A DNA stretch of 64,000 bases from positions 62,001 to 126,000 of the forward strand of contig NZ_FNUS01000005.1 in the NCBI RefSeq assembly GCF_900108025.1. The letters are read 5' to 3'. The translations under genes were made by a program, and so were the position numbers. This DNA is from Halpernia humi (GTDB taxonomy: Bacteria; Bacteroidota; Bacteroidia; Flavobacteriales; Weeksellaceae). Positions 1 to 64,000 of the stretch are shown here, piece by piece. Position 1 is the stretch's first letter. Each line of letters begins with the position of its first letter. Under the pieces are notes generated by a model. It was not told the origin of the DNA. It was given only the letters and a program-made list of their open reading frames with translations, and ran no database searches.

Positions 1-76
1 TTACATTTGTTTTTTGAGCAAATGACATTAGCAAACAAAGGTTGATAAAAACTAAGGTGGAATATATTTTTTTCAT
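1..76 (-). CDS. Secreted protein, partial (N-terminus only)
   Basis: A minus-strand reading frame opens with ATG at 74-76 and runs off the left edge of the window. The 25 visible residues form a typical signal peptide: MKK, a hydrophobic core (STLVFINLCLLM) and a likely cleavage after SFAQ. The mature protein lies outside the window, so no function can be given. It lies upstream of no visible gene and follows three other minus-strand genes for exported proteins, so it probably belongs to the same cluster of small secreted proteins. Confidence 0.55.
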   Translation of the reverse strand, partial: MKKIYSTLVFINLCLLMSFAQKTNV

Positions 77-223
77 AAAAAGCTTGTTTTTTAGTTAATA
101 TTTTTTAGTTTATTTGAAAGGATATTGTTTTAGATTTTTTATAAATAATTTATAGTTTTTCTACTTTAAATTGATAATTCAAATATAATTAAGAATTATT
201 TTGACCATAACTTAATTTCTTTA

Positions 224-658
224 TTATTCGAAGTCTTCATCTTTTAAAACTACTTTAATTAAGGTGTAGGGTTTGATATTTTTAATCATTAAATCATATA
301 CTTTTTTAATAGATTCATAGTCATTTGAAAGTTTTGTACCATTAAAAGTATTATATCCTGAGTTATCTGGAATTATGACATTAATGGTTTGTAACTCGGG
401 GTTTTTTGCTTTTATGGCATCAATAAACAATTGCATTTTAGGGTTGTCTGGTAGCATTTTTTTGCCATCTGAGTTACACCAAAAAATGTCTCCTTTTATA
501 ATATTACTCACCACAACAGTTTTATGAAATGAATCAGTACCTGTGATATAGAAATAACCTTTATCTGTACAAGGTAATTGTGCTTTTGTTGTATTAAAAT
601 TCAAGCAAAAGATTATTAAAAATAAGACACTTGCTAGTTTTGTTATTTTTGTTTTCAT
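224..658 (-). CDS. Small secreted protein of unknown function
   Basis: Encodes 144 residues. Residues 1-27 are a signal peptide ending in KAQ, so the mature protein is about 117 residues and exported to the periplasm or cell surface. I do not recognise the mature domain. It has a predicted alternating beta/alpha pattern, with a phrase near the middle (residues 91-99, QTINVIIPD) that looks like a beta strand, and an acidic C-terminus. The signal peptide is nearly the same as that of the gene at 1390-2289, whereas the mature parts are unrelated. It lies 16 bp downstream of the metalloprotease gene and is probably cotranscribed with it. Confidence 0.6.
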   Translation of the reverse strand: MKTKITKLASVLFLIIFCLNFNTTKAQLPCTDKGYFYITGTDSFHKTVVVSNIIKGDIFWCNSDGKKMLPDNPKMQLFIDAIKAKNPELQTINVIIPDNSGYNTFNGTKLSNDYESIKKVYDLMIKNIKPYTLIKVVLKDEDFE

Positions 659-674
659 GGGCTTTTATTTGTAT

Positions 675-1358
675 TTAAAATTGTCTCACATATTGCACCG
701 CAGCATTCATCAAAATAGGTAAAGACAAATTTTGACCACTAATATTATATTGTTGTGCTAATAAATAGCCTGCATTTAAGCAAGAAAACCGCTGTTGCGG
801 TGTTCCATGGAAGTTCGGATTGTTAAAATCATAACTTCCTTTATTGAAAAAAGAGTTTGCAACTTCTTGTATATTTATACTCCCAATTGTATTGGCTCTG
901 TGATATAAATAAGAACCTGCAATATAATCTGCAAACAATTCTTTATACTTCCCAGTAAGTCCTGTATGGTATTTAAAATCAATAATATGCCCAAATTCAT
1001 GCGCCAAAATTATTGGTACCGAACTACAAGTTCCGGAAGGAGAGTTTAAACATTCATTTTGAACTAGAGAAAAACCAAGCATCACCGTTCCATCCGGAAA
1101 GTTTGGATTTGAAATTTCTGAAGTGGCATAAGCATTCGGCGCACCTTGATCCAACAAATAGAAAAAATTAGGATGTATATTAAAAATATTAACTAAAAGT
1201 TGATATTCTCGTTGGTTGATGGCATCAAATTGTTGATTTCCAGAACTGCTTCTAAGATTGATTGTTGGCAAAGTAGAATTACCAAAATAGCATCCTTGCG
1301 CTGAAACTTTAGTTGAGAAAATTAAACTTGCAACTAAAATAAAAAGTGTTTTTTTCAT
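675..1358 (-). CDS. Secreted zinc metalloprotease-like protein (HExxH)
   Basis: Encodes 227 residues with a signal peptide (1-20, cleavage after VSAQ). The zincin motif HEFGH is at residues 120-124 (H120, E121, H124). A glutamate in ELFADYIAG (E140) sits 16 residues later, in the position and context of the third zinc ligand in gluzincin-like enzymes. The protein ends soon after, so it is a minimal catalytic domain without a sorting or adhesion domain. Peptidase activity is inferred from the motif; the substrate is unknown. It is flanked on both sides by genes for small secreted proteins on the same strand. It could equally be a zincin-fold lysis or cell-wall protein. Confidence 0.7.
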   Translation of the reverse strand: MKKTLFILVASLIFSTKVSAQGCYFGNSTLPTINLRSSSGNQQFDAINQREYQLLVNIFNIHPNFFYLLDQGAPNAYATSEISNPNFPDGTVMLGFSLVQNECLNSPSGTCSSVPIILAHEFGHIIDFKYHTGLTGKYKELFADYIAGSYLYHRANTIGSINIQEVANSFFNKGSYDFNNPNFHGTPQQRFSCLNAGYLLAQQYNISGQNLSLPILMNAAVQYVRQF

Positions 1359-1389
1359 AATTAATATTTTTTAGGTTGGTCTAACTAAT

Positions 1390-2289
1390 CTATTGTATTG
1401 GTGTAATTTTCTTTGTTTTAAAATTGTATTGTTCTGTTGGCTGGCTTTGACCTCTTTTTTGCAACTCATAAATACCTTTACCTTTATAGGTAACATTTTC
1501 TATCGTTTTATCATTGAGCAGATTCTCGCCTTCCAATGTCATAATATCAGCCCAAGGCTTCCCATTATTGCTTAAAGGTCCATAGTCATTCCCTGGAGAA
1601 TTCCAAGTAAAACGCAGGCAAAAATTTCCATTCTCATCTATTTCATTTCCATAATTAAATCCCACAGCACTCATATCTTTAAGTTTTATATCTTTTAAAA
1701 CTACAACCTGTCCATTTTCAGAATAAAAAACACGACCTGTTGGCTCTTTTACGGGAATTGTCTCATAATTTTTACCATTAAAAAATAGACCATCGCCTCT
1801 CCCATTATAATCTCTAAGCCCATCTATTTTCACCTTATGGTTTTTCGCCAATTCCAAAATTTCTTGATTTTGGGCTGATAATTTTATAGAATGGTTTTCA
1901 TTGGCAGAAACTTTCGACTTAGGTGCCACCAAAACCACTTCATTTTCTTTTTTCTTTTTTAAATACTTTTCTTTAGCCTGTAAAGCTTCCTGTTGCTTTT
2001 GTTTAGCGCTTGCTTGTCTAGTTTTTTCACCAGCTTTCCAGGCAGTAATTTTTTGCTGGTCTTGTTTTTCTTTTTTATCTCGCTCTTCATTTTGTTTTTT
2101 AGCACAAATCGGACATGAGCGATCGATACAAGAAACAGAACCTTTTGGCCGGGTTTTACCTGTAATTTTCCAATATTCACAGTTTGGCGCACAAGTAACA
2201 TGAGCGCCTTGTGCTTTTGCAGTGTTAAAACTTAGGCAAGTCATTATTAAAAATAAGACAGTTGATAATTGTGTGATTTTTGTTTTCAT
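1390..2289 (-). CDS. Secreted coiled-coil protein with a cysteine cluster
   Basis: Encodes 299 residues. Residues 1-27 are a signal peptide nearly the same as that of the 224-658 gene. After cleavage come five cysteines within about 30 residues (CAPNC, then SCIDRSCPIC), which could bind metal or form disulfides. A highly charged Lys/Glu/Gln coiled coil follows (about residues 65-115), then a C-terminal beta-rich region of about 150 residues with repeated Asn-Gly turns (YNGRGDGLFFNG, YSENGQVVVL), resembling short beta-repeat domains. I do not recognise the family. It is first in the minus-strand run leading into the metalloprotease, 31 bp away. Confidence 0.6.
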   Translation of the reverse strand: MKTKITQLSTVLFLIMTCLSFNTAKAQGAHVTCAPNCEYWKITGKTRPKGSVSCIDRSCPICAKKQNEERDKKEKQDQQKITAWKAGEKTRQASAKQKQQEALQAKEKYLKKKKENEVVLVAPKSKVSANENHSIKLSAQNQEILELAKNHKVKIDGLRDYNGRGDGLFFNGKNYETIPVKEPTGRVFYSENGQVVVLKDIKLKDMSAVGFNYGNEIDENGNFCLRFTWNSPGNDYGPLSNNGKPWADIMTLEGENLLNDKTIENVTYKGKGIYELQKRGQSQPTEQYNFKTKKITPIQ

Positions 2290-2500
2290 TGTATTTTATT
2301 TTTTAAGTGTGATGATGAAGTTTGATTAGATTCTTCATTTTAATTTTTCTAAAGAATCCAACAACAATTTCATAGCTATTTTAAACTGTTATCTCAAATT
2401 TCAAATATTTTTTCAAGACAGAAAAAAAAATGTCGTGAATGACATAAAATGTAACGTGAATGGTAAAAGATTTTTTTCAACCACCAGTATTGAAGGGCGT

Positions 2501-4354
2501 TTATTCGTTTTTGTAGCTTCTAGATTTTGGGACAATCGCATTGTTCGTCATAATAAATTCTTTCAAATTGCTTTGTTTTATAAAGTTTTTATTGACGATG
2601 TAAGACTTGTGGCAGCGCACAAAATTCGGCGGCAATTGTTCTGCAATTTCTTTGAGGCTTGTGCGCACTTGTTCCACTTTTTGGCTTCTCACAAGTTCTA
2701 CATAATGATCATCTGAACGCATGTATAAAAGATCTTGCAAATAAACCTTGGTTTTATTTTTCAACTCAATATGCGCTAGGCTTGCTTTTTTCTTTACTTC
2801 TTCTAGTGTTTCACTTATTTCATCGTGTTTCGCTTCAATGCTTTGTTTTTCGAGTTGAAGTTGTTTTTTCTTTTGATCGACTTTTTTCCATCTTATAAAA
2901 GAATACATGGCAATGATAAAGACGATGAATAAAGCAATGGCAAAGAAAATTCTATTGTGGTTGTATTTAGATTTAAAACTTTCTGCGGCATTTATTTGCG
3001 AATCCTTTTTCTTCATTTCATAGTCGTGCGCGGTATTCATCACTTTGACGATTTCACTGCTTTGCAACAAAGAGTCTTGCAAAGCCACTTCGGCTTCTTT
3101 TTCTTCCAAAGCATTTTTAAGATCCCCTTTTAGTTTGTAGTGTTCTGATAATGCGTTGAGTAAGAATTTATTATTTTCCGTTTTTTCGTTTTCTGTGTTC
3201 TTTTTGGCTTTCAATAGATAATCTTCGGCTAAAGCATAGTTTTTTTCTTTATCGGCCAAAATCCCTAAATTGGTTTGTGTAGAAGCAATATCTAATTTGT
3301 TCTTTAATTTTAAACGTTTCTCTAAAGCGATTGTTAAATACTTTTTAGCCTCAACAAAATTATTTTGTAGCAAATAAAACTCTCCCAAATTATGATAAGT
3401 TCTGGCAATATTATTTTCATCTTTTATGGCTTCAAAGAGTTTAATAGTTCCTTTTCTGTACCAAACTATCGAATCTTTTTTTGCCGTTAAATCATACAAA
3501 GTTGCCAAATTATCATAAGCAATGCCCATGCTATATTTGTTGTTATATCGCGACGCGAGCGCCAAAGACTTTTTAGCATAAGTAATGGCTTTGTCATACT
3601 GATTTGCTTTTTTAAACAAGACACTTAAATTGTTGTAAGACTGCAAAATACCTTTGGTATTGTTCAGCGATTCATTAATTTTTAAACCAGCAAAATAACT
3701 CTTTGCTGCATCTTCTAAACGTACAAGTTCACTCAAGGTATTGCCTTTGTTCATGTGGATGAGCGCTTCTAGGTTTTTATTTTTACCCACTTGGCCTAGT
3801 GCTTCATCTAAAACTTCTAATGATTTGCTAAACTGCCCGTTTACGCGGTACAAAATCCCAAGCGCATTATTCACGTTGGCTAATTCTTGTGGAAAATGCT
3901 CGTTGACGGCGATTTTTTTTGCTAAAATTGTTTTTTGTATCGCCTCTTCTACTCTGCCCATCGTCTTTAAGTTTCGCCCCATATTTTTATAAGTGCGAAT
4001 TTTGCCCAAAGCATAATTATTTTTGATGGACAAAGCCAAGGCTTTTTCGTCTAATTTGTTGGCTTCTTCATACTGATTGTCTCTGGAATATATGCCGGAA
4101 AGTTGATTTAATATATCAACTTGCAACTGGCTATCATTGGCTTTTTCGGCAAAAGCAAGCGCATCTAAAGCATCTTTTTTAGGCGCATTGATTTCTATGG
4201 CGGGGTAAGACTTGCTTCTTTTTACCAGAAGTTTTGCTTTTTCTAAAGGCGTAGTCGCATTTTCAAAAACTTTAGTAAGGCTATCGGTTGCCTGCTTTTG
4301 TGAGAAAACAGTGGCAGTTTGAATTAAAAAAAACAGCAGTAGAATTTTTTTCAT
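2501..4354 (-). CDS. TPR sensor with C-terminal LytTR DNA-binding domain
   Basis: Encodes 617 residues. Order: signal peptide (1-18), a long tetratricopeptide array (about residues 40-430, with repeated motifs such as LGILYRVNGQFSKSLEVLDE), one transmembrane segment (about 472-492), a cytoplasmic coiled coil (about 495-540) and a LytTR domain to the end (from VYLQDLLYMRSDDHYVEL, with FVRCHKSYIVN). The topology suggests that periplasmic TPRs sense a ligand or protein while the LytTR domain binds DNA directly, with no kinase in between. This one-component architecture is common in Flavobacteriia. No target can be named. The gene stands alone between 211-bp and 307-bp noncoding gaps. Confidence 0.8.
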   Translation of the reverse strand: MKKILLLFFLIQTATVFSQKQATDSLTKVFENATTPLEKAKLLVKRSKSYPAIEINAPKKDALDALAFAEKANDSQLQVDILNQLSGIYSRDNQYEEANKLDEKALALSIKNNYALGKIRTYKNMGRNLKTMGRVEEAIQKTILAKKIAVNEHFPQELANVNNALGILYRVNGQFSKSLEVLDEALGQVGKNKNLEALIHMNKGNTLSELVRLEDAAKSYFAGLKINESLNNTKGILQSYNNLSVLFKKANQYDKAITYAKKSLALASRYNNKYSMGIAYDNLATLYDLTAKKDSIVWYRKGTIKLFEAIKDENNIARTYHNLGEFYLLQNNFVEAKKYLTIALEKRLKLKNKLDIASTQTNLGILADKEKNYALAEDYLLKAKKNTENEKTENNKFLLNALSEHYKLKGDLKNALEEKEAEVALQDSLLQSSEIVKVMNTAHDYEMKKKDSQINAAESFKSKYNHNRIFFAIALFIVFIIAMYSFIRWKKVDQKKKQLQLEKQSIEAKHDEISETLEEVKKKASLAHIELKNKTKVYLQDLLYMRSDDHYVELVRSQKVEQVRTSLKEIAEQLPPNFVRCHKSYIVNKNFIKQSNLKEFIMTNNAIVPKSRSYKNE

Positions 4355-4661
4355 CTTAAAGATTTGAACTGCTTAAAAATAACTAAAAAAGTTTAATAAT
4401 TATTTATTTAATAAAAAAATAACAAATAATTAAAACTATCCATACTTTAGAACGTATTTTGGGATAAAAAAGCGAAAATATTTTTTTTAAAATTATTAAA
4501 AATTATAGATAAATACCAGTTTTTAAGCCACGTTGATTGTGCTTTTTTAGAACGATTGAATCTGCCGACTTTTGCCTTAAAAATCTTGGGGTTTTATTGA
4601 TTTTAAATTATTTTTTATTAACGAGATTATTGCATTTTGCAGTGCTGATTTCTGAAATCAA
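4355..4661. other. Intergenic region, no gene seen
   Basis: This 307-bp AT-rich gap separates the TPR-LytTR gene from the stop codon of the P-type ATPase. It must hold the promoter of the former on the minus strand. I see no exact TAnnTTTG box, no strong hairpin and no open frame worth reporting. Confidence 0.5.
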
Positions 4662-7184
4662 TCACAATAAATTCGAATATTTTTTATGATTTTTTGCCCG
4701 TTTAATCCACTTTACAAATTCAAACCAAACCACGGATACAAAACCAGTGAAAACCGCAATAATTAATTGGGAAAACGCTAAAGTTTCAAACCCAAAAAAT
4801 ACTGTTATTGGTTTTACAAAAAGCATCAATGCGACAATGAAAACGGTAATTAAAATAATAAGCAAAACTAGATTATTTTTATATTTCAACGTTGTAAAAA
4901 TTGAATAATAAAATGAACGATTAATTAGCGTGAGGAAAATATTAGCGGTGATTAAAACCGTAAAAACCATCGTTCTGGTAAGTGCTTCATCATAGTCATT
5001 TTGCACAGCATATTGGTAGATTAGTAATGTTCCGGCAGTAATAAGCAAACCTTGCAGAATACTTGTAGATAATTCCTTCCAGTTAAAAAAAGTACTGGAC
5101 AACGCCTTTGGTTTCTGCTGCATCGTGTTTTTTTCCATCGGTTCATTTTCATAAATAATAGAGCAGGTTGGCCCCATAATGATTTCTAAAAAAATAATAT
5201 GAATGGGCGAAAATATATTAGGATAAACCCAACCCAAAGCCAAAGGAATAAAAACCGTAAGAATAATAGGAATATGAATGGAAATAATATACTGAATGGC
5301 TTTCTTCAGATTGGTGTAAATTTTTCTGCCCATTGCGACTGCATCTACCATTTTAGACAAATCATCTTCTAGCAAAATTAATGATGCGGCTTGTTTGGCG
5401 ATTTCAGTTCCTTTTTTACCCATTGCAATACCGATATGTGCGGCTTTGAGAGCAGGGCCATCATTTACGCCATCGCCAGTCATCGCAACGATTTGATTGT
5501 TGGCTTTTAAAGCATTGATGATTTTTAGTTTGGCTTCAGGAAACATTCTTGTAAAAATAGTATTTTTCATTACACTAATTTTCAAGTCGTTATCGTTAAG
5601 TTTCATTAACTCATCGCCAGTAATTGAGTTTTCGTAGTCTTTAAAATGTATTTGTCTGGCAATGGCTTCTGTGGTTTCAGAATTGTCTCCAGTAATGATT
5701 TTTACGGCAATACCTGCATCGTAAAAATCTTGCAAAACATTTTGGATATTCTTTTTCGGAGGATCGTAAAATGCCACAATCCCTTTAAAATGAAACGAAA
5801 ATTCTTGCTGTTTTTCAGGGAAATTATTGCCTTCAAAATCTGAAATCCCCACAGCCAAGACGCGAAAACCGTCTTTTGCCAAAAGATTTATCGCTTTAGC
5901 AATTTGCAGTTTTTCAGTTTCTGTGAGTTTAGAAACAGTAATCAAAGCTTCTGGTGCGCCTTTGGCAGCAATCACTCTTTTTCCCAAATTATTTTCAAAA
6001 ATATGCGTCATCATCGGTGGCTTTCCACCTAAAGGATATTCGTGAACAAGTTGGTAATTTGGTCGATCGTCTTTTGCAACACTATTTTGATAAGTTTGAT
6101 GCAAAGCTATTTCCATTGGATCAAAAGGAATGGGTTCGCTTGCCCACATTGCCGCGGTGAGAAAGTCTTTTTCATCATCTGAAGATACTTCGGCAACATC
6201 AAATATTTTATTGGAAGACAGTAAAAACAGTTTTGCCACAGTCATTTTATTTTCTGTGAGCGTTCCAGTTTTGTCTGTGCAAATTACGGTGGCGCTTCCC
6301 AAGGTTTCAACGGTTTTCATTTGTTTCACCACGATCCCAAGTTTCATTAATCGCCACGCTCCCAGAGCCATAAATGTGGTAAATGCAACAGGAATTTCCT
6401 CTGGCAAAATACTCATTGCTAATGTAAGCGACTGCAAAAGGCTTTGCAATATTTCTTTAGAATTCCAATAATTAATGCCCCAAACAATGATAAAAACTAC
6501 GGCACCAGTAATTGCCATTTTCTTCACAAAATTGGCAATCTGGTTTTCTAAAGGCGTTTTTTCTTCCTGAATACTTTCTAAACTGCTCCCGATTTTCCCC
6601 AATTTGGTTTCGTTGCCGATGGCAGTAATTGTAGCGACTGCCAAACCACTGGCAACCGTGGTACCGCTGTAAATAAAATGGTCTTCTTTAGTTTTATCTT
6701 TAAATAAAGAAAACGATTCACCCGTTAAAATAGATTCATTGACGGAAAAATCATTAGAATGGATGATGCTTCCGTCTGCCGTAATTAGTGTTCCCTCTTC
6801 CACCATCAGACTATCGCCAAGCACTAATTCTTCACTTTTAATTTCTATTACTTTACCATTTCGGATCACTTTGCACGTGGGCTGTGAAAGATTTTTTAGT
6901 TTTTCTAGCGCATTTCTGCTTCGGGAATATTGATAGAGAGAAATGGAAGTTTGGAAAACAATGGCAAAAGATAAAAAAATACCATCTCCTGTATTTCCGC
7001 TAATAAAATAAATAGAAGCCGCTACCAATAGCAAAATAAGCATCGGATCTTTTAAAATACGAATAACAGTATCAAAGAAAGAATTTTCTTTTTTGTAATT
7101 TAATTGATTTTTTCCAAACTTTTCCCTTGCCTTAATGACCTCATCATTTGATAAACCCTGGATGTCGAAATTTTGAATGGGCAT
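4662..7184 (-). CDS. P-type ATPase, Ca2+-transporting type (P2)
   Basis: Encodes 840 residues, close to the usual length of bacterial P2 ATPases. Motifs in order: cation-ATPase N-terminal domain (1-50), actuator-domain TGES at 154-157, PEEIP in the M4 helix (about 261-265, where Ca2+ pumps have PEGLP), the phosphorylation motif DKTGTLT with catalytic D304, and the hinge TGDGVNDGPALK. A hydrophobic C-terminal half with several membrane helices follows. It should export or take up a divalent cation, probably Ca2+, at the cost of ATP. The second-position Glu in PEEIP makes the ion specificity uncertain. The universal stress protein gene lies 26 bp upstream on the same strand, so the two are probably cotranscribed. 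Confidence 0.88.
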   Translation of the reverse strand: MPIQNFDIQGLSNDEVIKAREKFGKNQLNYKKENSFFDTVIRILKDPMLILLLVAASIYFISGNTGDGIFLSFAIVFQTSISLYQYSRSRNALEKLKNLSQPTCKVIRNGKVIEIKSEELVLGDSLMVEEGTLITADGSIIHSNDFSVNESILTGESFSLFKDKTKEDHFIYSGTTVASGLAVATITAIGNETKLGKIGSSLESIQEEKTPLENQIANFVKKMAITGAVVFIIVWGINYWNSKEILQSLLQSLTLAMSILPEEIPVAFTTFMALGAWRLMKLGIVVKQMKTVETLGSATVICTDKTGTLTENKMTVAKLFLLSSNKIFDVAEVSSDDEKDFLTAAMWASEPIPFDPMEIALHQTYQNSVAKDDRPNYQLVHEYPLGGKPPMMTHIFENNLGKRVIAAKGAPEALITVSKLTETEKLQIAKAINLLAKDGFRVLAVGISDFEGNNFPEKQQEFSFHFKGIVAFYDPPKKNIQNVLQDFYDAGIAVKIITGDNSETTEAIARQIHFKDYENSITGDELMKLNDNDLKISVMKNTIFTRMFPEAKLKIINALKANNQIVAMTGDGVNDGPALKAAHIGIAMGKKGTEIAKQAASLILLEDDLSKMVDAVAMGRKIYTNLKKAIQYIISIHIPIILTVFIPLALGWVYPNIFSPIHIIFLEIIMGPTCSIIYENEPMEKNTMQQKPKALSSTFFNWKELSTSILQGLLITAGTLLIYQYAVQNDYDEALTRTMVFTVLITANIFLTLINRSFYYSIFTTLKYKNNLVLLIILITVFIVALMLFVKPITVFFGFETLAFSQLIIAVFTGFVSVVWFEFVKWIKRAKNHKKYSNLL

Positions 7185-7210
7185 TGTGGTATTCTTGTAA
7201 AAGTTTTCTT

Positions 7211-8044
7211 TTATGATTTTCTGAAAACCACCAAGGGAACTTTGGTATGAAATGAATATTCAGCAGCATTGCCCGCATAAAAAATATTTTCAAACCAATT
7301 TCTGTTTTGTTGCGTAAACATTACCAATATTGAGGGTTTTGCTTTTTTAACCGCTAATCTTATTGCTTCAATCAAATTATGATCTTGTTTTCTCTCACCA
7401 ACATGCAGAGTTAAAGGGTAATCTGTTGTGTTCTGGATTTTCGTTTCTAATTTTTTTACGTCTTCTTGATTCAATTCTAGAGACGTAAAATTTAGCAATT
7501 CTATAGAAGCTTGTAATGGTTTTGCAAATGCGACAACTTTACCGATTTCATTTTCATAATCTTCGAGATCTGAAGCATATAAAATACTGCTTATTTCAGT
7601 TGCTTGATAATCGTGTGGCACTACAATAACGGGAACTTTAGATTGATTGATAAGGTTAGAAGTGATGGTGCCTAAAATTTTATTTAAAATGCCCGCTCCT
7701 CTTGCGCTGATGCAGATATAATTAAAGTTGTGGTTCTCTGCAAATTCTAAGACGCTGGATTCTGGCAAGGGACTTAATTCTACCGCGTACTGAACGTGTT
7801 TGGGTTTCAGATGAATAGCCTCATATATGTTTTCAACAAATTGTATCAATTTGGCATGCACTATTCTTTTTTGCTCATCTTGATATTCATTTTCGCTTAA
7901 AACATCCCATGCGGAGGGAATTTGCAGATGGTGAACGTTAAGAAAAGTCAATAAATAGTCATTTTGGGCAGCGAGTTGAATCGCAAACCGCAATCCGGAT
8001 TTTGAATGATCCGAAAAATCTGTGGTAACGAGAATTTTTTCCAT
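7211..8044 (-). CDS. Tandem universal stress protein (UspA family)
   Basis: Encodes 277 residues made of two UspA domains. Domain 1 (about 1-145) starts KILVTTDFSDHSKSGLRF and ends with a GILNKILGTITSNLINQSKVPVIVVP-type segment characteristic of ATP-binding Usps, in which G-x2-G-x9-G(S/T) is only partly kept. Domain 2 (about 150-277) ends in AAEYSFHTKVPLVVF. Usps are cytoplasmic and act during growth arrest, nutrient or oxygen stress. It sits upstream of the P-type ATPase and downstream of the cupin and AraC genes, in a cluster that also holds HPF and DUF389 genes, fitting a stress or stationary-phase role. Confidence 0.85.
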   Translation of the reverse strand: MEKILVTTDFSDHSKSGLRFAIQLAAQNDYLLTFLNVHHLQIPSAWDVLSENEYQDEQKRIVHAKLIQFVENIYEAIHLKPKHVQYAVELSPLPESSVLEFAENHNFNYICISARGAGILNKILGTITSNLINQSKVPVIVVPHDYQATEISSILYASDLEDYENEIGKVVAFAKPLQASIELLNFTSLELNQEDVKKLETKIQNTTDYPLTLHVGERKQDHNLIEAIRLAVKKAKPSILVMFTQQNRNWFENIFYAGNAAEYSFHTKVPLVVFRKS

Positions 8045-8148
8045 TTTATTAGAATTTGTATTGATTAATTGTGATATTTTCCAGAATTAAATAAAGGATA
8101 AATCATCTGTTTCTTATTATGGAAGTTTATCAAATCTAAAATTTAATA

Positions 8149-8487
8149 TTAATCATAACCACTTTTTATAACGGTTAATATCATTTTGAATCTCTCATTG
8201 GCTTTTATAATGTTGGGCTTATGAGCAGGAATAATAATCGATTCACCAGTTTTTAAAACAAAAGTTGTTCCATCAATCACAAGTTCTGCTTTTCCTTCTA
8301 TAATTTGCGCAAAAGTATCAAAAGGGGAAATCTTTTCGGTAAGTCCTTCCCCACTATCAAAAGAAATTACGCTAATATTGCCGGTAGATTTTTTTAAAAT
8401 AGTTTTAATCACTACAGAATTGGGAATATATTCTATAATTTCTACGCTGATGTAGGTTTTTGCTTTTTCAAGTTCTGTAGTACTCAT
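8149..8487 (-). CDS. Cupin-domain protein
   Basis: Encodes 112 residues forming one cupin barrel. The first motif region reads PFDTFAQIIEGKAELVIDG and the second GESIIIPAHKPNIIKA, where PAHKPN carries the only clear metal-ligand histidine of motif 2. The usual two histidines of motif 1 are missing, so enzymatic activity is doubtful and a ligand-binding or sensing role is more likely. It lies 75 bp downstream of the AraC-type regulator gene on the same strand. Such small cupins often accompany stress regulators. Its function is not known. Confidence 0.75.
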   Translation of the reverse strand: MSTTELEKAKTYISVEIIEYIPNSVVIKTILKKSTGNISVISFDSGEGLTEKISPFDTFAQIIEGKAELVIDGTTFVLKTGESIIIPAHKPNIIKANERFKMILTVIKSGYD

Positions 8488-8562
8488 AATTGTTTAAGTG
8501 AAATAAAATTAAAAGATGTTTACTTCTAATTTTAATTTGATGGCGTGAAGAGTCATTTAAAA

Positions 8563-9123
8563 TTAAATATCTTCAAGATTTTGTTTTCTTTTTTTTCCCA
8601 GTTGTTTATAGAAAGAAGGGCAAAGACCAGTTACTTTTTTAAATTGATTAGACAAATGCGCCACACTACTATAATTCAGTTTATAGGCGATTTGTGTAAG
8701 ATTTAGTTCATCATAAAGCAGTAATTCTTTAGCCTTTTCTATTTTATGATTAATGATAAAATGTTGAATAGTAATGCCTTGCACTTCGGAAAATGTATTG
8801 GCGAGATAGGTATAATCATAGGCCAATTTTTCACTGATGTAATCGGAGTAGTTTTGTTTCGGGAGTTCATCTAAATAATGCACCATTTCTATGATGACAT
8901 TTTTTATCTTTTCAATTAAGATGCTTTTTTTATCATCTAGCAACTGTAATCCTGATTTTAATAAAATTTCTGATAGCTGTATGCGTTGCTGCTCATTGAT
9001 TTCTTCTAGCGTTTCTACCTGTCCTAATTCTATGCTCAAATATTTTATATTTAAACTATCCAAAGCGTCTTTTACTACCATTTTGCAACGCAGACTTACC
9101 ATATATTTGATGTATAATTTCAT
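8563..9123 (-). CDS. AraC-family transcriptional regulator
   Basis: Encodes 186 residues. The C-terminal 90 residues form an AraC double helix-turn-helix: IEKAKELLLYDELNLTQIAY, then LNYSSVAHLSNQFKKVTG and a final PSFYKQLGKKRK. The N-terminal part (1-95) is short, with YMVSLRCKMVVKDALDSL near the start. This resembles a group of Bacteroidota AraC proteins that lack a sugar-binding cupin domain. DNA binding is well supported; the ligand and targets are unknown. Neighbouring stress genes (cupin, Usp, P-ATPase) are plausible targets. Confidence 0.82.
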   Translation of the reverse strand: MKLYIKYMVSLRCKMVVKDALDSLNIKYLSIELGQVETLEEINEQQRIQLSEILLKSGLQLLDDKKSILIEKIKNVIIEMVHYLDELPKQNYSDYISEKLAYDYTYLANTFSEVQGITIQHFIINHKIEKAKELLLYDELNLTQIAYKLNYSSVAHLSNQFKKVTGLCPSFYKQLGKKRKQNLEDI

Positions 9124-9428
9124 AATTTCTATTAGATATTTGCATCATTTGATGGGTATTTAGAATCGTAAACGACTAACAAGGTAGTATTTTCTTGAGC
9201 GAAAATTAGAATAATAATTTCCTCATTACTCTCAAAGGTAGGTGTTTTTTAATGATATCTTGCACGATTCAGGTTTCTTTGTCTATTTTTATGTAATACC
9301 TTAATAATAAGACAAATAGAAGATAATAAATCCTTCTAAAACCTCCCTTTTTGAAACTTCTTTTTTATCAATAATAATTTGAAAAAAATTTTCGAAGCAT
9401 TTTTAAACCAAAACTTTTCTCCTAAAGT
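9124..9428. other. Intergenic region, no gene seen
   Basis: A 305-bp AT-rich gap between the AraC gene and the stop of the HPF gene. It presumably contains the promoter of the AraC gene and a terminator for HPF. I found no clear hairpin or conserved motif. Confidence 0.45.
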
Positions 9429-9743
9429 TTAATGGCTACTGAGTTTACCCAAAATAGTTTGCAAAGCATTTTTCAGTTTCGCAATCGCTCCAGAAACCGC
9501 CTCCTCCAGTGTATCTGCTTGGTTGGAAACGGCAATTGGCTGCATCCCTTCTAGCCGTGCTTCTAAAAGACATTTGTGATCGTTAGAACCATCTTTTTTT
9601 CCATTTTCGTCAGAAATATGAACTTCTATTCTGGTAATTTGAGATTGAAACCGTTCTAATCCTTTTCTAATTTGGTCAGAAAAAAATTCTGCATTTCTTT
9701 CATTTCCATCAATGGTTTTATCGGTGTTGTATTGAATTTTCAT
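9429..9743 (-). CDS. HPF/RaiA-family ribosome-associated protein
   Basis: Encodes 104 residues, the length of short hibernation-promoting factors. The fold pattern fits: N-terminal strand MKIQYNTDKTI, the helix ERNAEFFSDQIRKGLERF, strands IEVHISDENG and KCLLEARLEG, and the C-terminal helix SGAIAKLKNALQTILGKL. Family members bind the 30S subunit at the decoding region and silence ribosomes in stationary phase. This one is more divergent than the main chromosomal HPF and may be a stress-specific paralogue. It is followed by no cotranscribed gene and is preceded by the small 72-residue gene. Confidence 0.78.
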   Translation of the reverse strand: MKIQYNTDKTIDGNERNAEFFSDQIRKGLERFQSQITRIEVHISDENGKKDGSNDHKCLLEARLEGMQPIAVSNQADTLEEAVSGAIAKLKNALQTILGKLSSH

Positions 9744-9830
9744 TTTTTTATATTTTTAATGTTATACTTTAGCTTTTAAGTCACTTTCCTATGGTAGTAA
9801 AAATCAACTTTTACCTCCAGTTACGATTTC

Positions 9831-10049
9831 TCAAGCATTTTCGGCACTGTGTGTTTTGGAATATTCTTTTAAGATTTCAACTAAAGAATCATGGTATTCT
9901 TTCAAATTTTTTTTATTGATTGTTTTTTTATCAGTTCTTGAGAAATTTTCGGGCATTTCAGAAATATATTTTGATAATTCTGGAAATTGTTTCTGAATTT
10001 TCATAGTAACCTTCATTATTTCTTCTTCCCATTCATCCGTTGTTTTCAT
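9831..10049 (-). CDS. Small helical protein of unknown function
   Basis: Encodes 72 residues, highly charged and predicted to be helical, starting MKTTDEWEEEIMKVTMKIQ and with PELSKYISEMPENF in the middle. No membrane segment or signal. I do not recognise a named family. It lies 87 bp upstream of the HPF gene and behind a long gap carrying a 40-bp motif shared with the DUF389 promoter region, so it is probably coregulated with the stress genes. Coding is supported by its start, gene-like composition and operon position. Confidence 0.6.
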   Translation of the reverse strand: MKTTDEWEEEIMKVTMKIQKQFPELSKYISEMPENFSRTDKKTINKKNLKEYHDSLVEILKEYSKTHSAENA

Positions 10050-10178
10050 ATTGATTGTATTTTAAATCTATAAAAATTAAAAGAAAATATTTTTAATATG
10101 TTTTTGTAAATCAGAATCTTATAATTAAAATTAACTTATTTCACCATTATAAATTTACAATCATTTTCTGGCATATAT

Positions 10179-10218
10179 TTACAAATAGAAAAGATAGACT
10201 TACACCAATCACACCTAT
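10179..10218 (-). promoter_or_regulatory. Bipartite promoter-like motif, copy 1
   Basis: Read on the plus strand: TTACAAATA, a 10-bp spacer, then ACTTACACCAATCACACCTAT. The same elements with the same spacing occur at 12258-12297. On the minus strand it contains two tandem copies of (T)NGGTGTRA spaced 9 bp, followed by TATTTGTAA, which may be a -7-like element. It lies 130 bp upstream of the 72-residue gene. The identity of the factor is unknown; binding by a regulator as a direct-repeat dimer is inferred. Confidence 0.55.
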
Positions 10219-10480
10219 GCAATAATTGAACCCTTTAACGAAGCCAAAAGTTAAAAATGTGTGATATATGTAACATTTGTTTAGAAAAAAGTAACAGAAA
10301 TAAACTAGAAATCGCAATCTTTGTAACATAAAGTATAAAAAAATACTGATTGTCGAATTTTACGAAAACGTAACGAAAATGTTTATGATCAACACAAATG
10401 ATGAGAAAAAACCATGAACTTACTTCGCATTCAGTATAAAATCTCTAGAAAATAGCAAAATTATTTTCGAAAGATTTTAA

Positions 10481-10512
10481 AAAAATAGGTTACATCTGTA
10501 GCCTATTTTTAT
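10481..10512 (-). terminator. Rho-independent terminator of the 10562-10939 gene
   Basis: A 13-bp stem (10481-10493 with 10498-10510, one G-T pair, loop ATCT). Read on the minus strand it ends in a run of seven T. It lies 50 bp downstream of the stop codon of the 125-residue gene, so it ends the DUF389 operon. Confidence 0.75.
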
Positions 10513-10561
10513 TTAATATAAAGAGTTTTTAGTATTGAAATTTATTGCTGTTTTATATAGA

Positions 10562-10939
10562 TTATTTTTCAAAATGACCTCTTACAAAGGCTACCTGTTG
10601 GTTCTCTGTCATTTTATCTCCCGCTTCGATGTCAATTTTTATATCTTTAAAATGTAAATCTTCATTTAGAAAATTATGCAGTTCTGTTTTTGCATTTGTA
10701 GGCCCAAATAAAAGCACGTGATTGTATTCTAAAATCTCATCAGCAATTTTTTTATAAAATTCTTCGTGCATTTGCTGCCTTTTGTTGTGCATTGTTTTTT
10801 CACTATCTACCAAAGCGACTTCTTTGGTTTCAAAAGTGAATTCTGAATTTATAGAATGACTTTTTTTCTTAGCATTTAAGTCGATCAAATTGGCAATAGA
10901 ATGATCCATCCAGATGCCTAAGTTTTTTGTTGTTTCCAT
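10562..10939 (-). CDS. Possible eRF1/Pelota-like (baeRF-type) small protein
   Basis: Encodes 125 residues. The N-terminus LGIWMDHSIANLIDL and the later YNHVLLFGPTNAKTELHNFL followed by KIDIEAGDKMTENQQVAF resemble bacterial proteins related to archaeal release factor eRF1/Pelota, in which a core strand is followed by GP-x-x-x-K-x-E-L and a conserved D-K-M-T. That family assignment is tentative. If right, it acts on ribosomes, which would fit the nearby HPF gene. It lies 30 bp downstream of the DUF389 gene, forming a two-gene operon ended by the hairpin at 10481. Confidence 0.6.
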   Translation of the reverse strand: METTKNLGIWMDHSIANLIDLNAKKKSHSINSEFTFETKEVALVDSEKTMHNKRQQMHEEFYKKIADEILEYNHVLLFGPTNAKTELHNFLNEDLHFKDIKIDIEAGDKMTENQQVAFVRGHFEK

Positions 10940-10969
10940 TTTTTTTATTTTAAAATTTTAATTTCTGTT

Positions 10970-11953
10970 TTATCTTTCATCGAAAGATTTTTTAATAAAG
11001 ACCTGAAAACCTGTCTCGGCCTCAAGTTTTTTAATGAATATGTGCTTTCTGTTGTCTTTTGGGAAAGGAACTACCGTGATAATGATGCCTTTGCCTTCTA
11101 TCATAATTTCTTTAATTATTGGCGCATCTTTTTCCTGATTAAAAACTGATTTTGCTTTTTGATACATTAAACTTTGAAATTGATTACCATAATTAAACTT
11201 TTTATAATTTAAAGCCAGTGGAAGGATGATTCCGGAACCAACAATCACAATAATCAAAGTTCCCACATAAAAAAATTTTGTATTTTTTTTGTGATTTATA
11301 CCCATAATAAAAAATACCAAAAGCGCTGAAAAAGTAATCCCAAAAAAATTGGTAGTAAAAAGCAAAAAACTTCCTGCTGCCAATATGTAGTAGCCTTGCT
11401 CAAGCATCATTCCGCAAGTACAAATCGGCGGAACTAAAGCCACAGCAATTGCAACACCAGACAAAACCGTAGAAAACTCACTGCGGTAATAGCCATACGC
11501 ACCTGCTGCGCCAGCCAAAACAGAAATGCCAAGATCGCGAAAATCTGGCGATGTTCTAATGAGCATTTGCTGACTCGGCAGCATATCTGGAAGCGTTAAA
11601 CCAATGATGTAGGAAATGAGCAAAGAGCCAAATGTTCCCAAAATAATAATGCCCAACATTCTGAAAGACTGTATTCTCCAGTTTAATGCAATTGCACCAC
11701 CAAAAGCAATAATTGGTTGTCCTAAAGGTGCAATAATCATCGCGCCAATAATGGTTGCAGAGGAATCTTCAGATAGCCCTAAACACCCAATACTTACGCT
11801 TAAAAATAGCATCAAAGCGAATGAAACCTGCCAATTCTTTTTATAATGAAAAAAAAGACTGTTAAAAACAGAAGTTCTATCACTAACCGGAATATCTTGT
11901 GAAAAGAAATTCTTTTCTATATAAACATCTTTTTCGTTAGGATCGGTTTGCAC
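10970..11953 (-). CDS. DUF389-family membrane protein
   Basis: Encodes 327 residues. After a cytoplasmic N-terminus of about 45 residues come the DUF389 hallmarks: LSEDSSATIIGAMIIAPLG, then several hydrophobic helices (about residues 40-255) including SVLAGAAGAYGYYRSEFS and VAIAVALVPPICTCGMML. The soluble C-terminal 75 residues end KLEAETGFQVFIKKSF. DUF389 proteins are integral inner-membrane proteins of unknown function. The gene is first of a two-gene operon. Its long upstream gap carries copy 2 of the 40-bp motif. Confidence 0.85.
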   Translation of the reverse strand: MQTDPNEKDVYIEKNFFSQDIPVSDRTSVFNSLFFHYKKNWQVSFALMLFLSVSIGCLGLSEDSSATIIGAMIIAPLGQPIIAFGGAIALNWRIQSFRMLGIIILGTFGSLLISYIIGLTLPDMLPSQQMLIRTSPDFRDLGISVLAGAAGAYGYYRSEFSTVLSGVAIAVALVPPICTCGMMLEQGYYILAAGSFLLFTTNFFGITFSALLVFFIMGINHKKNTKFFYVGTLIIVIVGSGIILPLALNYKKFNYGNQFQSLMYQKAKSVFNQEKDAPIIKEIMIEGKGIIITVVPFPKDNRKHIFIKKLEAETGFQVFIKKSFDER

Positions 11954-12472
11954 AATAACTTATTTAATGATTTTACTCGTATCTAAAATAACTTCCTCTA
12001 ACGTTCGAAAGATTTCCGCATTTAGCAAGCTTTAAAGCGTTTTTAAATTCTACTTTTAAGTAAATATGCATATATTTTCTTGATCGTTTCCTTTTTCGAT
12101 TTTCTTCTGTAATTATGATTATAATTTAATAGAATTATTGCAGAGAAGGGAATTTGGAGAATTTTTTGAAGATCTATATTATTTCATTTGTAAGGAATTT
12201 AAACGAAGTTGAATTGCCACAATATTGTAAAGTTACATCTAATTGTATTTCAATTACTTACAAATAAATCTCAAAAACTTACACCTATCACACCTATATA
12301 TTTTTTATAGAAAGAAAAACGATTTCTCAATTAATTATTAATACAATTCCTAGTGTTTGCAAATTTGAAGAAAGAAAGAACTTCAAAAAAGAGTTTAAAA
12401 TTCAAAATTTTTAAATTTTAAAATGAGATTAAAACTGTTGTTGTTTTAAGATAATTATTGAAAATAACATTT
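11954..12472. other. Long intergenic region upstream of the DUF389 operon
   Basis: This 519-bp gap lies between the DUF389 gene (start at 11953) and the stop of the histidine kinase gene, both on the minus strand. It holds the shared bipartite motif at 12258-12297, a weak 7-bp hairpin at 12429-12449 just downstream of the kinase stop, and otherwise AT-rich DNA without a convincing open frame. Confidence 0.55.
12258..12297 (-). promoter_or_regulatory. Bipartite promoter-like motif, copy 2
   Basis: TTACAAATA, a 10-bp spacer, then ACTTACACCTATCACACCTAT on the plus strand. It differs from the copy at 10179-10218 by one base in the 30 non-spacer positions. On the minus strand it reads as tandem TAGGTGTGA and TAGGTGTAA followed by TATTTGTAA. 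It lies 304 bp upstream of the DUF389 start codon. A shared regulator is inferred. Confidence 0.55.
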
Positions 12473-13789
12473 TTACTTCATAAACCACATTTCAAAACGG
12501 CTTCCATTTTCTAGAGGTTTGTAATTAAGATAGCCTTTATGCGCTTCCATAATACTTTTACTTAGCGTTAATCCAATTCCGGAACCACTGATTCTTGTGG
12601 TAAAAAAGGGAAGAAAAATCTTATCTTTAATCTCCTTTTGAACGCCAATTCCACTATCTTCAATACTTAAAACAATGCGGTTATTTAGATTTTTCACTTC
12701 TGTTTTAAGGATTTTTTCTTGGGTATCGGCTACTGCATAAATTGCATTCAAATATAAATTGATAATACACCGTTCAATCATCTTTTTATCAGCAAAAACG
12801 GTATGATCTTCTGCGGAAAAAGTAACGGTAATTCCATTTTTCTCAAATTCCTGTTTTAGGAAATTAATCGCAGATTCAACGATGTTTTTTAATGAAATCG
12901 TTTCAAAAACTGGCTTTGGCAATTCCGCAACTTGCCGATAATCATCCACAAAATTAAGTAATTGCTTTGATTTTGAATTTATAATCATCAAACTTTCCTT
13001 CATTTCCTGCTGGTCTTCGCTGCTCACAACTTCCTGATTGGCAATATATTCTAAATTTTGAATCAAACTATTTACTGGTGTTAAAGTATTTAGAAGTTCG
13101 TGAGAAATTACTTTCATCAAATTATTCCAGGCAAGTTTTTCTTTTTGCTCAATGATTTTTTGCACAGATTCTAAACTGATAATGCAAAAGCGATTTTTAA
13201 TATTCTCTACCTTTTTTGTCCTTAAAGAAAAAGATTGCTTTGCATTTTCATTGATTGAAATATCAAAAAAATCTTGTGAATTTTCATAATTCGTTTGCTG
13301 AATAATTTTAAAGAAATCTGGCGTTTTAGTTTCATATAAATTCCAAGAATTATATTTCGGAATTTGAAGGGTTTCCAAAAAATTTGGATTCACGTAAAAA
13401 ACTTTCCAGTCCTTATTTTTTTTGATTAAAATCATCATTCCAATTTCCAGTTCATTGAGGATTTCTTCATACAGTAATTTGTAGGAAGACAATGAAAGAT
13501 GCTCTTCTTTGCTTTGATAATAGAGTTTAACTGCATTATCAATTAAACTATTTTGTTCGGTTTTGGGGAAAAGGGAAAAGTCTTTTTTCTGAATGGAAAG
13601 TAATATTTTATCGCTTTTCTGTAGCGCTGAAATTGCAGAAAAATGAGCAGAAAAGATGCAAAAAATTCCTAATAAAGAAAACAAACCGAAATTGATCCAT
13701 TTGCCTTCAGAAAAAAATCCAAAGGCCAAAATCCCGCAAAAAATTGCAAGAAGAATAAATAGGAACCAAATATAATTTCCAATTTTCAT
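12473..13789 (-). CDS. Membrane-bound sensor histidine kinase
   Basis: Encodes 438 residues. Two N-terminal transmembrane helices (about 5-25 and 33-52) have almost no periplasmic loop between them. A PAS-like region (about 105-200) follows, then the dimerisation box ISHELLNTLTP with phosphoacceptor H230. The HATPase domain has the N-box NLYLNAIYAV, G1 EDSGIGV, the F-box FLPFFTT and G2 GSGIGLTLS. It phosphorylates the response regulator encoded immediately upstream; the stop codon of one and the start codon of the other are adjacent (13790/13789). The lack of a periplasmic domain suggests sensing in the membrane, for instance of envelope stress or of a transported compound. Strand and context make it part of the efflux-control module. 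Confidence 0.88.
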   Translation of the reverse strand: MKIGNYIWFLFILLAIFCGILAFGFFSEGKWINFGLFSLLGIFCIFSAHFSAISALQKSDKILLSIQKKDFSLFPKTEQNSLIDNAVKLYYQSKEEHLSLSSYKLLYEEILNELEIGMMILIKKNKDWKVFYVNPNFLETLQIPKYNSWNLYETKTPDFFKIIQQTNYENSQDFFDISINENAKQSFSLRTKKVENIKNRFCIISLESVQKIIEQKEKLAWNNLMKVISHELLNTLTPVNSLIQNLEYIANQEVVSSEDQQEMKESLMIINSKSKQLLNFVDDYRQVAELPKPVFETISLKNIVESAINFLKQEFEKNGITVTFSAEDHTVFADKKMIERCIINLYLNAIYAVADTQEKILKTEVKNLNNRIVLSIEDSGIGVQKEIKDKIFLPFFTTRISGSGIGLTLSKSIMEAHKGYLNYKPLENGSRFEMWFMK

Positions 13790-15133
13790 TTACAATTCAA
13801 ATTTTTCCAATCTTCTGTAAAGTGCTGCTCTAGATAAACCCAGTTCTTCTGCCGCGAGAGAAATATTGCCTTTGTGTTTTTTCAATGCTTTTTTAACGAA
13901 AACCTCTTCCATTTTTTCAATATTTAGACTCATGTTTTGTTGGTCTATCTCTTCATCGTGAGGCATCAATAATTTCAACTGGTTTTCACTGGCAAGAATC
14001 ACGCTTCTTTCTATGCAATGATCGAGTTCCCGAATATTTCCTGGCCAAGAATAAGAAATCAGTTGTTGGCTGAGGTTTTCATTAAGTTCCAATTCTGGTT
14101 TATGGTATTTTTGGGTGTATTTGGCTAAAAAATATTTGGCTAAAGTTGGAATATCTTCTACGCGGTTTCTTAAATTTGGAATTTCAATTTCCACCGTATT
14201 AATTCTATAATAAAGGTCTTTGCGAAATCTATTTTCTTCAACTGCTTTCTGAAGGTTTTCATTGGTAGCGAAAATAAATCTTACATCTAATAATCGTTCT
14301 TTGGTTTCCCCAAGGCGGGATAATTTTCGATTTTGAATTAAACTCAATAACTTAGTCTGAAGATGAAGTGGAAGATTCCCAATTTCATCTAAAAATACAG
14401 TTCCATTTTCGGCATTTTCAATTTTTCCGGCGTAATCTTGTTGTGCATCTGTAAAAGCGCCTTTTTTGTATCCAAACAATTCTGCCTCAAATAAATTCTC
14501 CGAAAGACTTCCCAAATCAATATGGACAAACGGTTGATTTTTTCTTTCCGACAATTCATGAATATATTCTGCCAAAACAAATTTTCCCGTGCCATTTTCC
14601 CCTAATAATAAAACATTGGCATCAGTTGGCGCCACTTTTTTTATTAAATTCATCACTTCTTTCATTGCTGGCGATTGGGTTTCTAACTGGTACTGATTTT
14701 TTTTAGCCGTAATATTTTCCCACTGTTTCAGTTTTTTGTTTTTCCGGGAAATATCCACCGCAAGATTTACAGACGCATACAATTTTTCATTATCCCAAGG
14801 TTTCAGAATAAAATCTGAGGCACCATTTTTCAATGCTTCAACAGCCAGTTCTACTTCGCCGTAAGCAGTCATCAAGATAATCGGAAGTTGTGGTTCAAGG
14901 ATTTTGATTTCATTCATCCAATAGATTCCGTCTTGTCCGCTTTCAAAACCTTTTCGGAAATTCATATCTAAGAGAATTGCGTCAACTTGATTTTCTGCTA
15001 AAAACTTTAGAATATTTTTTGGCTGATTGAGACAACTCACTTGCGAAAAAAACTTTTTAAGCCAAACTCTCGCTGAAAACAAAATATCTTCATCATCATC
15101 TACAATTAAAACGTGGGCTTCTTTTTTTCTCAT
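13790..15133 (-). CDS. Sigma-54-dependent response regulator (NtrC family)
   Basis: Encodes 447 residues. Receiver domain 1-125 (acidic pocket DDDED, phosphoacceptor D56, switch T in MTAYGE, K in LKPW). AAA+ domain about 150-390 with Walker A GENGTGK (178-184), the sigma-54 contact loop GAFTDA (225-230, a common variant of GAFTGA) and Walker B GTVFLDEIGN. C-terminal Fis-type helix-turn-helix (NISLAAEELGLSRAALYRRL). It should bind enhancers and drive sigma-54 RNA polymerase. The divergent efflux operon starts 248 bp away behind a -24/-12 element and two palindromes, so self-contained control is the natural inference. Confidence 0.9.
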   Translation of the reverse strand: MRKKEAHVLIVDDDEDILFSARVWLKKFFSQVSCLNQPKNILKFLAENQVDAILLDMNFRKGFESGQDGIYWMNEIKILEPQLPIILMTAYGEVELAVEALKNGASDFILKPWDNEKLYASVNLAVDISRKNKKLKQWENITAKKNQYQLETQSPAMKEVMNLIKKVAPTDANVLLLGENGTGKFVLAEYIHELSERKNQPFVHIDLGSLSENLFEAELFGYKKGAFTDAQQDYAGKIENAENGTVFLDEIGNLPLHLQTKLLSLIQNRKLSRLGETKERLLDVRFIFATNENLQKAVEENRFRKDLYYRINTVEIEIPNLRNRVEDIPTLAKYFLAKYTQKYHKPELELNENLSQQLISYSWPGNIRELDHCIERSVILASENQLKLLMPHDEEIDQQNMSLNIEKMEEVFVKKALKKHKGNISLAAEELGLSRAALYRRLEKFEL

Positions 15134-15230
15134 TTTTAATATTTAAAATTTTATCTCCCAAAATTGAAAGTCATTTAGTCTTTTTGAATGACGAAAATAA
15201 TCGTTTTTGATATTTCTGGATTTCTCAAAT

Positions 15231-15267
15231 TGTTCGATTTCGTACAAAAACTGTCCGAAAATGAACA
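15231..15267. promoter_or_regulatory. Paired 16-bp palindromes, likely enhancer sites (UAS)
   Basis: Two imperfect dyads, TGTTCGATTTCGTACA (15231-15246) and TGTCCGAAAATGAACA (15252-15267), fit TGTnCG-N4-(C/T)GnACA. Their centres are 21 bp apart, two helical turns, as expected for cooperative NtrC-type binding. They lie 64-100 bp upstream of the -24 element at 15331 and between the regulator gene and the efflux operon. Assignment to this regulator is inferred. Confidence 0.72.
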
Positions 15268-15330
15268 ATTTTAAATTTTATAAATTTATTTTTACGCACG
15301 TTTTCAAACAGTTACAAAGGTATAAATTCG

Positions 15331-15346
15331 TGGCACTTGTATTGTG
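15331..15346 (+). promoter_or_regulatory. Sigma-54 promoter (-24/-12)
   Basis: TGGCACTTGTATTGTG matches TGGCAC-N5-TTGC except for T instead of C in the -12 GC. Spacing from GG to the -12 element is exact. It ends 35 bp before the start codon of the HlyD-like gene. Confidence 0.75.
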
Positions 15347-15380
15347 TATTGTTCTGTAATTAAATTAGTTATCGTAAAAT

Positions 15381-16622
15381 ATGGATACGAAAATAGTAAA
15401 AAAGAAATCGAAATTCAAATTAGTTTTAATAGTTGTTATTTCAGTATTTGCAGCAGTAACTTTTGGTTGGTATTTCCTTAATCAAAAAAAGACTTACAAT
15501 GTAAAATTAGAAGACATAAGCATTGATCAAGTGACGAAAGGAACATTTGAAGATATGTTGATGGTGACGGCGCAAACACAATCTCTAAATTCTTCTATGG
15601 TAAATGTTGTGGAAGGCGGCGCGGTAAAAGAAATTTTTGCAGAAGACGGACAAATGGTTCAAAAAGGTCAACCTATTGCGAGAGTTTATAATCCTAATAC
15701 TGAATTTAATTATCTGAATCAGGAAACCGGAATTATGCAGCAAATCAGCCAAATGAGAAATTCACTTTTAGAATTAAAGAATCAGGAATTTAATCAGGAT
15801 AAAGAATTATTACAGGCTCAAAATGATTATAACACGGCTTTGCAGGCTTTTAATCTTCAGAAAAGATTATACGAAGCAGAAATCGGAAAAAAAACAGATT
15901 ATGATATGAGTTTGCAAAATCTCAATTATCAAAAACAAAGAAAACAAATTGTAGAAAAAGGTGCAAAAAGCGAGAAGGCATCTAGAGATTCCCAATTTTC
16001 TGCCATTAATACTTCTATTAAGCAAATGGAGAAAAGTTTGAGTATTTTACGTTCCAATAAAAATAATTTTCTCATTATGGCACCAGTTTCTGGGAGATTA
16101 TCATCTTTCAACATTTCCTTAGGACAAAATCTCACAAGCGGAGAAAGTATCGGGAAAGTAGATTTAATGGACGGTTATAAACTAATTGCAAAAGTAGATG
16201 AATATTATATCAACAAACTGCAGGTTGGCATAAAAGGCAGTTTGGAAAGTAATTCTAAACAATTTGAAGTCATTATTTCAAAAATATTACCAGAAGTAAA
16301 AGAGGGACAATTTTCTATAGAATTAACTTTCACCGATGCAAAACCAGAGAATTTAAAAATCGGAATGACTTTCGGAGTGAAATTAAAACTTTCTGCCGAC
16401 ACGCAAAGCATGATGATTCCTAAAGGCAATTTCTACAAAGACACGAACGGAAAATGGATTTTTGTAGTAAAAGGTAATAAGGCAGAAAAACGAGACATCA
16501 CACTAGGAAGAGAAAATCCATTGTTTTACGAAGTTGTTTCTGGTTTGAAACAAGGCGAAAAAATTATTACTTCTGATTATTCAGAAATCAAGAAATATGA
16601 AATTCTTGATATTAAAAAATAA
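15381..16622 (+). CDS. HlyD/MacA-like periplasmic adaptor (membrane fusion protein)
   Basis: Encodes 413 residues. One N-terminal membrane anchor (about 12-32), then a lipoyl-like half (VEGGAVKEIFAEDGQMVQKGQPIA), a long coiled-coil hairpin (about 105-225), the second lipoyl half (FLIMAPVSGRLSSFNISLGQ) and beta-barrel and membrane-proximal domains to the end. Such proteins link an inner-membrane ABC transporter with a TolC-type channel. It is first in an operon with the ATPase, permease and TolC genes, and sits just behind the sigma-54 promoter at 15331. Confidence 0.88.
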   Translation: MDTKIVKKKSKFKLVLIVVISVFAAVTFGWYFLNQKKTYNVKLEDISIDQVTKGTFEDMLMVTAQTQSLNSSMVNVVEGGAVKEIFAEDGQMVQKGQPIARVYNPNTEFNYLNQETGIMQQISQMRNSLLELKNQEFNQDKELLQAQNDYNTALQAFNLQKRLYEAEIGKKTDYDMSLQNLNYQKQRKQIVEKGAKSEKASRDSQFSAINTSIKQMEKSLSILRSNKNNFLIMAPVSGRLSSFNISLGQNLTSGESIGKVDLMDGYKLIAKVDEYYINKLQVGIKGSLESNSKQFEVIISKILPEVKEGQFSIELTFTDAKPENLKIGMTFGVKLKLSADTQSMMIPKGNFYKDTNGKWIFVVKGNKAEKRDITLGRENPLFYEVVSGLKQGEKIITSDYSEIKKYEILDIKK

Positions 16623-16657
16623 ACATTAACAAATATTGCATATCTAAAAAAACAAAA

Positions 16658-17380
16658 ATGATAACAATCACAAATCTCTCAAAAGTTTATAAAACAGAAG
16701 ACGTACAAACCAATGCGCTCAATGAAGTAAGCTTAAACATCAAAAAAGGCGACTTTGTCGCAATAATGGGACCTTCAGGCTGTGGAAAATCTACTTTTCT
16801 TAATATTTTAGGATTATTAGACAGCGCCACTTCAGGTTCATACAAGTTCGAAGAAACGGAAACAATAGGTCTTAATGAAAGAAAAAAATCAGACATCAGA
16901 AAGAAAAATATTGGCTTTATTTTCCAGAACTTTAACCTAATTGATGAGCTGACAGTTTTTGAAAACATAGAATTACCATTGATTTATAACGGTATTGCAT
17001 CTTCCGAAAGAAAGCAAAGAGTTGAAGAAATTATGGAGAAAATTAACATTGCACATCGCGCAAAGCATTATCCACAGCAACTTTCTGGCGGGCAGCAACA
17101 AAGAGCAGCTGTTGCGAGAGCCTTGGTTACAAGACCAAAATTAATCCTTGCCGATGAACCTACGGGAAATCTTGACAGCACCAACGGAAATGAAGTAATG
17201 AATCTTTTGGCAGAACTTCACCGCGAAGGTTCCACAATTGTAATGGTTACGCACTCTTCTTATGACGCCGGCTACGCATCTAAAATTGTAACAATGAAAG
17301 ATGGGGAAATATTTTCGGAAACGCATTCTGAGCAAAGAAAAGACATTTTCGAAAAAGCAGATTCTAAGAATTTTGAATAA
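16658..17380 (+). CDS. ABC transporter ATP-binding protein (MacB/LolD type)
   Basis: Encodes 240 residues, a single nucleotide-binding domain. Walker A GPSGCGKST, Q-loop IFQNFNLIDEL, signature LSGGQQQR, Walker B LILADEPTGNLD and the H-loop MVTHSS are all intact. This subfamily powers mechanotransmission-type transporters rather than translocating substrate through the membrane. It lies 35 bp after the adaptor gene and 111 bp before the permease gene, with a hairpin in the latter gap. Confidence 0.92.
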   Translation: MITITNLSKVYKTEDVQTNALNEVSLNIKKGDFVAIMGPSGCGKSTFLNILGLLDSATSGSYKFEETETIGLNERKKSDIRKKNIGFIFQNFNLIDELTVFENIELPLIYNGIASSERKQRVEEIMEKINIAHRAKHYPQQLSGGQQQRAAVARALVTRPKLILADEPTGNLDSTNGNEVMNLLAELHREGSTIVMVTHSSYDAGYASKIVTMKDGEIFSETHSEQRKDIFEKADSKNFE

Positions 17381-17423
17381 TTAAATTCAGTAAAAGAACA
17401 TTCATTCAGTTATTTTATTTGTT

Positions 17424-17460
17424 CTCAGAGATTTGGATGATTTCTTTTCTCTGAGGTTTT
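17424..17460 (+). terminator. Hairpin between ATPase and permease genes
   Basis: Perfect 8-bp stem CTCAGAGA (17424-17431) with TCTCTGAG (17448-17455), followed by GTTTTT. It looks like a weak intrinsic terminator or mRNA-stabilising hairpin inside the operon, so expression of permease and TolC may be lower than that of the adaptor and ATPase. Confidence 0.5.
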
Positions 17461-17491
17461 TAAATCATTGATCAATCATAAATTAATTATT

Positions 17492-19906
17492 ATGTTAAAA
17501 AATTGGCTAAAAATCGCCTTTATTAATTATAAGAAAAACTGGCTTTCAACCTTTATTAATCTTTTTGGATTAACCATAGGACTAACCGGTTTTATGCTCA
17601 TTCTTATGCATTGGAATGACGAAGAATCCTATGAAAAATGGAATCCGAAGAAAGATAATATTTACGCTTTCCAGACCCAGAACAAAGCGGAAAATACTTA
17701 TGGAAACAATATTTCTTACCCGATGGCGGAACGTGCTGCAAAGGTAATTCCAGAAATTAAAGATTATGTTTTGTTCAACGGTTATGGATTAGGTTTCAAA
17801 ATGACCACGAAAAACAAAACTTTTTATCAACAAAAAGGGATGTCTGCTTCAGAAAGCTTTTTCAACTTCTTTCCTTTCAAGTTAGTTTCTGGAAGTTATA
17901 AAAACGCATTGAAGGGTGAAAAGGTAATTGCTCTTTCTACAAACGCTGCCATAAATCTTTTCGGAAAAACCAATGTAGCCGGTGAAAGCATCAAAATTGA
18001 CGACAAAGATTTTATTGTAACAGCAGTTTATGAATTGCCAAAAGAAAACAGCCAGATAAAACCCGAATTTGTTATCACACCTTTTGAACAGATGAAAAAT
18101 GATAAGGAGCAATGGGGAAATTTTAATTACGGATGCTTTTTTATGCTAAAACCAGGAACAGATCTTTCGACTTTGCAGCAAAAATTTTATAATGATATTT
18201 TTCTTTACAGAGCAAAAAAAGAAGCACATGGAAGTGGTGTAACTCCACAAAAATATTTGGAATTGTACGGCCCAACTGGCAGTTTATTTACCCCAATTGA
18301 TCAAATAAAACTTCACGCCAAGGCATCTTGGTTCGGCGTTGGAGATTTTAAAACGATAATGATTCTTTTCGCACTTTCAGTTTTGATTGTTATTTTGTCT
18401 GCCATTAATTTTATTAATCTAAAAACAGCACAATCTTCCCAGCGTGCGAAAGAAATTGGGGTAAGAAAAGCGATTGGAAGCAAAAAATCAAATCTTGTAC
18501 TTCAGTTTTTATTAGAAACTTTTGTGATTTGTTTTGCATCATATCTACTTTCTTTGGCTTTGACCGAACTTCTTTTGCCTAGTTTTAATAAATTCTTTGG
18601 AAAGGAAATACAAATGAATGACTGGCATATTTACTTTTATTCATTTTCGATGGTAATAATGGTAACCTTAATCTCAGGATTGATTCCCGCAACGTATCTA
18701 TCCAACTTCAAAGCGATAGAAACTTTGAAGGGAAATTTCGCCAGAAGCAAACATGGAATCTGGCTTAGAAACGGGATTCTAACCTTACAATTGATCATTT
18801 CTTCCTTCTTTATAATCGGTGGACTAATCGTTAATCAGCAAGTAAAATATATGATGAACAAAGACCTCGGCTACAATGGAAAACAAGTTTTACTAATTAA
18901 TTTCAGTGAAAATAGTAAAAAGCCTTGGTTAAAATATGAACGACTCAAAAATGAGATAAGAAAAATACAAGGTGTTGCAGATGTTTCCTACGGAGAAGCG
19001 GTGCCTGGAAGCGGCAGATACAGCAATTCTAATATGGATTTTATGGACAAAAGTATCTTCGCTCAACACGGCTCTATGGATTATAATTACCTTCAATTTA
19101 TGGATGTTAAGTTGAAAAAAGGACGGTGGCTAAACCCAAATCTTGCTTCAGACACAATCAATAATGTATTGGTAAACGAGGCTTTTGTGAATAAATTTGG
19201 ATGGACTGATGATCAAGCTTTTAAAAACGATTTCCGACCGGGATTTGACAATAAACCCTATCATATTGTAGGTATCGTAAAAAATTTCAATATTTTAAAT
19301 CCACGTGATGCAGTAGAACCTATTGTGTTTTTTCACTACAGAGAAACCGATTGGAAACGCTTTAATGTATATAATATTCAAATAAAAATAAAACCCGATG
19401 ATATAGACGGAACGGTGAAAAGACTGAAAACTTACTGGCAGAATAATGTAGAACCAGGTTATCCTTTTGATTATTATTTTATTGATAAAAAATTTGCAGA
19501 AAGTTTTGTTAAATATCAAAAACAGCAGACCTTATTTACAATCCTGAATGCCATGGTTTTAATTGTAGCGTTGCTCGGACTTTTTGCCCTGTCTTCTTTA
19601 ATGATTGAGCAGAAACTGAAAGATGTTGCCATCAGAAAAACTTTGGGCGCATCAGACAAAACATTGATTTTTGGCTTGACGAAACAATTTCTCTGGATTA
19701 CCTTAATCGCAGTTGTTATCAGTATTCCTATCAGTTATTATCTGATGAATGAATGGCTGAAGGATTTTGCATACAGAATAGATATGCCGGTTTGGCCTTT
19801 TGTATTAAGCCTTTTCAGTTTACTTCTTTTAACATTTTTAGTGGTAAGCATTAAAGCCTTTCAAGCCACAAAAGTAAATATGGTAAAATATCTAAAATAT
19901 GAATAA
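17492..19906 (+). CDS. MacB/FtsX-like ABC transporter permease
   Basis: Encodes 804 residues from the ATG at 17492; a TTG eight codons upstream is in frame but less likely. Two repeats of the MacB periplasmic-core plus FtsX module: a transmembrane helix near residue 20, a large periplasmic domain, three helices at about 285-420 with the KEIGVRKAIGSKKS segment, another helix near 430, a second periplasmic domain, and three C-terminal helices with KDVAIRKTLGASDK. This two-module form is common in Bacteroidota. With the ATPase it would energise efflux through the adaptor and TolC. The substrate is unknown; antimicrobial peptides or envelope lipids are possible. Confidence 0.88.
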   Translation: MLKNWLKIAFINYKKNWLSTFINLFGLTIGLTGFMLILMHWNDEESYEKWNPKKDNIYAFQTQNKAENTYGNNISYPMAERAAKVIPEIKDYVLFNGYGLGFKMTTKNKTFYQQKGMSASESFFNFFPFKLVSGSYKNALKGEKVIALSTNAAINLFGKTNVAGESIKIDDKDFIVTAVYELPKENSQIKPEFVITPFEQMKNDKEQWGNFNYGCFFMLKPGTDLSTLQQKFYNDIFLYRAKKEAHGSGVTPQKYLELYGPTGSLFTPIDQIKLHAKASWFGVGDFKTIMILFALSVLIVILSAINFINLKTAQSSQRAKEIGVRKAIGSKKSNLVLQFLLETFVICFASYLLSLALTELLLPSFNKFFGKEIQMNDWHIYFYSFSMVIMVTLISGLIPATYLSNFKAIETLKGNFARSKHGIWLRNGILTLQLIISSFFIIGGLIVNQQVKYMMNKDLGYNGKQVLLINFSENSKKPWLKYERLKNEIRKIQGVADVSYGEAVPGSGRYSNSNMDFMDKSIFAQHGSMDYNYLQFMDVKLKKGRWLNPNLASDTINNVLVNEAFVNKFGWTDDQAFKNDFRPGFDNKPYHIVGIVKNFNILNPRDAVEPIVFFHYRETDWKRFNVYNIQIKIKPDDIDGTVKRLKTYWQNNVEPGYPFDYYFIDKKFAESFVKYQKQQTLFTILNAMVLIVALLGLFALSSLMIEQKLKDVAIRKTLGASDKTLIFGLTKQFLWITLIAVVISIPISYYLMNEWLKDFAYRIDMPVWPFVLSLFSLLLLTFLVVSIKAFQATKVNMVKYLKYE

Positions 19907-19978
19907 TTCTGTTTTTCGCAATTGTTTATAATCTGATAAAAAATTAATTAAGCCAAAAATAGCCAATTACAACTAACT

Positions 19979-21274
19979 ATGAAAAATCTATTTTTTATAT
20001 TGTTTATCAACCTTCTTTCGGCGCAGCAAAGTTGGACACTGAAGCAATGTTTGGATTATGCCTCTACTCATCATCCATTAATAATGCAAGCGACGGTAAA
20101 TATTCAGAAAAACGACCGTCAGATTTCTGCGGCAAAAGGAATGCTTTTGCCGTCTGTGGAAGCTGGCGTGAATCATAATTATAGTTTCGGATCTTCCATT
20201 GACCAAACCACCAATCAAAGAGGCGCTCTTAATACCCAATTTGATCAGGTTTATGCGCAAGCCAATTGGGAAATTGTGAACTGGCGGAATTTCCTCAATA
20301 TTTCCTTGTCTAAAATAAATAAGGAAAGTTCAACTTTTAAATTAAAACAGGCACAAAATGAAGTTAAATTAAAGGTAATTGAGACTTTTTTTAATTATCA
20401 AAATAGCAAGAGTTGGCTAGATGTTTTGCAAACGCAACTCTCTGGGATTGAAAATCAAATTAAACAAACTGAAAAAGAAGTTGAAATAGGAAATCGGCCA
20501 AAAAGCGATGTTTATGACATCAAAGCCAATCTTGGGACTTTGCAAGAACAATGGGTTTCTGCAAAAAATGCGCGCGACATTTCTAAAATAAATCTGCTAA
20601 ATGCTATAGCCATTACAAAAGACACTTTAGAATTTCAAATGCCTGAGGAAAATCTCGCAGATTCAGATTTTAATAATCCGGAATTTATAAAGAATCTTAT
20701 TGAAAAAAATCCGGCATACAAAACAAGTTTAGCAGAATTAAAAGCAAATGAAAAAAATATCAGTATCGCCAAATCTGCCTATTTACCAACACTTTTTGGT
20801 TCCTACACCATTTCAAGTTTCTACAGCAAAACTTTAGGCAAACCAGCAGATCAATTTTCTGAACAGTTCAAAAGAAACAAAAGCCAGCAAGTTGGTTTTG
20901 GTTTAAACATTCCCATTTTTAATAAATTTCAGGTTAAAAATAATGTGGAAATTGCCAAACTAAACGTCATTAATTCTAATTATGAGCAGCAAATTATCGT
21001 CAATGATTTAACGAAAACTTTCAATTCTATCAAAACGCAGTATCAAAATGCCGAAGAAAAATACAATTTACTGCAAGGGAATTTTGAAAATCAGAAATTA
21101 TCTTTTGAAAAGTCTGAAGAAAAATACAAGGAAGGATTGATGGATGCCTACACTTTTTTTGTGGTCAGAAATAATTTTCTGCAAGCCAATTATAATTTAA
21201 TTTTAAGTAAAAACGATGTGATGCTGCAAAATGAATTATTAAAAATTTTAAATACTGATTTAGAGCCTGTTTAA
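19979..21274 (+). CDS. TolC-like outer-membrane efflux channel
   Basis: Encodes 431 residues. Signal peptide 1-16 (ends LLSAQ), then two structural repeats of the outer-membrane efflux family: WTLKQCLDYASTHHPLIMQA near the start and FSFEKSEEKYKEGLMDAYTF near the end, with long amphipathic helices between them. It should form the trimeric exit duct for the upstream ABC pump. It is last in the operon. The final codons (E-P-V-stop) lie within the left inverted repeat of the MITE-like element at 21261-21482, so insertion has replaced the original C-terminus, probably with little harm. Confidence 0.88.
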   Translation: MKNLFFILFINLLSAQQSWTLKQCLDYASTHHPLIMQATVNIQKNDRQISAAKGMLLPSVEAGVNHNYSFGSSIDQTTNQRGALNTQFDQVYAQANWEIVNWRNFLNISLSKINKESSTFKLKQAQNEVKLKVIETFFNYQNSKSWLDVLQTQLSGIENQIKQTEKEVEIGNRPKSDVYDIKANLGTLQEQWVSAKNARDISKINLLNAIAITKDTLEFQMPEENLADSDFNNPEFIKNLIEKNPAYKTSLAELKANEKNISIAKSAYLPTLFGSYTISSFYSKTLGKPADQFSEQFKRNKSQQVGFGLNIPIFNKFQVKNNVEIAKLNVINSNYEQQIIVNDLTKTFNSIKTQYQNAEEKYNLLQGNFENQKLSFEKSEEKYKEGLMDAYTFFVVRNNFLQANYNLILSKNDVMLQNELLKILNTDLEPV

Positions 21275-21482
21275 ATTTATAATTTATTTTTACCATTAAG
21301 GAATTAAGCCATTTTCGCTTAAAAAACTTAATAAAAATCAATTTATTGATTGCTTAATCAGAATAAACTTAACTCACTGAAATTCTTAATGTTAAATTTA
21401 AGAATAAACAGAGTTTATTTTAATTTAGAAAATTAAGAAAAGGCTATAAAAAATTTATTGAATGAAATTTAAACAGGCTCTA
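21261..21482. mobile_element. MITE-like element with 16-bp core inverted repeats and TA flanks
   Basis: Terminal inverted repeats start GAGCCTGTTTAAATTT (21263-21278) and end with the exact complement (21465-21480). Each end is flanked by TA, as for IS630/mariner-type insertion. The perfect complementarity extends six bases outwards on each side (GATTTA / TAAATC). The 186-bp interior is AT-rich and codes for nothing, so it is non-autonomous. The left repeat overlaps the tolC stop codon. No transposase for it is visible in the window. Confidence 0.6.
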
Positions 21483-21604
21483 AATCTTTCTCTTTTTGAC
21501 GGAAAAGTAGGCTAAATTAGAAATAAATGAATACTGGAAAAATTGGTGCCAGTTCATATTTCGAGCAAATTTAAAGTGTGCAAAATTGTTGCAAAAAATG
21601 AAAT

Positions 21605-22561
21605 TTATTTAAATAGATATTCTGTTAATCTTAAATTTCCAAATTTGGTTAAAAAGTCTTGTTCAACCGCCCATTTTAAATCTCTACTTGCTGTTGGTGC
21701 AGATATATTTTTAAAACTTTGCAAATAATCTTTTCTACTAAATTTATTCTTGCCTATTTTGGCTGCAAATAAGCGTATTCTATCTTCTGTATGAAGTGTT
21801 ACTGATTGCGATTGTAAATGTTCGTCCAATGACGCTGAAATGATTTCCAACATAAACTCAATAAAAGGTGTTGAGTTTCCTTTTTTGTCGGACTCGGATA
21901 ACTTATTGTAATAATCGCTTTGTTTTTTCTTTATTAATGATTCAACAGGTAAATATTCAAAAACGGGATATTGTTGCATTAGAATTAATGTTTGCCACAA
22001 CCTGCCCATTCTTCCATTTCCGTCTAAAAATGGGTGGATAAATTCAAATTCATAATGAAACACACAACTTTTGATTAGGATTAAATCTTTGTCTTTTTTT
22101 AGATACTCAAAAAGTTCTTTCATTAATCCGTTTACCATTGTTCCGCTTGGTGAAATGTGTTCTACTTTTGAACCTTTTACAATTCCAACATTGGTAGTCC
22201 TTAATTTTCCTGCGTTGTCAATCAATCCATTCATCAAAATTGCGTGTGCTTTTTCTAAATCCTTTAATTGGAAAGGATTGAATGTATTAAGTTGTTCATA
22301 TACTTTTATAGCATTTTGAACTTCTAGAATATCTTTTTGAGGTGCTAAAACTCTTTTGTTTTCTAATAAAGCCGTGATTTGTTCTTCGGTCAATGTATTG
22401 CCCTCAATTTCTAAAGAGGATTGAATGGTTTTGATTCGGTTTTTCTTCCGTAATTCGGTAGCGGGTTTATATAAATGAGTAGCGTTAATTTCTCCTATCT
22501 TTTCTGAAATAGAAGCAACTAATGCTACAATTTTTTCTGTAATGATATAAGGTGGTTTCAC
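21605..22561 (-). CDS. Fic/DOC-family protein, class II, with C-terminal winged helix
   Basis: Encodes 318 residues. The N-terminal inhibitory helix carries SSLEIEGN (48-55), matching (S/T)xxxE(G/N), so this is a class II self-inhibited Fic. The catalytic motif HPFLDGNGRMGR (176-187, catalytic H176) is complete. The C-terminal 70 residues (KDYLQSFKNISAPTASRDLK) form a winged helix. Fic proteins transfer AMP from ATP to Ser/Thr/Tyr of target proteins; the target is unknown. The winged helix and the two dyads overlapping the promoter suggest autoregulation. It stands alone and has no separate antitoxin gene. Confidence 0.88.
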   Translation of the reverse strand: MKPPYIITEKIVALVASISEKIGEINATHLYKPATELRKKNRIKTIQSSLEIEGNTLTEEQITALLENKRVLAPQKDILEVQNAIKVYEQLNTFNPFQLKDLEKAHAILMNGLIDNAGKLRTTNVGIVKGSKVEHISPSGTMVNGLMKELFEYLKKDKDLILIKSCVFHYEFEFIHPFLDGNGRMGRLWQTLILMQQYPVFEYLPVESLIKKKQSDYYNKLSESDKKGNSTPFIEFMLEIISASLDEHLQSQSVTLHTEDRIRLFAAKIGKNKFSRKDYLQSFKNISAPTASRDLKWAVEQDFLTKFGNLRLTEYLFK

Positions 22562-22564
22562 TTA

Positions 22565-22588
22565 TGATAGTATCATTTGATATTATCA
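22565..22588. promoter_or_regulatory. Two tandem TGATAnTATCA palindromes
   Basis: TGATAGTATCA (22565-22575) and TGATATTATCA (22578-22588) lie 13 bp apart, starting three bases upstream of the Fic start codon. Perfect 5-bp arms in each and the position suggest an operator for the Fic gene. Confidence 0.6.
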
Positions 22589-23015
22589 AAGGTATGAAAA
22601 AATTTCACTTCCCGATACAGAATCTAAAGAAGCTTCTATTAATAGTGGTTTACGATAATCAAGGTGTACAAAAGTGGTACAGATATTTAATATTTTTATA
22701 TTCGAATAAATTCTGTTTTTATTTTTTTAATGAATGTATATTTATCTTAAAATAATTTATACGTCGAATGAAGTTTAGGAAAATCCTGAATTAAAAAAGA
22801 TACCAAACTTTTCTTTGACAAAATAAACCAGCATCGAATACAGAATAACCAAAATTATTCTTGTGGAAAAGCGTGTGTTTAAATAAAAAAATAGGAGTTA
22901 AAACCCTGACGTTTTTAGATTTCTGAATATTTTGTTTTTATGTAAAATAATTTTCCGAAAAAAATCAAAATTTTTAACCAAAAATAAGCAATTCGAATTT
23001 TCGAACTGCTTTTCA
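22589..23015. other. Intergenic region, no gene seen
   Basis: 427 bp of AT-rich DNA between the Fic operator and the 92-bp repeat. Apart from the hairpin at 22986-23011 I see no conserved motif. Short plus-strand frames here have poor composition and no recognisable product. Confidence 0.45.
22986..23011. terminator. Hairpin, possible terminator
   Basis: Twelve-base arms AAGCAATTCGAA and TTCGAACTGCTT pair with one G-T, with a two-base loop. A T-rich flank lies on both sides. It directly precedes the 92-bp repeat. It could end transcription from either direction or be a remnant of a mobile element end. Confidence 0.4.
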
Positions 23016-23107
23016 AAGAAATTATAGTTATTTGTAATGCCTATTAATATTGCGTTTAATGAAAAATTAGAAAAGAATTTTAAAATTATTGGCTATTAGA
23101 CGGAGCC
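23016..23107 (+). repeat. 92-bp direct repeat, copy A
   Basis: Begins AAGAAATTATAGTTATTTG and ends GGCTATTAGACGGAGCC. It matches 33754-33845 at 90 of 92 positions. It ends abruptly at an interrupted gene, the C-terminal fragment of an IS110-type transposase. Both copies have the same orientation and lie 10.7 kb apart. Confidence 0.75.
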
Positions 23108-23432
23108 AGGCTTTAGTGCTTTTAGTAACTGGCGAAAATTTGCGTGTTATTCTGGGATTGCGCCTTTTGAATATTCATCGGGTTCTTCCATAAGAGGAAA
23201 AACAAAAGTGAGCCATTTTGCGGATAAAAAAATGAAATCTCTTTTGCATTTAGTGGTGCTGAATGCTATAAAATACGATGCTGAAATAAAAGACTACTAC
23301 AACAGAAAAAAAGCGGAAGGAAAGCATACGCTTTTGGTATTCAACAACATAAAATGCAAAATTGTAAGTCGCGCATTTGCTGTAATCAATAGAAATACGC
23401 CGTTTGTGAATACCTACAAATTTGCATCCTAA
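23103..23432 (+). pseudogene. IS110-family transposase, C-terminal fragment
   Basis: About 109 codons read from the end of the 92-bp repeat to the stop at 23432. They contain FEYSSGSSIRGKTKVS, the helix MKSLLHLVVLNAIKYD and KCKIVSRAFAVINRNTPFV, which match the conserved C-terminal Transposase_20 part of IS110-type recombinases (serine in SGSSIRG). The RuvC-like DEDD half is missing, so it is inactive. The break coincides with the end of the repeat. Confidence 0.72.
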
Positions 23433-23496
23433 ATTTTAACAGTTTTTATTTGTTTTTTGTCATAGAATGCGAGGTCGATATCCGAGACATCGGAGT

Positions 23497-23679
23497 TTAT
23501 TTCAATAATTCTCTTACAATTAATACAATACCAAGAATTATAAATCCTATTGCTGATCCGTAACCCTTAAACAGGACGTTACTGCGATAAGACGATTTAG
23601 TTAATTCCATTTTTGAAGTAGACCAAATAAAATATATTCCTATTAAAATTGCCCCAATCCCATACAATATATTTAACAT
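23497..23679 (-). CDS. Small two-helix membrane protein behind the RHS gene
   Basis: Encodes 60 residues with two transmembrane segments (about 3-19 and 41-57) joined by a basic loop (SYRSNVLFKGYG). It starts 8 bp after the stop of the RHS/DUF6443 gene and is translated in the same direction, so the two are almost certainly cotranscribed. I do not recognise a family. In polymorphic-toxin loci the position behind a variable RHS C-terminus is where an immunity protein usually lies, and a membrane immunity protein would match the hydrophobic RHS tail. That role is inferred. Confidence 0.55.
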   Translation of the reverse strand: MLNILYGIGAILIGIYFIWSTSKMELTKSSYRSNVLFKGYGSAIGFIILGIVLIVRELLK

Positions 23680-23687
23680 AGTTTTAA

Positions 23688-26600
23688 TTATCTAGGTTCA
23701 ATTTCTTTTTTTTTATTTTCAACTTTTTCCGCTCCTTTATCAACAACACGATTAGCCACTTCCTTTGTGACCATTTTACTAACATCACTAATTTTTTTTA
23801 TTTTATCAATCTTATTTCCAATTTTACCTTGAACTTGCTCTTTTGCTAATTCTACTGCCGCATCTTTCACTTTTCCTTTCGTGATTAGAGATGCTGATTT
23901 TGCATAAGTTGCAGTGGTACTCATCTTATCTCCATAATTATACAGTTCGACACTCTCACTAACTAACGGCGGGTCTTCGGTTACCACTCCCACAGCACCA
24001 CCTAAAATAGCAGCACCTTTAACATAAGTACTAGTATCTGATAAAAAATCAGCAACTTTTCCTGCCGCTTTACCCACACTTTTTATTGCGCTTTTAGCAG
24101 ATGCTTTTAAATAAGGAACGAAACTATTAGCATAACTATTAAGTGATACCGGATAAGTGTAACTAAGTTCCAAACCTTCCAACTCTCTACCCAGTCCCAT
24201 TTTATTTTCTTGGAAAGCATAAGTGGAATTATAAGGATATTTCTCTGCCAAAGGATCTACATTAAAAAAACGCCCGACATCCGGCATATAGTTACGCCAC
24301 TTAAAACTGTAGAAGCCAGTCTCTTGTAACTCCTGTCCTTGGTACTTGTAGTTGTAAGCTGCATTTGCAGTTGTTGTGCTGGAACTTGCTTGTTTTAATC
24401 CAAACGGATAATAGTCACTTCTGTCTAAAATATCTGGAACGCCTGTGCTAGAGTTTTTGGTATAACTCAATCTTACATTTCCTAAATGATCTACATAATT
24501 GTAAATATAAGCATTTTTTGTAAAATCATAATAACCCTCAGCAGTAGGGATAAATTGTAAGACAGCCGCTGCTGTTCCATTCGTTACATACTGGAATCCG
24601 TCCAGATAATCTGTCGTTGTTGAGTAATATATTTTCTTAACTTTTGTTCCATCTGCTCTGTAAGTATAATACATTGGTGGACCATACCGAGATACAATAT
24701 TCGGTAGATTTAAGAAATTATAAGCAATTCCTGAAACTTGTGAATTTATACTTGAAGTTAAATTTCCATTAGCATCGTATTTTAAATTTGCGCCATAATA
24801 AGAACCACCACTATATCCTAGGTAATTACCCGTACCATCAATAATTGAAGTGGCTTGGTTTCCGGCATAAGTATAAGAAAGCTGGTCTATGTGTTGTGCA
24901 GTTGTACTTCCTTGTGCAGGTAGAGAAAAACGATCCAGCGACATAATATTTCCATTTTTATCATAAGTAAGGCTTTCATTAAAATAATTTTTCTCAGGTA
25001 CAACTGTATTTGGCTCCAAGTATTTACCAGATAATAATCTGTTAAGTTTATCGTAGTCATAATTGTATCTTTTAAGTGTCCCTTCAGAACTAGTTATCCA
25101 ATCTATTTGTGAGATATTTCCATTATATTTTGCCGTGGGCTTTATTGGATTAGTAGAGGATATTGGTAGCGGATTTTGATAATTAATTCTGTAAGCAAAT
25201 AAGTCACTGCCGAGATTACTAGGATCATTAATCCCTGTCATCCAGCCGCGGATATTGTAGGAATAGTCTTCCTTTTGCAATGGACTTCCCAATACATTTC
25301 CCACATTTTTATAGGCGAGTTGACCTAGTTCATTATAATGATTGTCAGTAAGAAGTTCTTCAGGTTGCGTATTTACCTGGTGATAATGTTTTTCTAAAAC
25401 GTTATTAAAAGCATTGTACACAAAGCGCTCTCTAATCTGAACTTCTGCACTTGAAGAGAGTCTTTTTTGAAAAGTATAGGTTTTCTGAGCGATGCCCGCA
25501 AAATCTAGTAATGATTCTGTTTTAGTATATCCACCTAAATGGTTGATACTATAGGTTGCAAATGCTCTACCTTTGGTATCATAAAAACTATAATTTTTTG
25601 TCCAATCATCATCTTCTATATCTTTCACAAAACTGGCAAGCGGCAAAGATTTTGTGCTTCTGCCGTCTGTTGTGTAGGTGGCAGTGAGAAGTTGAGGAGA
25701 AGTTTGTGCTAAAATATTATCAAAAGTTGGTGTTCCTGCGGGATAAGTGTCATAATAATTAACTGAAAGCACTTTACTTAAATTAGTAGGATAATTAACA
25801 TTGGTATAATTAACTGTAAGACCATTCATAACAAATCCAGTTGGACTTAGGGTTTCATTATTTTTTGATAATGTTGCATCTGTTTGATTATCAAAAATAC
25901 TTTGAATGTAACTTCTAGTAATCGGCATATAAGTGGTTATTCCTGTGTAAACCACTCTTCCAAACTGGTCATATTTTGTAACCAGCCACTGAGCGCCAAC
26001 ACCCATATTTGAATCCTGGGTCATTACCAAACGATCCTGCTTGTCATAAACCATTCGCTCCCAACCTTTGCCTGGAAGTTTTTTTTCTACCAGGCGATTT
26101 TTGCCATCATAGTGATATTGATAACAAAGCGAATCTAAATATGCGTTGGGATTTGCGACTGCCATTGGTGGAATAACAAATGCCAACTGATTAAATTCAT
26201 TATAAACATAATAAGTATCTACTGGACTTGGGTTTATACCATCATACTTTCTTACTAAAAGTGTTTGTCCCTCGCCATTTTTAAATTCTATGGAAATATT
26301 TCCATCTTCATCAGCTACAGTATTTTTGTATAGCGTGGCAGCAGCGTAAAAGCCCGCGTTTACTAAGGTAGAACTGGTAGCGCCTGAATTCCAGGTTGTA
26401 GTGGTAGTAAATTTTATAACATCAGTTGCAGAATTTGCTTCGTATAAAAAACTTACGGGTTTCGTTTGCCAAGCACTTCCCGGATCGATTTGCTGTTGGA
26501 TCCTGTCTAAAGGTGAGGCTTCTAACACTTTATGCGAAAATGGATTTGTATCCGAGTAGGCAGTTGCGGCTGCACCTTCTACACCAGTTTGGATGCCACC

Positions 26601-26978
26601 ACTTTTAGAACTCATCGGTGCAGGAAAGTAAGAATCGACTTGTCTACCAAAACTATCATAAGGAATAGTGGTCACAAAATCTTGACCCGTGGCAGTTGCT
26701 TTTATGCCAATACTTTGTTTTGGACGACCTAAGCCATCAAAATAACCCACACTTTGTACCTGTTTTGTACTTGTGTTACTGGTTTTCGTAGAGTCTAAAT
26801 AGGTTCTACTATAAACGTAGTTTTCTGTACTTGAAATCCCCGAGGGTGGTGCGGTGGTATTTTGCGCCGAAAAACTTACAAACGCAACAAAGCCTAATAA
26901 AATTAAAATCCTCACCCCAGCCCTCTCCAAAGGAGAGGGAGTTTGAGCCGTATTTTTTTTGAAATTTAGTTTTTTCAT
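23688..26978 (-). CDS. RHS-repeat protein with DUF6443 N-terminus
   Basis: Encodes 1096 residues. Signal peptide to about residue 38 (hydrophobic ILILLGFVAFVSFSAQ) with an unusual insert before it (TPSPLERAGVR). The N-terminal DUF6443-like region (GRPKQSIGIKATATGQDFVT) is followed by many YD/RHS repeats (YDKQDRLVMTQDSN, YDYDKLNRLLSG, YDANGNLTSS) and the RHS core end (YKYQGQELQETGFYSFKWRNYMPDVGRFFNVDPLAEKYP, split here only by reading). After the core come about 150 residues of variable tail with hydrophobic AAILGGAVGVVTE and Lys-rich helices. It would form a beta-cage shell at the cell surface. The tail may be a toxin or anchor; no known toxin motif is visible. Confidence 0.82.
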   Translation of the reverse strand: MKKLNFKKNTAQTPSPLERAGVRILILLGFVAFVSFSAQNTTAPPSGISSTENYVYSRTYLDSTKTSNTSTKQVQSVGYFDGLGRPKQSIGIKATATGQDFVTTIPYDSFGRQVDSYFPAPMSSKSGGIQTGVEGAAATAYSDTNPFSHKVLEASPLDRIQQQIDPGSAWQTKPVSFLYEANSATDVIKFTTTTTWNSGATSSTLVNAGFYAAATLYKNTVADEDGNISIEFKNGEGQTLLVRKYDGINPSPVDTYYVYNEFNQLAFVIPPMAVANPNAYLDSLCYQYHYDGKNRLVEKKLPGKGWERMVYDKQDRLVMTQDSNMGVGAQWLVTKYDQFGRVVYTGITTYMPITRSYIQSIFDNQTDATLSKNNETLSPTGFVMNGLTVNYTNVNYPTNLSKVLSVNYYDTYPAGTPTFDNILAQTSPQLLTATYTTDGRSTKSLPLASFVKDIEDDDWTKNYSFYDTKGRAFATYSINHLGGYTKTESLLDFAGIAQKTYTFQKRLSSSAEVQIRERFVYNAFNNVLEKHYHQVNTQPEELLTDNHYNELGQLAYKNVGNVLGSPLQKEDYSYNIRGWMTGINDPSNLGSDLFAYRINYQNPLPISSTNPIKPTAKYNGNISQIDWITSSEGTLKRYNYDYDKLNRLLSGKYLEPNTVVPEKNYFNESLTYDKNGNIMSLDRFSLPAQGSTTAQHIDQLSYTYAGNQATSIIDGTGNYLGYSGGSYYGANLKYDANGNLTSSINSQVSGIAYNFLNLPNIVSRYGPPMYYTYRADGTKVKKIYYSTTTDYLDGFQYVTNGTAAAVLQFIPTAEGYYDFTKNAYIYNYVDHLGNVRLSYTKNSSTGVPDILDRSDYYPFGLKQASSSTTTANAAYNYKYQGQELQETGFYSFKWRNYMPDVGRFFNVDPLAEKYPYNSTYAFQENKMGLGRELEGLELSYTYPVSLNSYANSFVPYLKASAKSAIKSVGKAAGKVADFLSDTSTYVKGAAILGGAVGVVTEDPPLVSESVELYNYGDKMSTTATYAKSASLITKGKVKDAAVELAKEQVQGKIGNKIDKIKKISDVSKMVTKEVANRVVDKGAEKVENKKKEIEPR
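26921..26939. repeat. Palindromic repeat inside the RHS signal peptide
   Basis: CCCTCTCC, loop AAA, GGAGAGGG: a perfect 8-bp hairpin, G+C-rich in an AT-rich setting. It encodes SPLERA just before the hydrophobic core. It has the look of a short interspersed palindrome that inserted in frame without breaking export. Confidence 0.5.
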
Positions 26979-26982
26979 TTCG

Positions 26983-29900
26983 TTAGGGTTTGTAATTGTA
27001 TTTGTATTCTTTTAAAATATTGCCGTTTACATCTTTTACAGATTGCAATCTATTGGCAGCGTCATATTTATAGATCTCTCTAATACCAGAAGGCGGGGTA
27101 ATACTCGTTACGCCAATTAAGGGATCATAAGTATAGGTGGAAATCTGGTAATTCGCCATTGCAGAATTTTTTCGGAAATTGTCTAAGGCAGAAATTAAAT
27201 CAGATTCCTTTGTCGGATCTGCCGCATCTAAATCCGAAGCGGTTATTAATTGTGTTGCCAAACTGGAAACCTGAGCATAAGTCGCACCTTCTATTTTTGC
27301 AATGGGTTGGGTTTGGTTGTAACCCCAAATAATTGCTACAGGTATGCCTGCTTTGGTGGTGTATTGCAGGAGGTTGCCCTTGGCGTCGTATTGGTCATAG
27401 GTGACTTCGGTGGTGGGAGTGCTGCTACTTCCAGGTATTTGTAGGCTATAAGAAATTGCAGACATCGGTAAAGGCAAACCATTAGTTTTGGTACTGGCTT
27501 CTGTTTGAGAGATTGGGTATTTGGTTTCTACACTCGAGACTCCTACATTATTTTTAGTTACTGTTGTTTGCAAAGGTATCCCTACCATATTTTTACCGAT
27601 TAAATACTGATTGCCTTTCTCTTGGGCGTATTGGTAATCTGATTGTAAAATTGTACCGTCTGGGAAAGTTCTTTTTTGTGACGTTTGTTGATAATGTGCT
27701 AGATTATTGTAAAAATATTCTGTTGTAGTAATTAAGGGGCTTCCATTTAAGTAGTCTGTAGTGGTCTCGCGTTGAAGAAATTTATTGAATGAATTAATAT
27801 TATATTGCATTACTTCTACATTGTACAATGGATCATAAGAACCTACACCGTTTACCACCATGTGAGTAGGATCTAAACCACCTGTAAGACGAGCATAGTA
27901 ATCATGGGCAACAATTGAATAAAAAGGCTTTTCTAATGTACTTCTTTCTGAATAGTCGTATTCAATTCGTTTTAAAACACTTTTATTTTGATCGATGATT
28001 TCAGTTTTAGATTCTTGGCCGTTTAAATCGGAATCGTAAGAATAAATTTTATAGTCATTCGCTTGAAACCCTGATATGATGGAGTTCGGATGATCCGCTT
28101 GCTGTCTAAAATAATGAACTTCACCACCTTTTTGATAGTTTGCACCACCTTCACTTATTGATACTTTATCAAATACAAAACTGTTTTGAGGATTGATTAA
28201 AATTTTCTGTTCCCCTGAATTAATGTTCATTGAAGTTCCTACAAATTTAAAACCATAGCCATACCCGTCAGGACCCATTAATTCTGCCTTATATGAAATA
28301 AAATCTAAGGGATATAAATAGTTAAAACCTTCATAATAATAATACTGTTCGCCTAGAAGCGCACCTCCAAAATCGTATTTTTTAGAAGATAAAAGTCGCG
28401 AGCCCACACTTCCTGTTTTCGTTTGTGTCGTAGAGTATTGTATATTAAATTTATCGGGAACTAAATATCCAAATGCAACACTTGTATTAACACAAAACAA
28501 GCCAGGTGAAGGTTCTAATGAAAATGTATAATTACCAGCTGATAAATTTACCTTGATTGGGCTGTCATTATCAGGTAATACTATTACCTGATTGTATGTC
28601 CCATCTTCTTTTGTAATCCTTACCTTTGTTCGATAATGATCTGGAAATCCTCCACCACAAGAGGATAAACTTGATTTATTATATAAATTAAACACAATAT
28701 CAGAAGAAAAAGTTTTAGAAAAGGGACCATTTATGATTGTTTGCACGCCCTCAGAATCGGTAATAGCGTCAAGGTCTTCATCCCAATATAAAATATGCTG
28801 AGGATCATAATTAATACTTGAGATAACTGCCGAAGTATTTTCGTTATTACCTTCATATTCTAACAAACTATATCCTTTTGTAGGGTAAATTATTTTATTT
28901 AATAGTCCAATTTTGTTAAAATTTACATCAGAACTTCTATCTGCTAAAGAATTTATCAACAATCCAGTTGTAGGGTAAAGTAATGCAACAGATCTTGGAA
29001 TTAAATTAGAATTAGAAACACCATTAAAGTAACCATATAAGTCTTGAGAATTGGAAAGTCTCAACGGGAAAGCCTCCGGATTTATGTAAGAAAAGGTATA
29101 ATTTTGGTTTTTAGTAGTATTATTAATTTTAGTCAAAAAAGTTCTATTGTTTGCAGTGGTGAGATATTCAGTCGAATAATTATCAAGAATGGAGTTGCCT
29201 TGTTTTTTTACGATACTTTTAAGCCTTTTTGGACTATTTGCAATTGTGTCATAAGTGAATTTTAAAGAGATTCCATCGGGTATCGTGATTTCACTTATCG
29301 CTTTTCCATGAATATATAATCTATTTTCAAATGGTTCAGATAAATATGGATTTGGAGGGTAATTACTTATTCCCGAAGTGAATCCATGAATCAACAGCAA
29401 ATCATAGGGCAAGTTTAAATTTTGTGATATGCTTGCTGTATATTCATAATCATTATTTTCATAGGTAAAATTAATTGGTTTCCCCGCTGTGGGAATAATT
29501 TCGGATAAATACCACGCGGAAGTATTTGTTGAGGGCGTTGATCCACCTGTGCTTTTTAAAAATAACGAGGTTTCGACATCTTTAAACAAATATATATTTC
29601 CCTGTTCATCGGTTATTTTGAAACAAACACCAATTCCTGGCTCATCTAATCGCTCTATTTTTAAATTAGTTTGTGAAAACTCGTGAATGTTTTTATTATT
29701 ATCAAAAATAAATTTACCTGATCTCCCATTAAAACTAAAATTGTAAATATCTGGCTCACTATCAACACCAGAATCAGTGATATCTTGAAGATATTGAAAA
29801 GCATTGACATTCCCTTGATCTAATTCTGCTTTTATATTCATTTCGGGAAAGTGTGAGGTAGTTGTTTCCTCATCTGGCAAATCTTTAACAGTTCTTGTAA

Positions 29901-30222
29901 TTACACCACCACCAATCAGTTGCCATCCTAATCCAAGCGCCCCACCTAATTCATCAACTTGCAAACCGTTAGAAGAATAACTCGCACTATATTGAACACT
30001 AACTCCATTTGATGAAATACCAGATAAAGGAATACTTACGTTTGGAGCCCCGGTGGAAAGCCCCAGTGGAACTTCACCATATGTACCTAAATTGTATGCC
30101 TCTTGTGATGGGGGGCTTGTTATCTGTGAGATTTTATCGTAAGTGTAACTTGTAGTTTGTCCAAATATTGTAAATAACCCAAATATAGTTGTGGTTAACG
30201 AAAGAAAGTGTTTATTTCTCAT
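26983..30222 (-). CDS. RHS/YD-repeat protein (N-terminal partner of the RHS locus)
   Basis: Encodes 1079 residues. Signal peptide 1-22 (ends TIFGQ). The early region VSIPLSGISSNGVSVQYSAS and LGGALGLGWQLIGGGVIT resembles the SpvB/TcdB-like start of RHS-type surface proteins. Middle and C-terminal parts have YD-type repeats (YDAKGNLLQYTTKAG, IYKYDAANRLQSVKDVNGN). It ends right after a YD repeat, without an RHS core, so the following gene (4 bp downstream) probably supplies the core. Paired genes of this kind are common in Flavobacteriia. Cell-surface location is likely; function is unknown. Confidence 0.78.
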   Translation of the reverse strand: MRNKHFLSLTTTIFGLFTIFGQTTSYTYDKISQITSPPSQEAYNLGTYGEVPLGLSTGAPNVSIPLSGISSNGVSVQYSASYSSNGLQVDELGGALGLGWQLIGGGVITRTVKDLPDEETTTSHFPEMNIKAELDQGNVNAFQYLQDITDSGVDSEPDIYNFSFNGRSGKFIFDNNKNIHEFSQTNLKIERLDEPGIGVCFKITDEQGNIYLFKDVETSLFLKSTGGSTPSTNTSAWYLSEIIPTAGKPINFTYENNDYEYTASISQNLNLPYDLLLIHGFTSGISNYPPNPYLSEPFENRLYIHGKAISEITIPDGISLKFTYDTIANSPKRLKSIVKKQGNSILDNYSTEYLTTANNRTFLTKINNTTKNQNYTFSYINPEAFPLRLSNSQDLYGYFNGVSNSNLIPRSVALLYPTTGLLINSLADRSSDVNFNKIGLLNKIIYPTKGYSLLEYEGNNENTSAVISSINYDPQHILYWDEDLDAITDSEGVQTIINGPFSKTFSSDIVFNLYNKSSLSSCGGGFPDHYRTKVRITKEDGTYNQVIVLPDNDSPIKVNLSAGNYTFSLEPSPGLFCVNTSVAFGYLVPDKFNIQYSTTQTKTGSVGSRLLSSKKYDFGGALLGEQYYYYEGFNYLYPLDFISYKAELMGPDGYGYGFKFVGTSMNINSGEQKILINPQNSFVFDKVSISEGGANYQKGGEVHYFRQQADHPNSIISGFQANDYKIYSYDSDLNGQESKTEIIDQNKSVLKRIEYDYSERSTLEKPFYSIVAHDYYARLTGGLDPTHMVVNGVGSYDPLYNVEVMQYNINSFNKFLQRETTTDYLNGSPLITTTEYFYNNLAHYQQTSQKRTFPDGTILQSDYQYAQEKGNQYLIGKNMVGIPLQTTVTKNNVGVSSVETKYPISQTEASTKTNGLPLPMSAISYSLQIPGSSSTPTTEVTYDQYDAKGNLLQYTTKAGIPVAIIWGYNQTQPIAKIEGATYAQVSSLATQLITASDLDAADPTKESDLISALDNFRKNSAMANYQISTYTYDPLIGVTSITPPSGIREIYKYDAANRLQSVKDVNGNILKEYKYNYKP

Positions 30223-30224
30223 TT

Positions 30225-31841
30225 CTATTTCTTAATCAATTTATCGTTCACGGTTTTAGTTTCAGTTTTGGCGGTAACCACGTAAATGCCCTGTGGTAGA
30301 TTAGACGTATTTATTTTTGTTACCGTGTTTTTGGTTTTTAATGATTGCACCATTCTACCAGATGTATCGTACAATGCTATTTCGGCTTCTTTAAAATCTA
30401 AACCAATTTCTACATAGCAGTATTCACTCACTGGATTTGGGTAGATTTTTATGTCCTGTTTTTCAACCAGATCTTCAATCTGTTTGTCGCCCAGTTTCAC
30501 AATTTTCCAGTTTTCTTGTCCCAATTCCTCAGCACTTGTTCCAGCTAAAACGTAAGTGCCGTCTCTGTTTAGTAAAGCATCCACCAAACGCTCTTCTTTT
30601 TGCTTGGATTTACCTTCAATGTATTTGCGCCAAACTTCATTCCCGTCCAAATCACAGTAAAGCATCCAAAAAGTTTCATCGTTTTTCTCTACTTTTTCTT
30701 CCGCTTGCGTGTAACCGCCAATTAAAAAGCCTTTGGTTTTATTTCCTGTTCCATCAGAGATACCGTTCATACTCATTAGGATATCCCGGTTTTTAAAGTT
30801 GTAAGATTTTTGCCAAAGTTCATCGCCATTTTCCCTTAGGGCGATCATCCATAAATCGGTACCTTCTTTTAAACCCGCTGTTTTATTTCCAGAACTTTTA
30901 GAACGGCTTTCACCACCAATGATATAACCCGTGCTCGTATTAATTAATGTTTTAATGTGGTCATCTTCTGTGCCCCCATAATTCTTTTCCCATTGCACAT
31001 TTCCATTTTTATCTAATTTTACAATCCAGTAATCGCCCTGTCCGTAATTATCAGTCTGTTTGGCTATTCTTTTTAGTGGTGTTGTAATTGCTTTTGCATT
31101 TTCACTTTTAGGTACATCAATTGGTTTTTCAGTAAGTCCACTTCTGCTGTAAATACCGATTAAACAACCACCATCTTTAGTGGGAATCATTTTCTGTACT
31201 TCATCTAAACCTTTACCACCAAGAATAATTTCATTTGTAAGTTTCCCGCTTTGGTCCATCTTAATAATTAAAGCGTCTTTAGACCCGAATCCGTCTTTAG
31301 AATTGCTTACATTTCCTGCTACGAAATAACCCAAATCTGTAGTTTGCACAGCAGAAACGGCTTCTTCATTGTATGGGGTACCGATGGTTTTTTGCCATTC
31401 TTGCGTTCCGTTTTCGTCCACCTTAATCAACCAAATATCCGAACCGCCAAAAGAGTCTTCTGTTTTATCTAAACCTTTTGATGACCAAGATGTTCCAGCC
31501 AGAAGAAAACCACCTTCTTGTGTGGAAACACTTGCACTCAGGTAATCGTGTTTATTTCCAGCGAAGTATTTTTCCCAAAGAGGTTGTCCCTGTTGGTTTA
31601 GTTTTATCAAGTGGTAATCATAGCCGTTGTTTTGTGAAGCGCCACCAGCAGAACCTACAGAAGATAGTTTGGAAGCCTGTATTGAGCTTCCTGAGACTAA
31701 ATATTGACCATCAATAGTGAGGGAAATGGGCGCGAGAAAATCTTGCGTAGAAGATTTGATGTTTTTCTGCCACAGCACATCTTGTGCTTGCAAGCCTAAA
31801 GTACCGATGAAAATAAAAAGGCAGTAGTAAAGTTTTTGCAT
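30225..31841 (-). CDS. T9SS-exported repeat protein with C-terminal sorting domain
   Basis: Encodes 538 residues from the ATG at 31839-31841; a longer in-frame start 48 bases upstream would put 16 extra residues before the signal peptide and is less likely. Signal peptide MQKLYYCLFIFIGTLGLQAQ. The body has about seven repeats of the type WLIKVDENGTQEWQKTIGG..., as in beta-propeller delta-60-type proteins. The last 80 residues are a type A T9SS sorting domain (IYPNPVSEYCYVEIG, SGRMVQSLKTKN, LPQGIYVVTAKT, ending LIKK). It is secreted or anchored on the cell surface. It lies 2 bp before the RHS pair, as the first gene of the operon. Confidence 0.85.
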   Translation of the reverse strand: MQKLYYCLFIFIGTLGLQAQDVLWQKNIKSSTQDFLAPISLTIDGQYLVSGSSIQASKLSSVGSAGGASQNNGYDYHLIKLNQQGQPLWEKYFAGNKHDYLSASVSTQEGGFLLAGTSWSSKGLDKTEDSFGGSDIWLIKVDENGTQEWQKTIGTPYNEEAVSAVQTTDLGYFVAGNVSNSKDGFGSKDALIIKMDQSGKLTNEIILGGKGLDEVQKMIPTKDGGCLIGIYSRSGLTEKPIDVPKSENAKAITTPLKRIAKQTDNYGQGDYWIVKLDKNGNVQWEKNYGGTEDDHIKTLINTSTGYIIGGESRSKSSGNKTAGLKEGTDLWMIALRENGDELWQKSYNFKNRDILMSMNGISDGTGNKTKGFLIGGYTQAEEKVEKNDETFWMLYCDLDGNEVWRKYIEGKSKQKEERLVDALLNRDGTYVLAGTSAEELGQENWKIVKLGDKQIEDLVEKQDIKIYPNPVSEYCYVEIGLDFKEAEIALYDTSGRMVQSLKTKNTVTKINTSNLPQGIYVVTAKTETKTVNDKLIKK

Positions 31842-31889
31842 AAGCAGATTTTTGTTTATTAATGGGATGAAATATTCTTTAAATAACAC

Positions 31890-33050
31890 ATGCGGAAAAT
31901 ATTCAAATTGAAAAAACTAATCGTTATTTTAACCATTTTTGGAACTTTTAAAAATAGCTTAAGGTTACTAAAGCACGTTAAATTATTAAAATTATAGCAT
32001 GCCTCATTGCCTAAATCTATATCTCCATTCTTTTCTCATTCACTTTTACGGCATCCCTGAACGCTTGAGCTATTGTCTAGTACAATTTGTATCTGCTTTT
32101 CAGCAAAAATAAATCAATCCATCTAAGCAACACTGACTGTTGTGAAGATGTACAAGTATCGCATACACCATCACCTCTAATAGGATTTAAACCTCCTTCT
32201 AAACCATTACCTCCTCCATTAATAGTTTTCAATTCACTTCCATACTTTTTTTTAAATTTTTCAAAATAAAAATAAATGTATGTCCATTTTCAATCATAAT
32301 GCTAATTATGAACGCAAAGATTTTTTTTTCGCTGCCTAAATCGAATTTTTAAGTCCGCAAAGGCGTTTCAATTAGCAAAAGTCGCAAACCAAAAAAAACT
32401 TATGATATTACCGACATACATATAAAAATAATAAATATTTCCTACTCTTAGCTTTTCGTAAACCGCTATTGTTAAAACAAATTTGAGGTAAATACCATTT
32501 AAATCAAAAGAAAGTATGTCGAAATTGATAAATCTTGGAATATTAAAAATTTTAAACGCGTGGTAATCTATCTGACTACGATTTAGAGCATACTATCATA
32601 ATAAAGTCTCAATTTTTTTTAAATTACCTGACTAATTTTTATGGAAAAATTTATTTAAAATTGTTCCGTTTAATAATTTATTTTGATAATTTCATTCTCA
32701 TTTGAAAGTTTTTATTCTTGTGTATATATTAATAATTTGTAATGAGCGCAACTGATTAATTTCCTAAAACTCAATTTTGCATTGTTGCTTTGGGAATATA
32801 TAGTTTCCAAAATATATTCTTAGTTTAAAGTTATTAATATAAAATAATTTCACGCAGCTATAGTGCAATCCAATTCTTGCTTATGGGAAAAACTGAGATC
32901 ACACATAAAATAATAACCAGGAAACCAATTAACGGTAATTTTTTATTCACGAGTATATTGCCTGCCATTGACTCAGGAAGATGTATGATTTCAGGTAAAA
33001 TTTAATCTGAAGCAAGTAGTTAGTTCATCTTTTAGACTTAAATCTTATAT
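31890..33050. other. Long AT-rich region with only a degenerate peptide gene
   Basis: About 1.16 kb between the T9SS/RHS operon and the REPIN. On the minus strand it must hold the operon promoter near 31.9 kb. It contains the frameshifted double-glycine peptide frame (32077-32264). The rest (32.3-33.0 kb) is strongly AT-rich with no open frame, hairpin or repeat I could support. It looks like decayed DNA between mobile elements. Confidence 0.5.
32077..32264 (-). pseudogene. Double-glycine-leader peptide gene, apparently frameshifted
   Basis: The frame ending at the TAG at 32077-32079 reads, from about 32256, KKKYGSELKTINGGGNGLEG followed by a short core with two cysteines (DGVCDTCTS) and a basic C-terminus. 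ELKTINGG is the classic leader end of bacteriocin-like and other exported natural-product precursors of Chryseobacterium and relatives. No start codon is available in this frame. A TTG at 32262-32264 gives the expected leader start (M-K-N-L-K-K) but is one base out of phase across a run of eight A. One extra A would restore a peptide of about 62 residues. The product and its function are unproven. Confidence 0.4.
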
Positions 33051-33226
33051 ACCCGATGGCGCGGATTTGCAATCCGTGATAAGTTCTAAACATTCTACTT
33101 GGCTTTAAAAATTATTGATTTCAAGTTTCATATTTTTTAGATTGTATTCATTATTTAAAAATAAGAAAAACATTCAAACTTCTTACAAGTTTTACGAGCA
33201 CGGATTGCAAATCCGCGCTATCGGGT
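33051..33226. repeat. REPIN (two inverted REP sequences)
   Basis: Two 28-bp inverted copies (33051-33078 and 33199-33226) match at 27 of 28 positions. Each contains the hairpin CGGATTTGCAATCCG. Between them is 120 bp of AT-rich DNA. The structure is that of a REPIN/BIME mobilised by REP-associated tyrosine transposases, none of which is in the window. The right REP abuts the truncated istB frame. Confidence 0.65.
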
Positions 33227-33595
33227 TTTAAGGTAAGCTATTTTAATACTTCGAAACTTTTTGCGAAGCTAAAAATGGCAAAAGCGGATGGTTCTTATCT
33301 TCGAGAACTGGCGAAATTACAACGGCAAGATGTGATTATTTTGGACGATTTTGGGCTTCAAGCATTGGATAGTACGAATAGAATTACGCTTTTGGAACTC
33401 ATAGAAGACCGTCATAACAATGGTTCCATCATCGTCACTTCTCAAATCCCCGTTCAGGGTTGGTATGATATTATTGGCGAAAAAACCATTGCTGATGCTA
33501 TTTTAGACCGCCTTATCCATCAATCTCATCGTTTTGAACTCAGTGGTGAATCGATGCGAAAAAAAAGACCAACAACCAAAGCAGAAATTGTATAA
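33227..33595 (+). pseudogene. istB: IS21-family istB ATPase, 5'-truncated
   Basis: The frame is open from the right edge of the REPIN: FKVSYFNTSKLFAKLKMAKA, then RQDVIILDDFGLQALDS (Walker B), TSQIPVQGWYDIIGE and DRLIHQSHRFELSGESMR, which are hallmarks of the IstB transposition helper. The N-terminal part with Walker A (about 110 residues) is missing, as is istA, so the element cannot move by itself. An internal ATG at 33275 gives a 106-codon frame. Right-end repeats of the IS follow at 33642. Confidence 0.8.
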
Positions 33596-33641
33596 ATTTG
33601 AATATTAATTAACACATGAAAAACATCGTTTTTTATCCCAA

Positions 33642-33736
33642 AAATTAGGTGGTCAATTTGCTCCGAAATTGGGTGGTCAATTTAAACCGAAACTAGGTGC
33701 TCAATTTAAATCGAAATTGGGTGGTCAATATGACCG
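33642..33736 (+). repeat. IS21 right-end terminal repeats
   Basis: Four head-to-tail copies of a 24-bp unit of the form AAATTGGGTGGTCAATTTAAACCG (starts at 33642, 33666, 33690 and 33714; the last is 23 bp). Tandem multiple terminal repeats are the transposase-binding sites at IS21 ends. The left end is not in the window. Confidence 0.75.
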
Positions 33737-33753
33737 AAGTTTGCAGCTTATTT

Positions 33754-33845
33754 AAGAAATGATAGTTATTTGTAACGCCTATTAATATTGCGTTTAATGA
33801 AAAATTAGAAAAGAATTTTAAAATTATTGGCTATTAGACGGAGCC
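33754..33845 (+). repeat. 92-bp direct repeat, copy B
   Basis: Matches 23016-23107 at 90 of 92 positions, in the same orientation. It starts 17 bp after the IS21 terminal repeats and ends exactly where the truncated xre frame begins, just as copy A ends at a truncated IS110 gene. Confidence 0.75.
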
Positions 33846-34169
33846 GACAGATTGGCTTTTGCTCGTAAGCAGAAAAAAATAAAACAAAGTGATCTCGGAA
33901 AGACCATTGGAGCTTCCGGTGATATTATTGGTAAGTATGAACGTGGGGAAAATGTACCGTCGATCGACGTGGCCACTAAAATTGCGGATGCTCTTGGCGT
34001 AACCCTGGATTATCTCGTAAAAGACGGACAATACGAGCAAATCGACAACAATACTCTGAAAAAATTAAAAGCAATACAGGAACTCGACAATGAGACCAAG
34101 AACCACATTTTTGCAACCATAGACGCTTTTATTAAAGCCAGCAAACTTAAAAATATTGCAGCACTTTAA
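33846..34169 (+). CDS. XRE-family repressor-like protein, 5'-truncated
   Basis: The frame reads A-D-R-L-A-F-A-R-K-Q-K from the end of the 92-bp repeat. A TTG at 33852 would give 105 residues. The helix-turn-helix KQSDLGKTIGASGDIIGKYERGEN and the following VPSIDVATKIADALGVTLDYL are intact, so DNA binding is possible if it is expressed. Homologous regulators normally have four or more residues and an ATG before DRLAFARKQ; these were lost at the repeat junction. A strong terminator follows at 34177. It may be a remnant of a phage or mobile-element regulator. Whether TTG is used is unknown. Confidence 0.65.
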   Translation, partial: DRLAFARKQKKIKQSDLGKTIGASGDIIGKYERGENVPSIDVATKIADALGVTLDYLVKDGQYEQIDNNTLKKLKAIQELDNETKNHIFATIDAFIKASKLKNIAAL

Positions 34170-34176
34170 AACACAA

Positions 34177-34206
34177 AAAACCAACTCCTTAAAGTTGGTT
34201 TTTTCT
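34177..34206 (+). terminator. Rho-independent terminator after the xre gene
   Basis: Ten-base arms AAAACCAACT (34177-34186) and AGTTGGTTTT (34193-34202) with a 6-base loop, followed by more T. It starts 7 bp after the xre stop codon. Confidence 0.8.
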
Positions 34207-34449
34207 TTATCCTTTACAATTTTTTACATTAGAAAATATTAGAAGATATATAATAATACTTATTATGAAACTGTAAGTTTCATATTTACCTTTTTCAAAT
34301 TCTTTAAATTTATGCCCCCCTAAACTAAATGTTAAAGAAAGAATATAAACAAAAAAGCCAAAAAAGCCAATGTTTATAGTACTTTCAGACGTTTTTACAT
34401 CATCAGAGAGGGTAAACCGAAATGTAAATATATCACCGTTTTGTACCAT
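34207..34449 (-). CDS. Possible small membrane protein
   Basis: An 80-codon minus-strand frame starting with ATG. The product has a polar N-terminus and two hydrophobic segments (about 25-46 and 58-74). No family is recognised. It sits between the xre terminator and the left part of the prophage and is not clearly part of either. Composition is plausible for a gene, but no second line of evidence is available. Confidence 0.35.
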   Translation of the reverse strand: MVQNGDIFTFRFTLSDDVKTSESTINIGFFGFFVYILSLTFSLGGHKFKEFEKGKYETYSFIISIIIYLLIFSNVKNCKG

Positions 34450-34534
34450 TATCTTACAATTTTTAAAGCCGGTTTAAACTGTTATTAAAGCATTTTTAAA
34501 ATAACAGCTTATATGAGGCTATATTTGACACTAT

Positions 34535-34567
34535 AAAGTCCTGAAACGCCTGTTTTGGGACTTTTTT
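34535..34567. terminator. Hairpin near the left prophage boundary
   Basis: AAAGTCC (34535-34541) pairs with GGACTTT (34558-34564), with an inner GAAAC/GTTTT helix. On the plus strand it is followed by TTTC. It may end transcription entering from the left or, read leftwards, from the repressor. Confidence 0.45.
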
Positions 34568-34625
34568 CGTTTAAAAATATTGCTTTTTATTTTGATTATT
34601 ATTTTCATTTGTCAAAAAAGTAAAA

Positions 34626-34638
34626 GGAAGTAAATTCC
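34626..34638. promoter_or_regulatory. Repressor operator-like dyad O-left
   Basis: GGAAGTAAATTCC fits GGAA-N5-TTCC, as do the dyads at 35555, 35586 and 47409. It lies directly left of three tandem 12-bp repeats near the left end of the prophage. Confidence 0.55.
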
Positions 34639-34640
34639 TA

Positions 34641-34674
34641 TTGGATTAACACTTGGATTAACACTTGGATTAAC
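34641..34674 (+). repeat. Three tandem copies of TTGGATTAACAC
   Basis: Copies at 34641, 34653 and 34665 (the last is cut to 10 bp). Perfect 12-bp period, just inside the left part of the prophage and next to an operator-like dyad. A role as transposase-binding sites at the left end, comparable to the L1-L3 sites of Mu, is inferred; the sequence is unrelated to those of Mu. Confidence 0.6.
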
Positions 34675-34855
34675 AAAGTGTAGTAAAATTTTAGGCTTAA
34701 TTCAATACTATTTGTTAAAATCACACCGAAAACAGCATAAAAAGCAGTTTAAATACGCCTTAATTACAATTAAAATTTTAAATAAATAATAGTTAAATTA
34801 TTATATTTCAATGTTTTAGACATTAATTAATTATTTTATATAAATAAAAGATGTG

Positions 34856-35530
34856 TTACTCTAATCTAACTGAGCCTACAACTAATGCAATATTGCGTAT
34901 ATCCGACATAGGAACCTCGAAATCATCATATTCTGAATTGTCTGATTTGCAAATGACATTTTCTTTGATGTTTGATTTTTTAAGTCTTTTCATGATGACG
35001 CCCTGACTAATAGTGTCTAAAACATATATTTTATTCCACTGCACAAAAAGTAAATCATCTACCATGCGACAAGCGACCACATCACCACTACTGTATTTTG
35101 GGTACATGGATGATCCCCGGACATTGATCATGAAATCAACCTTAATATTGTAGAAAAGTGGTACATCGTATCGCTCTTCGATCTGCGCAAAATCAACACC
35201 ATCAACATTGCTTCCTCCTGCACCTGCAAAAGCATCTAAAGGCAACAGAGGTATGCTTTTAGTTCCATAACTAGATATACTTTCAGCCACTATACCGGGA
35301 TTATCTACTTTTTCGTCATACGATTCGCTGTAGAATTTGTTATGTATTAAAGAATCTACAGAAATATTGAAAATAGATGATATTTCCATGGTTTGATTCA
35401 AAGTAGGCATTACTTTACCACGTTCAATTTTTGAATATTGGCTTGGATCCATACTTATCTTTTCCGCCAGTTCCTTCTGGCTAATATTGCGCGCTTCACG
35501 CACTTCTCGAATTCGACGTCCTATTTCCAT
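34856..35530 (-). CDS. Phage repressor (XRE helix-turn-helix plus S24 peptidase domain)
   Basis: Encodes 224 residues. N-terminal HTH (about 5-60: KELAEKISMDPSQYSKIERG). C-terminal LexA/CI-like S24 domain with the catalytic serine in VRGSSMYPKYSSGDVVA and the lysine in QGVIMKRLKK (MKRL). The usual cleavage dipeptide would lie near FAGAGG (about residues 97-102, AG/GS). Such repressors hold lysogeny and are cleaved after RecA activation. Unlike the Mu c protein, this one is lambda-like, so SOS induction is plausible. It is divergent from the early operon with two dyads between them. Confidence 0.87.
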   Translation of the reverse strand: MEIGRRIREVREARNISQKELAEKISMDPSQYSKIERGKVMPTLNQTMEISSIFNISVDSLIHNKFYSESYDEKVDNPGIVAESISSYGTKSIPLLPLDAFAGAGGSNVDGVDFAQIEERYDVPLFYNIKVDFMINVRGSSMYPKYSSGDVVACRMVDDLLFVQWNKIYVLDTISQGVIMKRLKKSNIKENVICKSDNSEYDDFEVPMSDIRNIALVVGSVRLE

Positions 35531-35554
35531 GACACAGGTATTTTTTAAATAAAA

Positions 35555-35598
35555 GGAAAATATTTCCTTTATTATTTTTTTAAATGGAATTATATTCC
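35555..35598. promoter_or_regulatory. Two repressor operator-like dyads in the divergent early region
   Basis: GGAAAATATTTCC (35555-35567, within a longer AAAGG...CCTTT palindrome) and GGAATTATATTCC (35586-35598), centres 31 bp apart, three helical turns. They lie between the leftward repressor gene and the rightward early genes, as expected for a genetic switch. Confidence 0.68.
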
Positions 35599-35631
35599 TT
35601 TCTTTGCTTCATAATTGAAACAAAAAAGACA

Positions 35632-35841
35632 ATGGACAAACCTACAAAAAAAAGACAATCCTACAATACGGAAATACTTACTGCGGTTTCTGAGGAGTAT
35701 GGAGTCACTACACAGTTTGTGCGACAATGTATCAGAAAAGAGAAACATAGTTTAACCGCTGATACGATCAGAGCAAAATATCATGAATTGTGTGGACCTT
35801 CAAAGAAAGCTTTAGAACAATATAAAATTAAACCAGTATGA
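35632..35841 (+). CDS. Small early regulator (Ner/Cro-position DNA-binding protein)
   Basis: Encodes 69 residues from the ATG at 35632; an in-frame ATG at 35584 lies within the operator and is unlikely. Basic N-terminus, then a helix-turn-helix-like stretch, LTAVSEEYGVTTQFVRQCIR. Position, just downstream of the operators and divergent from the repressor, is that of ner in Mu or cro in lambda. Its stop overlaps the start of the next small gene (ATGA). Confidence 0.68.
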   Translation: MDKPTKKRQSYNTEILTAVSEEYGVTTQFVRQCIRKEKHSLTADTIRAKYHELCGPSKKALEQYKIKPV

Positions 35842-35981
35842 GATTCTTTTATTCATTCAAAAAATCAAATTTTATCCCTTTATACGGGAATAATATTGAA
35901 ATCAGAACTTATCATCAAATTTTGTCGGGACTTATAAAATGGACTAGTACAAAAAATGTTTCATCTGAAATAACAGTTTAA
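35838..35981 (+). CDS. 47-residue early protein, translationally coupled
   Basis: ATGA overlap with the preceding gene and a 2-bp gap before the transposase gene argue for a real gene. The product starts MRFFYSFKKSNFIPLYG and has a mixed hydrophobic and basic composition. I recognise no family. Confidence 0.5.
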   Translation: MRFFYSFKKSNFIPLYGNNIEIRTYHQILSGLIKWTSTKNVSSEITV

Positions 35982-35983
35982 TT

Positions 35984-38053
35984 ATGCCGCATTTCTGGAA
36001 TAATACAAATTCTGTGGCGGTATTTCCTCACGAACTGATTCCTGACTACTGGAAAAATCAGGCTTGTTTGTCTGTTGAATTAAGCAGAAATAAAAACAAT
36101 TCTTTTGGAGTTAAGCCACTGCAGCGAGGTGGCGGTAAAAGAAAAAAATTAATTATTGATTTTGACACTTTACCAACTCATATTCAGGAAGATCTTGGAG
36201 ATCCACGCAAACTAGATCATAACCTTTTGTATTTCTACAAAACGGATTCTGTTGCGGTAAGTTTCTATACAAAATTTACACGCCCGGATGGATCACATCT
36301 TAATCCAGATGAACAACAGCGTTACGTTACCAATGCAAGCGTTTTGATCAGTATTTTGAAACTTCGCGCAAAGCACCAGGCGGAACGCATTAAAATGGGA
36401 ATGACTTTGAAAGGTCTTAATAATTTCCTTTGTGATGAAAGCAATTCCTTTAATCCGGTTCTGCTTAAAAAGTTTTCTTATTCTCACAATTTACCGACGC
36501 ATCCAACCCGATTTAAAGAAGCTTTAAACCAGTTTGAAACTGAGTTTAAATACAATGATCAGGATTGGCCATTTAATTTTCTATCCGTTGTAAAAGATGT
36601 TGAAGGTAAAAGAAAACAAAATGCCAGAATAGTGGATGACCTCACAGAATGTATTTTAAACAGTCTTTTTGCCAATATACCACACAAACCTACAGCAACT
36701 GAAATTTACCGCGCTTACGAAGCCTTTTTAAACGGTTATTCTGAGGTTTACAATGAAGGAACCGGCGAAGTTTACAATCCAAAAGATTTTCCAAAACTTT
36801 CGGAAAGCACCGTTTCACTTTATTTGGCGAAATGGGAAAACAAAGCAGCCACGCACAAACTACGTTCCGGTGACCGTCAGAAATATATGGGACAGTACAA
36901 ACCATTCCACCAGTTAGAACGTCCAAAATTTGCGGGATCTCTCATTTCAATTGATGACAGAAACCCACCTTTCAAAGATTTAGACGGAAATCGTGTGTGG
37001 TTCTACAACTGTTTAGATGTTGCTTCCGGGTGTATTACTGCATTTGTTTACGGCAAAACCAAGGATGGAATCATTACTGATTTTTACCGCCAACTGATTA
37101 GAAATTACACACAATGGGGCATTAATTTACCTGACGGTTTGGAAGCGGAAAGTTCACTTAATAGCAGTTTTGTCAATACTTTTTTACAGGAAGGCTATAT
37201 GTTCCAGAATGTTAGGATTGAAGCCAATAATGCACGTGGAAAAAGAATTGAACGTGACAATGGAATTTTGAGATATAACATTGAAAAAAAGCGCACCGGA
37301 TGGTTAGCCAGACCTCATGCCAAATCAGAATCAAACCAATCCGGAAATTCTAAAGTTCCAATGATCCCTTTTGAAAATATTGTAGAAGGTGCCATTGAAG
37401 ATATTTTCGAGTTAAACAATTCCCAGCACATGAGTGACAACACAAAAACGCGGTGGGAATACTTTTTAGAAATGCAACACCCGGAATTAAAACCAACCAA
37501 TTGGCAGGCAATTTTGCCACATCTTGGTTACCCTCAAAAATCATCCTGCAACACCGGTTATATAAAACTGCAGGGAAAAGCCAGAGCCATTGCGCAAAAC
37601 GGCAAAATCTGCTTAGGTGAAAAATTGATCAACGTAATGAAAGCCATAGAAGGAAAAGAAATCGACATCTTTTGGCTGGATGATAACGAAGGAAATGTGC
37701 TTAAAGCACTCGCTTATTACCAAGGCAGATTTATTTGTGAAGTCCAGGAAATGCCACGGTATAACAGAGCAGTTATTGAGCGCACCGATGCTGATGAAGC
37801 CGCACGGGAATTACAAAGCAGTTACGTTGCAACCGTGGACGGATTTATCAGAAGTCAGGAAAAATCATTAATGAAAATCAATGTATTCCAGCATCCAAAA
37901 CCGGCACCGGAAAACGGATTTTTTATTCCGGGAATGAAGCGAAATAAATTCACACCAACGGATCCCGAAACCGTGGAAACCATAGATACAGATGATGAAG
38001 AAAAAATGGCATCAGTTCCCTCAGTAAGTTGGCAAAATGCCTTTATGAAATAA
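35984..38053 (+). CDS. MuA-like DDE transposase
   Basis: Encodes 689 residues, like MuA (663). Order: DNA-binding N-terminal domains (HTH at about 1-60 and 180-290), rve-type catalytic core about 315-450 and a C-terminal beta-barrel (about 500-600, GYIKLQGKARAIAQNGKICL). Catalytic acids: D324 or D325 in SIDDR and E423 in KRIERDNG. In the second acidic position the sequence is LEAESSLNSSF (E387/E389), so glutamate seems to replace the usual Asp. It carries out replicative transposition, integration and phage DNA amplification. It is followed by a 67-codon gene and the MuB-like gene. Confidence 0.9.
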   Translation: MPHFWNNTNSVAVFPHELIPDYWKNQACLSVELSRNKNNSFGVKPLQRGGGKRKKLIIDFDTLPTHIQEDLGDPRKLDHNLLYFYKTDSVAVSFYTKFTRPDGSHLNPDEQQRYVTNASVLISILKLRAKHQAERIKMGMTLKGLNNFLCDESNSFNPVLLKKFSYSHNLPTHPTRFKEALNQFETEFKYNDQDWPFNFLSVVKDVEGKRKQNARIVDDLTECILNSLFANIPHKPTATEIYRAYEAFLNGYSEVYNEGTGEVYNPKDFPKLSESTVSLYLAKWENKAATHKLRSGDRQKYMGQYKPFHQLERPKFAGSLISIDDRNPPFKDLDGNRVWFYNCLDVASGCITAFVYGKTKDGIITDFYRQLIRNYTQWGINLPDGLEAESSLNSSFVNTFLQEGYMFQNVRIEANNARGKRIERDNGILRYNIEKKRTGWLARPHAKSESNQSGNSKVPMIPFENIVEGAIEDIFELNNSQHMSDNTKTRWEYFLEMQHPELKPTNWQAILPHLGYPQKSSCNTGYIKLQGKARAIAQNGKICLGEKLINVMKAIEGKEIDIFWLDDNEGNVLKALAYYQGRFICEVQEMPRYNRAVIERTDADEAARELQSSYVATVDGFIRSQEKSLMKINVFQHPKPAPENGFFIPGMKRNKFTPTDPETVETIDTDDEEKMASVPSVSWQNAFMK

Positions 38054-38071
38054 CAATTTAAAAATTTAAAA

Positions 38072-38275
38072 ATGCAAGAAAAAGAAGTGATTACTCTATT
38101 ACAAGAACTACTTGAAGTAAGTAAAAATTTTGAATATAAGACGAGAAATGCTTTTCAAAAATTAGATAGTGTTCCAAAATCAGAACTAAAAAAAATGAAA
38201 GATAACAATCCTAAAATCAGTCAAATATTAGATGAATTTGAACTTGTCTACAGTAGGATTCAAAAGGAAATTTAA
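38072..38275 (+). CDS. Small helical early protein
   Basis: Encodes 67 residues, helical and charged (EKEVITLLQELLEVSKNFEY). No recognisable domain. It lies between the transposase and MuB-like genes with 18-bp and 17-bp gaps and is surely in the early operon. It might modulate the transposase, but nothing in the sequence proves this. Confidence 0.6.
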   Translation: MQEKEVITLLQELLEVSKNFEYKTRNAFQKLDSVPKSELKKMKDNNPKISQILDEFELVYSRIQKEI

Positions 38276-38292
38276 AAATTAAAATAACAACA

Positions 38293-39171
38293 ATGGAATT
38301 ATCATTAGAATATAAGCAGCAAGTAAAACAGGTCCTTTTAGAACGCCGCCCCAATTTTGGCGGTACAGATGCGCAATTTGCAAAGATATATGGCATCAAC
38401 GGTTCTGTATTTAGCAGATTAAACAAAGGCGAAATTGAAGGTCTTATTTCACCCTCACAATGGTTACAGATCGGTCGCGAACTGGATATTAACCCCAAGA
38501 AAAGCAACTGGAAAGTAGTTCGTACAAAAGTGTACACGGAAATTGAAAGCAGTATTGTTTTCTGCCAAAATTTCAGCCGGTCAATGGTTTTAGTTGATGC
38601 TTGCGGGATCGGGAAATCTTTTTCTGCTAAAAATATTGTGAAGTCAATGAAAAACGCCTTTTACATTGACTGCTCACAGGCTAAATCTAAACAGTTATTC
38701 ATTAGATATTTTGCTAAAACTTTGGGAATTGACAACAAAGGAAAATATGTTGATGTAAAGGAAAATTTAAAGTATTACATCAATCAGCTTGACAGTCCTG
38801 TGTTTGTACTGGATGAAGTTGGTGACTTGGAATATACCGGATTTTTAGAGTTAAAAGAATTGTGGAATTCGGCAGACGGTACCTGCGGTTGGTTAATGAT
38901 GGGTGCGGACGGCTTAAGAAGTAAGATCCAAAAAGGCATTAATAATAAAAAAGTTGGTTTTGCTGAGATATTCAGCCGCTTTTCAGATGAATTTATTCAG
39001 TTGACACCAAACGGTGTAGATGATAAAAAGGCTTTTTACAACGAACTTTTAACTCAGGTTGCAACGGCAAACCATACCGGATCAAAACCTGTGAATGAAT
39101 TAGTAAAAATCTGCCTTAGTAAAGAAGCTACTTTGCGCCATTTGGAAACCTTGATCAAAATTTCAGCATAA
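38293..39171 (+). CDS. MuB-like AAA+ ATPase, transposition target protein
   Basis: Encodes 292 residues (MuB has 312). N-terminal HTH-like segment (GTDAQFAKIYGINGSVFSRL), then the AAA+ core with Walker A DACGIGKSFSA, Walker B VFVLDEVGDLE and a sensor stretch GWLMMGADGLRSK, and a C-terminal helical domain. MuB binds target DNA as an ATP-dependent filament, stimulates MuA and gives target immunity. Position two genes behind the transposase fits. The Walker A Gly-rich loop is intact. Confidence 0.87.
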   Translation: MELSLEYKQQVKQVLLERRPNFGGTDAQFAKIYGINGSVFSRLNKGEIEGLISPSQWLQIGRELDINPKKSNWKVVRTKVYTEIESSIVFCQNFSRSMVLVDACGIGKSFSAKNIVKSMKNAFYIDCSQAKSKQLFIRYFAKTLGIDNKGKYVDVKENLKYYINQLDSPVFVLDEVGDLEYTGFLELKELWNSADGTCGWLMMGADGLRSKIQKGINNKKVGFAEIFSRFSDEFIQLTPNGVDDKKAFYNELLTQVATANHTGSKPVNELVKICLSKEATLRHLETLIKISA

Positions 39172-39801
39172 ATGAGGACCTACACAGTCAGCAATATTCT
39201 GAACCGCAAAATGAAGATCCTGGAACTTACCGGCATTTGGTTACAAGTTTTCGGAGAGCCTGAACGGACTGGAAAAGTTTGGATTATTTACGGCGAAGAA
39301 AAGCAGGGTAAAACGTGGTTTGCCATGTTGCTTGCACAATTTCTTAGTACAATGGAAGCGGTGCTTTATATCTCAGCTGAGGAAGGTTTAGGATTGACAT
39401 TTCAGGATGTAATTAAGAGAGCGAAGTTCGATCCAAAAAATAAAAAATTTAAGGCTTACGGCTATGTACCACTCGCAGAACTGAAAGCCACATTAAAAAA
39501 AAGATACGCACCGAAACTGGTGATCATTGATAACGTCACTTTTTATTCAGATGAACTAAAAAACGGCGGACTGCAGGAATTATTAAAAGAAAACCCCGAT
39601 AAACTTTTCATTTTCCTGGCGCATGAAGAACGTGGCGAACCTTACACAGCCACAGCAAAGATGATCAAACGATTAGCGGACAGAATTGTAAGAGTGCAGG
39701 GATTAGTTGCAACAGTTGGAGGCAGAACCACCGGCGGACAGTTCCTGATCGATGAAGCAAAAGCGATGATCCTTCACGGATCTGATATAAAAAATAATTA
39801 A
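39172..39801 (+). CDS. Second early P-loop ATPase (RecA/RepA-like)
   Basis: Encodes 209 residues. Walker A GEEKQGKTW, then YISAEEGLGLTFQDV as in the AAA_25/RepA-type helicases (E after the second strand), Walker B KLVIIDNV and a final strand FIFLAHEERGEP. It is shorter than hexameric helicases, lacking an N-terminal domain. It begins one base after the MuB-like stop. A replication or recombination accessory role is inferred; classic Mu has no such gene here. Confidence 0.7.
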   Translation: MRTYTVSNILNRKMKILELTGIWLQVFGEPERTGKVWIIYGEEKQGKTWFAMLLAQFLSTMEAVLYISAEEGLGLTFQDVIKRAKFDPKNKKFKAYGYVPLAELKATLKKRYAPKLVIIDNVTFYSDELKNGGLQELLKENPDKLFIFLAHEERGEPYTATAKMIKRLADRIVRVQGLVATVGGRTTGGQFLIDEAKAMILHGSDIKNN

Positions 39802-39824
39802 AACAATTTAAAAATTCACAACAA

Positions 39825-40217
39825 ATGGAAATATTACACGACAACCCACGAAACCCAAACCGCCTGCTGATAATGCGCGCACTGGTTTACAATGATTGGG
39901 GCTATGATAACCTTATCCATCAATTTTTTGTTACCTGGTGCGAAGCAATGGCGCTCAAATTCTACCATAAAGACCGCGATCTGATCGCCAATGAAATGCT
40001 TTTTAACTATTACCAAAAGCAATGGCAGATCCTGGTAGAAAAAAGAATGATGAATGAGTATGGCGGTTATTTAAAACAAAATATTACTCAGGCAGAAAAT
40101 ACCTATTACAAAATTCTGCATGAGTACGCGATGGAATTGGAAAATTATTATCCGGCTTCACTGATCACAAAAGTACCGGCAAAAGCAAAACCTAAATATC
40201 AATTTAACCTCAATTAA
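39825..40217 (+). CDS. Hypothetical early phage protein
   Basis: Encodes 130 residues, predicted helical with many aromatic residues (FFVTWCEAMALKFYHKD, LLIMRALVYNDWGYDNL). No membrane segment, no known motif. Gap of 23 bp to the ATPase gene and 6 bp to the next gene, so part of the early operon. Confidence 0.65.
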   Translation: MEILHDNPRNPNRLLIMRALVYNDWGYDNLIHQFFVTWCEAMALKFYHKDRDLIANEMLFNYYQKQWQILVEKRMMNEYGGYLKQNITQAENTYYKILHEYAMELENYYPASLITKVPAKAKPKYQFNLN

Positions 40218-40223
40218 AATCTT

Positions 40224-40463
40224 ATGAAAGAAGAATTAATCGAAGAAATGAAACAATTTCTTAAAAAAATGAGTGACGCAAAAATCGCAGCAATATTTTT
40301 AGCCGCAAATGGTGAAAATTATATCACCTGCCATAATTGTAGTGTCGAAGGACAGGCGCAATTACTGGTCAATCATATTGACAGCACTCCAGAAATGCAA
40401 GAAGCATTTACAAATGAGTTGGAACTCGTTACGAAGCGTGAACAAATGCAGGAAAATGGATAA
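40224..40463 (+). CDS. Hypothetical early phage protein
   Basis: Encodes 79 residues. Helical N-terminus, then AAIFLAANGENYITCHNCSV with a CHNC pair. No named family. Its last 8 bases overlap the start of the next gene, showing translational coupling. Confidence 0.6.
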   Translation: MKEELIEEMKQFLKKMSDAKIAAIFLAANGENYITCHNCSVEGQAQLLVNHIDSTPEMQEAFTNELELVTKREQMQENG

Positions 40464-40629
40464 CGAAATGTTTCCACCCACAGAAAATGAACTGGATGAA
40501 ATGATCATTACAGTTCAGCAGAAAATGGAAACTGCAGCAACGCAGTTAGAGTACGATCAGCTTTATGACGAACTGCATGAACTGAGAGAGAAAAGAAGAC
40601 AATTAATTATTAAAAATAATACAATTTAA
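40456..40629 (+). CDS. Small coiled-coil early protein
   Basis: Encodes 57 residues from the ATG at 40456, which overlaps the previous stop; the same frame is open further upstream but inside that gene. The product is a charged helix (ATQLEYDQLYDELHELREKR). Function unknown. Confidence 0.5.
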   Translation: MDNEMFPPTENELDEMIITVQQKMETAATQLEYDQLYDELHELREKRRQLIIKNNTI

Positions 40630-40634
40630 AAATT

Positions 40635-40934
40635 ATGAACACTAAAAAAGTCCTTAAAAAATTAAACAAAATCGGATGTTTTAAAAAAATAGAAATCGTG
40701 GTTGATCAAGAAATAAGTGCCACTTTTAAGTATGAAATAAATGATATTATCATTCGAAAAATTAGCGAAAAATTTCCTTCCAGTAAATATAATTATTCGA
40801 TTAAAAAAAATGAAAATGATCTGATATTAAATATTAAAGACATACTTGGACCATTTTCACCTTTACGCGCTTGGTTTCATGATCCATTATTTATTTCAGG
40901 CCATTTTAGTTCCAGAGCAGGAAGAAAATTTTAA
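40635..40934 (+). CDS. Hypothetical early phage protein
   Basis: Encodes 99 residues starting MNTKKVLKKLNKIGCFKKIEI. Basic and beta/alpha-like. Ends in FSSRAGRKF. The family is not recognised. Gap of 5 bp to the previous gene. Confidence 0.55.
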   Translation: MNTKKVLKKLNKIGCFKKIEIVVDQEISATFKYEINDIIIRKISEKFPSSKYNYSIKKNENDLILNIKDILGPFSPLRAWFHDPLFISGHFSSRAGRKF

Positions 40935-40956
40935 AAATAAATCAAACTTTATAACA

Positions 40957-41226
40957 ATGAAAAAAATGGGAGTAATAGGCGCAATGGCGTCAATGTTAAT
41001 TACAAATGCATTTGTTGCCGGTGGAAGTGTTGTGACCGGTGCACCATCTACAAAACCAAATAAACCAAATGCAAAAAACAAACCCTCAAAAGCCAGATGG
41101 CGAACCGCAGAACCATCCAGATATTTTGGCAGACGCAGTAAAATAGTTACTGCAGAAACGCCAAAAGGTCCGCAAAAAATGAAGCTGAAAAATGCTTTAA
41201 AAAAAGATTTTGAATTCACTTTTTAA
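40957..41226 (+). CDS. Small basic protein with hydrophobic N-terminus
   Basis: Encodes 89 residues from the ATG at 40957. A hydrophobic segment (GVIGAMASMLITNAFVAGG) is followed by a very Lys/Pro-rich stretch (TKPNKPNAKNKPSKARW). It could be a membrane anchor or exported peptide with a nucleic-acid-like basic tail. Earlier in-frame starts would overlap the preceding gene and are less likely. Function unknown. Confidence 0.5.
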   Translation: MKKMGVIGAMASMLITNAFVAGGSVVTGAPSTKPNKPNAKNKPSKARWRTAEPSRYFGRRSKIVTAETPKGPQKMKLKNALKKDFEFTF

Positions 41227-41237
41227 TTAAAATAACA

Positions 41238-41939
41238 ATGTCAGAAACAATTTCACTATCAGATTTAACACCGGCGCAAAGAGCGCAATTGGTACAGGAA
41301 GAAAAAGAACGCGTAAAAAACGAAAAGGACAAACGAGCTAAAGATCTAATTGCCCTGGATGAATTGGCCGCGGAAACATTGCCGGGATCTATGGCAATCC
41401 TTCGTGAAGCATCAGAAAATTTGGAAAAAGCAAAAGCGCAGGTTTTCAATCATTTTGAAAGTTACCTAAAAATGAAAATCGCCACGATTGGCGTGAAAAG
41501 CAACCAACAGACCCACACCATCACAGTTGGGACTGAAAGCATAAAATTAGGTTACAGGATAACTGATGGCTACGGTGAAAACGCTTCTTACGGAATTGCA
41601 ATGGTTCATAAATTTTTATCAACCTTGGGAAAAGATGAAAATTCTAAAAAGTTGCTTGGTTCCCTTATGAGACTTTTACAGCGAAACGGCAAAGGTGATC
41701 TTGACAGTAAAAAAGTTTTGGAATTACGCCAGATCGCAGACAAAGATTATCCGGGAACGGACTTCCAGAAAGGTGTAGAAATCATTCAGGAAGAATACAA
41801 ACCGAAACTATCAAAATGGTTTATTGAGGCTTACTACACCGATAAAACAGGCGTAGAACAAAGTTTACCGCTATCAATGACCAGTGTAGATCTGCCGAAA
41901 GATATAGACCTTACTTTTTTACTTCCAAACGAAGATTAA
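41238..41939 (+). CDS. DUF3164-family phage protein
   Basis: Encodes 233 residues. N-terminal charged coiled coil (about 15-45), then the family core: YRITDGYGENASYGIAMVHK-like strand, GSLMRLLQRNGKGDLDSKKV and DKDYPGTDFQKGVEIIQEEYKPKLS (quoted in parts). DUF3164 proteins occur in many Mu-like prophages in the early region, where a role in DNA replication or sulfate/CTD-like signalling has never been shown. Intact and in the early operon. Confidence 0.75.
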   Translation: MSETISLSDLTPAQRAQLVQEEKERVKNEKDKRAKDLIALDELAAETLPGSMAILREASENLEKAKAQVFNHFESYLKMKIATIGVKSNQQTHTITVGTESIKLGYRITDGYGENASYGIAMVHKFLSTLGKDENSKKLLGSLMRLLQRNGKGDLDSKKVLELRQIADKDYPGTDFQKGVEIIQEEYKPKLSKWFIEAYYTDKTGVEQSLPLSMTSVDLPKDIDLTFLLPNED

Positions 41940-41947
41940 TCATTATT

Positions 41948-41971
41948 GGTAACGACATCTGCGTCGTTACC
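41948..41971 (+). terminator. Perfect 9-bp hairpin between DUF3164 and GemA-like genes
   Basis: GGTAACGAC, loop ATCTGC, GTCGTTACC. It is followed by ATCTTT only, so termination is likely weak; attenuation or mRNA processing in the early operon is possible. Confidence 0.5.
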
Positions 41972-41989
41972 ATCTTTAAAAAATTTGAA

Positions 41990-42466
41990 ATGAGCACAAT
42001 CACAGCACCGCAAACCGAAGGTTCGGCGATTCCGTCAAAAACATCAATATCAAAGAGCCAAATTCAGCAACTACAAACCATCTGCAGCGGAAAATTCAGA
42101 AGCAGGGAGGAACGTTTAGAAGCGCTTTCAGAAATGACAGGCGTGGAACTTACTTCCATCAAAGAATTAAACCGTTTACAGGCCGATGAACTGATCTATT
42201 TCTTTAACACAGGTAAAATTATAGATCATTCAGCGTGGGCGCTTTTTGACCGCAATAACACGCAGCACAAAACAATCTTATCACTTTGCCATCAACTTGG
42301 ATGGGTGCAGGAAGAAAAACCACAGTTTGTAGATCTGCACCGTTTGGGTGGTTGGCTTAAATCAGACAAAAGCCCTGTTAAAATGCCGTTGAAAGAAATG
42401 GAACGGCCGCAATTATCAAAAATTATTTCTGCACTGCAGATCATCATTAAAAAAAGTTACAAATAA
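41990..42466 (+). CDS. GemA/gp16-like regulatory protein (tentative)
   Basis: Encodes 158 residues. After a low-complexity start comes ISKSQIQQLQTI and a helical region (REERLEALSEMTGVELTSIKEL, read in parts) with LNRLQADELIYFF. The C-terminal half has LCHQLGWVQEE and LHRLGGWLKSDKSP. This two-part layout resembles Mu gp16/GemA (DUF1018), which affects host gyrase and gene expression. Similarity is judged by pattern only. Confidence 0.5.
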   Translation: MSTITAPQTEGSAIPSKTSISKSQIQQLQTICSGKFRSREERLEALSEMTGVELTSIKELNRLQADELIYFFNTGKIIDHSAWALFDRNNTQHKTILSLCHQLGWVQEEKPQFVDLHRLGGWLKSDKSPVKMPLKEMERPQLSKIISALQIIIKKSYK

Positions 42467-42477
42467 AAATCAAAATT

Positions 42478-42681
42478 ATGTCAAACACTTCAAGCACAAG
42501 TTCCGGAATCGGATTTTTCGGACTTCTTACAATCGTTTTTATCGTTTTAAAACTCACAAAATTTATTGCCTGGTCTTGGTATTATGTTTTAATGCCGGTT
42601 TGGATACCCTTTGCAATTGGGATTGGTTTCCTTTTTATCGCCGGTTTACTCGGTCTATTTCAACATTTCAGAAAAAAATAA
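42478..42681 (+). CDS. Small membrane protein, Fragile-X-F (TM185-like) type
   Basis: Encodes 67 residues with two transmembrane helices (about 12-32 and 41-62). The sequence VFIVLKLTKFIAWSWYYVL followed by PVWIPF resembles the prokaryotic transmembrane Fragile-X-F family found in many phages. Function unknown; a holin role is possible but nothing else in this region is lytic. Confidence 0.62.
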   Translation: MSNTSSTSSGIGFFGLLTIVFIVLKLTKFIAWSWYYVLMPVWIPFAIGIGFLFIAGLLGLFQHFRKK

Positions 42682-42702
42682 TTATCCTAAACGGTTTTTT
42701 GG

Positions 42703-42719
42703 AGCGGTTCGATTCTGCT
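42703..42719 (+). other. tRNA T-arm-like hairpin
   Basis: AGCGG, loop TTCGATT, CTGCT: a 5-bp stem (one G-T) with the consensus T-loop, followed by CCTGGGAACA, like a tRNA acceptor strand. No matching 5' acceptor strand, D-arm or anticodon arm lies upstream, so it is not a complete tRNA. It may be a tRNA 3' remnant or chance. Confidence 0.3.
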
Positions 42720-42748
42720 CCTGGGAACAAAAAAATTAAATCAAAAGT

Positions 42749-43177
42749 ATGAGAATTTACGTAGCAAGTTCGTGGAGAAACGAACGCCAACCTCAAGTTG
42801 TACAGTTTTTAAGAGAAAATGGACATGAAGTCTATGATTTTAAAAATCCAGAACCCTATACAGGTTTTTCGTGGTCGGAAATAGATCCGAACTGGCAAAA
42901 TTGGACAAATCAAGAATATTTTGACGCCTTAAATCATCCAAGAGCAGTTGAAGGTTTTAACAGTGACTTCAATGCAATGAAATGGGCGAATGCATGTGTT
43001 TTGGTAATGCCGTGTGGTAGATCAGCCCACACTGAAGCAGGATGGATGCAGGGACAATTCAAACAGACAATCGTTTTAATTGAACAAACAGCAGAACCGG
43101 AATTAATGTATAAAATATTTGAATTGGTTACTGATAGTTTAGAGCAGGTTCAAGAATATTTATCTATGACAGAATAA
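42749..43177 (+). CDS. Nucleoside 2-deoxyribosyltransferase-like protein
   Basis: Encodes 142 residues. The start IYVASSWRNERQPQVVQFL and the following GHEVYDFKNP are the nucleotide-binding start of this Rossmann-like family. The stretch VLVMPCGRSAHTEAGWMQG contains the catalytic glutamate (in HTEAGW). Such enzymes cleave or exchange deoxynucleoside bases, here probably to serve phage DNA precursor metabolism or modify nucleotide signals. Complete in length. It may be a moron, as it is preceded by a 67-bp gap. Confidence 0.78.
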   Translation: MRIYVASSWRNERQPQVVQFLRENGHEVYDFKNPEPYTGFSWSEIDPNWQNWTNQEYFDALNHPRAVEGFNSDFNAMKWANACVLVMPCGRSAHTEAGWMQGQFKQTIVLIEQTAEPELMYKIFELVTDSLEQVQEYLSMTE

Positions 43178-43179
43178 AA

Positions 43180-43758
43180 ATGAAATTCACAGCCGAACAA
43201 TTAACTTTCATAAAGGCAAAATTTAACTCTTTGACTTCCAGAGAAATGTTTGATCATTTATTGGTGAATTTCTCTTTTGATAAATGCTATACAAGTTTTA
43301 GAACCGAATGCTACGCAAATGGATTCTATAAATGCGAAATGCGCAGATGGTCTGCAGAAGAAAAGAAATTTCTCCTGGATAATTACCAGACTATGGGCAA
43401 TGTCGCAATTGCTGAAAAACTTACTAAAAAAGGTAGGATTTTCACTAAAAAGCAGGTCCAAAAACAAGTCAGACTTTTAAAATTAAAGCGTTCACCGGAA
43501 AACCTGCAGTTTATTTTGGATCAGAATAAATTAAGCGGAATTTATTCTAAAGCAAATTACAAAAGATGGGAACGAATGAAAAACCCGGCTTCGATTATCA
43601 ATGAAATTGCAGTCGAAGATCCTGCAAAAGAAATTTTGATCACAGTGATCATAAATGATAAAATCAGACTTAAAGTAAAACCCGGAACTGATGTGGAAAA
43701 ATTGAAATCAGAATATATTTCGGCCATAGAAAATAATTGGGAAGCGGGTCTTCAATAA
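43180..43758 (+). CDS. Hypothetical protein with SANT/Myb-like helices
   Basis: Encodes 192 residues. Two repeats of a W/F-rich helical unit: FTAEQLTFIKAKFNSLTSRE at the start and RRWSAEEKKFLLDNYQTMGN followed by VAIAEKLTKKG. These resemble SANT/Myb-type DNA-binding helices seen in phage HTH proteins. The C-terminal part is beta-rich (ILITVIINDKIRLKVKPG). A DNA-binding role is inferred. Gap of 2 bp to the previous gene. Confidence 0.6.
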   Translation: MKFTAEQLTFIKAKFNSLTSREMFDHLLVNFSFDKCYTSFRTECYANGFYKCEMRRWSAEEKKFLLDNYQTMGNVAIAEKLTKKGRIFTKKQVQKQVRLLKLKRSPENLQFILDQNKLSGIYSKANYKRWERMKNPASIINEIAVEDPAKEILITVIINDKIRLKVKPGTDVEKLKSEYISAIENNWEAGLQ

Positions 43759-43775
43759 TCATTAAAAATTTAAAA

Positions 43776-43934
43776 ATGGAAATCTACACAATCGTTTATA
43801 ACGTCCTAATGGGCCTCATTTTAATTGTTGCTGCAGTCTTTATGGTCAAATGCCTTCGGTGGAAGTTTTATGACATTTTCACTGCGTTTGCAATCACATT
43901 TGTAGCGGTTTTACTCGCTTTAATATACCTGTAG
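43776..43934 (+). CDS. Small two-helix membrane protein
   Basis: Encodes 52 residues from the ATG at 43776, with two hydrophobic helices (about 2-24 and 32-51) and almost no loop. Its stop is immediately followed by the next start codon. Function unknown. Confidence 0.55.
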   Translation: MEIYTIVYNVLMGLILIVAAVFMVKCLRWKFYDIFTAFAITFVAVLLALIYL

Positions 43935-44126
43935 ATGACCGACGAAGTTTTCATACTGCATATAAAGGCACTGTATAAGAACTACTACCAAAATGGGCGT
44001 TCTGTCGGTATGCAAGTGCGCCGCCTGGTGCGGCAGTTCCGGCAGGATGTGCAGCAGGAAAACTTTAACCCAAAACGAAAAAAAAGAAAAATTATCAATG
44101 AAAATCTCAATAAAGATAGATCCTGA
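43935..44126 (+). CDS. Small basic early protein
   Basis: Encodes 63 residues, helical, with a strongly basic second half (RRLVRQFRQDVQ, KRKKRK). Adjacent to the previous stop; its end overlaps the next gene by 29 bp. Nucleic-acid binding is plausible from charge alone. Confidence 0.5.
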   Translation: MTDEVFILHIKALYKNYYQNGRSVGMQVRRLVRQFRQDVQQENFNPKRKKRKIINENLNKDRS

Positions 44127-44415
44127 AACGCTGTTTCTGCTGCACAAAATCTCAAATGAGCAATGCCAAATCATTGCCAATAATATCGGCAGAAAAAGCG
44201 CTAAAAGCATGAGAATAGAACTTTTTACGCTGCTTACGCAAAGGTGTTTTTCCTACCAATTAAACCCGAACGGTAAAAAACTGCAGGTCACTTTAAAATA
44301 TCATTTGGCGGCTTTGCTTTATGATCTCGCAACAGAAAACAATCAATTTTCTGGAATTTATGAGAAAAATAAAATAGAGATTTTCAAAAACGAGTTACAC
44401 CAAAAATTACAATGA
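44098..44415 (+). CDS. Hypothetical early phage protein
   Basis: Encodes 105 residues from the ATG at 44098; the frame is open upstream but lies inside the preceding gene. Mostly helical (IDPETLFLLHKISNEQ). Its stop overlaps the next start by 4 bp. No known family. Confidence 0.55.
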   Translation: MKISIKIDPETLFLLHKISNEQCQIIANNIGRKSAKSMRIELFTLLTQRCFSYQLNPNGKKLQVTLKYHLAALLYDLATENNQFSGIYEKNKIEIFKNELHQKLQ

Positions 44416-44828
44416 GAAAATTTATTGCAAAACATCAAATTACCGGTCTTAAAATCACGTTTCAATTTGATTTAAACGAGGTTTTAAGAATTATGGAAGT
44501 GGACGGCGACTGGACGCCGGAACAGGTGAAAAAGATACTCGCAAAAGTACCCACAGGAACCACTGAAATGCTGGAAGCCATAAAGTACCAGAAAAAAGAA
44601 AGCGCGTGGATCTTCTCTGAAATATCAGACATCAGTTTTGCAGCATTTCACAAGCGATACCCAAGAAAAGTGGGTTTAAAGGAAATTACTGAAAAGGCCT
44701 ACAACAAACTTTCAGAAGCGGATAAAATGGAAGCGATCCTTTACATCGCAGAACTAATAAAACTAAAAAACGACGGGACGGCTTTTCCTTATCCCGCGAC
44801 TTATTTAAACAAAAAATACTGGAAATAA
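44412..44828 (+). CDS. Replication accessory-like protein (PATYLN motif)
   Basis: Encodes 138 residues. The C-terminal half reads FHKRYPRKVGLKEITEKAYN, then EAILYIAEL and FPYPATYLNKKYW. The YPRKVGK...P-x-P-x-TYLN-x3-W pattern is typical of the C-terminal part of phage and plasmid replication-initiation accessory proteins (DnaT/replisome-organiser-like). The N-terminal 70 residues are unrecognised. A role in host primosome recruitment during replicative transposition is a reasonable inference. Confidence 0.6.
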   Translation: MRKFIAKHQITGLKITFQFDLNEVLRIMEVDGDWTPEQVKKILAKVPTGTTEMLEAIKYQKKESAWIFSEISDISFAAFHKRYPRKVGLKEITEKAYNKLSEADKMEAILYIAELIKLKNDGTAFPYPATYLNKKYWK

Positions 44829-44992
44829 TGAGAATAAAATTATTTAGCGGCTTAAATATTACCGCTATCGAAGATTGTGTAAATACTTGGATCAGCGAGA
44901 ACGAGGATGGTTTTAAAATCTTGGAAATTGATTTTAAAACGAGTGGACAACAGGTTGTTGTGATGATAAAATATTTAGAGAATGATAATTAA
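44828..44992 (+). CDS. 54-residue early protein
   Basis: ATG overlaps the previous stop (TAATG) and the 3' end overlaps the next gene by 11 bp, supporting translation. The product starts MRIKLFSGLNITAIEDCVN and looks like a small alpha/beta fold. Function unknown. Confidence 0.5.
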   Translation: MRIKLFSGLNITAIEDCVNTWISENEDGFKILEIDFKTSGQQVVVMIKYLENDN

Positions 44993-45230
44993 TGGCCACG
45001 AATACACCAAAGAAGAAATATTTGAAGCCCTGAAAATGAAAGGCTTTACTTTATTACCGTTTATTTATCAGGATCAGGAAGCGGCATTTATGGGTGGTGT
45101 AGATTTTTTTGAAGTTACCACCAAATGCGCCGTGAAAGGATATGATCTACCTGCATTAAAAAATACTTGGGACAAAGTTGCCTTGAAAGAATTTGAAAAA
45201 ACAAATACAACAAAACCGCCACTAATTTAG
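44982..45230 (+). CDS. Hypothetical early phage protein, last of the early operon
   Basis: Encodes 82 residues (MIINGHEYTKEEIFEALKMK, FMGGVDFFEVTTKC). No known family. Its stop lies within the terminator hairpin at 45212-45246, marking the end of the early transcript. Confidence 0.58.
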   Translation: MIINGHEYTKEEIFEALKMKGFTLLPFIYQDQEAAFMGGVDFFEVTTKCAVKGYDLPALKNTWDKVALKEFEKTNTTKPPLI

Positions 45231-45246
45231 TGAGCGGTTTTTTTAT
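45212..45246 (+). terminator. Early-operon terminator
   Basis: AAAACCGC (45212-45219) pairs with GCGGTTTT (45234-45241), with inner CACTAA/TTAGTG pairing, then TTTT. It overlaps the stop codon of the last early gene. Confidence 0.78.
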
Positions 45247-45254
45247 TATATTTG
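45247..45254 (+). promoter_or_regulatory. Bacteroidota -7 box before the Rex-like pair
   Basis: TATATTTG fits TAnnTTTG exactly, directly after the early terminator and 13 bp before the start codon. The -33 element is weak. The unit thus seems to have its own promoter, independent of the early operon. Confidence 0.55.
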
Positions 45255-45267
45255 AAAAAAAAATTAT

Positions 45268-46200
45268 ATGTCAAAACTTTACAAATTAAGAGCATTTAAA
45301 ATCACATGTAATAGTATTACCGATTCTGAGCCGGTTATAGTTGACGACTTTATTTCAGTGATGCAGAATAGTATAGCCCAAGATAGAAGAATGCCACTTA
45401 ATTCTACAGACGAAAACGGAGAAGAAGATTTAATGTGTGAGTTTAATATAATTCAAGAGAGGCAAATTAATGGTTCTATGATGAGAATTGCACCAAGTGA
45501 TAATTCTGTTAATTTGCCAGATGAAGTTTTTGAACACGAGAAAATACTTATAAAAGATTTGGAGAAATTAAATGTAAATACAAACAATATATATAAAAGT
45601 CATTTTTATCTAGCATTTAATAATAACTATTTAGTGACAACATTAAACCTCACAACTAATATCAAACGTTTGCAGACCTACTTAAATTGGTTGTTGAGAA
45701 ATGTACGTGGAGCCAAATTATATGAACTTACACCAATGATAAGTGCAGAAAAAGACTTGAAAGGATATGAAATTAAAAAAATTAAAATAGCCGACACGGT
45801 AATAAATCCATATTCGGGAGAGGAGCATCAGGAAGAAACAAATTTTTTGAGAAGAGTTAAAAATATTCCACAACAGTTAGTTGAAAGTTTATTTAAAGAT
45901 ACAAGCACGCTACATGAAGCTTTTGATGAAAATATGATTTCTGCCGAACTATTAATAAAATTTTCTAAACCAAGAAAAATGAAAAGAGATGATTATCAGA
46001 GAATTTTGGGAGCTACAATGAAACCAATATCGGATTTTGATAGTCTTGTTGTTTATCCAGAAAATGGAGCACCTATTAAAGGAGAAGATATATTTAACAT
46101 TAAGCAGGTAAATGTTGAAACTATAGAAAATGGTAAAATTTCGGAAGAAAACCTATACCAAGAAATGGAAAAGTTTTTGATAGAGTTACAAAATGATTAA
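45268..46200 (+). CDS. RexA-like soluble protein (tentative), superinfection exclusion candidate
   Basis: Encodes 310 residues, soluble, without signal or membrane segment. Patterns that recall lambda RexA (279 residues): central FYLAFNNNYLVTTLNL, LQTYLNWLLRNVRGAKLYEL, then TPMISAEKDLKGYEIKKIKIAD, comparable in order to the RexA segment with IEPLMRG and a following beta strand. The gene overlaps the next, 4-helix membrane gene by 8 bp, as a sensor and membrane effector would. It is more AT-rich than its neighbours, suggesting a moron. KwaB (DUF4868) of the Kiwa system is an alternative relative. The assignment rests on architecture; sequence similarity is weak. Confidence 0.45.
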   Translation: MSKLYKLRAFKITCNSITDSEPVIVDDFISVMQNSIAQDRRMPLNSTDENGEEDLMCEFNIIQERQINGSMMRIAPSDNSVNLPDEVFEHEKILIKDLEKLNVNTNNIYKSHFYLAFNNNYLVTTLNLTTNIKRLQTYLNWLLRNVRGAKLYELTPMISAEKDLKGYEIKKIKIADTVINPYSGEEHQEETNFLRRVKNIPQQLVESLFKDTSTLHEAFDENMISAELLIKFSKPRKMKRDDYQRILGATMKPISDFDSLVVYPENGAPIKGEDIFNIKQVNVETIENGKISEENLYQEMEKFLIELQND

Positions 46201-46642
46201 AAAATATAGAGATATTTTTTTGCTAATTATTGTGTTCGCAATTGCGATCACAATAAACGTCAATATTAGTGCGGTTTTTATTAATACAGTATATACGGTC
46301 GTGGGCATCATGTTTTCGATTGGACTTGGCGTTATTGTTACATTTAATTTACAAGGGGTAAGAAATAAGAATATTATTGTATTTTTCAGAAATAATCTTT
46401 TAAAGCTTAGAAATTCGTACATAAAGTATTTCGTGATAACAACAGTTTTATTTTTAGTTGATAACTTTTTTCGAGAAAGTAAAAATAATATTAAAGAAAT
46501 ACAATTTAAAAACATTAGTTTAAACTTTGATATTTCAGTTTTTGTAAGTTTAATTATGTTTTTTTGTATTTTATATTTTATATATAATTTTATTCTATTA
46601 CAGAAATTGAATGATGATATTTATGACGAATTAAATAAATAA
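46193..46642 (+). CDS. RexB-like four-helix membrane protein (tentative)
   Basis: Encodes 149 residues with four predicted transmembrane helices (about 8-28, 31-52, 80-98 and 115-140), matching the size (144) and topology of lambda RexB, an ion channel that depolarises the membrane when RexA is triggered. The gene starts inside the last codons of the soluble partner. The loop between helices 2 and 3 is basic. No direct sequence signature proves the relation; KwaA of Kiwa is also a 4-helix protein but lies upstream of its partner. Confidence 0.5.
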   Translation: MIKKYRDIFLLIIVFAIAITINVNISAVFINTVYTVVGIMFSIGLGVIVTFNLQGVRNKNIIVFFRNNLLKLRNSYIKYFVITTVLFLVDNFFRESKNNIKEIQFKNISLNFDISVFVSLIMFFCILYFIYNFILLQKLNDDIYDELNK

Positions 46643-46697
46643 TTGCTCTAAACCAAATTTTACAAAACTGTTACTACTTAAATGAACTATTTTCTGT

Positions 46698-46705
46698 TAC
46701 ATTTG
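46698..46705 (+). promoter_or_regulatory. Bacteroidota -7 box before the 46720 unit
   Basis: TACATTTG, an exact TAnnTTTG, 14 bp before the start codon at 46720. No good -33 element is seen. Suggests a separate unit for the two genes that follow. Confidence 0.5.
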
Positions 46706-46719
46706 ATAAAAATAAAAAA

Positions 46720-46962
46720 ATGATAGATGTTATTTTCCAAGTTCCACAATTGAATTATTCTACTGATGGTATACCAATGCCTTTTGTCCCTTCCATTGGA
46801 GATCAAATATTTTTCCCCGACTTTATTAATGAAGAAGTTCAAGAATCTTTATTCCTTACCGATAATCAGATTGATCTTGACACTCTTACAGTCGCGGGCG
46901 TTGCTTGGATGAGAACAATAGAAGCAACTGTTTACGTAATGGTAACTCTAACAAACGAATAA
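46720..46962 (+). CDS. Hypothetical prophage protein
   Basis: Encodes 80 residues (starts MIDVIFQVPQLNYSTDGIPM, ends ATVYVMVTLTNE). Beta-rich pattern; no membrane segment or motif recognised. Its stop codon is directly followed by the start of the exported protein gene, so the two are coupled. Confidence 0.55.
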   Translation: MIDVIFQVPQLNYSTDGIPMPFVPSIGDQIFFPDFINEEVQESLFLTDNQIDLDTLTVAGVAWMRTIEATVYVMVTLTNE

Positions 46963-47397
46963 ATGAGAAAACTATTACTTATTTTCCTGCTGATCTCAGG
47001 ACTTGTTTTCGGACAGCAAAAAACGCTTTATAAAGCGATTTCTTACAATAACCTTGTTGAACTGTATAATCAGAAACTAAAGGTTGAAAATGAAGATTTA
47101 AACGGCAATATTGACCGCTGTAAGTTTATCATTGCTGATGCAAAAACCAAAAAAGACTATAATACTGAAATGGTGTTTGATCAGTTTTTAATCGGTCTGC
47201 AGGAAGCCAATGCAGCTGCAGATAAAAATGCCAATTTTTTAACGGTTTACAAAGATCCAACTTCCTACAATTTTTATGATTCCAAAAATAATTTTGTTGG
47301 CCGGATCTACAAAGAAAAATTAGATGAACAGATCGCTATAAATGGCGATAAAACAGAAACTTACGTAAGTAATTATTTTTATTTATCCCAGCAATAA
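46963..47397 (+). CDS. Exported prophage protein of unknown function
   Basis: Encodes 144 residues with a clear signal peptide (1-18, LLLIFLLISGLVFGQ). The mature part is helical and charged, with ADAKTKKDYNTEMVFDQFLI and a tyrosine-rich end (YVSNYFYLSQQ). An exported protein in the lysogenic/early region of a prophage suggests modification of the cell envelope, for instance receptor blocking, but nothing more can be read from the sequence. Confidence 0.6.
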   Translation: MRKLLLIFLLISGLVFGQQKTLYKAISYNNLVELYNQKLKVENEDLNGNIDRCKFIIADAKTKKDYNTEMVFDQFLIGLQEANAAADKNANFLTVYKDPTSYNFYDSKNNFVGRIYKEKLDEQIAINGDKTETYVSNYFYLSQQ

Positions 47398-47443
47398 TTT
47401 GGCAGAATGGAATATACTTCCATATATTTGTGATTACTAATCA
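47398..47443 (+). promoter_or_regulatory. Promoter with embedded repressor-like operator and a start-site palindrome
   Basis: TTTG at 47398-47401 and TATATTTG at 47423-47430 with a 21-bp spacer form a full Bacteroidota promoter. The spacer holds GGAATATACTTCC (47409-47421), the same GGAA-N5-TTCC as the operators near the repressor. TGATTACTAATCA (47431-47443), a perfect 6-bp-arm palindrome, lies between the -7 box and the start codon. Confidence 0.7.
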
Positions 47444-47445
47444 CT

Positions 47446-47673
47446 ATGGCCAAACTTTTACAGAGAAATACTTTATTGCGTTATAGACTGATCCGGGACA
47501 TTTATGTCGTAAACAAGACAGATGATATTCCGGACACGAAGGTTTTGAAAAACTACATTTATCCTAAATATCCCATTTCTCGCGGCACATTAAATACTAT
47601 TCTTTCCACACCAATTGACAGGCTTTTAGCGGAAATGGAAACTAACAATTGTGAAGACCAAAAGAATAAATAA
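47446..47673 (+). CDS. Small regulator candidate (late activator position)
   Basis: Encodes 75 residues, basic, with a possible helix-turn-helix, IYPKYPISRGTLNTIL. It has its own promoter carrying a repressor-like operator and a palindrome, so it should be silent in the lysogen. It is the last plus-strand gene before the head cluster and its end overlaps the converging 47642-48097 gene by 32 bp. By position it could play the part of Mu Mor/C, an activator of late genes, although no sequence similarity to those is seen. Confidence 0.55.
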   Translation: MAKLLQRNTLLRYRLIRDIYVVNKTDDIPDTKVLKNYIYPKYPISRGTLNTILSTPIDRLLAEMETNNCEDQKNK

Positions 47674-48097
47674 CGCGTATTTCCTGCACGCCGTCATCAC
47701 GACGCACAGAACTTAAAGCTGTTCTGATCATTTTACCACTTCCCAATATTGGACTGAATCCCTGTAAATTTTCATGTGATTTTTTAATAATTTTCCAAAT
47801 ACTTCTTGATTTTTGCTTTTGAAGTATCGGTGCATTAAAACTACTGTTTGTGAGTTTTAGATCTGCAAAAGTTATTTCAAAAGCCATCGCGGCTTCTTGT
47901 CTGTTTATTGGTTTAGCCATAACGTCAGTTCCTAAATTACTGAAAGCTCCTGAACTTATCATAATTAAAGCACACGGCCATTGAACCGGACATTCATTCC
48001 CAAAGAGATCCAATTGACCCCAATTTTCGTCTACGTGTTTTAAGTCATTTACTTTTGTAGCTAATTCATTTTGTATAGCATCTATAATTTCGTCCAT
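47642..48097 (-). CDS. Mu gp37-like head-tail protein (DUF1834-type)
   Basis: Encodes 151 residues. N-terminus IIDAIQNELATKVNDLKHVD, then CALIMISSGAFSNLGTD and RQEAAMAFEITFADL. The fold pattern and place after the gpG-like gene match the Mu gp37/tail-terminator group. A role in joining tail to head is inferred. Last gene of the leftward head operon; the start overlaps the preceding stop by one base. Confidence 0.58.
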   Translation of the reverse strand: MDEIIDAIQNELATKVNDLKHVDENWGQLDLFGNECPVQWPCALIMISSGAFSNLGTDVMAKPINRQEAAMAFEITFADLKLTNSSFNAPILQKQKSRSIWKIIKKSHENLQGFSPILGSGKMIRTALSSVRRDDGVQEIRVIYSFGLHNC

Positions 48098-48651
48098 TAT
48101 TTTTGTTTTAATTGATTTAGAATAATATCATTTAGATCTTTCAGATGGTTGTTAACAACGCCTGAGATCACCTCAGTAACGCGCGGATGTTTACCGATCA
48201 CACGCCTGGAAGGAATTTTAATTTTTTTGCCGATCGGCATTAAAGCCAGCGCTTTAAATTGTTGCGCTTCTAAACTTAATGCTACATTTTTTTTAGTTTT
48301 GGCGGCGGCTTTTGTTTTGATGCTGTAAGAAATACCGCCGGTTGCCTGATAATACATCGCCCAAAAATAACGCTTCATTTTTGCTGTTACTGTGATTTCA
48401 CCACCTTCATTGTGAATCGAAGCATAAGGCATTGAATTGGTAAAAGCGATTTTTTCACCAATAATTTTTGCATCATAACCGCGGCGCAAATTGTTGGTGC
48501 GCGCCATCATGGATCCTTTCCGATTTATGAGTGATGTTTTTGGCCACGCTTGGTCAAAAAACGCCTTTCGCTCAAAGTTTCTGTCAAACTCATCTTTGAG
48601 CTCAGTTTTTACATCTTTTATGATGTTTTGATGAAATTGTTGTAAATTCAT
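48097..48651 (-). CDS. Phage virion morphogenesis protein (Mu gpG-like)
   Basis: Encodes 184 residues from the ATG at 48649-48651; a start 51 bases upstream is in frame but lies across the divergent promoter. Family traits: FFDQAWPKTSLINRKGSM, NNLRRGYDAKIIGEKIAF, MPYASIHNEGGEITVTAKMK. Mu gpG and relatives act in tail/head assembly. The stop overlaps the next start by one base. Confidence 0.75.
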   Translation of the reverse strand: MNLQQFHQNIIKDVKTELKDEFDRNFERKAFFDQAWPKTSLINRKGSMMARTNNLRRGYDAKIIGEKIAFTNSMPYASIHNEGGEITVTAKMKRYFWAMYYQATGGISYSIKTKAAAKTKKNVALSLEAQQFKALALMPIGKKIKIPSRRVIGKHPRVTEVISGVVNNHLKDLNDIILNQLKQK

Positions 48652-48679
48652 TGTCAATTTAATAAAATTCGTACATTTG
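48650..48679 (+). promoter_or_regulatory. Promoter of the 48684 gene
   Basis: ATTG at 48650-48653, an 18-bp spacer and TACATTTG at 48672-48679 (exact TAnnTTTG). The start codon follows after only four bases, so the transcript would be leaderless or nearly so. Confidence 0.55.
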
Positions 48680-48683
48680 TTAA

Positions 48684-48917
48684 ATGGAAAATAGTTCCAC
48701 ATATCAAGATTTGGATCTGCAAAAAGTCTCTATGTATGACATAGCCGAAGTTTTGGCAGATAAACCTGCTCTTTTAATTAGTCCGGATGAAGACCTTTCA
48801 GACGAACAGATTAGAATTTTAGGACTTTTTTCGTATGCAGAATATTACCAAATTAAAGAACTGCAGGAAAAAATTGCAGAACTTTACAAAAAAGAATTAC
48901 TTTCGATCCAGTCGTAA
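48684..48917 (+). CDS. Small plus-strand gene inside the leftward head operon
   Basis: Encodes 77 residues, acidic and helical (VSMYDIAEVLADKPALLISP, EYYQIKELQEKIAELYKKEL). It lies between the gpG-like and gpF-like genes on the opposite strand and overlaps the 3' end of the gpF-like gene by 21 bp. It has its own -33/-7 promoter. No family is recognised. Transcription here would be antisense to the head operon message. Confidence 0.55.
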   Translation: MENSSTYQDLDLQKVSMYDIAEVLADKPALLISPDEDLSDEQIRILGLFSYAEYYQIKELQEKIAELYKKELLSIQS

Positions 48918-50438
48918 TTTCTCATTTGCCTTCAGTAATTCAGCAAAAGTTTCATTATCATATTTTTTGGCATAATTTATTAAAGCCTCTACATTTTTGC
49001 CTTTAATATCATATTTGCTATTTTCTGTTACTGCAGAAACTAATCCTTTCATCTGCTCACTATATTTATCTTCTACTAAAGTCGTTTTTACAGATTTTAA
49101 GACCTTTTTAGGGTCCGCTTCTGACCATTTTATTAAGAGGTCATAGTTTACAACCATTTTGTTATAACCGGTGTTATCGCGGGAATTCGTGAGTTCGGTA
49201 TTTTCTAATTTGCCACCTAATTTTTTCATGAATTCCGGAAGTGTTTTCCTGGCCACAAATTCATTTGCCAGTTCCATTGTTTTGGTCTGGTCTTTTGTGG
49301 AAAACAAATTGCCCGGTTTATTTGCATTATGCCATAATTCGTGATGAAGTGTTGAAAGTGCGCGTTCCTGCTCAAACGTGGTTTCTTTTCCGGCTTTAAT
49401 ATTATTGATTCCTAAAATTGAAAGTTCTGATATTTCAGGTTTTAAAGCAATCATTCCATTCATATCAGTAAAACCGTTAACACTTTTCGCCCGGGTAATT
49501 TTAATTTCTTTAAATCCTCGCGCAAAAAATTCTGGATTTTCAGATGCAAAATTTTCAAAGTGGCTGCTTAGATCTTTAACGTTTGCCAAAGGTTTGCCTT
49601 CAATAATGTTTTTAACATCATCTGCACCCTTCAATTTATTGTACGGATGTTTTGGCGGAAAAACTTTTTGTTCAGCACCAGGATTAAATCTAAAAATTGC
49701 GGATCTATTTTTTCCGTCGGGTCCTAATTTTGTTGTAGCACGGTCACCGGCTTCATTGGCTTTTATGGAATCAGAAAGTTCGTATTTTGTCTTTAAAACT
49801 TCAACTGCTAAACATCTGCAGCGCCATCCATTTGGCGGATAATAAGACAGCCAAAAAGAATCGTTAATGTCAAGTGTAATATTTTGCAGCGCGGCATGAT
49901 CTGCACGCACCCGGTCATCATTGGCAGTTCTATATTGCAGGTTATATCTTCCTTCCGGATCTATTGCCGCCCAATTTCCTGCACTTTGAGAACTAGAAAC
50001 GGCAAATTGATATTCCGCTTCCAGATAATTCTGATTATAATTTTTATTTATTTTGTTGAAATCATTTGCAAAAGCATCAAAACCACGAATTTTGCCATCT
50101 TCCATTAAAAAAGTGGACGCTTCCAGAAGTTGAGCATGCGTTTTTAAACCGGAAAAAATGAAGGTATCATTTTGTAGTTTTGCCAGCATTTCCGGTGGGA
50201 TTTCATTGTCTGTGATCGCAGAACTTAAAATCTTATTAGTTTCTGAAATTAGTTTTTTATATGGTTTATCGTTAAGATCTTCCGGGCTATAACTTCCTTT
50301 TTCGTGAAGATGTTTAAATGCGTTTTCAGCGGCTTTTAAAACTCCTTTAAATTCCGGTTGTTTGGATGATGCGGAAAGATTTATTTTTTCAGATCTGCAG
50401 TTTTCACAGTCGCATTCATAAAGAGAATTTAACCGCAA
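48897..50438 (-). CDS. Mu gpF-like minor head protein fused to a zincin domain
   Basis: Encodes 513 residues. Residues 1-260 are the Mu gpF/SPP1 gp7 morphogenesis domain (YNLQYRTANDDRVRADHAAL, then FWLSYYPPNGWRCRCLAVEV). The C-terminal half (about 290-513) contains TLHHELWHNANK, a HExxH motif at 366-370, and downstream glutamates (E389, E393) in TMELANEFVAR as possible third ligands. GpF-type proteins of other phages often carry a variable C-terminal enzymatic or toxin domain. Here it would be a metallopeptidase-like domain packaged in the virion; its role is unknown. Confidence 0.82.
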   Translation of the reverse strand: MRLNSLYECDCENCRSEKINLSASSKQPEFKGVLKAAENAFKHLHEKGSYSPEDLNDKPYKKLISETNKILSSAITDNEIPPEMLAKLQNDTFIFSGLKTHAQLLEASTFLMEDGKIRGFDAFANDFNKINKNYNQNYLEAEYQFAVSSSQSAGNWAAIDPEGRYNLQYRTANDDRVRADHAALQNITLDINDSFWLSYYPPNGWRCRCLAVEVLKTKYELSDSIKANEAGDRATTKLGPDGKNRSAIFRFNPGAEQKVFPPKHPYNKLKGADDVKNIIEGKPLANVKDLSSHFENFASENPEFFARGFKEIKITRAKSVNGFTDMNGMIALKPEISELSILGINNIKAGKETTFEQERALSTLHHELWHNANKPGNLFSTKDQTKTMELANEFVARKTLPEFMKKLGGKLENTELTNSRDNTGYNKMVVNYDLLIKWSEADPKKVLKSVKTTLVEDKYSEQMKGLVSAVTENSKYDIKGKNVEALINYAKKYDNETFAELLKANEKLRLDRK

Positions 50439-50491
50439 ATGCAGTCCGCCGAAATACAGTTTCGGGCTGACTGGTGTTTTTCCATCAGCCC

Positions 50492-51742
50492 CTAGACGAA
50501 AAAATAATCTGCAGCATTTAATTTTGTTCCAGGAACTGGTGAAGTGTTTTGTTTTACACCGGTTACTTCAATTCCAAATTTTTCTTTTACCCATTCAGGA
50601 TCTACTTCAAAATAATCTAATGCTTTCGCGGTTCGGTCCCAAAGTGTCTGAAGATCTTCTGAAATTTCAAAGCTGAAAACGTAATCTGGTGGTACAATTC
50701 CAATTCTGGCTAATGCAGGCATAACCTTAGAATTCATGTACATTTCTACCATTGCCATATCTGCCAAAACCAATTTTGAAAGTAATTTTTGTGACGTGAC
50801 TTCTTTGCCGTTACTGCCGTTTTTGGTGTCCTGTCCTACAACTGCACCGGAAATTAGCAAAGTGTTTTGATTATCACAAAAACTCATTAAATTGTTATAA
50901 ACATCACCGTTGGTATTTACACCTTTTGCCCACTCAAATTCTTCTGTGGTATCAATGATGAACCACGCGGCGGAACCCATATCCTGCATCATTTTTTTTC
51001 CACGTGCAACCGCGGCTGGATCCTGTGCATCCGTTTTGTAAACACGCGGCGGAATGCCATAGATTTCACATAATTCAGAATAGCATGATTGAGCAAACTT
51101 TTTGAATAAAGCGTGTGGAATGGCTTTATTTAAAAGTCCTTTTTCGCCGGGTTTTCCAAACTCTAAAATCCATGTTCCATATTCCGGAAGTTCGCGAAAA
51201 TTAACGCCTTTATCTTCGTTATAATCAAAAAGCATCACTCCTTTTTTCGCTAAAACATTTTGGCGCGGAATCAGATCTACTTTTAATTGTGGTTCGTTCA
51301 ATCCGTCCTGTTTCCAATCAATTTCAACTAAAGAATGACCGTAAAATCTTGAATTAATTATCTGTGTGATCAGATCATTAAAAAGTTCAGAATTTTGTAA
51401 ACTATCCGTCAATTCCTCATCAATATCGCCTCCTTTTTTCCGTAAATTAAAAGAAGCTCCAAGTGAATCTTGAATTCTATTTTCCAATTGTGAACTGATC
51501 AGTGCATCATCAAGAATAGTATCAATTAAATTATAAAGTAGATAAACTGTGGGACTGTCTGCATTGTTAAAACCATTTCTCGCAGTGACCATTTTTGCAA
51601 TATCCTGACGGGTCTGCGTTACGGTTTTTTCTACTAATTGAGGGTAAAGTTTAGATCCTACACTTGACGTTGCAGATTTAGCCGGTGTTTTGGCGGCTAA
51701 CTGTGATCTGTTGTTTTTTGCTTTATTGGTTAATCTGGACAT
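50492..51742 (-). CDS. Mu gp29-like portal protein (DUF935)
   Basis: Encodes 416 residues. Family traits: TVYLLYNLIDTILDDALISS, INSRFYGHSLVEIDWKQ, SCYSELCEIYGIPPRVYKTD and GAVVGQDTKNGSNGKEVTSQ. DUF935 proteins form the dodecameric portal through which DNA enters the head. Shorter than Mu gp29 (512) but with all core segments. 53 bp separate it from the gpF-like gene downstream. Confidence 0.87.
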   Translation of the reverse strand: MSRLTNKAKNNRSQLAAKTPAKSATSSVGSKLYPQLVEKTVTQTRQDIAKMVTARNGFNNADSPTVYLLYNLIDTILDDALISSQLENRIQDSLGASFNLRKKGGDIDEELTDSLQNSELFNDLITQIINSRFYGHSLVEIDWKQDGLNEPQLKVDLIPRQNVLAKKGVMLFDYNEDKGVNFRELPEYGTWILEFGKPGEKGLLNKAIPHALFKKFAQSCYSELCEIYGIPPRVYKTDAQDPAAVARGKKMMQDMGSAAWFIIDTTEEFEWAKGVNTNGDVYNNLMSFCDNQNTLLISGAVVGQDTKNGSNGKEVTSQKLLSKLVLADMAMVEMYMNSKVMPALARIGIVPPDYVFSFEISEDLQTLWDRTAKALDYFEVDPEWVKEKFGIEVTGVKQNTSPVPGTKLNAADYFFV

Positions 51743-51780
51743 AGTTTATTTTTTGACGGTAAAGAATATTTTTTTCATAA

Positions 51781-52224
51781 TTATTCGTGGTTAAATTTTT
51801 CACGGCTTCCATAAATAAATGGATCAGTTCCTGTCGATGCATCTGTGTCTGCTGTTTCCGGAAGTGTGCTTAATTTTATATCACCGCGTGCAAATTGCTT
51901 TAACCAGGTGATTGCCCGGTCATATCTTTCTTTTGCGGTTTCGTAGATAATATCCGCATTACATAACTCTATAATGTAGAATTTTGCGAGCGTCACAGCC
52001 ATGCGAACTAATAAGGCATTTCGGTTTGTTCCGGTGTCGGTCAAAATTAATTCGACGTCATATTTTGTACGTCCGTCGCTCCATTCCGGTGCTGTGATAT
52101 AACTTCTTAATTCCTCCTCAGCGGCTGCCATTGCCTGTGCTGTGATGTCATCATTTCCTTCTGTGATCTGATCAATTTGATAATTGTAGATTGTGCTACC
52201 TAAATCTTTCTTGCTTAAAAACAT
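51781..52224 (-). CDS. Mu gp36-like head protein (DUF1320)
   Basis: Encodes 147 residues. FLSKKDLGSTIYNYQIDQIT, MAAAEEELRSYI, and RMAVTLAKFYIIELCNAD followed by YDRAITWLKQFARGDIKL match the DUF1320/gp36 adaptor family, which probably forms part of the neck between portal and tail. It lies between the terminase and portal genes, 15 bp and 38 bp away. Confidence 0.8.
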   Translation of the reverse strand: MFLSKKDLGSTIYNYQIDQITEGNDDITAQAMAAAEEELRSYITAPEWSDGRTKYDVELILTDTGTNRNALLVRMAVTLAKFYIIELCNADIIYETAKERYDRAITWLKQFARGDIKLSTLPETADTDASTGTDPFIYGSREKFNHE

Positions 52225-52239
52225 AGTTTGTATTTTTTA

Positions 52240-53775
52240 TTAATATCTGCGACTTTCGATCTGTCCGGTTGCATAGCCTAAATCTTCTTTCACAACTCTT
52301 GTATCAATCATCATTTTACCCCCTTCCACGGCATCAGGTCCATCCATTTCTTTAGAATCTTTAGAAACTCCAAGCCACTGATCTTCCATTTCTACCATGT
52401 GCGGATTTTCTTTTTCCTCTTCATTGAAAATGATATTTCCGTCGTTGTTATCATCAGCCATGTTTTCCAATCTCTCGAATTTGTCCGCTTTTTTACGTTT
52501 ATCTTCACGAAGTGGAAGTTTTATTCCGTGTTCTTTTCTGTACTTTTCTAAAAGTGGTTTTACTACCTGTTGAAAATGTGGATCCTGAAGACTATTATTT
52601 TCGATGAACATTTTTTTTGCATCGATTCCATTTTTATCCAGGTAATTGTAAGCCTGTCCAATCCAGTTTACCATTTCTGAATTTGTGGCTTTTGCCAACC
52701 AGACTTTATAAATAAAATACCGTCCCTGGTATAAACCGATAATGATCACAGATTTTGAGGAACTGTTTTTGTCTTTATTATTTGATGGTGAAGGGTCTAC
52801 ATAGACTACAATTTTTTCACATTTTTTAATTGGCGGACATTTCCCATAATTAAAGATTGTGAAAGTGTCACCTTCTGCAACCGGATTATTGTAATATTCT
52901 TTTTGCTGTGCTTTTTTAGAAACTTTCCGCTGACCTTTGGAATTGTAAAACATTGCATAGATCATCGCCTTGGTATTTTTTAACCAGGTTGGATTTCCTT
53001 TTTTATCCGTGAGATTAATAATATCCCAGAAATCTGCTAAAGCACCTAAAATCGTAATCGTGCAATATTTGTGGATAATGTTTCCGTTCACCATTACCAG
53101 TAACGGGACTGAAACCGACCGCGTTGGAATTACAGCCTCCTGAATCCAGTCGGTGTCTGCTTTTACGCGGTCTTTATTTCGGCATTTTTCGTCTGTATCA
53201 AAATCATCGATAATAATTCCGTCCGGACGTGCTGCATCATTCCGTGTTCCACGCGGTGACTGTCCTGCACCCAAAGCGCGAAATGAAAAGCCAAATTTTG
53301 TAGTGAATTCGTGATCTTCCCATTTACCAACCTGACGCTGCACGCCATAATCATTGATGATCCGGTTGTTAGATTCCAGAATATTTTTATACGGTAATAG
53401 CAGACGTTTCGCATTGTCTTCTGTATTTGAGATCATTAACCAAACTTTCTTTTTTTTGGTAAATGATAAATACAGCGCTTCCATCATAGTTCTGGCAGAT
53501 TTTGCCAGTTCACGGGACCAGGAACGAACTTCCAACCATTCCGGATTATTGATAATGCGTTTTGTTGCTGCAATATGAAAAGGTGCAGGCTTCGCGGTGT
53601 AATAAGAAGGAAAATAATAAGCAAACCATTTTTCAGGATCCGCCTCTAAAGCCTCAATTCTTTTTCGCTTTGCGATTTGGCTTTCGTGCAGATCCACAGG
53701 TGTACTTTTCGCAATGTTGGTGCGAAAGGATTCCCAGTTTTCCAGGTGCTTTTTATCCGTTGTCTTTTTCGCCAT
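52240..53775 (-). CDS. Terminase large subunit (Mu gp28-like)
   Basis: Encodes 511 residues. N-terminal ATPase half with WSRELAKSARTMMEALYLSF (adapted Walker A), NTEDNAKRLLLPYKNIL and the Walker B-like GIIIDDFDTDE. C-terminal RNase H-type nuclease with D in VVYVDPSPSNNKDKN and later KADKFERLENMADDNNDG. It cuts and pumps DNA into the head. Its stop and start are tightly packed with neighbours: the start overlaps the small-subunit stop by one base. Confidence 0.88.
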   Translation of the reverse strand: MAKKTTDKKHLENWESFRTNIAKSTPVDLHESQIAKRKRIEALEADPEKWFAYYFPSYYTAKPAPFHIAATKRIINNPEWLEVRSWSRELAKSARTMMEALYLSFTKKKKVWLMISNTEDNAKRLLLPYKNILESNNRIINDYGVQRQVGKWEDHEFTTKFGFSFRALGAGQSPRGTRNDAARPDGIIIDDFDTDEKCRNKDRVKADTDWIQEAVIPTRSVSVPLLVMVNGNIIHKYCTITILGALADFWDIINLTDKKGNPTWLKNTKAMIYAMFYNSKGQRKVSKKAQQKEYYNNPVAEGDTFTIFNYGKCPPIKKCEKIVVYVDPSPSNNKDKNSSSKSVIIIGLYQGRYFIYKVWLAKATNSEMVNWIGQAYNYLDKNGIDAKKMFIENNSLQDPHFQQVVKPLLEKYRKEHGIKLPLREDKRKKADKFERLENMADDNNDGNIIFNEEEKENPHMVEMEDQWLGVSKDSKEMDGPDAVEGGKMMIDTRVVKEDLGYATGQIESRRY

Positions 53776-54332
53776 TATTGAAGTTGTTGGCGGATGAACA
53801 TGTCAAAATACTCAGCAATTTTTTGGGCAAATGGAAAATCAATATCACTTACATATTCACAGAATTCCATTCCTACATTTACAGAATCACCGATACTGGT
53901 TTCACCTTCTAATTTATTTATAGAACTGGTTATACCTTGGATTGTAGCGGAATCTTTGGTGTTTGCAAAATTTCCAATCTTAATAGGGAAATCTTCTTTG
54001 TCATATTTTATAAACTCAACTGATTCGGAACCATCAGCATTCTTTACTTTGATTGGCTTTAAATAATGCGCCGGAATATCATAAACAACCGGTCTATTTT
54101 TTATCTCATCATTTGTCCGCTCTAAAATTTCATACAGGTTATTTATCTGGGCAGATTTAGTGGTCATTAAAGATTTCTTTAATTTTTTCCATTCACCATC
54201 ATTTTCACCAATCCATTTGATCAATGTTTTTTCTGTGACACCGACTTTTTCTGCAATTTCTTTTTGAGTGGAATTTTTCTCTGTAAAGAGAAATTTTGCA
54301 TACTCTTTTTGCTCCGTTTTTTTAAGGCACAT
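53775..54332 (-). CDS. Terminase small subunit-like protein (Mu gp27-like)
   Basis: Encodes 185 residues. N-terminal HTH (KEYAKFLFTEKNSTQKEIAE, then VTEKTLIKWIGENDGEWKKL) and helices after it (LYEILERTNDEIKNRP) match the DNA-recognition subunit of Mu-type packaging. It is the first gene of the leftward head operon and starts from the divergent region with the 21-bp repeats. Confidence 0.78.
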   Translation of the reverse strand: MCLKKTEQKEYAKFLFTEKNSTQKEIAEKVGVTEKTLIKWIGENDGEWKKLKKSLMTTKSAQINNLYEILERTNDEIKNRPVVYDIPAHYLKPIKVKNADGSESVEFIKYDKEDFPIKIGNFANTKDSATIQGITSSINKLEGETSIGDSVNVGMEFCEYVSDIDFPFAQKIAEYFDMFIRQQLQ

Positions 54333-54401
54333 GCTGTTAGTTTATAGCAAAATTGCCATAATGTGAGGCTCATAAAAAAAAAGTGTTTAGTTTCTGAACA
54401 T

Positions 54402-54443
54402 AGTTGTACAGGTTCTTTACACAGTTGTTCAAGTTCTGCACAA
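54402..54443. promoter_or_regulatory. Two 21-bp tandem repeats in the divergent late control region
   Basis: AGTTGTACAGGTTCTTTACAC (54402-54422; last base beyond 20 given by position only) and a second, related copy at 54423-54443. They match at about 15 of 21 positions, and share AGTTGT-n-CA-n-GTTCT. AGTTGT and ACAACT also form an inverted pair. They lie between the leftward head operon and the rightward tail operon, and so could bind a common late activator. Confidence 0.5.
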
Positions 54444-54499
54444 CTATTTTATTCTGTGAAAATTCCTGCTGATGTTTGTGCTTTAAATCGGCAAAACAG

Positions 54500-55450
54500 A
54501 TGTCAAAACATAAATTTATACTTAACGATGAAACAAAAGTTAACCAGTTCGGATTCCGGGTTTTAAACCTTGGGTTGGATTTGACGCGTTTCCGTGCTAA
54601 TCCGGTTATATTAGATTATCACATGGAAGGTAATTGGGCGGTAATTGGTCGTTGGGAAAATATACAGATTGAAGGACATTTATTAACCGCTGATGCAGTT
54701 TTTGACATTGAAGACGATAATGGAAAATTTATAGCAGGAAAAGTAGAGCGCGGATTTTTACGCGGCTGTAGCTTAGGTCTTAATCCTTTTTCGATGAATA
54801 ATTTTCAAATCGCGCCGGATGATGTTTACGACCTCGTAAAGTCGGAAGTTCTTGAAGCTTCTATAGTTCCTATTCCAAACAATGCAAACGCTGTAAAACT
54901 TTATGCTGCAACAGATGATAGCATAAAAGAATTGCAGGAAAGTGAAATTTCACAAATTCTTTTGACCGCTTCAGACATTTCAAATTTTAATTTAAATAAC
55001 TCCATGAAAAAAATTACACTCAATTTATCCGCAGTTGCCGCACTTGGTTTGCCGGGTAACACTTTAGAACATGATGAGAATCTTGTAAATGAGAAAATCA
55101 TTAATCTAAAATCAGAATTAGATGCATCAAATCTGAAAATCAAAGGTTTTGAAGATCTTGAAAAAGATAAAAAAGCCAAACTATCTGCAGATACTGTAAA
55201 AGCGGACATCGCCGCCGGTAAAATTGATGCCACGAAAGAAGCTGATTACATTAAGCTTCACGCAGAATTCCCAAGTCTTTACAAAACAACTGTGACGGAT
55301 GCTCCCGCAAAAGTGAATTTAGCGGCAAGAGTGAACGCGCCTGCACTTACTGATGTTAAAAACCTGGATGATTTCCAAAAACTGGATTTGTCCGCTCAAT
55401 TAGAATTTAAAAACGGAAATCCGGATTTATACCAAGCTCTTTTCAAATAA
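54500..55450 (+). CDS. Prohead protease fused to scaffold
   Basis: Encodes 316 residues from the ATG at 54500 (a longer frame starts in the control region). Residues 1-145 are an HK97-type prohead protease: FRANPVILDYHMEGNWAVIG with the likely catalytic His, and KVERGFLRGCSLGLNPFSM with the catalytic Ser. After residue 165 comes a charged helical scaffold (about 165-316) that starts with MKKITLNLSAVAALGLPG, where an internal start could make a separate scaffold as in Mu gpI/gpZ. The protease matures the procapsid and removes the scaffold. Confidence 0.8.
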   Translation: MSKHKFILNDETKVNQFGFRVLNLGLDLTRFRANPVILDYHMEGNWAVIGRWENIQIEGHLLTADAVFDIEDDNGKFIAGKVERGFLRGCSLGLNPFSMNNFQIAPDDVYDLVKSEVLEASIVPIPNNANAVKLYAATDDSIKELQESEISQILLTASDISNFNLNNSMKKITLNLSAVAALGLPGNTLEHDENLVNEKIINLKSELDASNLKIKGFEDLEKDKKAKLSADTVKADIAAGKIDATKEADYIKLHAEFPSLYKTTVTDAPAKVNLAARVNAPALTDVKNLDDFQKLDLSAQLEFKNGNPDLYQALFK

Positions 55451-55475
55451 CATTTTTTACTCTTTTTAAATTTTT

Positions 55476-55511
55476 CCAACCTTCTTTTTTGTGAAGGAGG
55501 TTGGTTTTTCA
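55476..55511 (+). terminator. Hairpin between scaffold and capsid genes
   Basis: CCAACCTTCTT (55476-55486) pairs with AAGGAGGTTGG (55494-55504) with one mismatch, followed by TTTTTC. Likely intrinsic terminator or attenuator separating a capsid-only transcript. Confidence 0.6.
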
Positions 55512-55545
55512 GAAAACAACTAATAACCATAAAAACCACAAAATA

Positions 55546-56460
55546 ATGCCAGCAAATTTTCCAGAAGTATGGAGTTCACGCGTAATTCAACTATTGACCA
55601 CACAGGATGTGGCGCCTTGGTTGGATGGAATTCCTGAACTTGACGTAGAAGTCACAGTTATGGGCGATGGATCCGCCAGTGAAGCGAATTTAATTCACTT
55701 ACCAATCGAAACTTTTCAGCCAGAAGTGTTGTTAAATAACACCACTTATCCCATTGCTGTACAGGATTTCACAGATACTGAAGTGATCATAAAACTGGAT
55801 AAGTACCAGACTTTGGCCACATCATTAACTGATGATCAAATCATCGGTGCATCTTATGCCAGGATTGATTCCGCAACGAGAGGACACCGTGTACAGATCA
55901 ATTCTTTAAAGTATAAAAAAGCAATTCACGCACAGGCTCCTGCCGGTGATGATGCGAAAACACCAGTTATCAAAATGGTCTTCACTGGTGATGAAACCGG
56001 AAGCGAAAAAGCAAACATTCTCTTTGAAGCAATGGTTGCTTTAAAAGGTAGATATGATGACATGGAAGCACCTGTAGAAGGTAGAAGATTAGTGTTATCT
56101 ACAGATCACGAAAATATTTTGTTATTAGACAGAAACCGTTTCGGAAACCTTTTGGCTAATATCAATACTGGTACGGTGGCACCTAAAATCGCAGGATTTG
56201 AGATCTTTTCTAATGTAGCAAATCCAAAGTATTCAGCTACAGGGGTTAAAAATGCATTTGGAGCGATTGGCGTTCCCGGAACTGATTTGGTTGCTTCCGT
56301 CGCTTTTCACAAAGATAATGTGGCGAAGAAAACCGGAATGACTAAACAGTATTTTTCCAAAGCGTCAGACGCTCCAACTACACAAACTAACCTTTTAAAT
56401 TACCGTCATTATTTCATCGCAATGCCAGCGAAAAATGAAATGATCGGCGCAATCATATAA
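55546..56460 (+). CDS. Major capsid protein (Mu gpT-like)
   Basis: Encodes 304 residues from the ATG at 55546; the upstream in-frame start is within the hairpin tail. Features: WSSRVIQLLTTQDVAPWLDG at the start, KLDKYQTLATSLTDDQIIGA, and KVMVF-like segment before RLVLSTDHENILLLDRNRFG. Its size matches Mu gpT (296), and its place after the protease/scaffold gene is that of the coat. Forms the icosahedral shell. Confidence 0.8.
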   Translation: MPANFPEVWSSRVIQLLTTQDVAPWLDGIPELDVEVTVMGDGSASEANLIHLPIETFQPEVLLNNTTYPIAVQDFTDTEVIIKLDKYQTLATSLTDDQIIGASYARIDSATRGHRVQINSLKYKKAIHAQAPAGDDAKTPVIKMVFTGDETGSEKANILFEAMVALKGRYDDMEAPVEGRRLVLSTDHENILLLDRNRFGNLLANINTGTVAPKIAGFEIFSNVANPKYSATGVKNAFGAIGVPGTDLVASVAFHKDNVAKKTGMTKQYFSKASDAPTTQTNLLNYRHYFIAMPAKNEMIGAII

Positions 56461-56470
56461 TTCATGTGTT

Positions 56471-56803
56471 GTGAATTTTGAGGTAATACTAACGGCTTGT
56501 GTAGGTGTCTTCACATCATTGTTTACTTGGTTTGCGGCCAGACGGAAAAACCTCGCAGACGTACAAGGCGGTGAACTCGATAACGTTGAAAAAGCCGTGA
56601 AGTTTTACCGCGAACAACTTGAAGATATAGCAATTAGATGGAAAGCTGCAACTGATGAAGCCAATACAATGAACGGATTGTACAGGCAGGCCATCAAGGA
56701 TCTTAATTCTATGGAAATAAAATTTAATCAGTTAGCAGACGAAAACCGTGCTCTCATTGAAGAGTTAAAAAAATATAAACAATTAAACGGAAAAATTAAT
56801 TAA
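56471..56803 (+). CDS. Membrane-anchored coiled-coil protein
   Basis: Encodes 110 residues from a GTG at 56471; the only nearby ATG (56464) is in another frame and stops at once. One N-terminal transmembrane helix (about 3-22), then a long coiled coil (KAVKFYREQLEDIAIRWKAA, LNSMEIKFNQLADENRALIE). The layout is like Rz-type spanins or phage structural coiled-coil proteins. No lysis gene is next to it, so function stays open. Confidence 0.58.
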   Translation: MNFEVILTACVGVFTSLFTWFAARRKNLADVQGGELDNVEKAVKFYREQLEDIAIRWKAATDEANTMNGLYRQAIKDLNSMEIKFNQLADENRALIEELKKYKQLNGKIN

Positions 56804-56805
56804 TA

Positions 56806-57117
56806 ATGGACAATACTTTTAAAGCACACCCTGACTTATCAGAATATTTTGAAACTTCTGACGGTGAAAAATTCTACAAAGAAGATCTGGCCAAAAACCA
56901 TGTTAGAACTTTTGCATTGAAAGATGCAGCGATCAAAACAGTTTTGAGACCAGAAGAAACTGAGGAAAAACTAACAGCAGCGGAAATAATCGCTTTAGTT
57001 ACTGAAATGGATTTGGACACAGCAACTAAACACTTGGACACAGAAAACCTGTTGCCTAAACCAAGAAAATCTGTTGTTGAATCTTTAACAGCACGTATTA
57101 CAGAACTTCAAAACTAG
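56806..57117 (+). CDS. Hypothetical structural protein
   Basis: Encodes 103 residues. Begins MDNTFKAHPDLSEYFETSDG, contains LTAAEIIALVTEMDLDTATK. Comparable in place and length to the small head-tail joining proteins between capsid and sheath genes in Mu-like phages (Mu gp35-type). Assignment by position only. Confidence 0.58.
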   Translation: MDNTFKAHPDLSEYFETSDGEKFYKEDLAKNHVRTFALKDAAIKTVLRPEETEEKLTAAEIIALVTEMDLDTATKHLDTENLLPKPRKSVVESLTARITELQN

Positions 57118-57123
57118 TAACTG

Positions 57124-58326
57124 ATGAAACCAAATATCAAAATAGGATTTAATAATGGCGTGATCGGCGCGGTTACGCCATTAGAAACCGGTTGTTTTGG
57201 TTTTGTGGCTTCTGCAGTATCAGTTGTTGACGGTTTCCAATTAGGGACTGCTTATCAGTTGAAATCTATGAAGGACGTCGCAGATCTGAAAATAACTGAT
57301 ACAATCGATAATCACAGATTATTTAAGGCCCTTTCAGAATTTTACAGCGAAGCCGGGGACGGTTCAGAAGTGTGGATTTATGGAATGGCTAAAACCTTAA
57401 TAGTTTCAGATTGGTTTACGCCAGTTGATGGTTTAGCACCAGTAGAAAATTTACTGAATTCAGCAAAAGGAAAGATCCGCGGTTTATTTACCGTGAATGA
57501 TTCCAGTGTTGCACCTGTAATTACCGCCGGAATGGACGCCGACGTTTTAATCGCTGCAGGAAAAGCGCAAACACTTTTTGAAAATTACACCGCTAAAAAA
57601 TACGCGCCGTTTTTTACCATTTTGGAAGGTTATTCTTTCTCAGGTGAAAAGGTAGCATTAACGGATCTGGACACAGTCAATTACAATTCTGTAGGAATCG
57701 TTATTGGCGATACGGAAACCACTTCCGGTGTTACTTCCAGTAAGGGTGCCGCAATAGGTGTAATTGCAGGAAGATTGGCGAAATATCCAGCGGTTGTAAA
57801 TGCAGGAAAAGTAAATAACGGTGCGTTAAAAGCCTCTCAACTATTTATAGGTGACGCGGTTGTCGAAAATTACGATACGGAAGCATTGTATGACAAAGGT
57901 TTTATCACTTTCACATCGCACCAGGGACGCGCCGGTTATTTCGTAATGGATGATCCTTTAGCATGTGCAAAAGATGATGATTATCATTATTTAACACATC
58001 GTAGAACCATCAATGAGGCTTTCAGATTTTCTTACGATTCTCTTTTAGATTTCCTTTTAGATGAAGTTCCTACCAACGCAGACGGAACCTTGATCGCTAC
58101 TTATGCGAAAACTGTTGAAAGTGCTGTAGAACGAAAAATAGCAACCAATATGGGTGGTGTTTTAAGCCGTGATCCTGAAAATCCAAATGACACCGGTGTA
58201 AAATGTTTTGTAGATCCAACACAGAATATTGTGACAAATTCTAAAATGGAAGTCGCCGTGAAGATCCGACCATTTGGCTACAACCGTTGGATTGATGTTT
58301 TACTGGGTTTTGAACTAAATAACTAA
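57124..58326 (+). CDS. Tail sheath-like protein (DUF2586)
   Basis: Encodes 400 residues. Starts MKPNIKIGFNNGVIGAVTPL; contains FKALSEFYSEAGDGSEVWIY, SVGIVIGDTETTSGVTSSKG, GRLAKYPAVVNAGKVNNGAL and ends in VAVKIRPFGYNRWIDVLLGF. These are traits of DUF2586 proteins, the sheath equivalents of Bacteroidota Mu-like phages. It means the tail is contractile (myovirus). It lies before the tube gene (8-bp gap). Confidence 0.78.
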   Translation: MKPNIKIGFNNGVIGAVTPLETGCFGFVASAVSVVDGFQLGTAYQLKSMKDVADLKITDTIDNHRLFKALSEFYSEAGDGSEVWIYGMAKTLIVSDWFTPVDGLAPVENLLNSAKGKIRGLFTVNDSSVAPVITAGMDADVLIAAGKAQTLFENYTAKKYAPFFTILEGYSFSGEKVALTDLDTVNYNSVGIVIGDTETTSGVTSSKGAAIGVIAGRLAKYPAVVNAGKVNNGALKASQLFIGDAVVENYDTEALYDKGFITFTSHQGRAGYFVMDDPLACAKDDDYHYLTHRRTINEAFRFSYDSLLDFLLDEVPTNADGTLIATYAKTVESAVERKIATNMGGVLSRDPENPNDTGVKCFVDPTQNIVTNSKMEVAVKIRPFGYNRWIDVLLGFELNN

Positions 58327-58334
58327 AATAAACT

Positions 58335-58751
58335 ATGGCACTTATTAACGATAGAGAATACGAATGGGCGGATTTAACGCTGATTTTAGGCGGAAGAGAC
58401 ATCACCAGATTTAGAGGTTTAAAATACTCTGAAAAAATAGAGAGAGAAGCAATCTACGCAAAAGGCAGAAAGCCAGTATCAATTCAATCAGGAAATATTG
58501 GATATGAGGGTGAAATTGTAATGCTACAATCAGAATATGAAGCATTAGTCAAAGCATGTAATGGTTCTGTCTTAGGAGCTTGTCTTGATGGATTGGGATG
58601 TTATGGTGATCCTTCTAAGGGTGATGCAATGACAACCGACAGAATAGAATCTTTGCGATTTACAGAGGCTGCAAAAGAATTTAAGCAAGGCGATAAATTC
58701 CAAGAAATTACTTTGCCTTTCATCGCACTCGATATTAAAAATCAAATATAA
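58335..58751 (+). CDS. Tail tube protein
   Basis: Encodes 138 residues. Beta-rich, with REYEWADLTLILGGRDITRF, GLKYSEKIEREAIYAKGRKP and a C-terminal EITLPFIALDIKNQ, as in phage XkdM/gpFII-like tubes. Its place behind the sheath gene and before a terminator and the tail chaperone gene is canonical. Confidence 0.75.
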   Translation: MALINDREYEWADLTLILGGRDITRFRGLKYSEKIEREAIYAKGRKPVSIQSGNIGYEGEIVMLQSEYEALVKACNGSVLGACLDGLGCYGDPSKGDAMTTDRIESLRFTEAAKEFKQGDKFQEITLPFIALDIKNQI

Positions 58752-58756
58752 AAATC

Positions 58757-58784
58757 AAAAAGGCAATTTCGGTTGCCTTTTTTA
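58757..58784 (+). terminator. Rho-independent terminator after tube gene
   Basis: AAAAAGGCAA (58757-58766), loop TTTCGG, TTGCCTTTTT (58773-58782), then TT. Perfect 10-bp stem, 6 bp after the tube stop codon. It probably makes sheath/tube transcripts more abundant than tape measure transcripts. Confidence 0.85.
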
Positions 58785-58798
58785 ACAAAATCACAACA

Positions 58799-59095
58799 AT
58801 GTCAAAAGAAATTACACAAAAACAAATCGACGCCTGGAAGGCAGAACACGGTGACATATTCATGATCAAAATTGAAGATAAAAAAGCCTATCTAAAAAAA
58901 CCAAACCGAAAAACTTTGAGTTACGCCGCAATGGCCGGTCAAAAAGATAATATGGCTTTTAATGAGATCATTTTAAAAGATTGTTGGTTAGGCGGTGATG
59001 AAGAAATTAAAACTGATGACGGTTTATTTCTTTCTGCATCTGCCAAATTACCCGAACTGATCCAAATTAAAGAAGCGGAACTGGTAAAGCTATAG
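58799..59095 (+). CDS. Tail assembly chaperone, zero-frame product (gpG-type)
   Basis: Encodes 98 residues (MSKEITQKQIDAWKAEHGDI, YLKKPNRKTLSYAAMAGQKD, NEIILKDCWLGGDEEI). Size and place between tube and tape measure genes are those of tail assembly chaperones, which coat the tape measure protein. The stop (TAG, 59093-59095) lies just behind a G-GTA-AAG heptamer at 59083, in the region overlapping the minus-one frame, which is the hallmark of programmed frameshifting in this gene pair. Confidence 0.75.
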   Translation: MSKEITQKQIDAWKAEHGDIFMIKIEDKKAYLKKPNRKTLSYAAMAGQKDNMAFNEIILKDCWLGGDEEIKTDDGLFLSASAKLPELIQIKEAELVKL

Positions 59096-59256
59096 AACAG
59101 GCGGAAGTGGATCCCAAAACGGATTGGTTTCGCGTTCAAAATGCTCAACTAATTTATTACTTCCATATACCAGATCCAAGCCTGTTAAGTGACGAAGAAT
59201 GGGCAGCAAGAGTTGCCGAACTAAAACACCTAAGAAAGATTGAAAACGGCCAATAA
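59071..59256 (+). CDS. Minus-one frame extension of the tail assembly chaperone (gpT-type)
   Basis: The minus-one frame is open from 59071 to the TAA at 59254-59256 and reads AEVDPKTDWFRVQNAQLIYY and later PDPSLLSDEEWAARVAELKH, with no good start codon of its own. It overlaps the zero frame by 25 bp. Slippage at GGTAAAG (59083-59089; lambda uses GGGAAAG) would give a fusion of about 152 residues (97 + 55). The stop overlaps the tape measure start (TAATG). Expression by frameshift is inferred. Confidence 0.7.
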   Translation, partial: RSGTGKAIEQAEVDPKTDWFRVQNAQLIYYFHIPDPSLLSDEEWAARVAELKHLRKIENGQ

Positions 59257-61205
59257 TGACTAACGATTTACTTTATAATATAATTGTGCAAATGCAGGGA
59301 CAAAATAAAGTCCTTGCATCTGTCAATAATATTCAGAAATCAACTACTTCAATGGTTTCGCAGATTAATAAGAAGTTAGGGGCAATTAGACTAAACGCAA
59401 TTATTGAACAGATTAGCCGTGTGTCTGATGGAATTAGTAGTCTTAATGCGCCGGGCATGTCACTTTCAACATCTATGCATGATCTGCAAGCCATTACCGG
59501 TGTTGCAGGTGATAAATTAAAAGAAATTGAAGGTTATGCCCGGACCGCAGCTAAAACATTTGGAGGTTCTGCAGCGCAGGGTGTAGAATCTTACAAACTG
59601 ATATTAAGCCAACTTTCGCCGGAAATCGCAAAAGTACCAACGGCTTTAAAAAGCATGGGCGACACTGTTAATTATACCTCAAAATTGATGGGCGGAGATA
59701 CCAACGCAGCAACCGAGGTTTTAACTACCGCAATGAATCAGTACGGTATTTCTTTGCAGGATCCTACAAAAGCATCCCAAATAATGGCGGCCATGATGAA
59801 CGTGATGGCAGCATCAGCAAAAGAAGGATCTGCAGAATTCCCACAAATAAAATCTGCTTTAGAAAATGCCGGAATGGCAGCAAAAAGCGCAAATGTATCA
59901 TTTGAGGAAACAAATTCTGCAATTCAGATTTTAGATAAATCCGGAAAAAAAGGTGCTGAGGGTGGCGTTGCTTTAAGAAATGTATTGGCAACCTTGGGAC
60001 AAGGTAGATTTTTACCTAAAACTGTACAGACAGAGTTTAAAAAACTAGGCATAAATATCAGTGATTTGAATAATCCTGGGAAAACTTTATCACAAAGATT
60101 AAGTCTGTTAAAGCCATTATTAAAAGATTCTGCTTTGATGTCCGCCATGTTCGGAAAAGAAAATGCAAATGCCGCCATGGCATTAATTGGGCAAACTGGT
60201 GAAATGGACCGTTTGACAACTGCAGTAAAAGGAACAAATAGCGCATACGAGCAGGCGGCAATTGTAATGGAAGGTCCTGCAGAAAAAAATGCTAGGCTTA
60301 AAGCGCAATTGGATGACTTTAAAATCTCACTATTCAATGCTACAAATGGCTGGATGGGTTACGCTTCTGTAGTTGCTGATGCGGCAAAGGATATGGCCAA
60401 TCTTTCACCTCTTTTTGATGTAATAGGTAAAGGTTTCATGTTTATTACCAATACCCAAAAAATGGCCACTTTATGGACTAATATTGTTACCGGTGCTCAA
60501 TGGCTTTGGAATGAGTCAATGATGGCTTTCCCTGGATTATGGATAGTGGCAGGTATTGCCGCGTTGGTTGCAATTGTCATGGTTTGCTGGAACAAATTTG
60601 AGGGCTTCAGAAAAGTCATTTTCAAAGGTTGGGAAGCATTAAAACTATTTGGCAAAGTAATTAAAGATTATGTGATCAACAGATTTACCGAAATGTTATC
60701 AGGTATAACCGGAATTGGTTCTGCCTTAGTTTCATTTTTTAAAGGAGATTGGCAAAAAGCGTGGGACACCGGAAAAAAAGCAATGTTTGATTTAAGCGGA
60801 ATTGGTTCTACAGGTAAAGCAATATCGCAGGTTGGAAACGGATGGAAAGGTGCAATGGCTGCAGGAACAGCGGCTTCTGATGCTTACACAAAAGCGCATG
60901 GAAAAACTAAAGATGCAACCAATGTGAATAGTGGAATTGCTACGCCGGTTGGAATTCCAGGTTCCGATGGTGCAGGTTCCGGTGGCGGTGGGAATGCTGC
61001 AGAAACTAAAGCAAAAGGTAAAAAAACGACTGAAAGTATTGCAACGGGCGGTACAAAACATAATTACGTGACATTAAATTTTAAAGATCTGATCGGTATT
61101 CAAAATTATGCGGGATCCAAAGGATCTGCAATTGATAAAGTTGGATCTGAGATTTTAGATGAAATTTTACGTGCAACCGCATCAGCAGTAACAGCAGGAT
61201 CATGA
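59256..61205 (+). CDS. Tail tape measure protein
   Basis: Encodes 649 residues. The N-terminal half is the TIGR01760-like core (GVAGDKLKEIEGYARTAAKT, GGDTNAATEVLTTAMNQYG, SGKKGAEGGVALRNVLATLG). A hydrophobic stretch follows (about 425-455, GLWIVAGIAALVAIVMVCW), then a Gly/Ser/Ala-rich tail (about 560-590). It sets tail length and may help DNA cross the membrane. Its length suggests a tail of roughly 90-100 nm by the usual rule of about 0.15 nm per residue. Confidence 0.88.
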   Translation: MTNDLLYNIIVQMQGQNKVLASVNNIQKSTTSMVSQINKKLGAIRLNAIIEQISRVSDGISSLNAPGMSLSTSMHDLQAITGVAGDKLKEIEGYARTAAKTFGGSAAQGVESYKLILSQLSPEIAKVPTALKSMGDTVNYTSKLMGGDTNAATEVLTTAMNQYGISLQDPTKASQIMAAMMNVMAASAKEGSAEFPQIKSALENAGMAAKSANVSFEETNSAIQILDKSGKKGAEGGVALRNVLATLGQGRFLPKTVQTEFKKLGINISDLNNPGKTLSQRLSLLKPLLKDSALMSAMFGKENANAAMALIGQTGEMDRLTTAVKGTNSAYEQAAIVMEGPAEKNARLKAQLDDFKISLFNATNGWMGYASVVADAAKDMANLSPLFDVIGKGFMFITNTQKMATLWTNIVTGAQWLWNESMMAFPGLWIVAGIAALVAIVMVCWNKFEGFRKVIFKGWEALKLFGKVIKDYVINRFTEMLSGITGIGSALVSFFKGDWQKAWDTGKKAMFDLSGIGSTGKAISQVGNGWKGAMAAGTAASDAYTKAHGKTKDATNVNSGIATPVGIPGSDGAGSGGGGNAAETKAKGKKTTESIATGGTKHNYVTLNFKDLIGIQNYAGSKGSAIDKVGSEILDEILRATASAVTAGS

Positions 61206-61921
61206 AGTTAACAAACGAAAACGCACTGATCGCTTCACTATTGGGAAGTAAAGTTGTTGAACAGATCCCAAGATTTGCAGCGGTGCAAAATGAGATCTCA
61301 AAACATGTTTTACCACCTGTGAGATTTTTACCGATTCTTAATCAACCTGTAAATGTTCATTATCCAAGTTATGAGGTTCAAAATAATGAGGATCAGTTGT
61401 GGCGAAATGATCAGACGATCTCAGAAGATAATCAGTTTTTCCCATTTTCATTCAGAAGTTCAAAGGATGAAAATTGGTATTTATTGCCTTGGGAACCGAT
61501 GTTAAATATTGAAGGTGCAAACATTATTGTAAAGAGAAATATTGCAAAAGCAGGAAAAAATCTAATTGGATCCATAAAGGAAAGATGGTCAACAGATGAT
61601 TACCAAATCACTATTACTGGTGCTTTTTATGGTGATAAAATGCTTGGGAAATCCTCACAAACCTATCCACGCTACGAAATGGAACGTTTGAGAGATTACC
61701 TTTTAACTGCAGAAGCAATTGAGGTTCTTTGTGAGCCATTGCAAATTTTAAATATTAATAAAATCGTGATTGAATCGGTTTCGTTTCCTTTCACAAAGGG
61801 TGAAAACGTTCAGGCATACGAAATAAAGGCTTTGTCAGATTTCCCATATAATCTGATCTATAAACGAAAAAAGGGAATTTTAGACGTTGGAATACCTATT
61901 GGCGGACAACCTGAGAGATAA
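61202..61921 (+). CDS. DUF6046-like phage tail protein
   Basis: Encodes 239 residues (NENALIASLLGSKVVEQIPR, SSKDENWYLLPWEPMLNIEG, NKIVIESVSFPFTKGENVQA). The start overlaps the tape measure stop (ATGA). The family occurs in Bacteroidota Mu-like phages between tape measure and hub genes, in the place of Mu gpN (DNA circulation). Role in the tail tip is inferred. Confidence 0.62.
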   Translation: MKLTNENALIASLLGSKVVEQIPRFAAVQNEISKHVLPPVRFLPILNQPVNVHYPSYEVQNNEDQLWRNDQTISEDNQFFPFSFRSSKDENWYLLPWEPMLNIEGANIIVKRNIAKAGKNLIGSIKERWSTDDYQITITGAFYGDKMLGKSSQTYPRYEMERLRDYLLTAEAIEVLCEPLQILNINKIVIESVSFPFTKGENVQAYEIKALSDFPYNLIYKRKKGILDVGIPIGGQPER

Positions 61922-61924
61922 ATT

Positions 61925-62896
61925 ATGTATCAATTAAACTGGGACATCAGCTTTAGAAATAAAGAAGGCATTTATAACCTGGGAATTTTAGCAGAATGCC
62001 AGATAGAAAAATCTGTAAAAAACCTCGCAGATTTTGCGACAATTATTTTACCTGAAGCCGATATGAATAAAGTTTTGCGCGTTCAGGATTTTATAAAATC
62101 GGGTGATGAAGTTAAAATAAGATTGGGTTATGACAGTGATTTAAGTTTAGAATTTGAGGGTTTCGTAAAAGAAATAATTACAGAAGATAGTTCTTTAAAA
62201 ATTTCGTGTGAAGATGGCTTATTTCTCTTCCGGAAAGGAATTCCGAATAAAGAATTTAAGCCTGCCACGGTGAAGCAAATTGCGCAGTATGTTGTTCAAA
62301 ATATTAATCCAGGCTATAAAGTAGTTACAGATTACGATTTAGTTTATGACAAATTCACAATTTACCAGGCTACTGGTTTTGATGTTTTGGCAAAACTGCA
62401 GGAAGAAACAGGTGCAGATATTTATTTTGATATGAAAAATAAAGCATTGCACATCCATCCCGCTTATTTAAGAAAATCGGGTGAAGCTGATTACAGTTTT
62501 CAGCATAACATAGAAACGAGTTCTTTGGAATATAAATCTGCTGAGTTCCGAAAAGTAGAGGTAACAGTTGAAAGTGTTGGATTAGACGGCAAAACAATCA
62601 GTAAAACAGTTGGCCAGACCGGTGGTGAAAAAATCACTAAAAAAGTGGGACGGCTATCATCAAATGCAGTTAAAATAATTGCAGACACGGAATATAAAAA
62701 TAGAATGGCGCCAGGATATGAAGGCACTTTTGATGCCTGGCTAATTCCATACGTCGAACCAAGTTTCACGATCGGGATATACGATGATGATTATCTGTAT
62801 AAAGACGGAAGATATTACACTGAAAGTGTAGTTACTAATTTTAGTGAAAGTGGCGGAAAACGCACTGTAACACCGGCAATAAAACTGAGTAAATGA
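61925..62896 (+). CDS. Tail hub / late control-like protein (Mu gpP, gpD-like)
   Basis: Encodes 323 residues. SFRNKEGIYNLGILAECQIE, VKIRLGYDSDLSLEFEGFVK and later TIYQATGFDVLAKLQEETGA match the gpD/gp44 hub fold of contractile tails (VgrG-like beta domains). The C-terminal segment GTFDAWLIPYVEPSFTIGIY followed by YYTESVVTNFSESGGKRTVT supports this. It forms the central hub to which the spike is attached. Its stop overlaps the next start. Confidence 0.75.
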   Translation: MYQLNWDISFRNKEGIYNLGILAECQIEKSVKNLADFATIILPEADMNKVLRVQDFIKSGDEVKIRLGYDSDLSLEFEGFVKEIITEDSSLKISCEDGLFLFRKGIPNKEFKPATVKQIAQYVVQNINPGYKVVTDYDLVYDKFTIYQATGFDVLAKLQEETGADIYFDMKNKALHIHPAYLRKSGEADYSFQHNIETSSLEYKSAEFRKVEVTVESVGLDGKTISKTVGQTGGEKITKKVGRLSSNAVKIIADTEYKNRMAPGYEGTFDAWLIPYVEPSFTIGIYDDDYLYKDGRYYTESVVTNFSESGGKRTVTPAIKLSK

Positions 62897-63396
62897 AAGA
62901 TAAGATTGCACAACTGAAAGAAAATATCCGGGGAATTGTGGCGGCCAATCCAAATTTACCGATTGATGGAATAGTGACAAAAATTGAAGGTGATACCTGC
63001 AGCGTAAAATTAGCTGATGGTTTTGAAATTTCAGATATAAGATTGAAGGCAACAGCAGATGGCGAAAATAATTTTTTGATAATTCCAAAAATTAATTCGC
63101 GCGTTTTAATGCTTAGCGCGGACGGAACCATAGGGAATTTAACAATGATAAAATGTGATGTGGCGGAAAAGATCATTTTTAATGAAAATGGATTAAATGT
63201 AGAAATTGATAGTACTGAAGGGAAAATAAAAGTTGAAAACGATGAAACCAGTTTTACTGATTTATTTCAGCAATTGGTAGATCTTCTAAAAACATTAAAA
63301 GTCTTCACACCAGTTGGACCAAGTGGTATTCCTTTACCGGATTCCATTTTAAAGATAGAAAAATTTGAAACCGATTTTAAAACAATTTTAAAATGA
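62893..63396 (+). CDS. Baseplate spike / gpV-like protein (Mu gp45-like)
   Basis: Encodes 167 residues. The OB-like N-terminal domain reads DGIVTKIEGDTCSVKLADG, then RLKATADGENNFLIIPKINS. A short beta-helix-like part follows (EIDSTEGKIKVENDETSF). The position after the hub gene fits the membrane-piercing spike. C-terminal FTPVGPSGIPLPDSI is typical of this family. Overlaps both neighbours by 4 bp. Confidence 0.72.
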   Translation: MKDKIAQLKENIRGIVAANPNLPIDGIVTKIEGDTCSVKLADGFEISDIRLKATADGENNFLIIPKINSRVLMLSADGTIGNLTMIKCDVAEKIIFNENGLNVEIDSTEGKIKVENDETSFTDLFQQLVDLLKTLKVFTPVGPSGIPLPDSILKIEKFETDFKTILK

Positions 63397-63608
63397 GTTT
63401 AGCCACAAAAAAAGCAGCAGCAAAAACTGCGCTTGTGACAATTTTAGAAGAAATGATGACGCGTGAAGAAACTTCCATAGAAGAATTTTCAGAACGTATA
63501 ATTGATGTTTTGGAAGTTTGGTTAAAAGAAGCATCAATACAGTATATAAGTGGATTAATAGCACCAAATGGAGCTGTAACCGGAACTTTTGAAGGAAAAT
63601 TAGAATGA
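63393..63608 (+). CDS. Small baseplate-region protein
   Basis: Encodes 71 residues. Alanine/lysine-rich N-terminal helix (LATKKAAAKTALVTILEEMM), then IQYISGLIAPNGAVTGTFEG. The latter phrase is found in small proteins lying between spike and gp25-like genes in Bacteroidota phages. Overlaps neighbours by 4 bp. Confidence 0.58.
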   Translation: MSLATKKAAAKTALVTILEEMMTREETSIEEFSERIIDVLEVWLKEASIQYISGLIAPNGAVTGTFEGKLE

Positions 63609-63946
63609 AAAGTAAAGCAACTGGCATACAGTATAAGGACAGTTTAGATGGTAAAAATTACGATCTGAAAATTAATATTGTCAAGGATCAGTATGGAAGA
63701 ATAATCAGCGGTTTGGTGATCGGCGAAACTTTAGAGCAAAATATGGCTTCTATCCTTATTGCAGAACCGGGCGATTTTAAGTCCAATCTTTTACTGGGTG
63801 TTGGATTGCGTTCATCACTATTAGATGAAGATCTTTTAAAGTACAGACATGCTATAAAACAACAATTTGCACTGGATGGCCTAAACGTTAATCATTTGGA
63901 ATTATATAACCTTCAAAATTTTTCTATCGATGCAGAATACGAATAA
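63605..63946 (+). CDS. Baseplate protein, Mu gp46/gp25-like
   Basis: Encodes 113 residues (LKINIVKDQYGRIISGLVIG, QNMASILIAEPGDFKSNLLL, GVGLRSSLLDEDLLKYRHAI). Lengths and the G-V-G-L motif fit Mu gp46, the gp25-like wedge component. Its stop codon overlaps the next start region by 17 bp. Confidence 0.68.
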   Translation: MKSKATGIQYKDSLDGKNYDLKINIVKDQYGRIISGLVIGETLEQNMASILIAEPGDFKSNLLLGVGLRSSLLDEDLLKYRHAIKQQFALDGLNVNHLELYNLQNFSIDAEYE

Positions 63947-64000
63947 AGTACAGCAGGGACAAAGTTTCATCGATATGGTTTGCCAGTTGACCGGAAGTTT
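63930..64000 (+). CDS. Phage protein, partial (N-terminus only)
   Basis: A frame with ATG at 63930 runs off the right edge: MQNTNKVQQGQSFIDMVCQL and then TGS. The V-Q-x-GQS-x-x-D-x-x-x-Q-x-x-GS start resembles small LysM-like or tail X-like proteins of Bacteroidota Mu-like phages. Function is inferred from this short piece. Confidence 0.5.
   Translation, partial: MQNTNKVQQGQSFIDMVCQLTGS

Follow-up and report, generated by a model that had tools for sequence, protein, structure and literature searches.

In phage Mu the repressor c is not known to bind beyond the left-end operators, and the late activator C is reached only through the Mor cascade. C is required for the late genes (PMC4461284), and the cascade from Mor to C has been described (PMC4461284, PMC4287176). 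In phage P1 the C1 repressor has 22 dispersed operators and directly controls lpa, the gene for the late activator (PMC8546580). Repressor sites away from early promoters are also known in mycobacteriophages, as asymmetric stoperators that stop elongation (PMC9283540). Hankyphage, a Mu-like phage of Bacteroides, has a CI-like master repressor, RepCHP, whose silencing raises most phage genes; the available passages of that paper describe no operator or distal target (PMC12135933). The transposable phage fF4 of Flavobacterium columnare has a Mu-like organisation with a predicted repressor at the left, and the available part of its description holds no operator or promoter study (PMC7761591). Among the open-access papers searched, none deals with operators in Mu-like phages of Bacteroidota.

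The window (the whole 64-kb stretch of DNA that was analysed) contains part of a Mu-like prophage of ~37 kb, which begins at about 34.3 kb and reaches about 71 kb, past the window end. Its host belongs to the Bacteroidota, as judged from the promoter type and from relatives in Chryseobacterium, Elizabethkingia, Epilithonimonas and Flavobacterium. The early operon carries a large gene in the transposase position, which has no Pfam match and was assigned by position and relatives, together with an AAA ATPase (AAA_22, E 7e-10). A leftward head block contains Portal_Mu (E 1e-69) and Phage_Mu_F (E 1e-10) genes, and a rightward late block begins at 54476. The genes for the portal, the Mu F-like head protein, the transposase and the ATPase follow the order of Mu. 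As in Hankyphage, a CI-like repressor lies at one end; it is an HTH protein encoded divergently from the early operon. The features of this region are as follows.

34626–34638, no strand: left-end operator GGAAGTAAATTCC, beside three TTGGATTAAC repeats.
34856–35530, minus strand: CI-like repressor (HTH_3, E 1e-14; Peptidase_S24, E 3e-10).
35555–35567, no strand: early operator 1, GGAAAATATTTCC, close to the start of the repressor gene; first of a conserved pair with 31-bp spacing.
35586–35598, no strand: early operator 2, GGAATTATATTCC, directly adjoining TTTCTTTG, the -7-like box of the early operon.

The same GGAA-N5-TTCC dyad therefore occurs twice between the repressor and the early genes (35555 and 35586) and once near the left end (34626), as the first-pass annotation had reported. 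Repeated dyads between repressor and early genes are common to relatives, and the left-end operator is conserved in G004, G007, G009 and L077. A pair of these operators, spaced by 31 bp, is present in the repressor/early interval of the window prophage, L077 (with L076, C. koreense), L079, L080 and L167/L098, and in these phages the second operator abuts the early -7-like box. Their repressors share HTH_3 with near-identical recognition helices (DPSQYSKIE and variants), and differ in their C-terminal parts.

A further copy of the dyad lies in front of a gene at the early/late boundary that encodes a 75-residue protein.

47398–47430, plus strand: promoter of the 75-aa gene, Bacteroidota-type, TTTG-N21-TATATTTG, with a -7 box conserved in relatives.
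47409–47421, no strand: distal operator GGAATATACTTCC, within the promoter spacer and ending 1 bp before the -7 box.
47446–47673, plus strand: g75, the 75-aa core gene, encoding a predicted four-helix HTH-like protein; candidate late regulator.

Both the promoter and the dyad inside its spacer, described in the first-pass annotation, matched exactly at these positions. The promoter pattern alone is not significantly enriched (8 found, 6.7 expected), and the 75-aa promoter was accepted as real because it is conserved in relatives, not because of enrichment. The Bacteroidota promoter consensus is TTTG/TANNTTTG, with the start site 4–5 nt from the box (PMC6847099); at this distance transcription of the 75-aa gene would begin near 47435, giving a leader of ~11 nt.

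The promoters upstream of the homologous gene were aligned for 13 phages, 12 of them distinct as those of L081 and L103 are identical. All eight positions of the operator arms are invariant in this alignment (8/8), amid flanks that have diverged to an average majority identity of 0.58 upstream and 0.48 downstream. The dyad is thus present before the homologous gene in 12 distinct relatives. In phages of the Chryseobacterium/Elizabethkingia type it lies immediately ahead of the -7 box, at a distance of 25–41 bp from the start codon, and in more distant phages the 75-aa gene is present without any such operator. The site at 47409–47421 can be classed as a dispersed operator of the P1 type, as it overlaps the promoter at 47398–47430 and is conserved; this classification refers to the site and does not extend to an activator role of the gene product. 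In several relatives an intrinsic terminator hairpin, read from the sequence, precedes the 75-aa promoter, indicating that the gene is a separate transcription unit there; no terminator hairpin was seen before the promoter in the window.

We consider it probable that the lysogeny repressor directly controls the 75-aa promoter through the GGAA dyad, and that the 75-aa protein is most likely a late regulator. Direct silencing of this gene by the CI-like repressor, 12 kb from the repressor's own gene, had been suggested at first pass and is the best reading, because the same dyad is found in the repressor's early operators and in the 75-aa spacers of the window and its relatives, and because the distal operator type tracks the repressor HTH. 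The sequence shows the operators, how well they are conserved, that they agree with those next to the repressor gene, and that they covary with the repressor HTH. From this we infer that the repressor binds and represses, and what the 75-aa protein does, as follows. In the lysogen, the CI-like repressor would bind GGAA-N5-TTCC at the early control region, the left end and two distal promoters. As the dyad takes up the spacer of the 75-aa promoter as far as the -7 box, RNA polymerase would be blocked by bound repressor. Once the repressor is lost, the early operon and, directly, the 75-aa gene would be freed, and the 75-aa protein would then activate late transcription in both directions from a dyad array between the divergent late operons.

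Like P1, this prophage would have a lysogeny repressor with dispersed operators and direct control of a late activator, here a presumed one, far from the repressor gene. Unlike P1, which is a plasmid prophage with operators that are called asymmetric in the title of a cited work, it is a transposable phage with few, symmetric operators, and some of its relatives have two-HTH repressors. It resembles Mu in its repressor, transposase, AAA ATPase, Mu F-like and portal proteins, and in the position of the 75-aa gene, which lies at the early/late boundary like C. It differs from Mu in that the boundary gene has its own repressor operator, and that the genome is without a PF08765 homologue. Induction could consequently release early and late control together, as opposed to the cascade of Mu, and the P1-like logic of a repressor that directly holds a late-activator gene would recur in an unrelated phage family. 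The analysis yields a short operator list and a candidate late activator for the Bacteroidota Mu-like phages, whose regulation has been little studied.

The second distal promoter lies within the leftward head gene cluster, and its operator had not been recognised as a promoter site in the first-pass annotation.

48670–48698, plus strand: second distal operator-controlled promoter, a TACATTTG box followed by GGAAAATAGTTCC at 48686–48698.
48684–48917, plus strand: g77, a 77-aa gene, antisense within the leftward head gene cluster.

The 48686 operator overlaps the start of g77. It is absent in L009–L011, and is retained in L004 and L078 despite a different downstream gene, which argues for selection on the DNA site.

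The role of the 75-aa protein was considered in relatives gathered from viral contigs, from genomes and through TerL. The gene keeps its place at the early/late junction across a family in which TerL identity falls to about 47%. It occupies this position in 48 of 80 TerL-family loci, and many of the remaining loci are too short to include it. AlphaFold2 predicted four helices with a mean pLDDT of 85 (the five models range from 59 to 85). Family searches with the protein gave no significant match, only weak HTH hits on the ISR-T-L segment, and a search of phage records gave chance matches only. Structure searches with the 75-aa and 77-aa models returned no usable match, which is not evidence of a new fold. 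Membership of the Mor/C family was rejected, as the 75-aa proteins have no PF08765 hit, and a PF08765 search of the whole genome likewise found no homologue.

The candidate target of g75 lies just before the rightward late block.

54333–54475, no strand: divergent late promoter region, holding TTGTnCAnnnnnTGnACAA dyads at intervals of 22 bp; candidate g75 target.

Close relatives usually have three such dyads, and many distant phages have variant forms with one to three. The array is not an extra repressor site, as its motif differs; lying near the prophage centre, it may possibly have a structural role instead. Synteny, the HTH-like helical prediction and the conserved late arrays together make late-gene regulation the most likely role of the 75-aa protein in this phage family, and the late regulator proposed at first pass is a plausible reading. 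It is unlikely, but to be taken seriously, that the operator is real and the 75-aa protein is instead an accessory, lysis-timing or replication protein that is silenced in the lysogen. Such a function would fit a protein without family or fold match, whose homologues outside the group sit in other settings; it fits less well with the conserved position at the early/late junction, with the HTH-like segment, and with a genome that has no Mor/C homologue (PF08765) to take the role. Some of the homologues in other settings adjoin a divergent g77 homologue (L024, L025), and others are present in two copies (L028, L029, L032).

A regulator other than the prophage repressor, of host or phage origin and sharing the GGAA site, might instead bind the 75-aa dyad. 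We compared repressor HTH content and distal operator type in the phages with a known repressor. A window-type HTH_3 repressor is accompanied by a distal GGAA operator in 7/7 phages, and the operator is found in 2/13 phages without such a repressor (one-sided P 5e-4, with classes assigned by eye and kinship ignored). In L093, the repressor consists of Phage_CI_repr and S24 without HTH_3, and at the corresponding position its 75-aa promoter has ACACATTTTGTGT, which matches the early sites ACATTTTGT and ACAAATTGT of this phage. The 75-aa protein of L093 is nearly identical to that of L092, whose promoter carries GGAA.

Three relatives with two-HTH repressors have changed early operators and retain the distal GGAA. 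L074 (Elizabethkingia miricola) and L078 have fusion repressors, in which an N-terminal Phage_CI_repr HTH is added and HTH_3 is kept. Both have early operators of an ACAA-N-TTGT type, which is clear in L074, where it recurs, and is represented by a single similar site in L078; both distal promoters, that of the 75-aa gene and the second one, keep GGAA. The two-HTH repressor of L072 is of a third kind; this phage has GGAA at its distal sites, and early sites like those of L122, the repressor of which carries a similar first HTH. The two-HTH repressors are encoded at 2509–3135 in L074, 2539–3213 in L078 and 2915–3586 in L072, with early operators of a new type adjacent. The clear exception is L073, which has a distal GGAA, early operators of another type and, as sole repressor, a divergent HTH_19 protein; this could reflect an immunity region that was recently exchanged, an operator left over as a relic, or a regulator that escaped notice.

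These comparisons support the conclusion, drawn from sequence covariation, that the type of distal operator goes with the HTH that the repressor carries, with one clear exception. Binding by another regulator could explain why L073 and L072 keep distal GGAA while their early operators are of other type. It is nevertheless quite improbable, as in five phage types the early operators agree in sequence with the distal ones, and as the L093 distal type becomes ACA-N3-TGT together with the repressor. The first early gene, a Ner/Cro-like candidate, was also considered as the setter of operator type and rejected for lack of covariation: its product is 26% identical in L080, which has the same operators, and 56% identical in L074, which has different ones. 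Control by the prophage repressor therefore remains the preferred reading. For the two-headed repressors, we give an even chance to an arrangement in which the exchanged HTH serves the early immunity switch and the older HTH is kept for the distal late-control promoters, of the 75-aa gene and at 48.7 kb. If so, immunity specificity could change while the distal lock is kept. The swapped and fused HTH domains that occur naturally in this family, with operators changed to match, offer a ready test of how immunity changes without breaking distal control.

GGAA-N5-TTCC occurs 12 times in the 64-kb window against 1.27 expected, a number reached in 0/100 shuffles, and 83 times in the genome, with 11 sites within the ~37-kb prophage against 0.86 expected. 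When spacings from 0 to 12 were compared, the prophage was enriched only at 5, with 11 sites as against 0–3 for each other spacing. A central TA is common to all promoter-located sites, giving the refined motif GGAAnnTAnTTCC, which has 17 matches in 3.12 Mb, six of them in the prophage against 0.13 expected (P about 7e-9). The remaining 11 are in the other ~3.08 Mb, so the genome scan with GGAAnnTAnTTCC did not show the many equally good sites at random positions that the first-pass annotation had named as an argument against the operator. Chance or compositional recurrence of an AT-rich palindrome, which might be suspected from the shortness of the motif and the unenriched promoter pattern, is hardly credible given an enrichment limited to spacing 5 and to the prophage, and is already refuted by the conservation of invariant arms amid diverged flanks in relatives.

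Six GGAA-N5-TTCC sites in the window are intragenic (41754, 42145, 49237, 53521, 57714 and 62232), compared with 0.6 expected in synonymous-codon shuffles (0/500). A similar intragenic excess is seen in G002, G003 and L098, and none in L093, L103, L073 and L078. These sites mostly lack the central TA, and their position is not conserved apart from conserved protein segments. Stoperators are asymmetric, oriented with transcription and located in short intergenic regions. All sites found here are symmetric, the distal ones being dyads inside promoters and the extra ones intragenic, and the intragenic sites are probably not stoperators, being symmetric, mostly without the central TA and not conserved in position beyond conserved protein segments.

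An additional palindrome had been noted at the start site of the 75-aa gene.

47430–47444, no strand: perfect 15-bp dyad GTGATTACTAATCAC, with its centre at the predicted start site; confined to a subclade.

The palindrome is exact in the window, and the second regulator or autoregulation proposed for it is unsupported. Dyads at this position are found only in the window, L004, L006 and L021, and a conserved second operator was rejected as a general feature since they are confined to this subclade. The dyads of L004, L006 and L021 are partial and differ in sequence from that of the window. At the other end of the prophage, the left-end operator is adjoined by three tandem TTGGATTAAC(AC) repeats (34642–34677), which are conserved in relatives and are possibly transposase end-binding sites.
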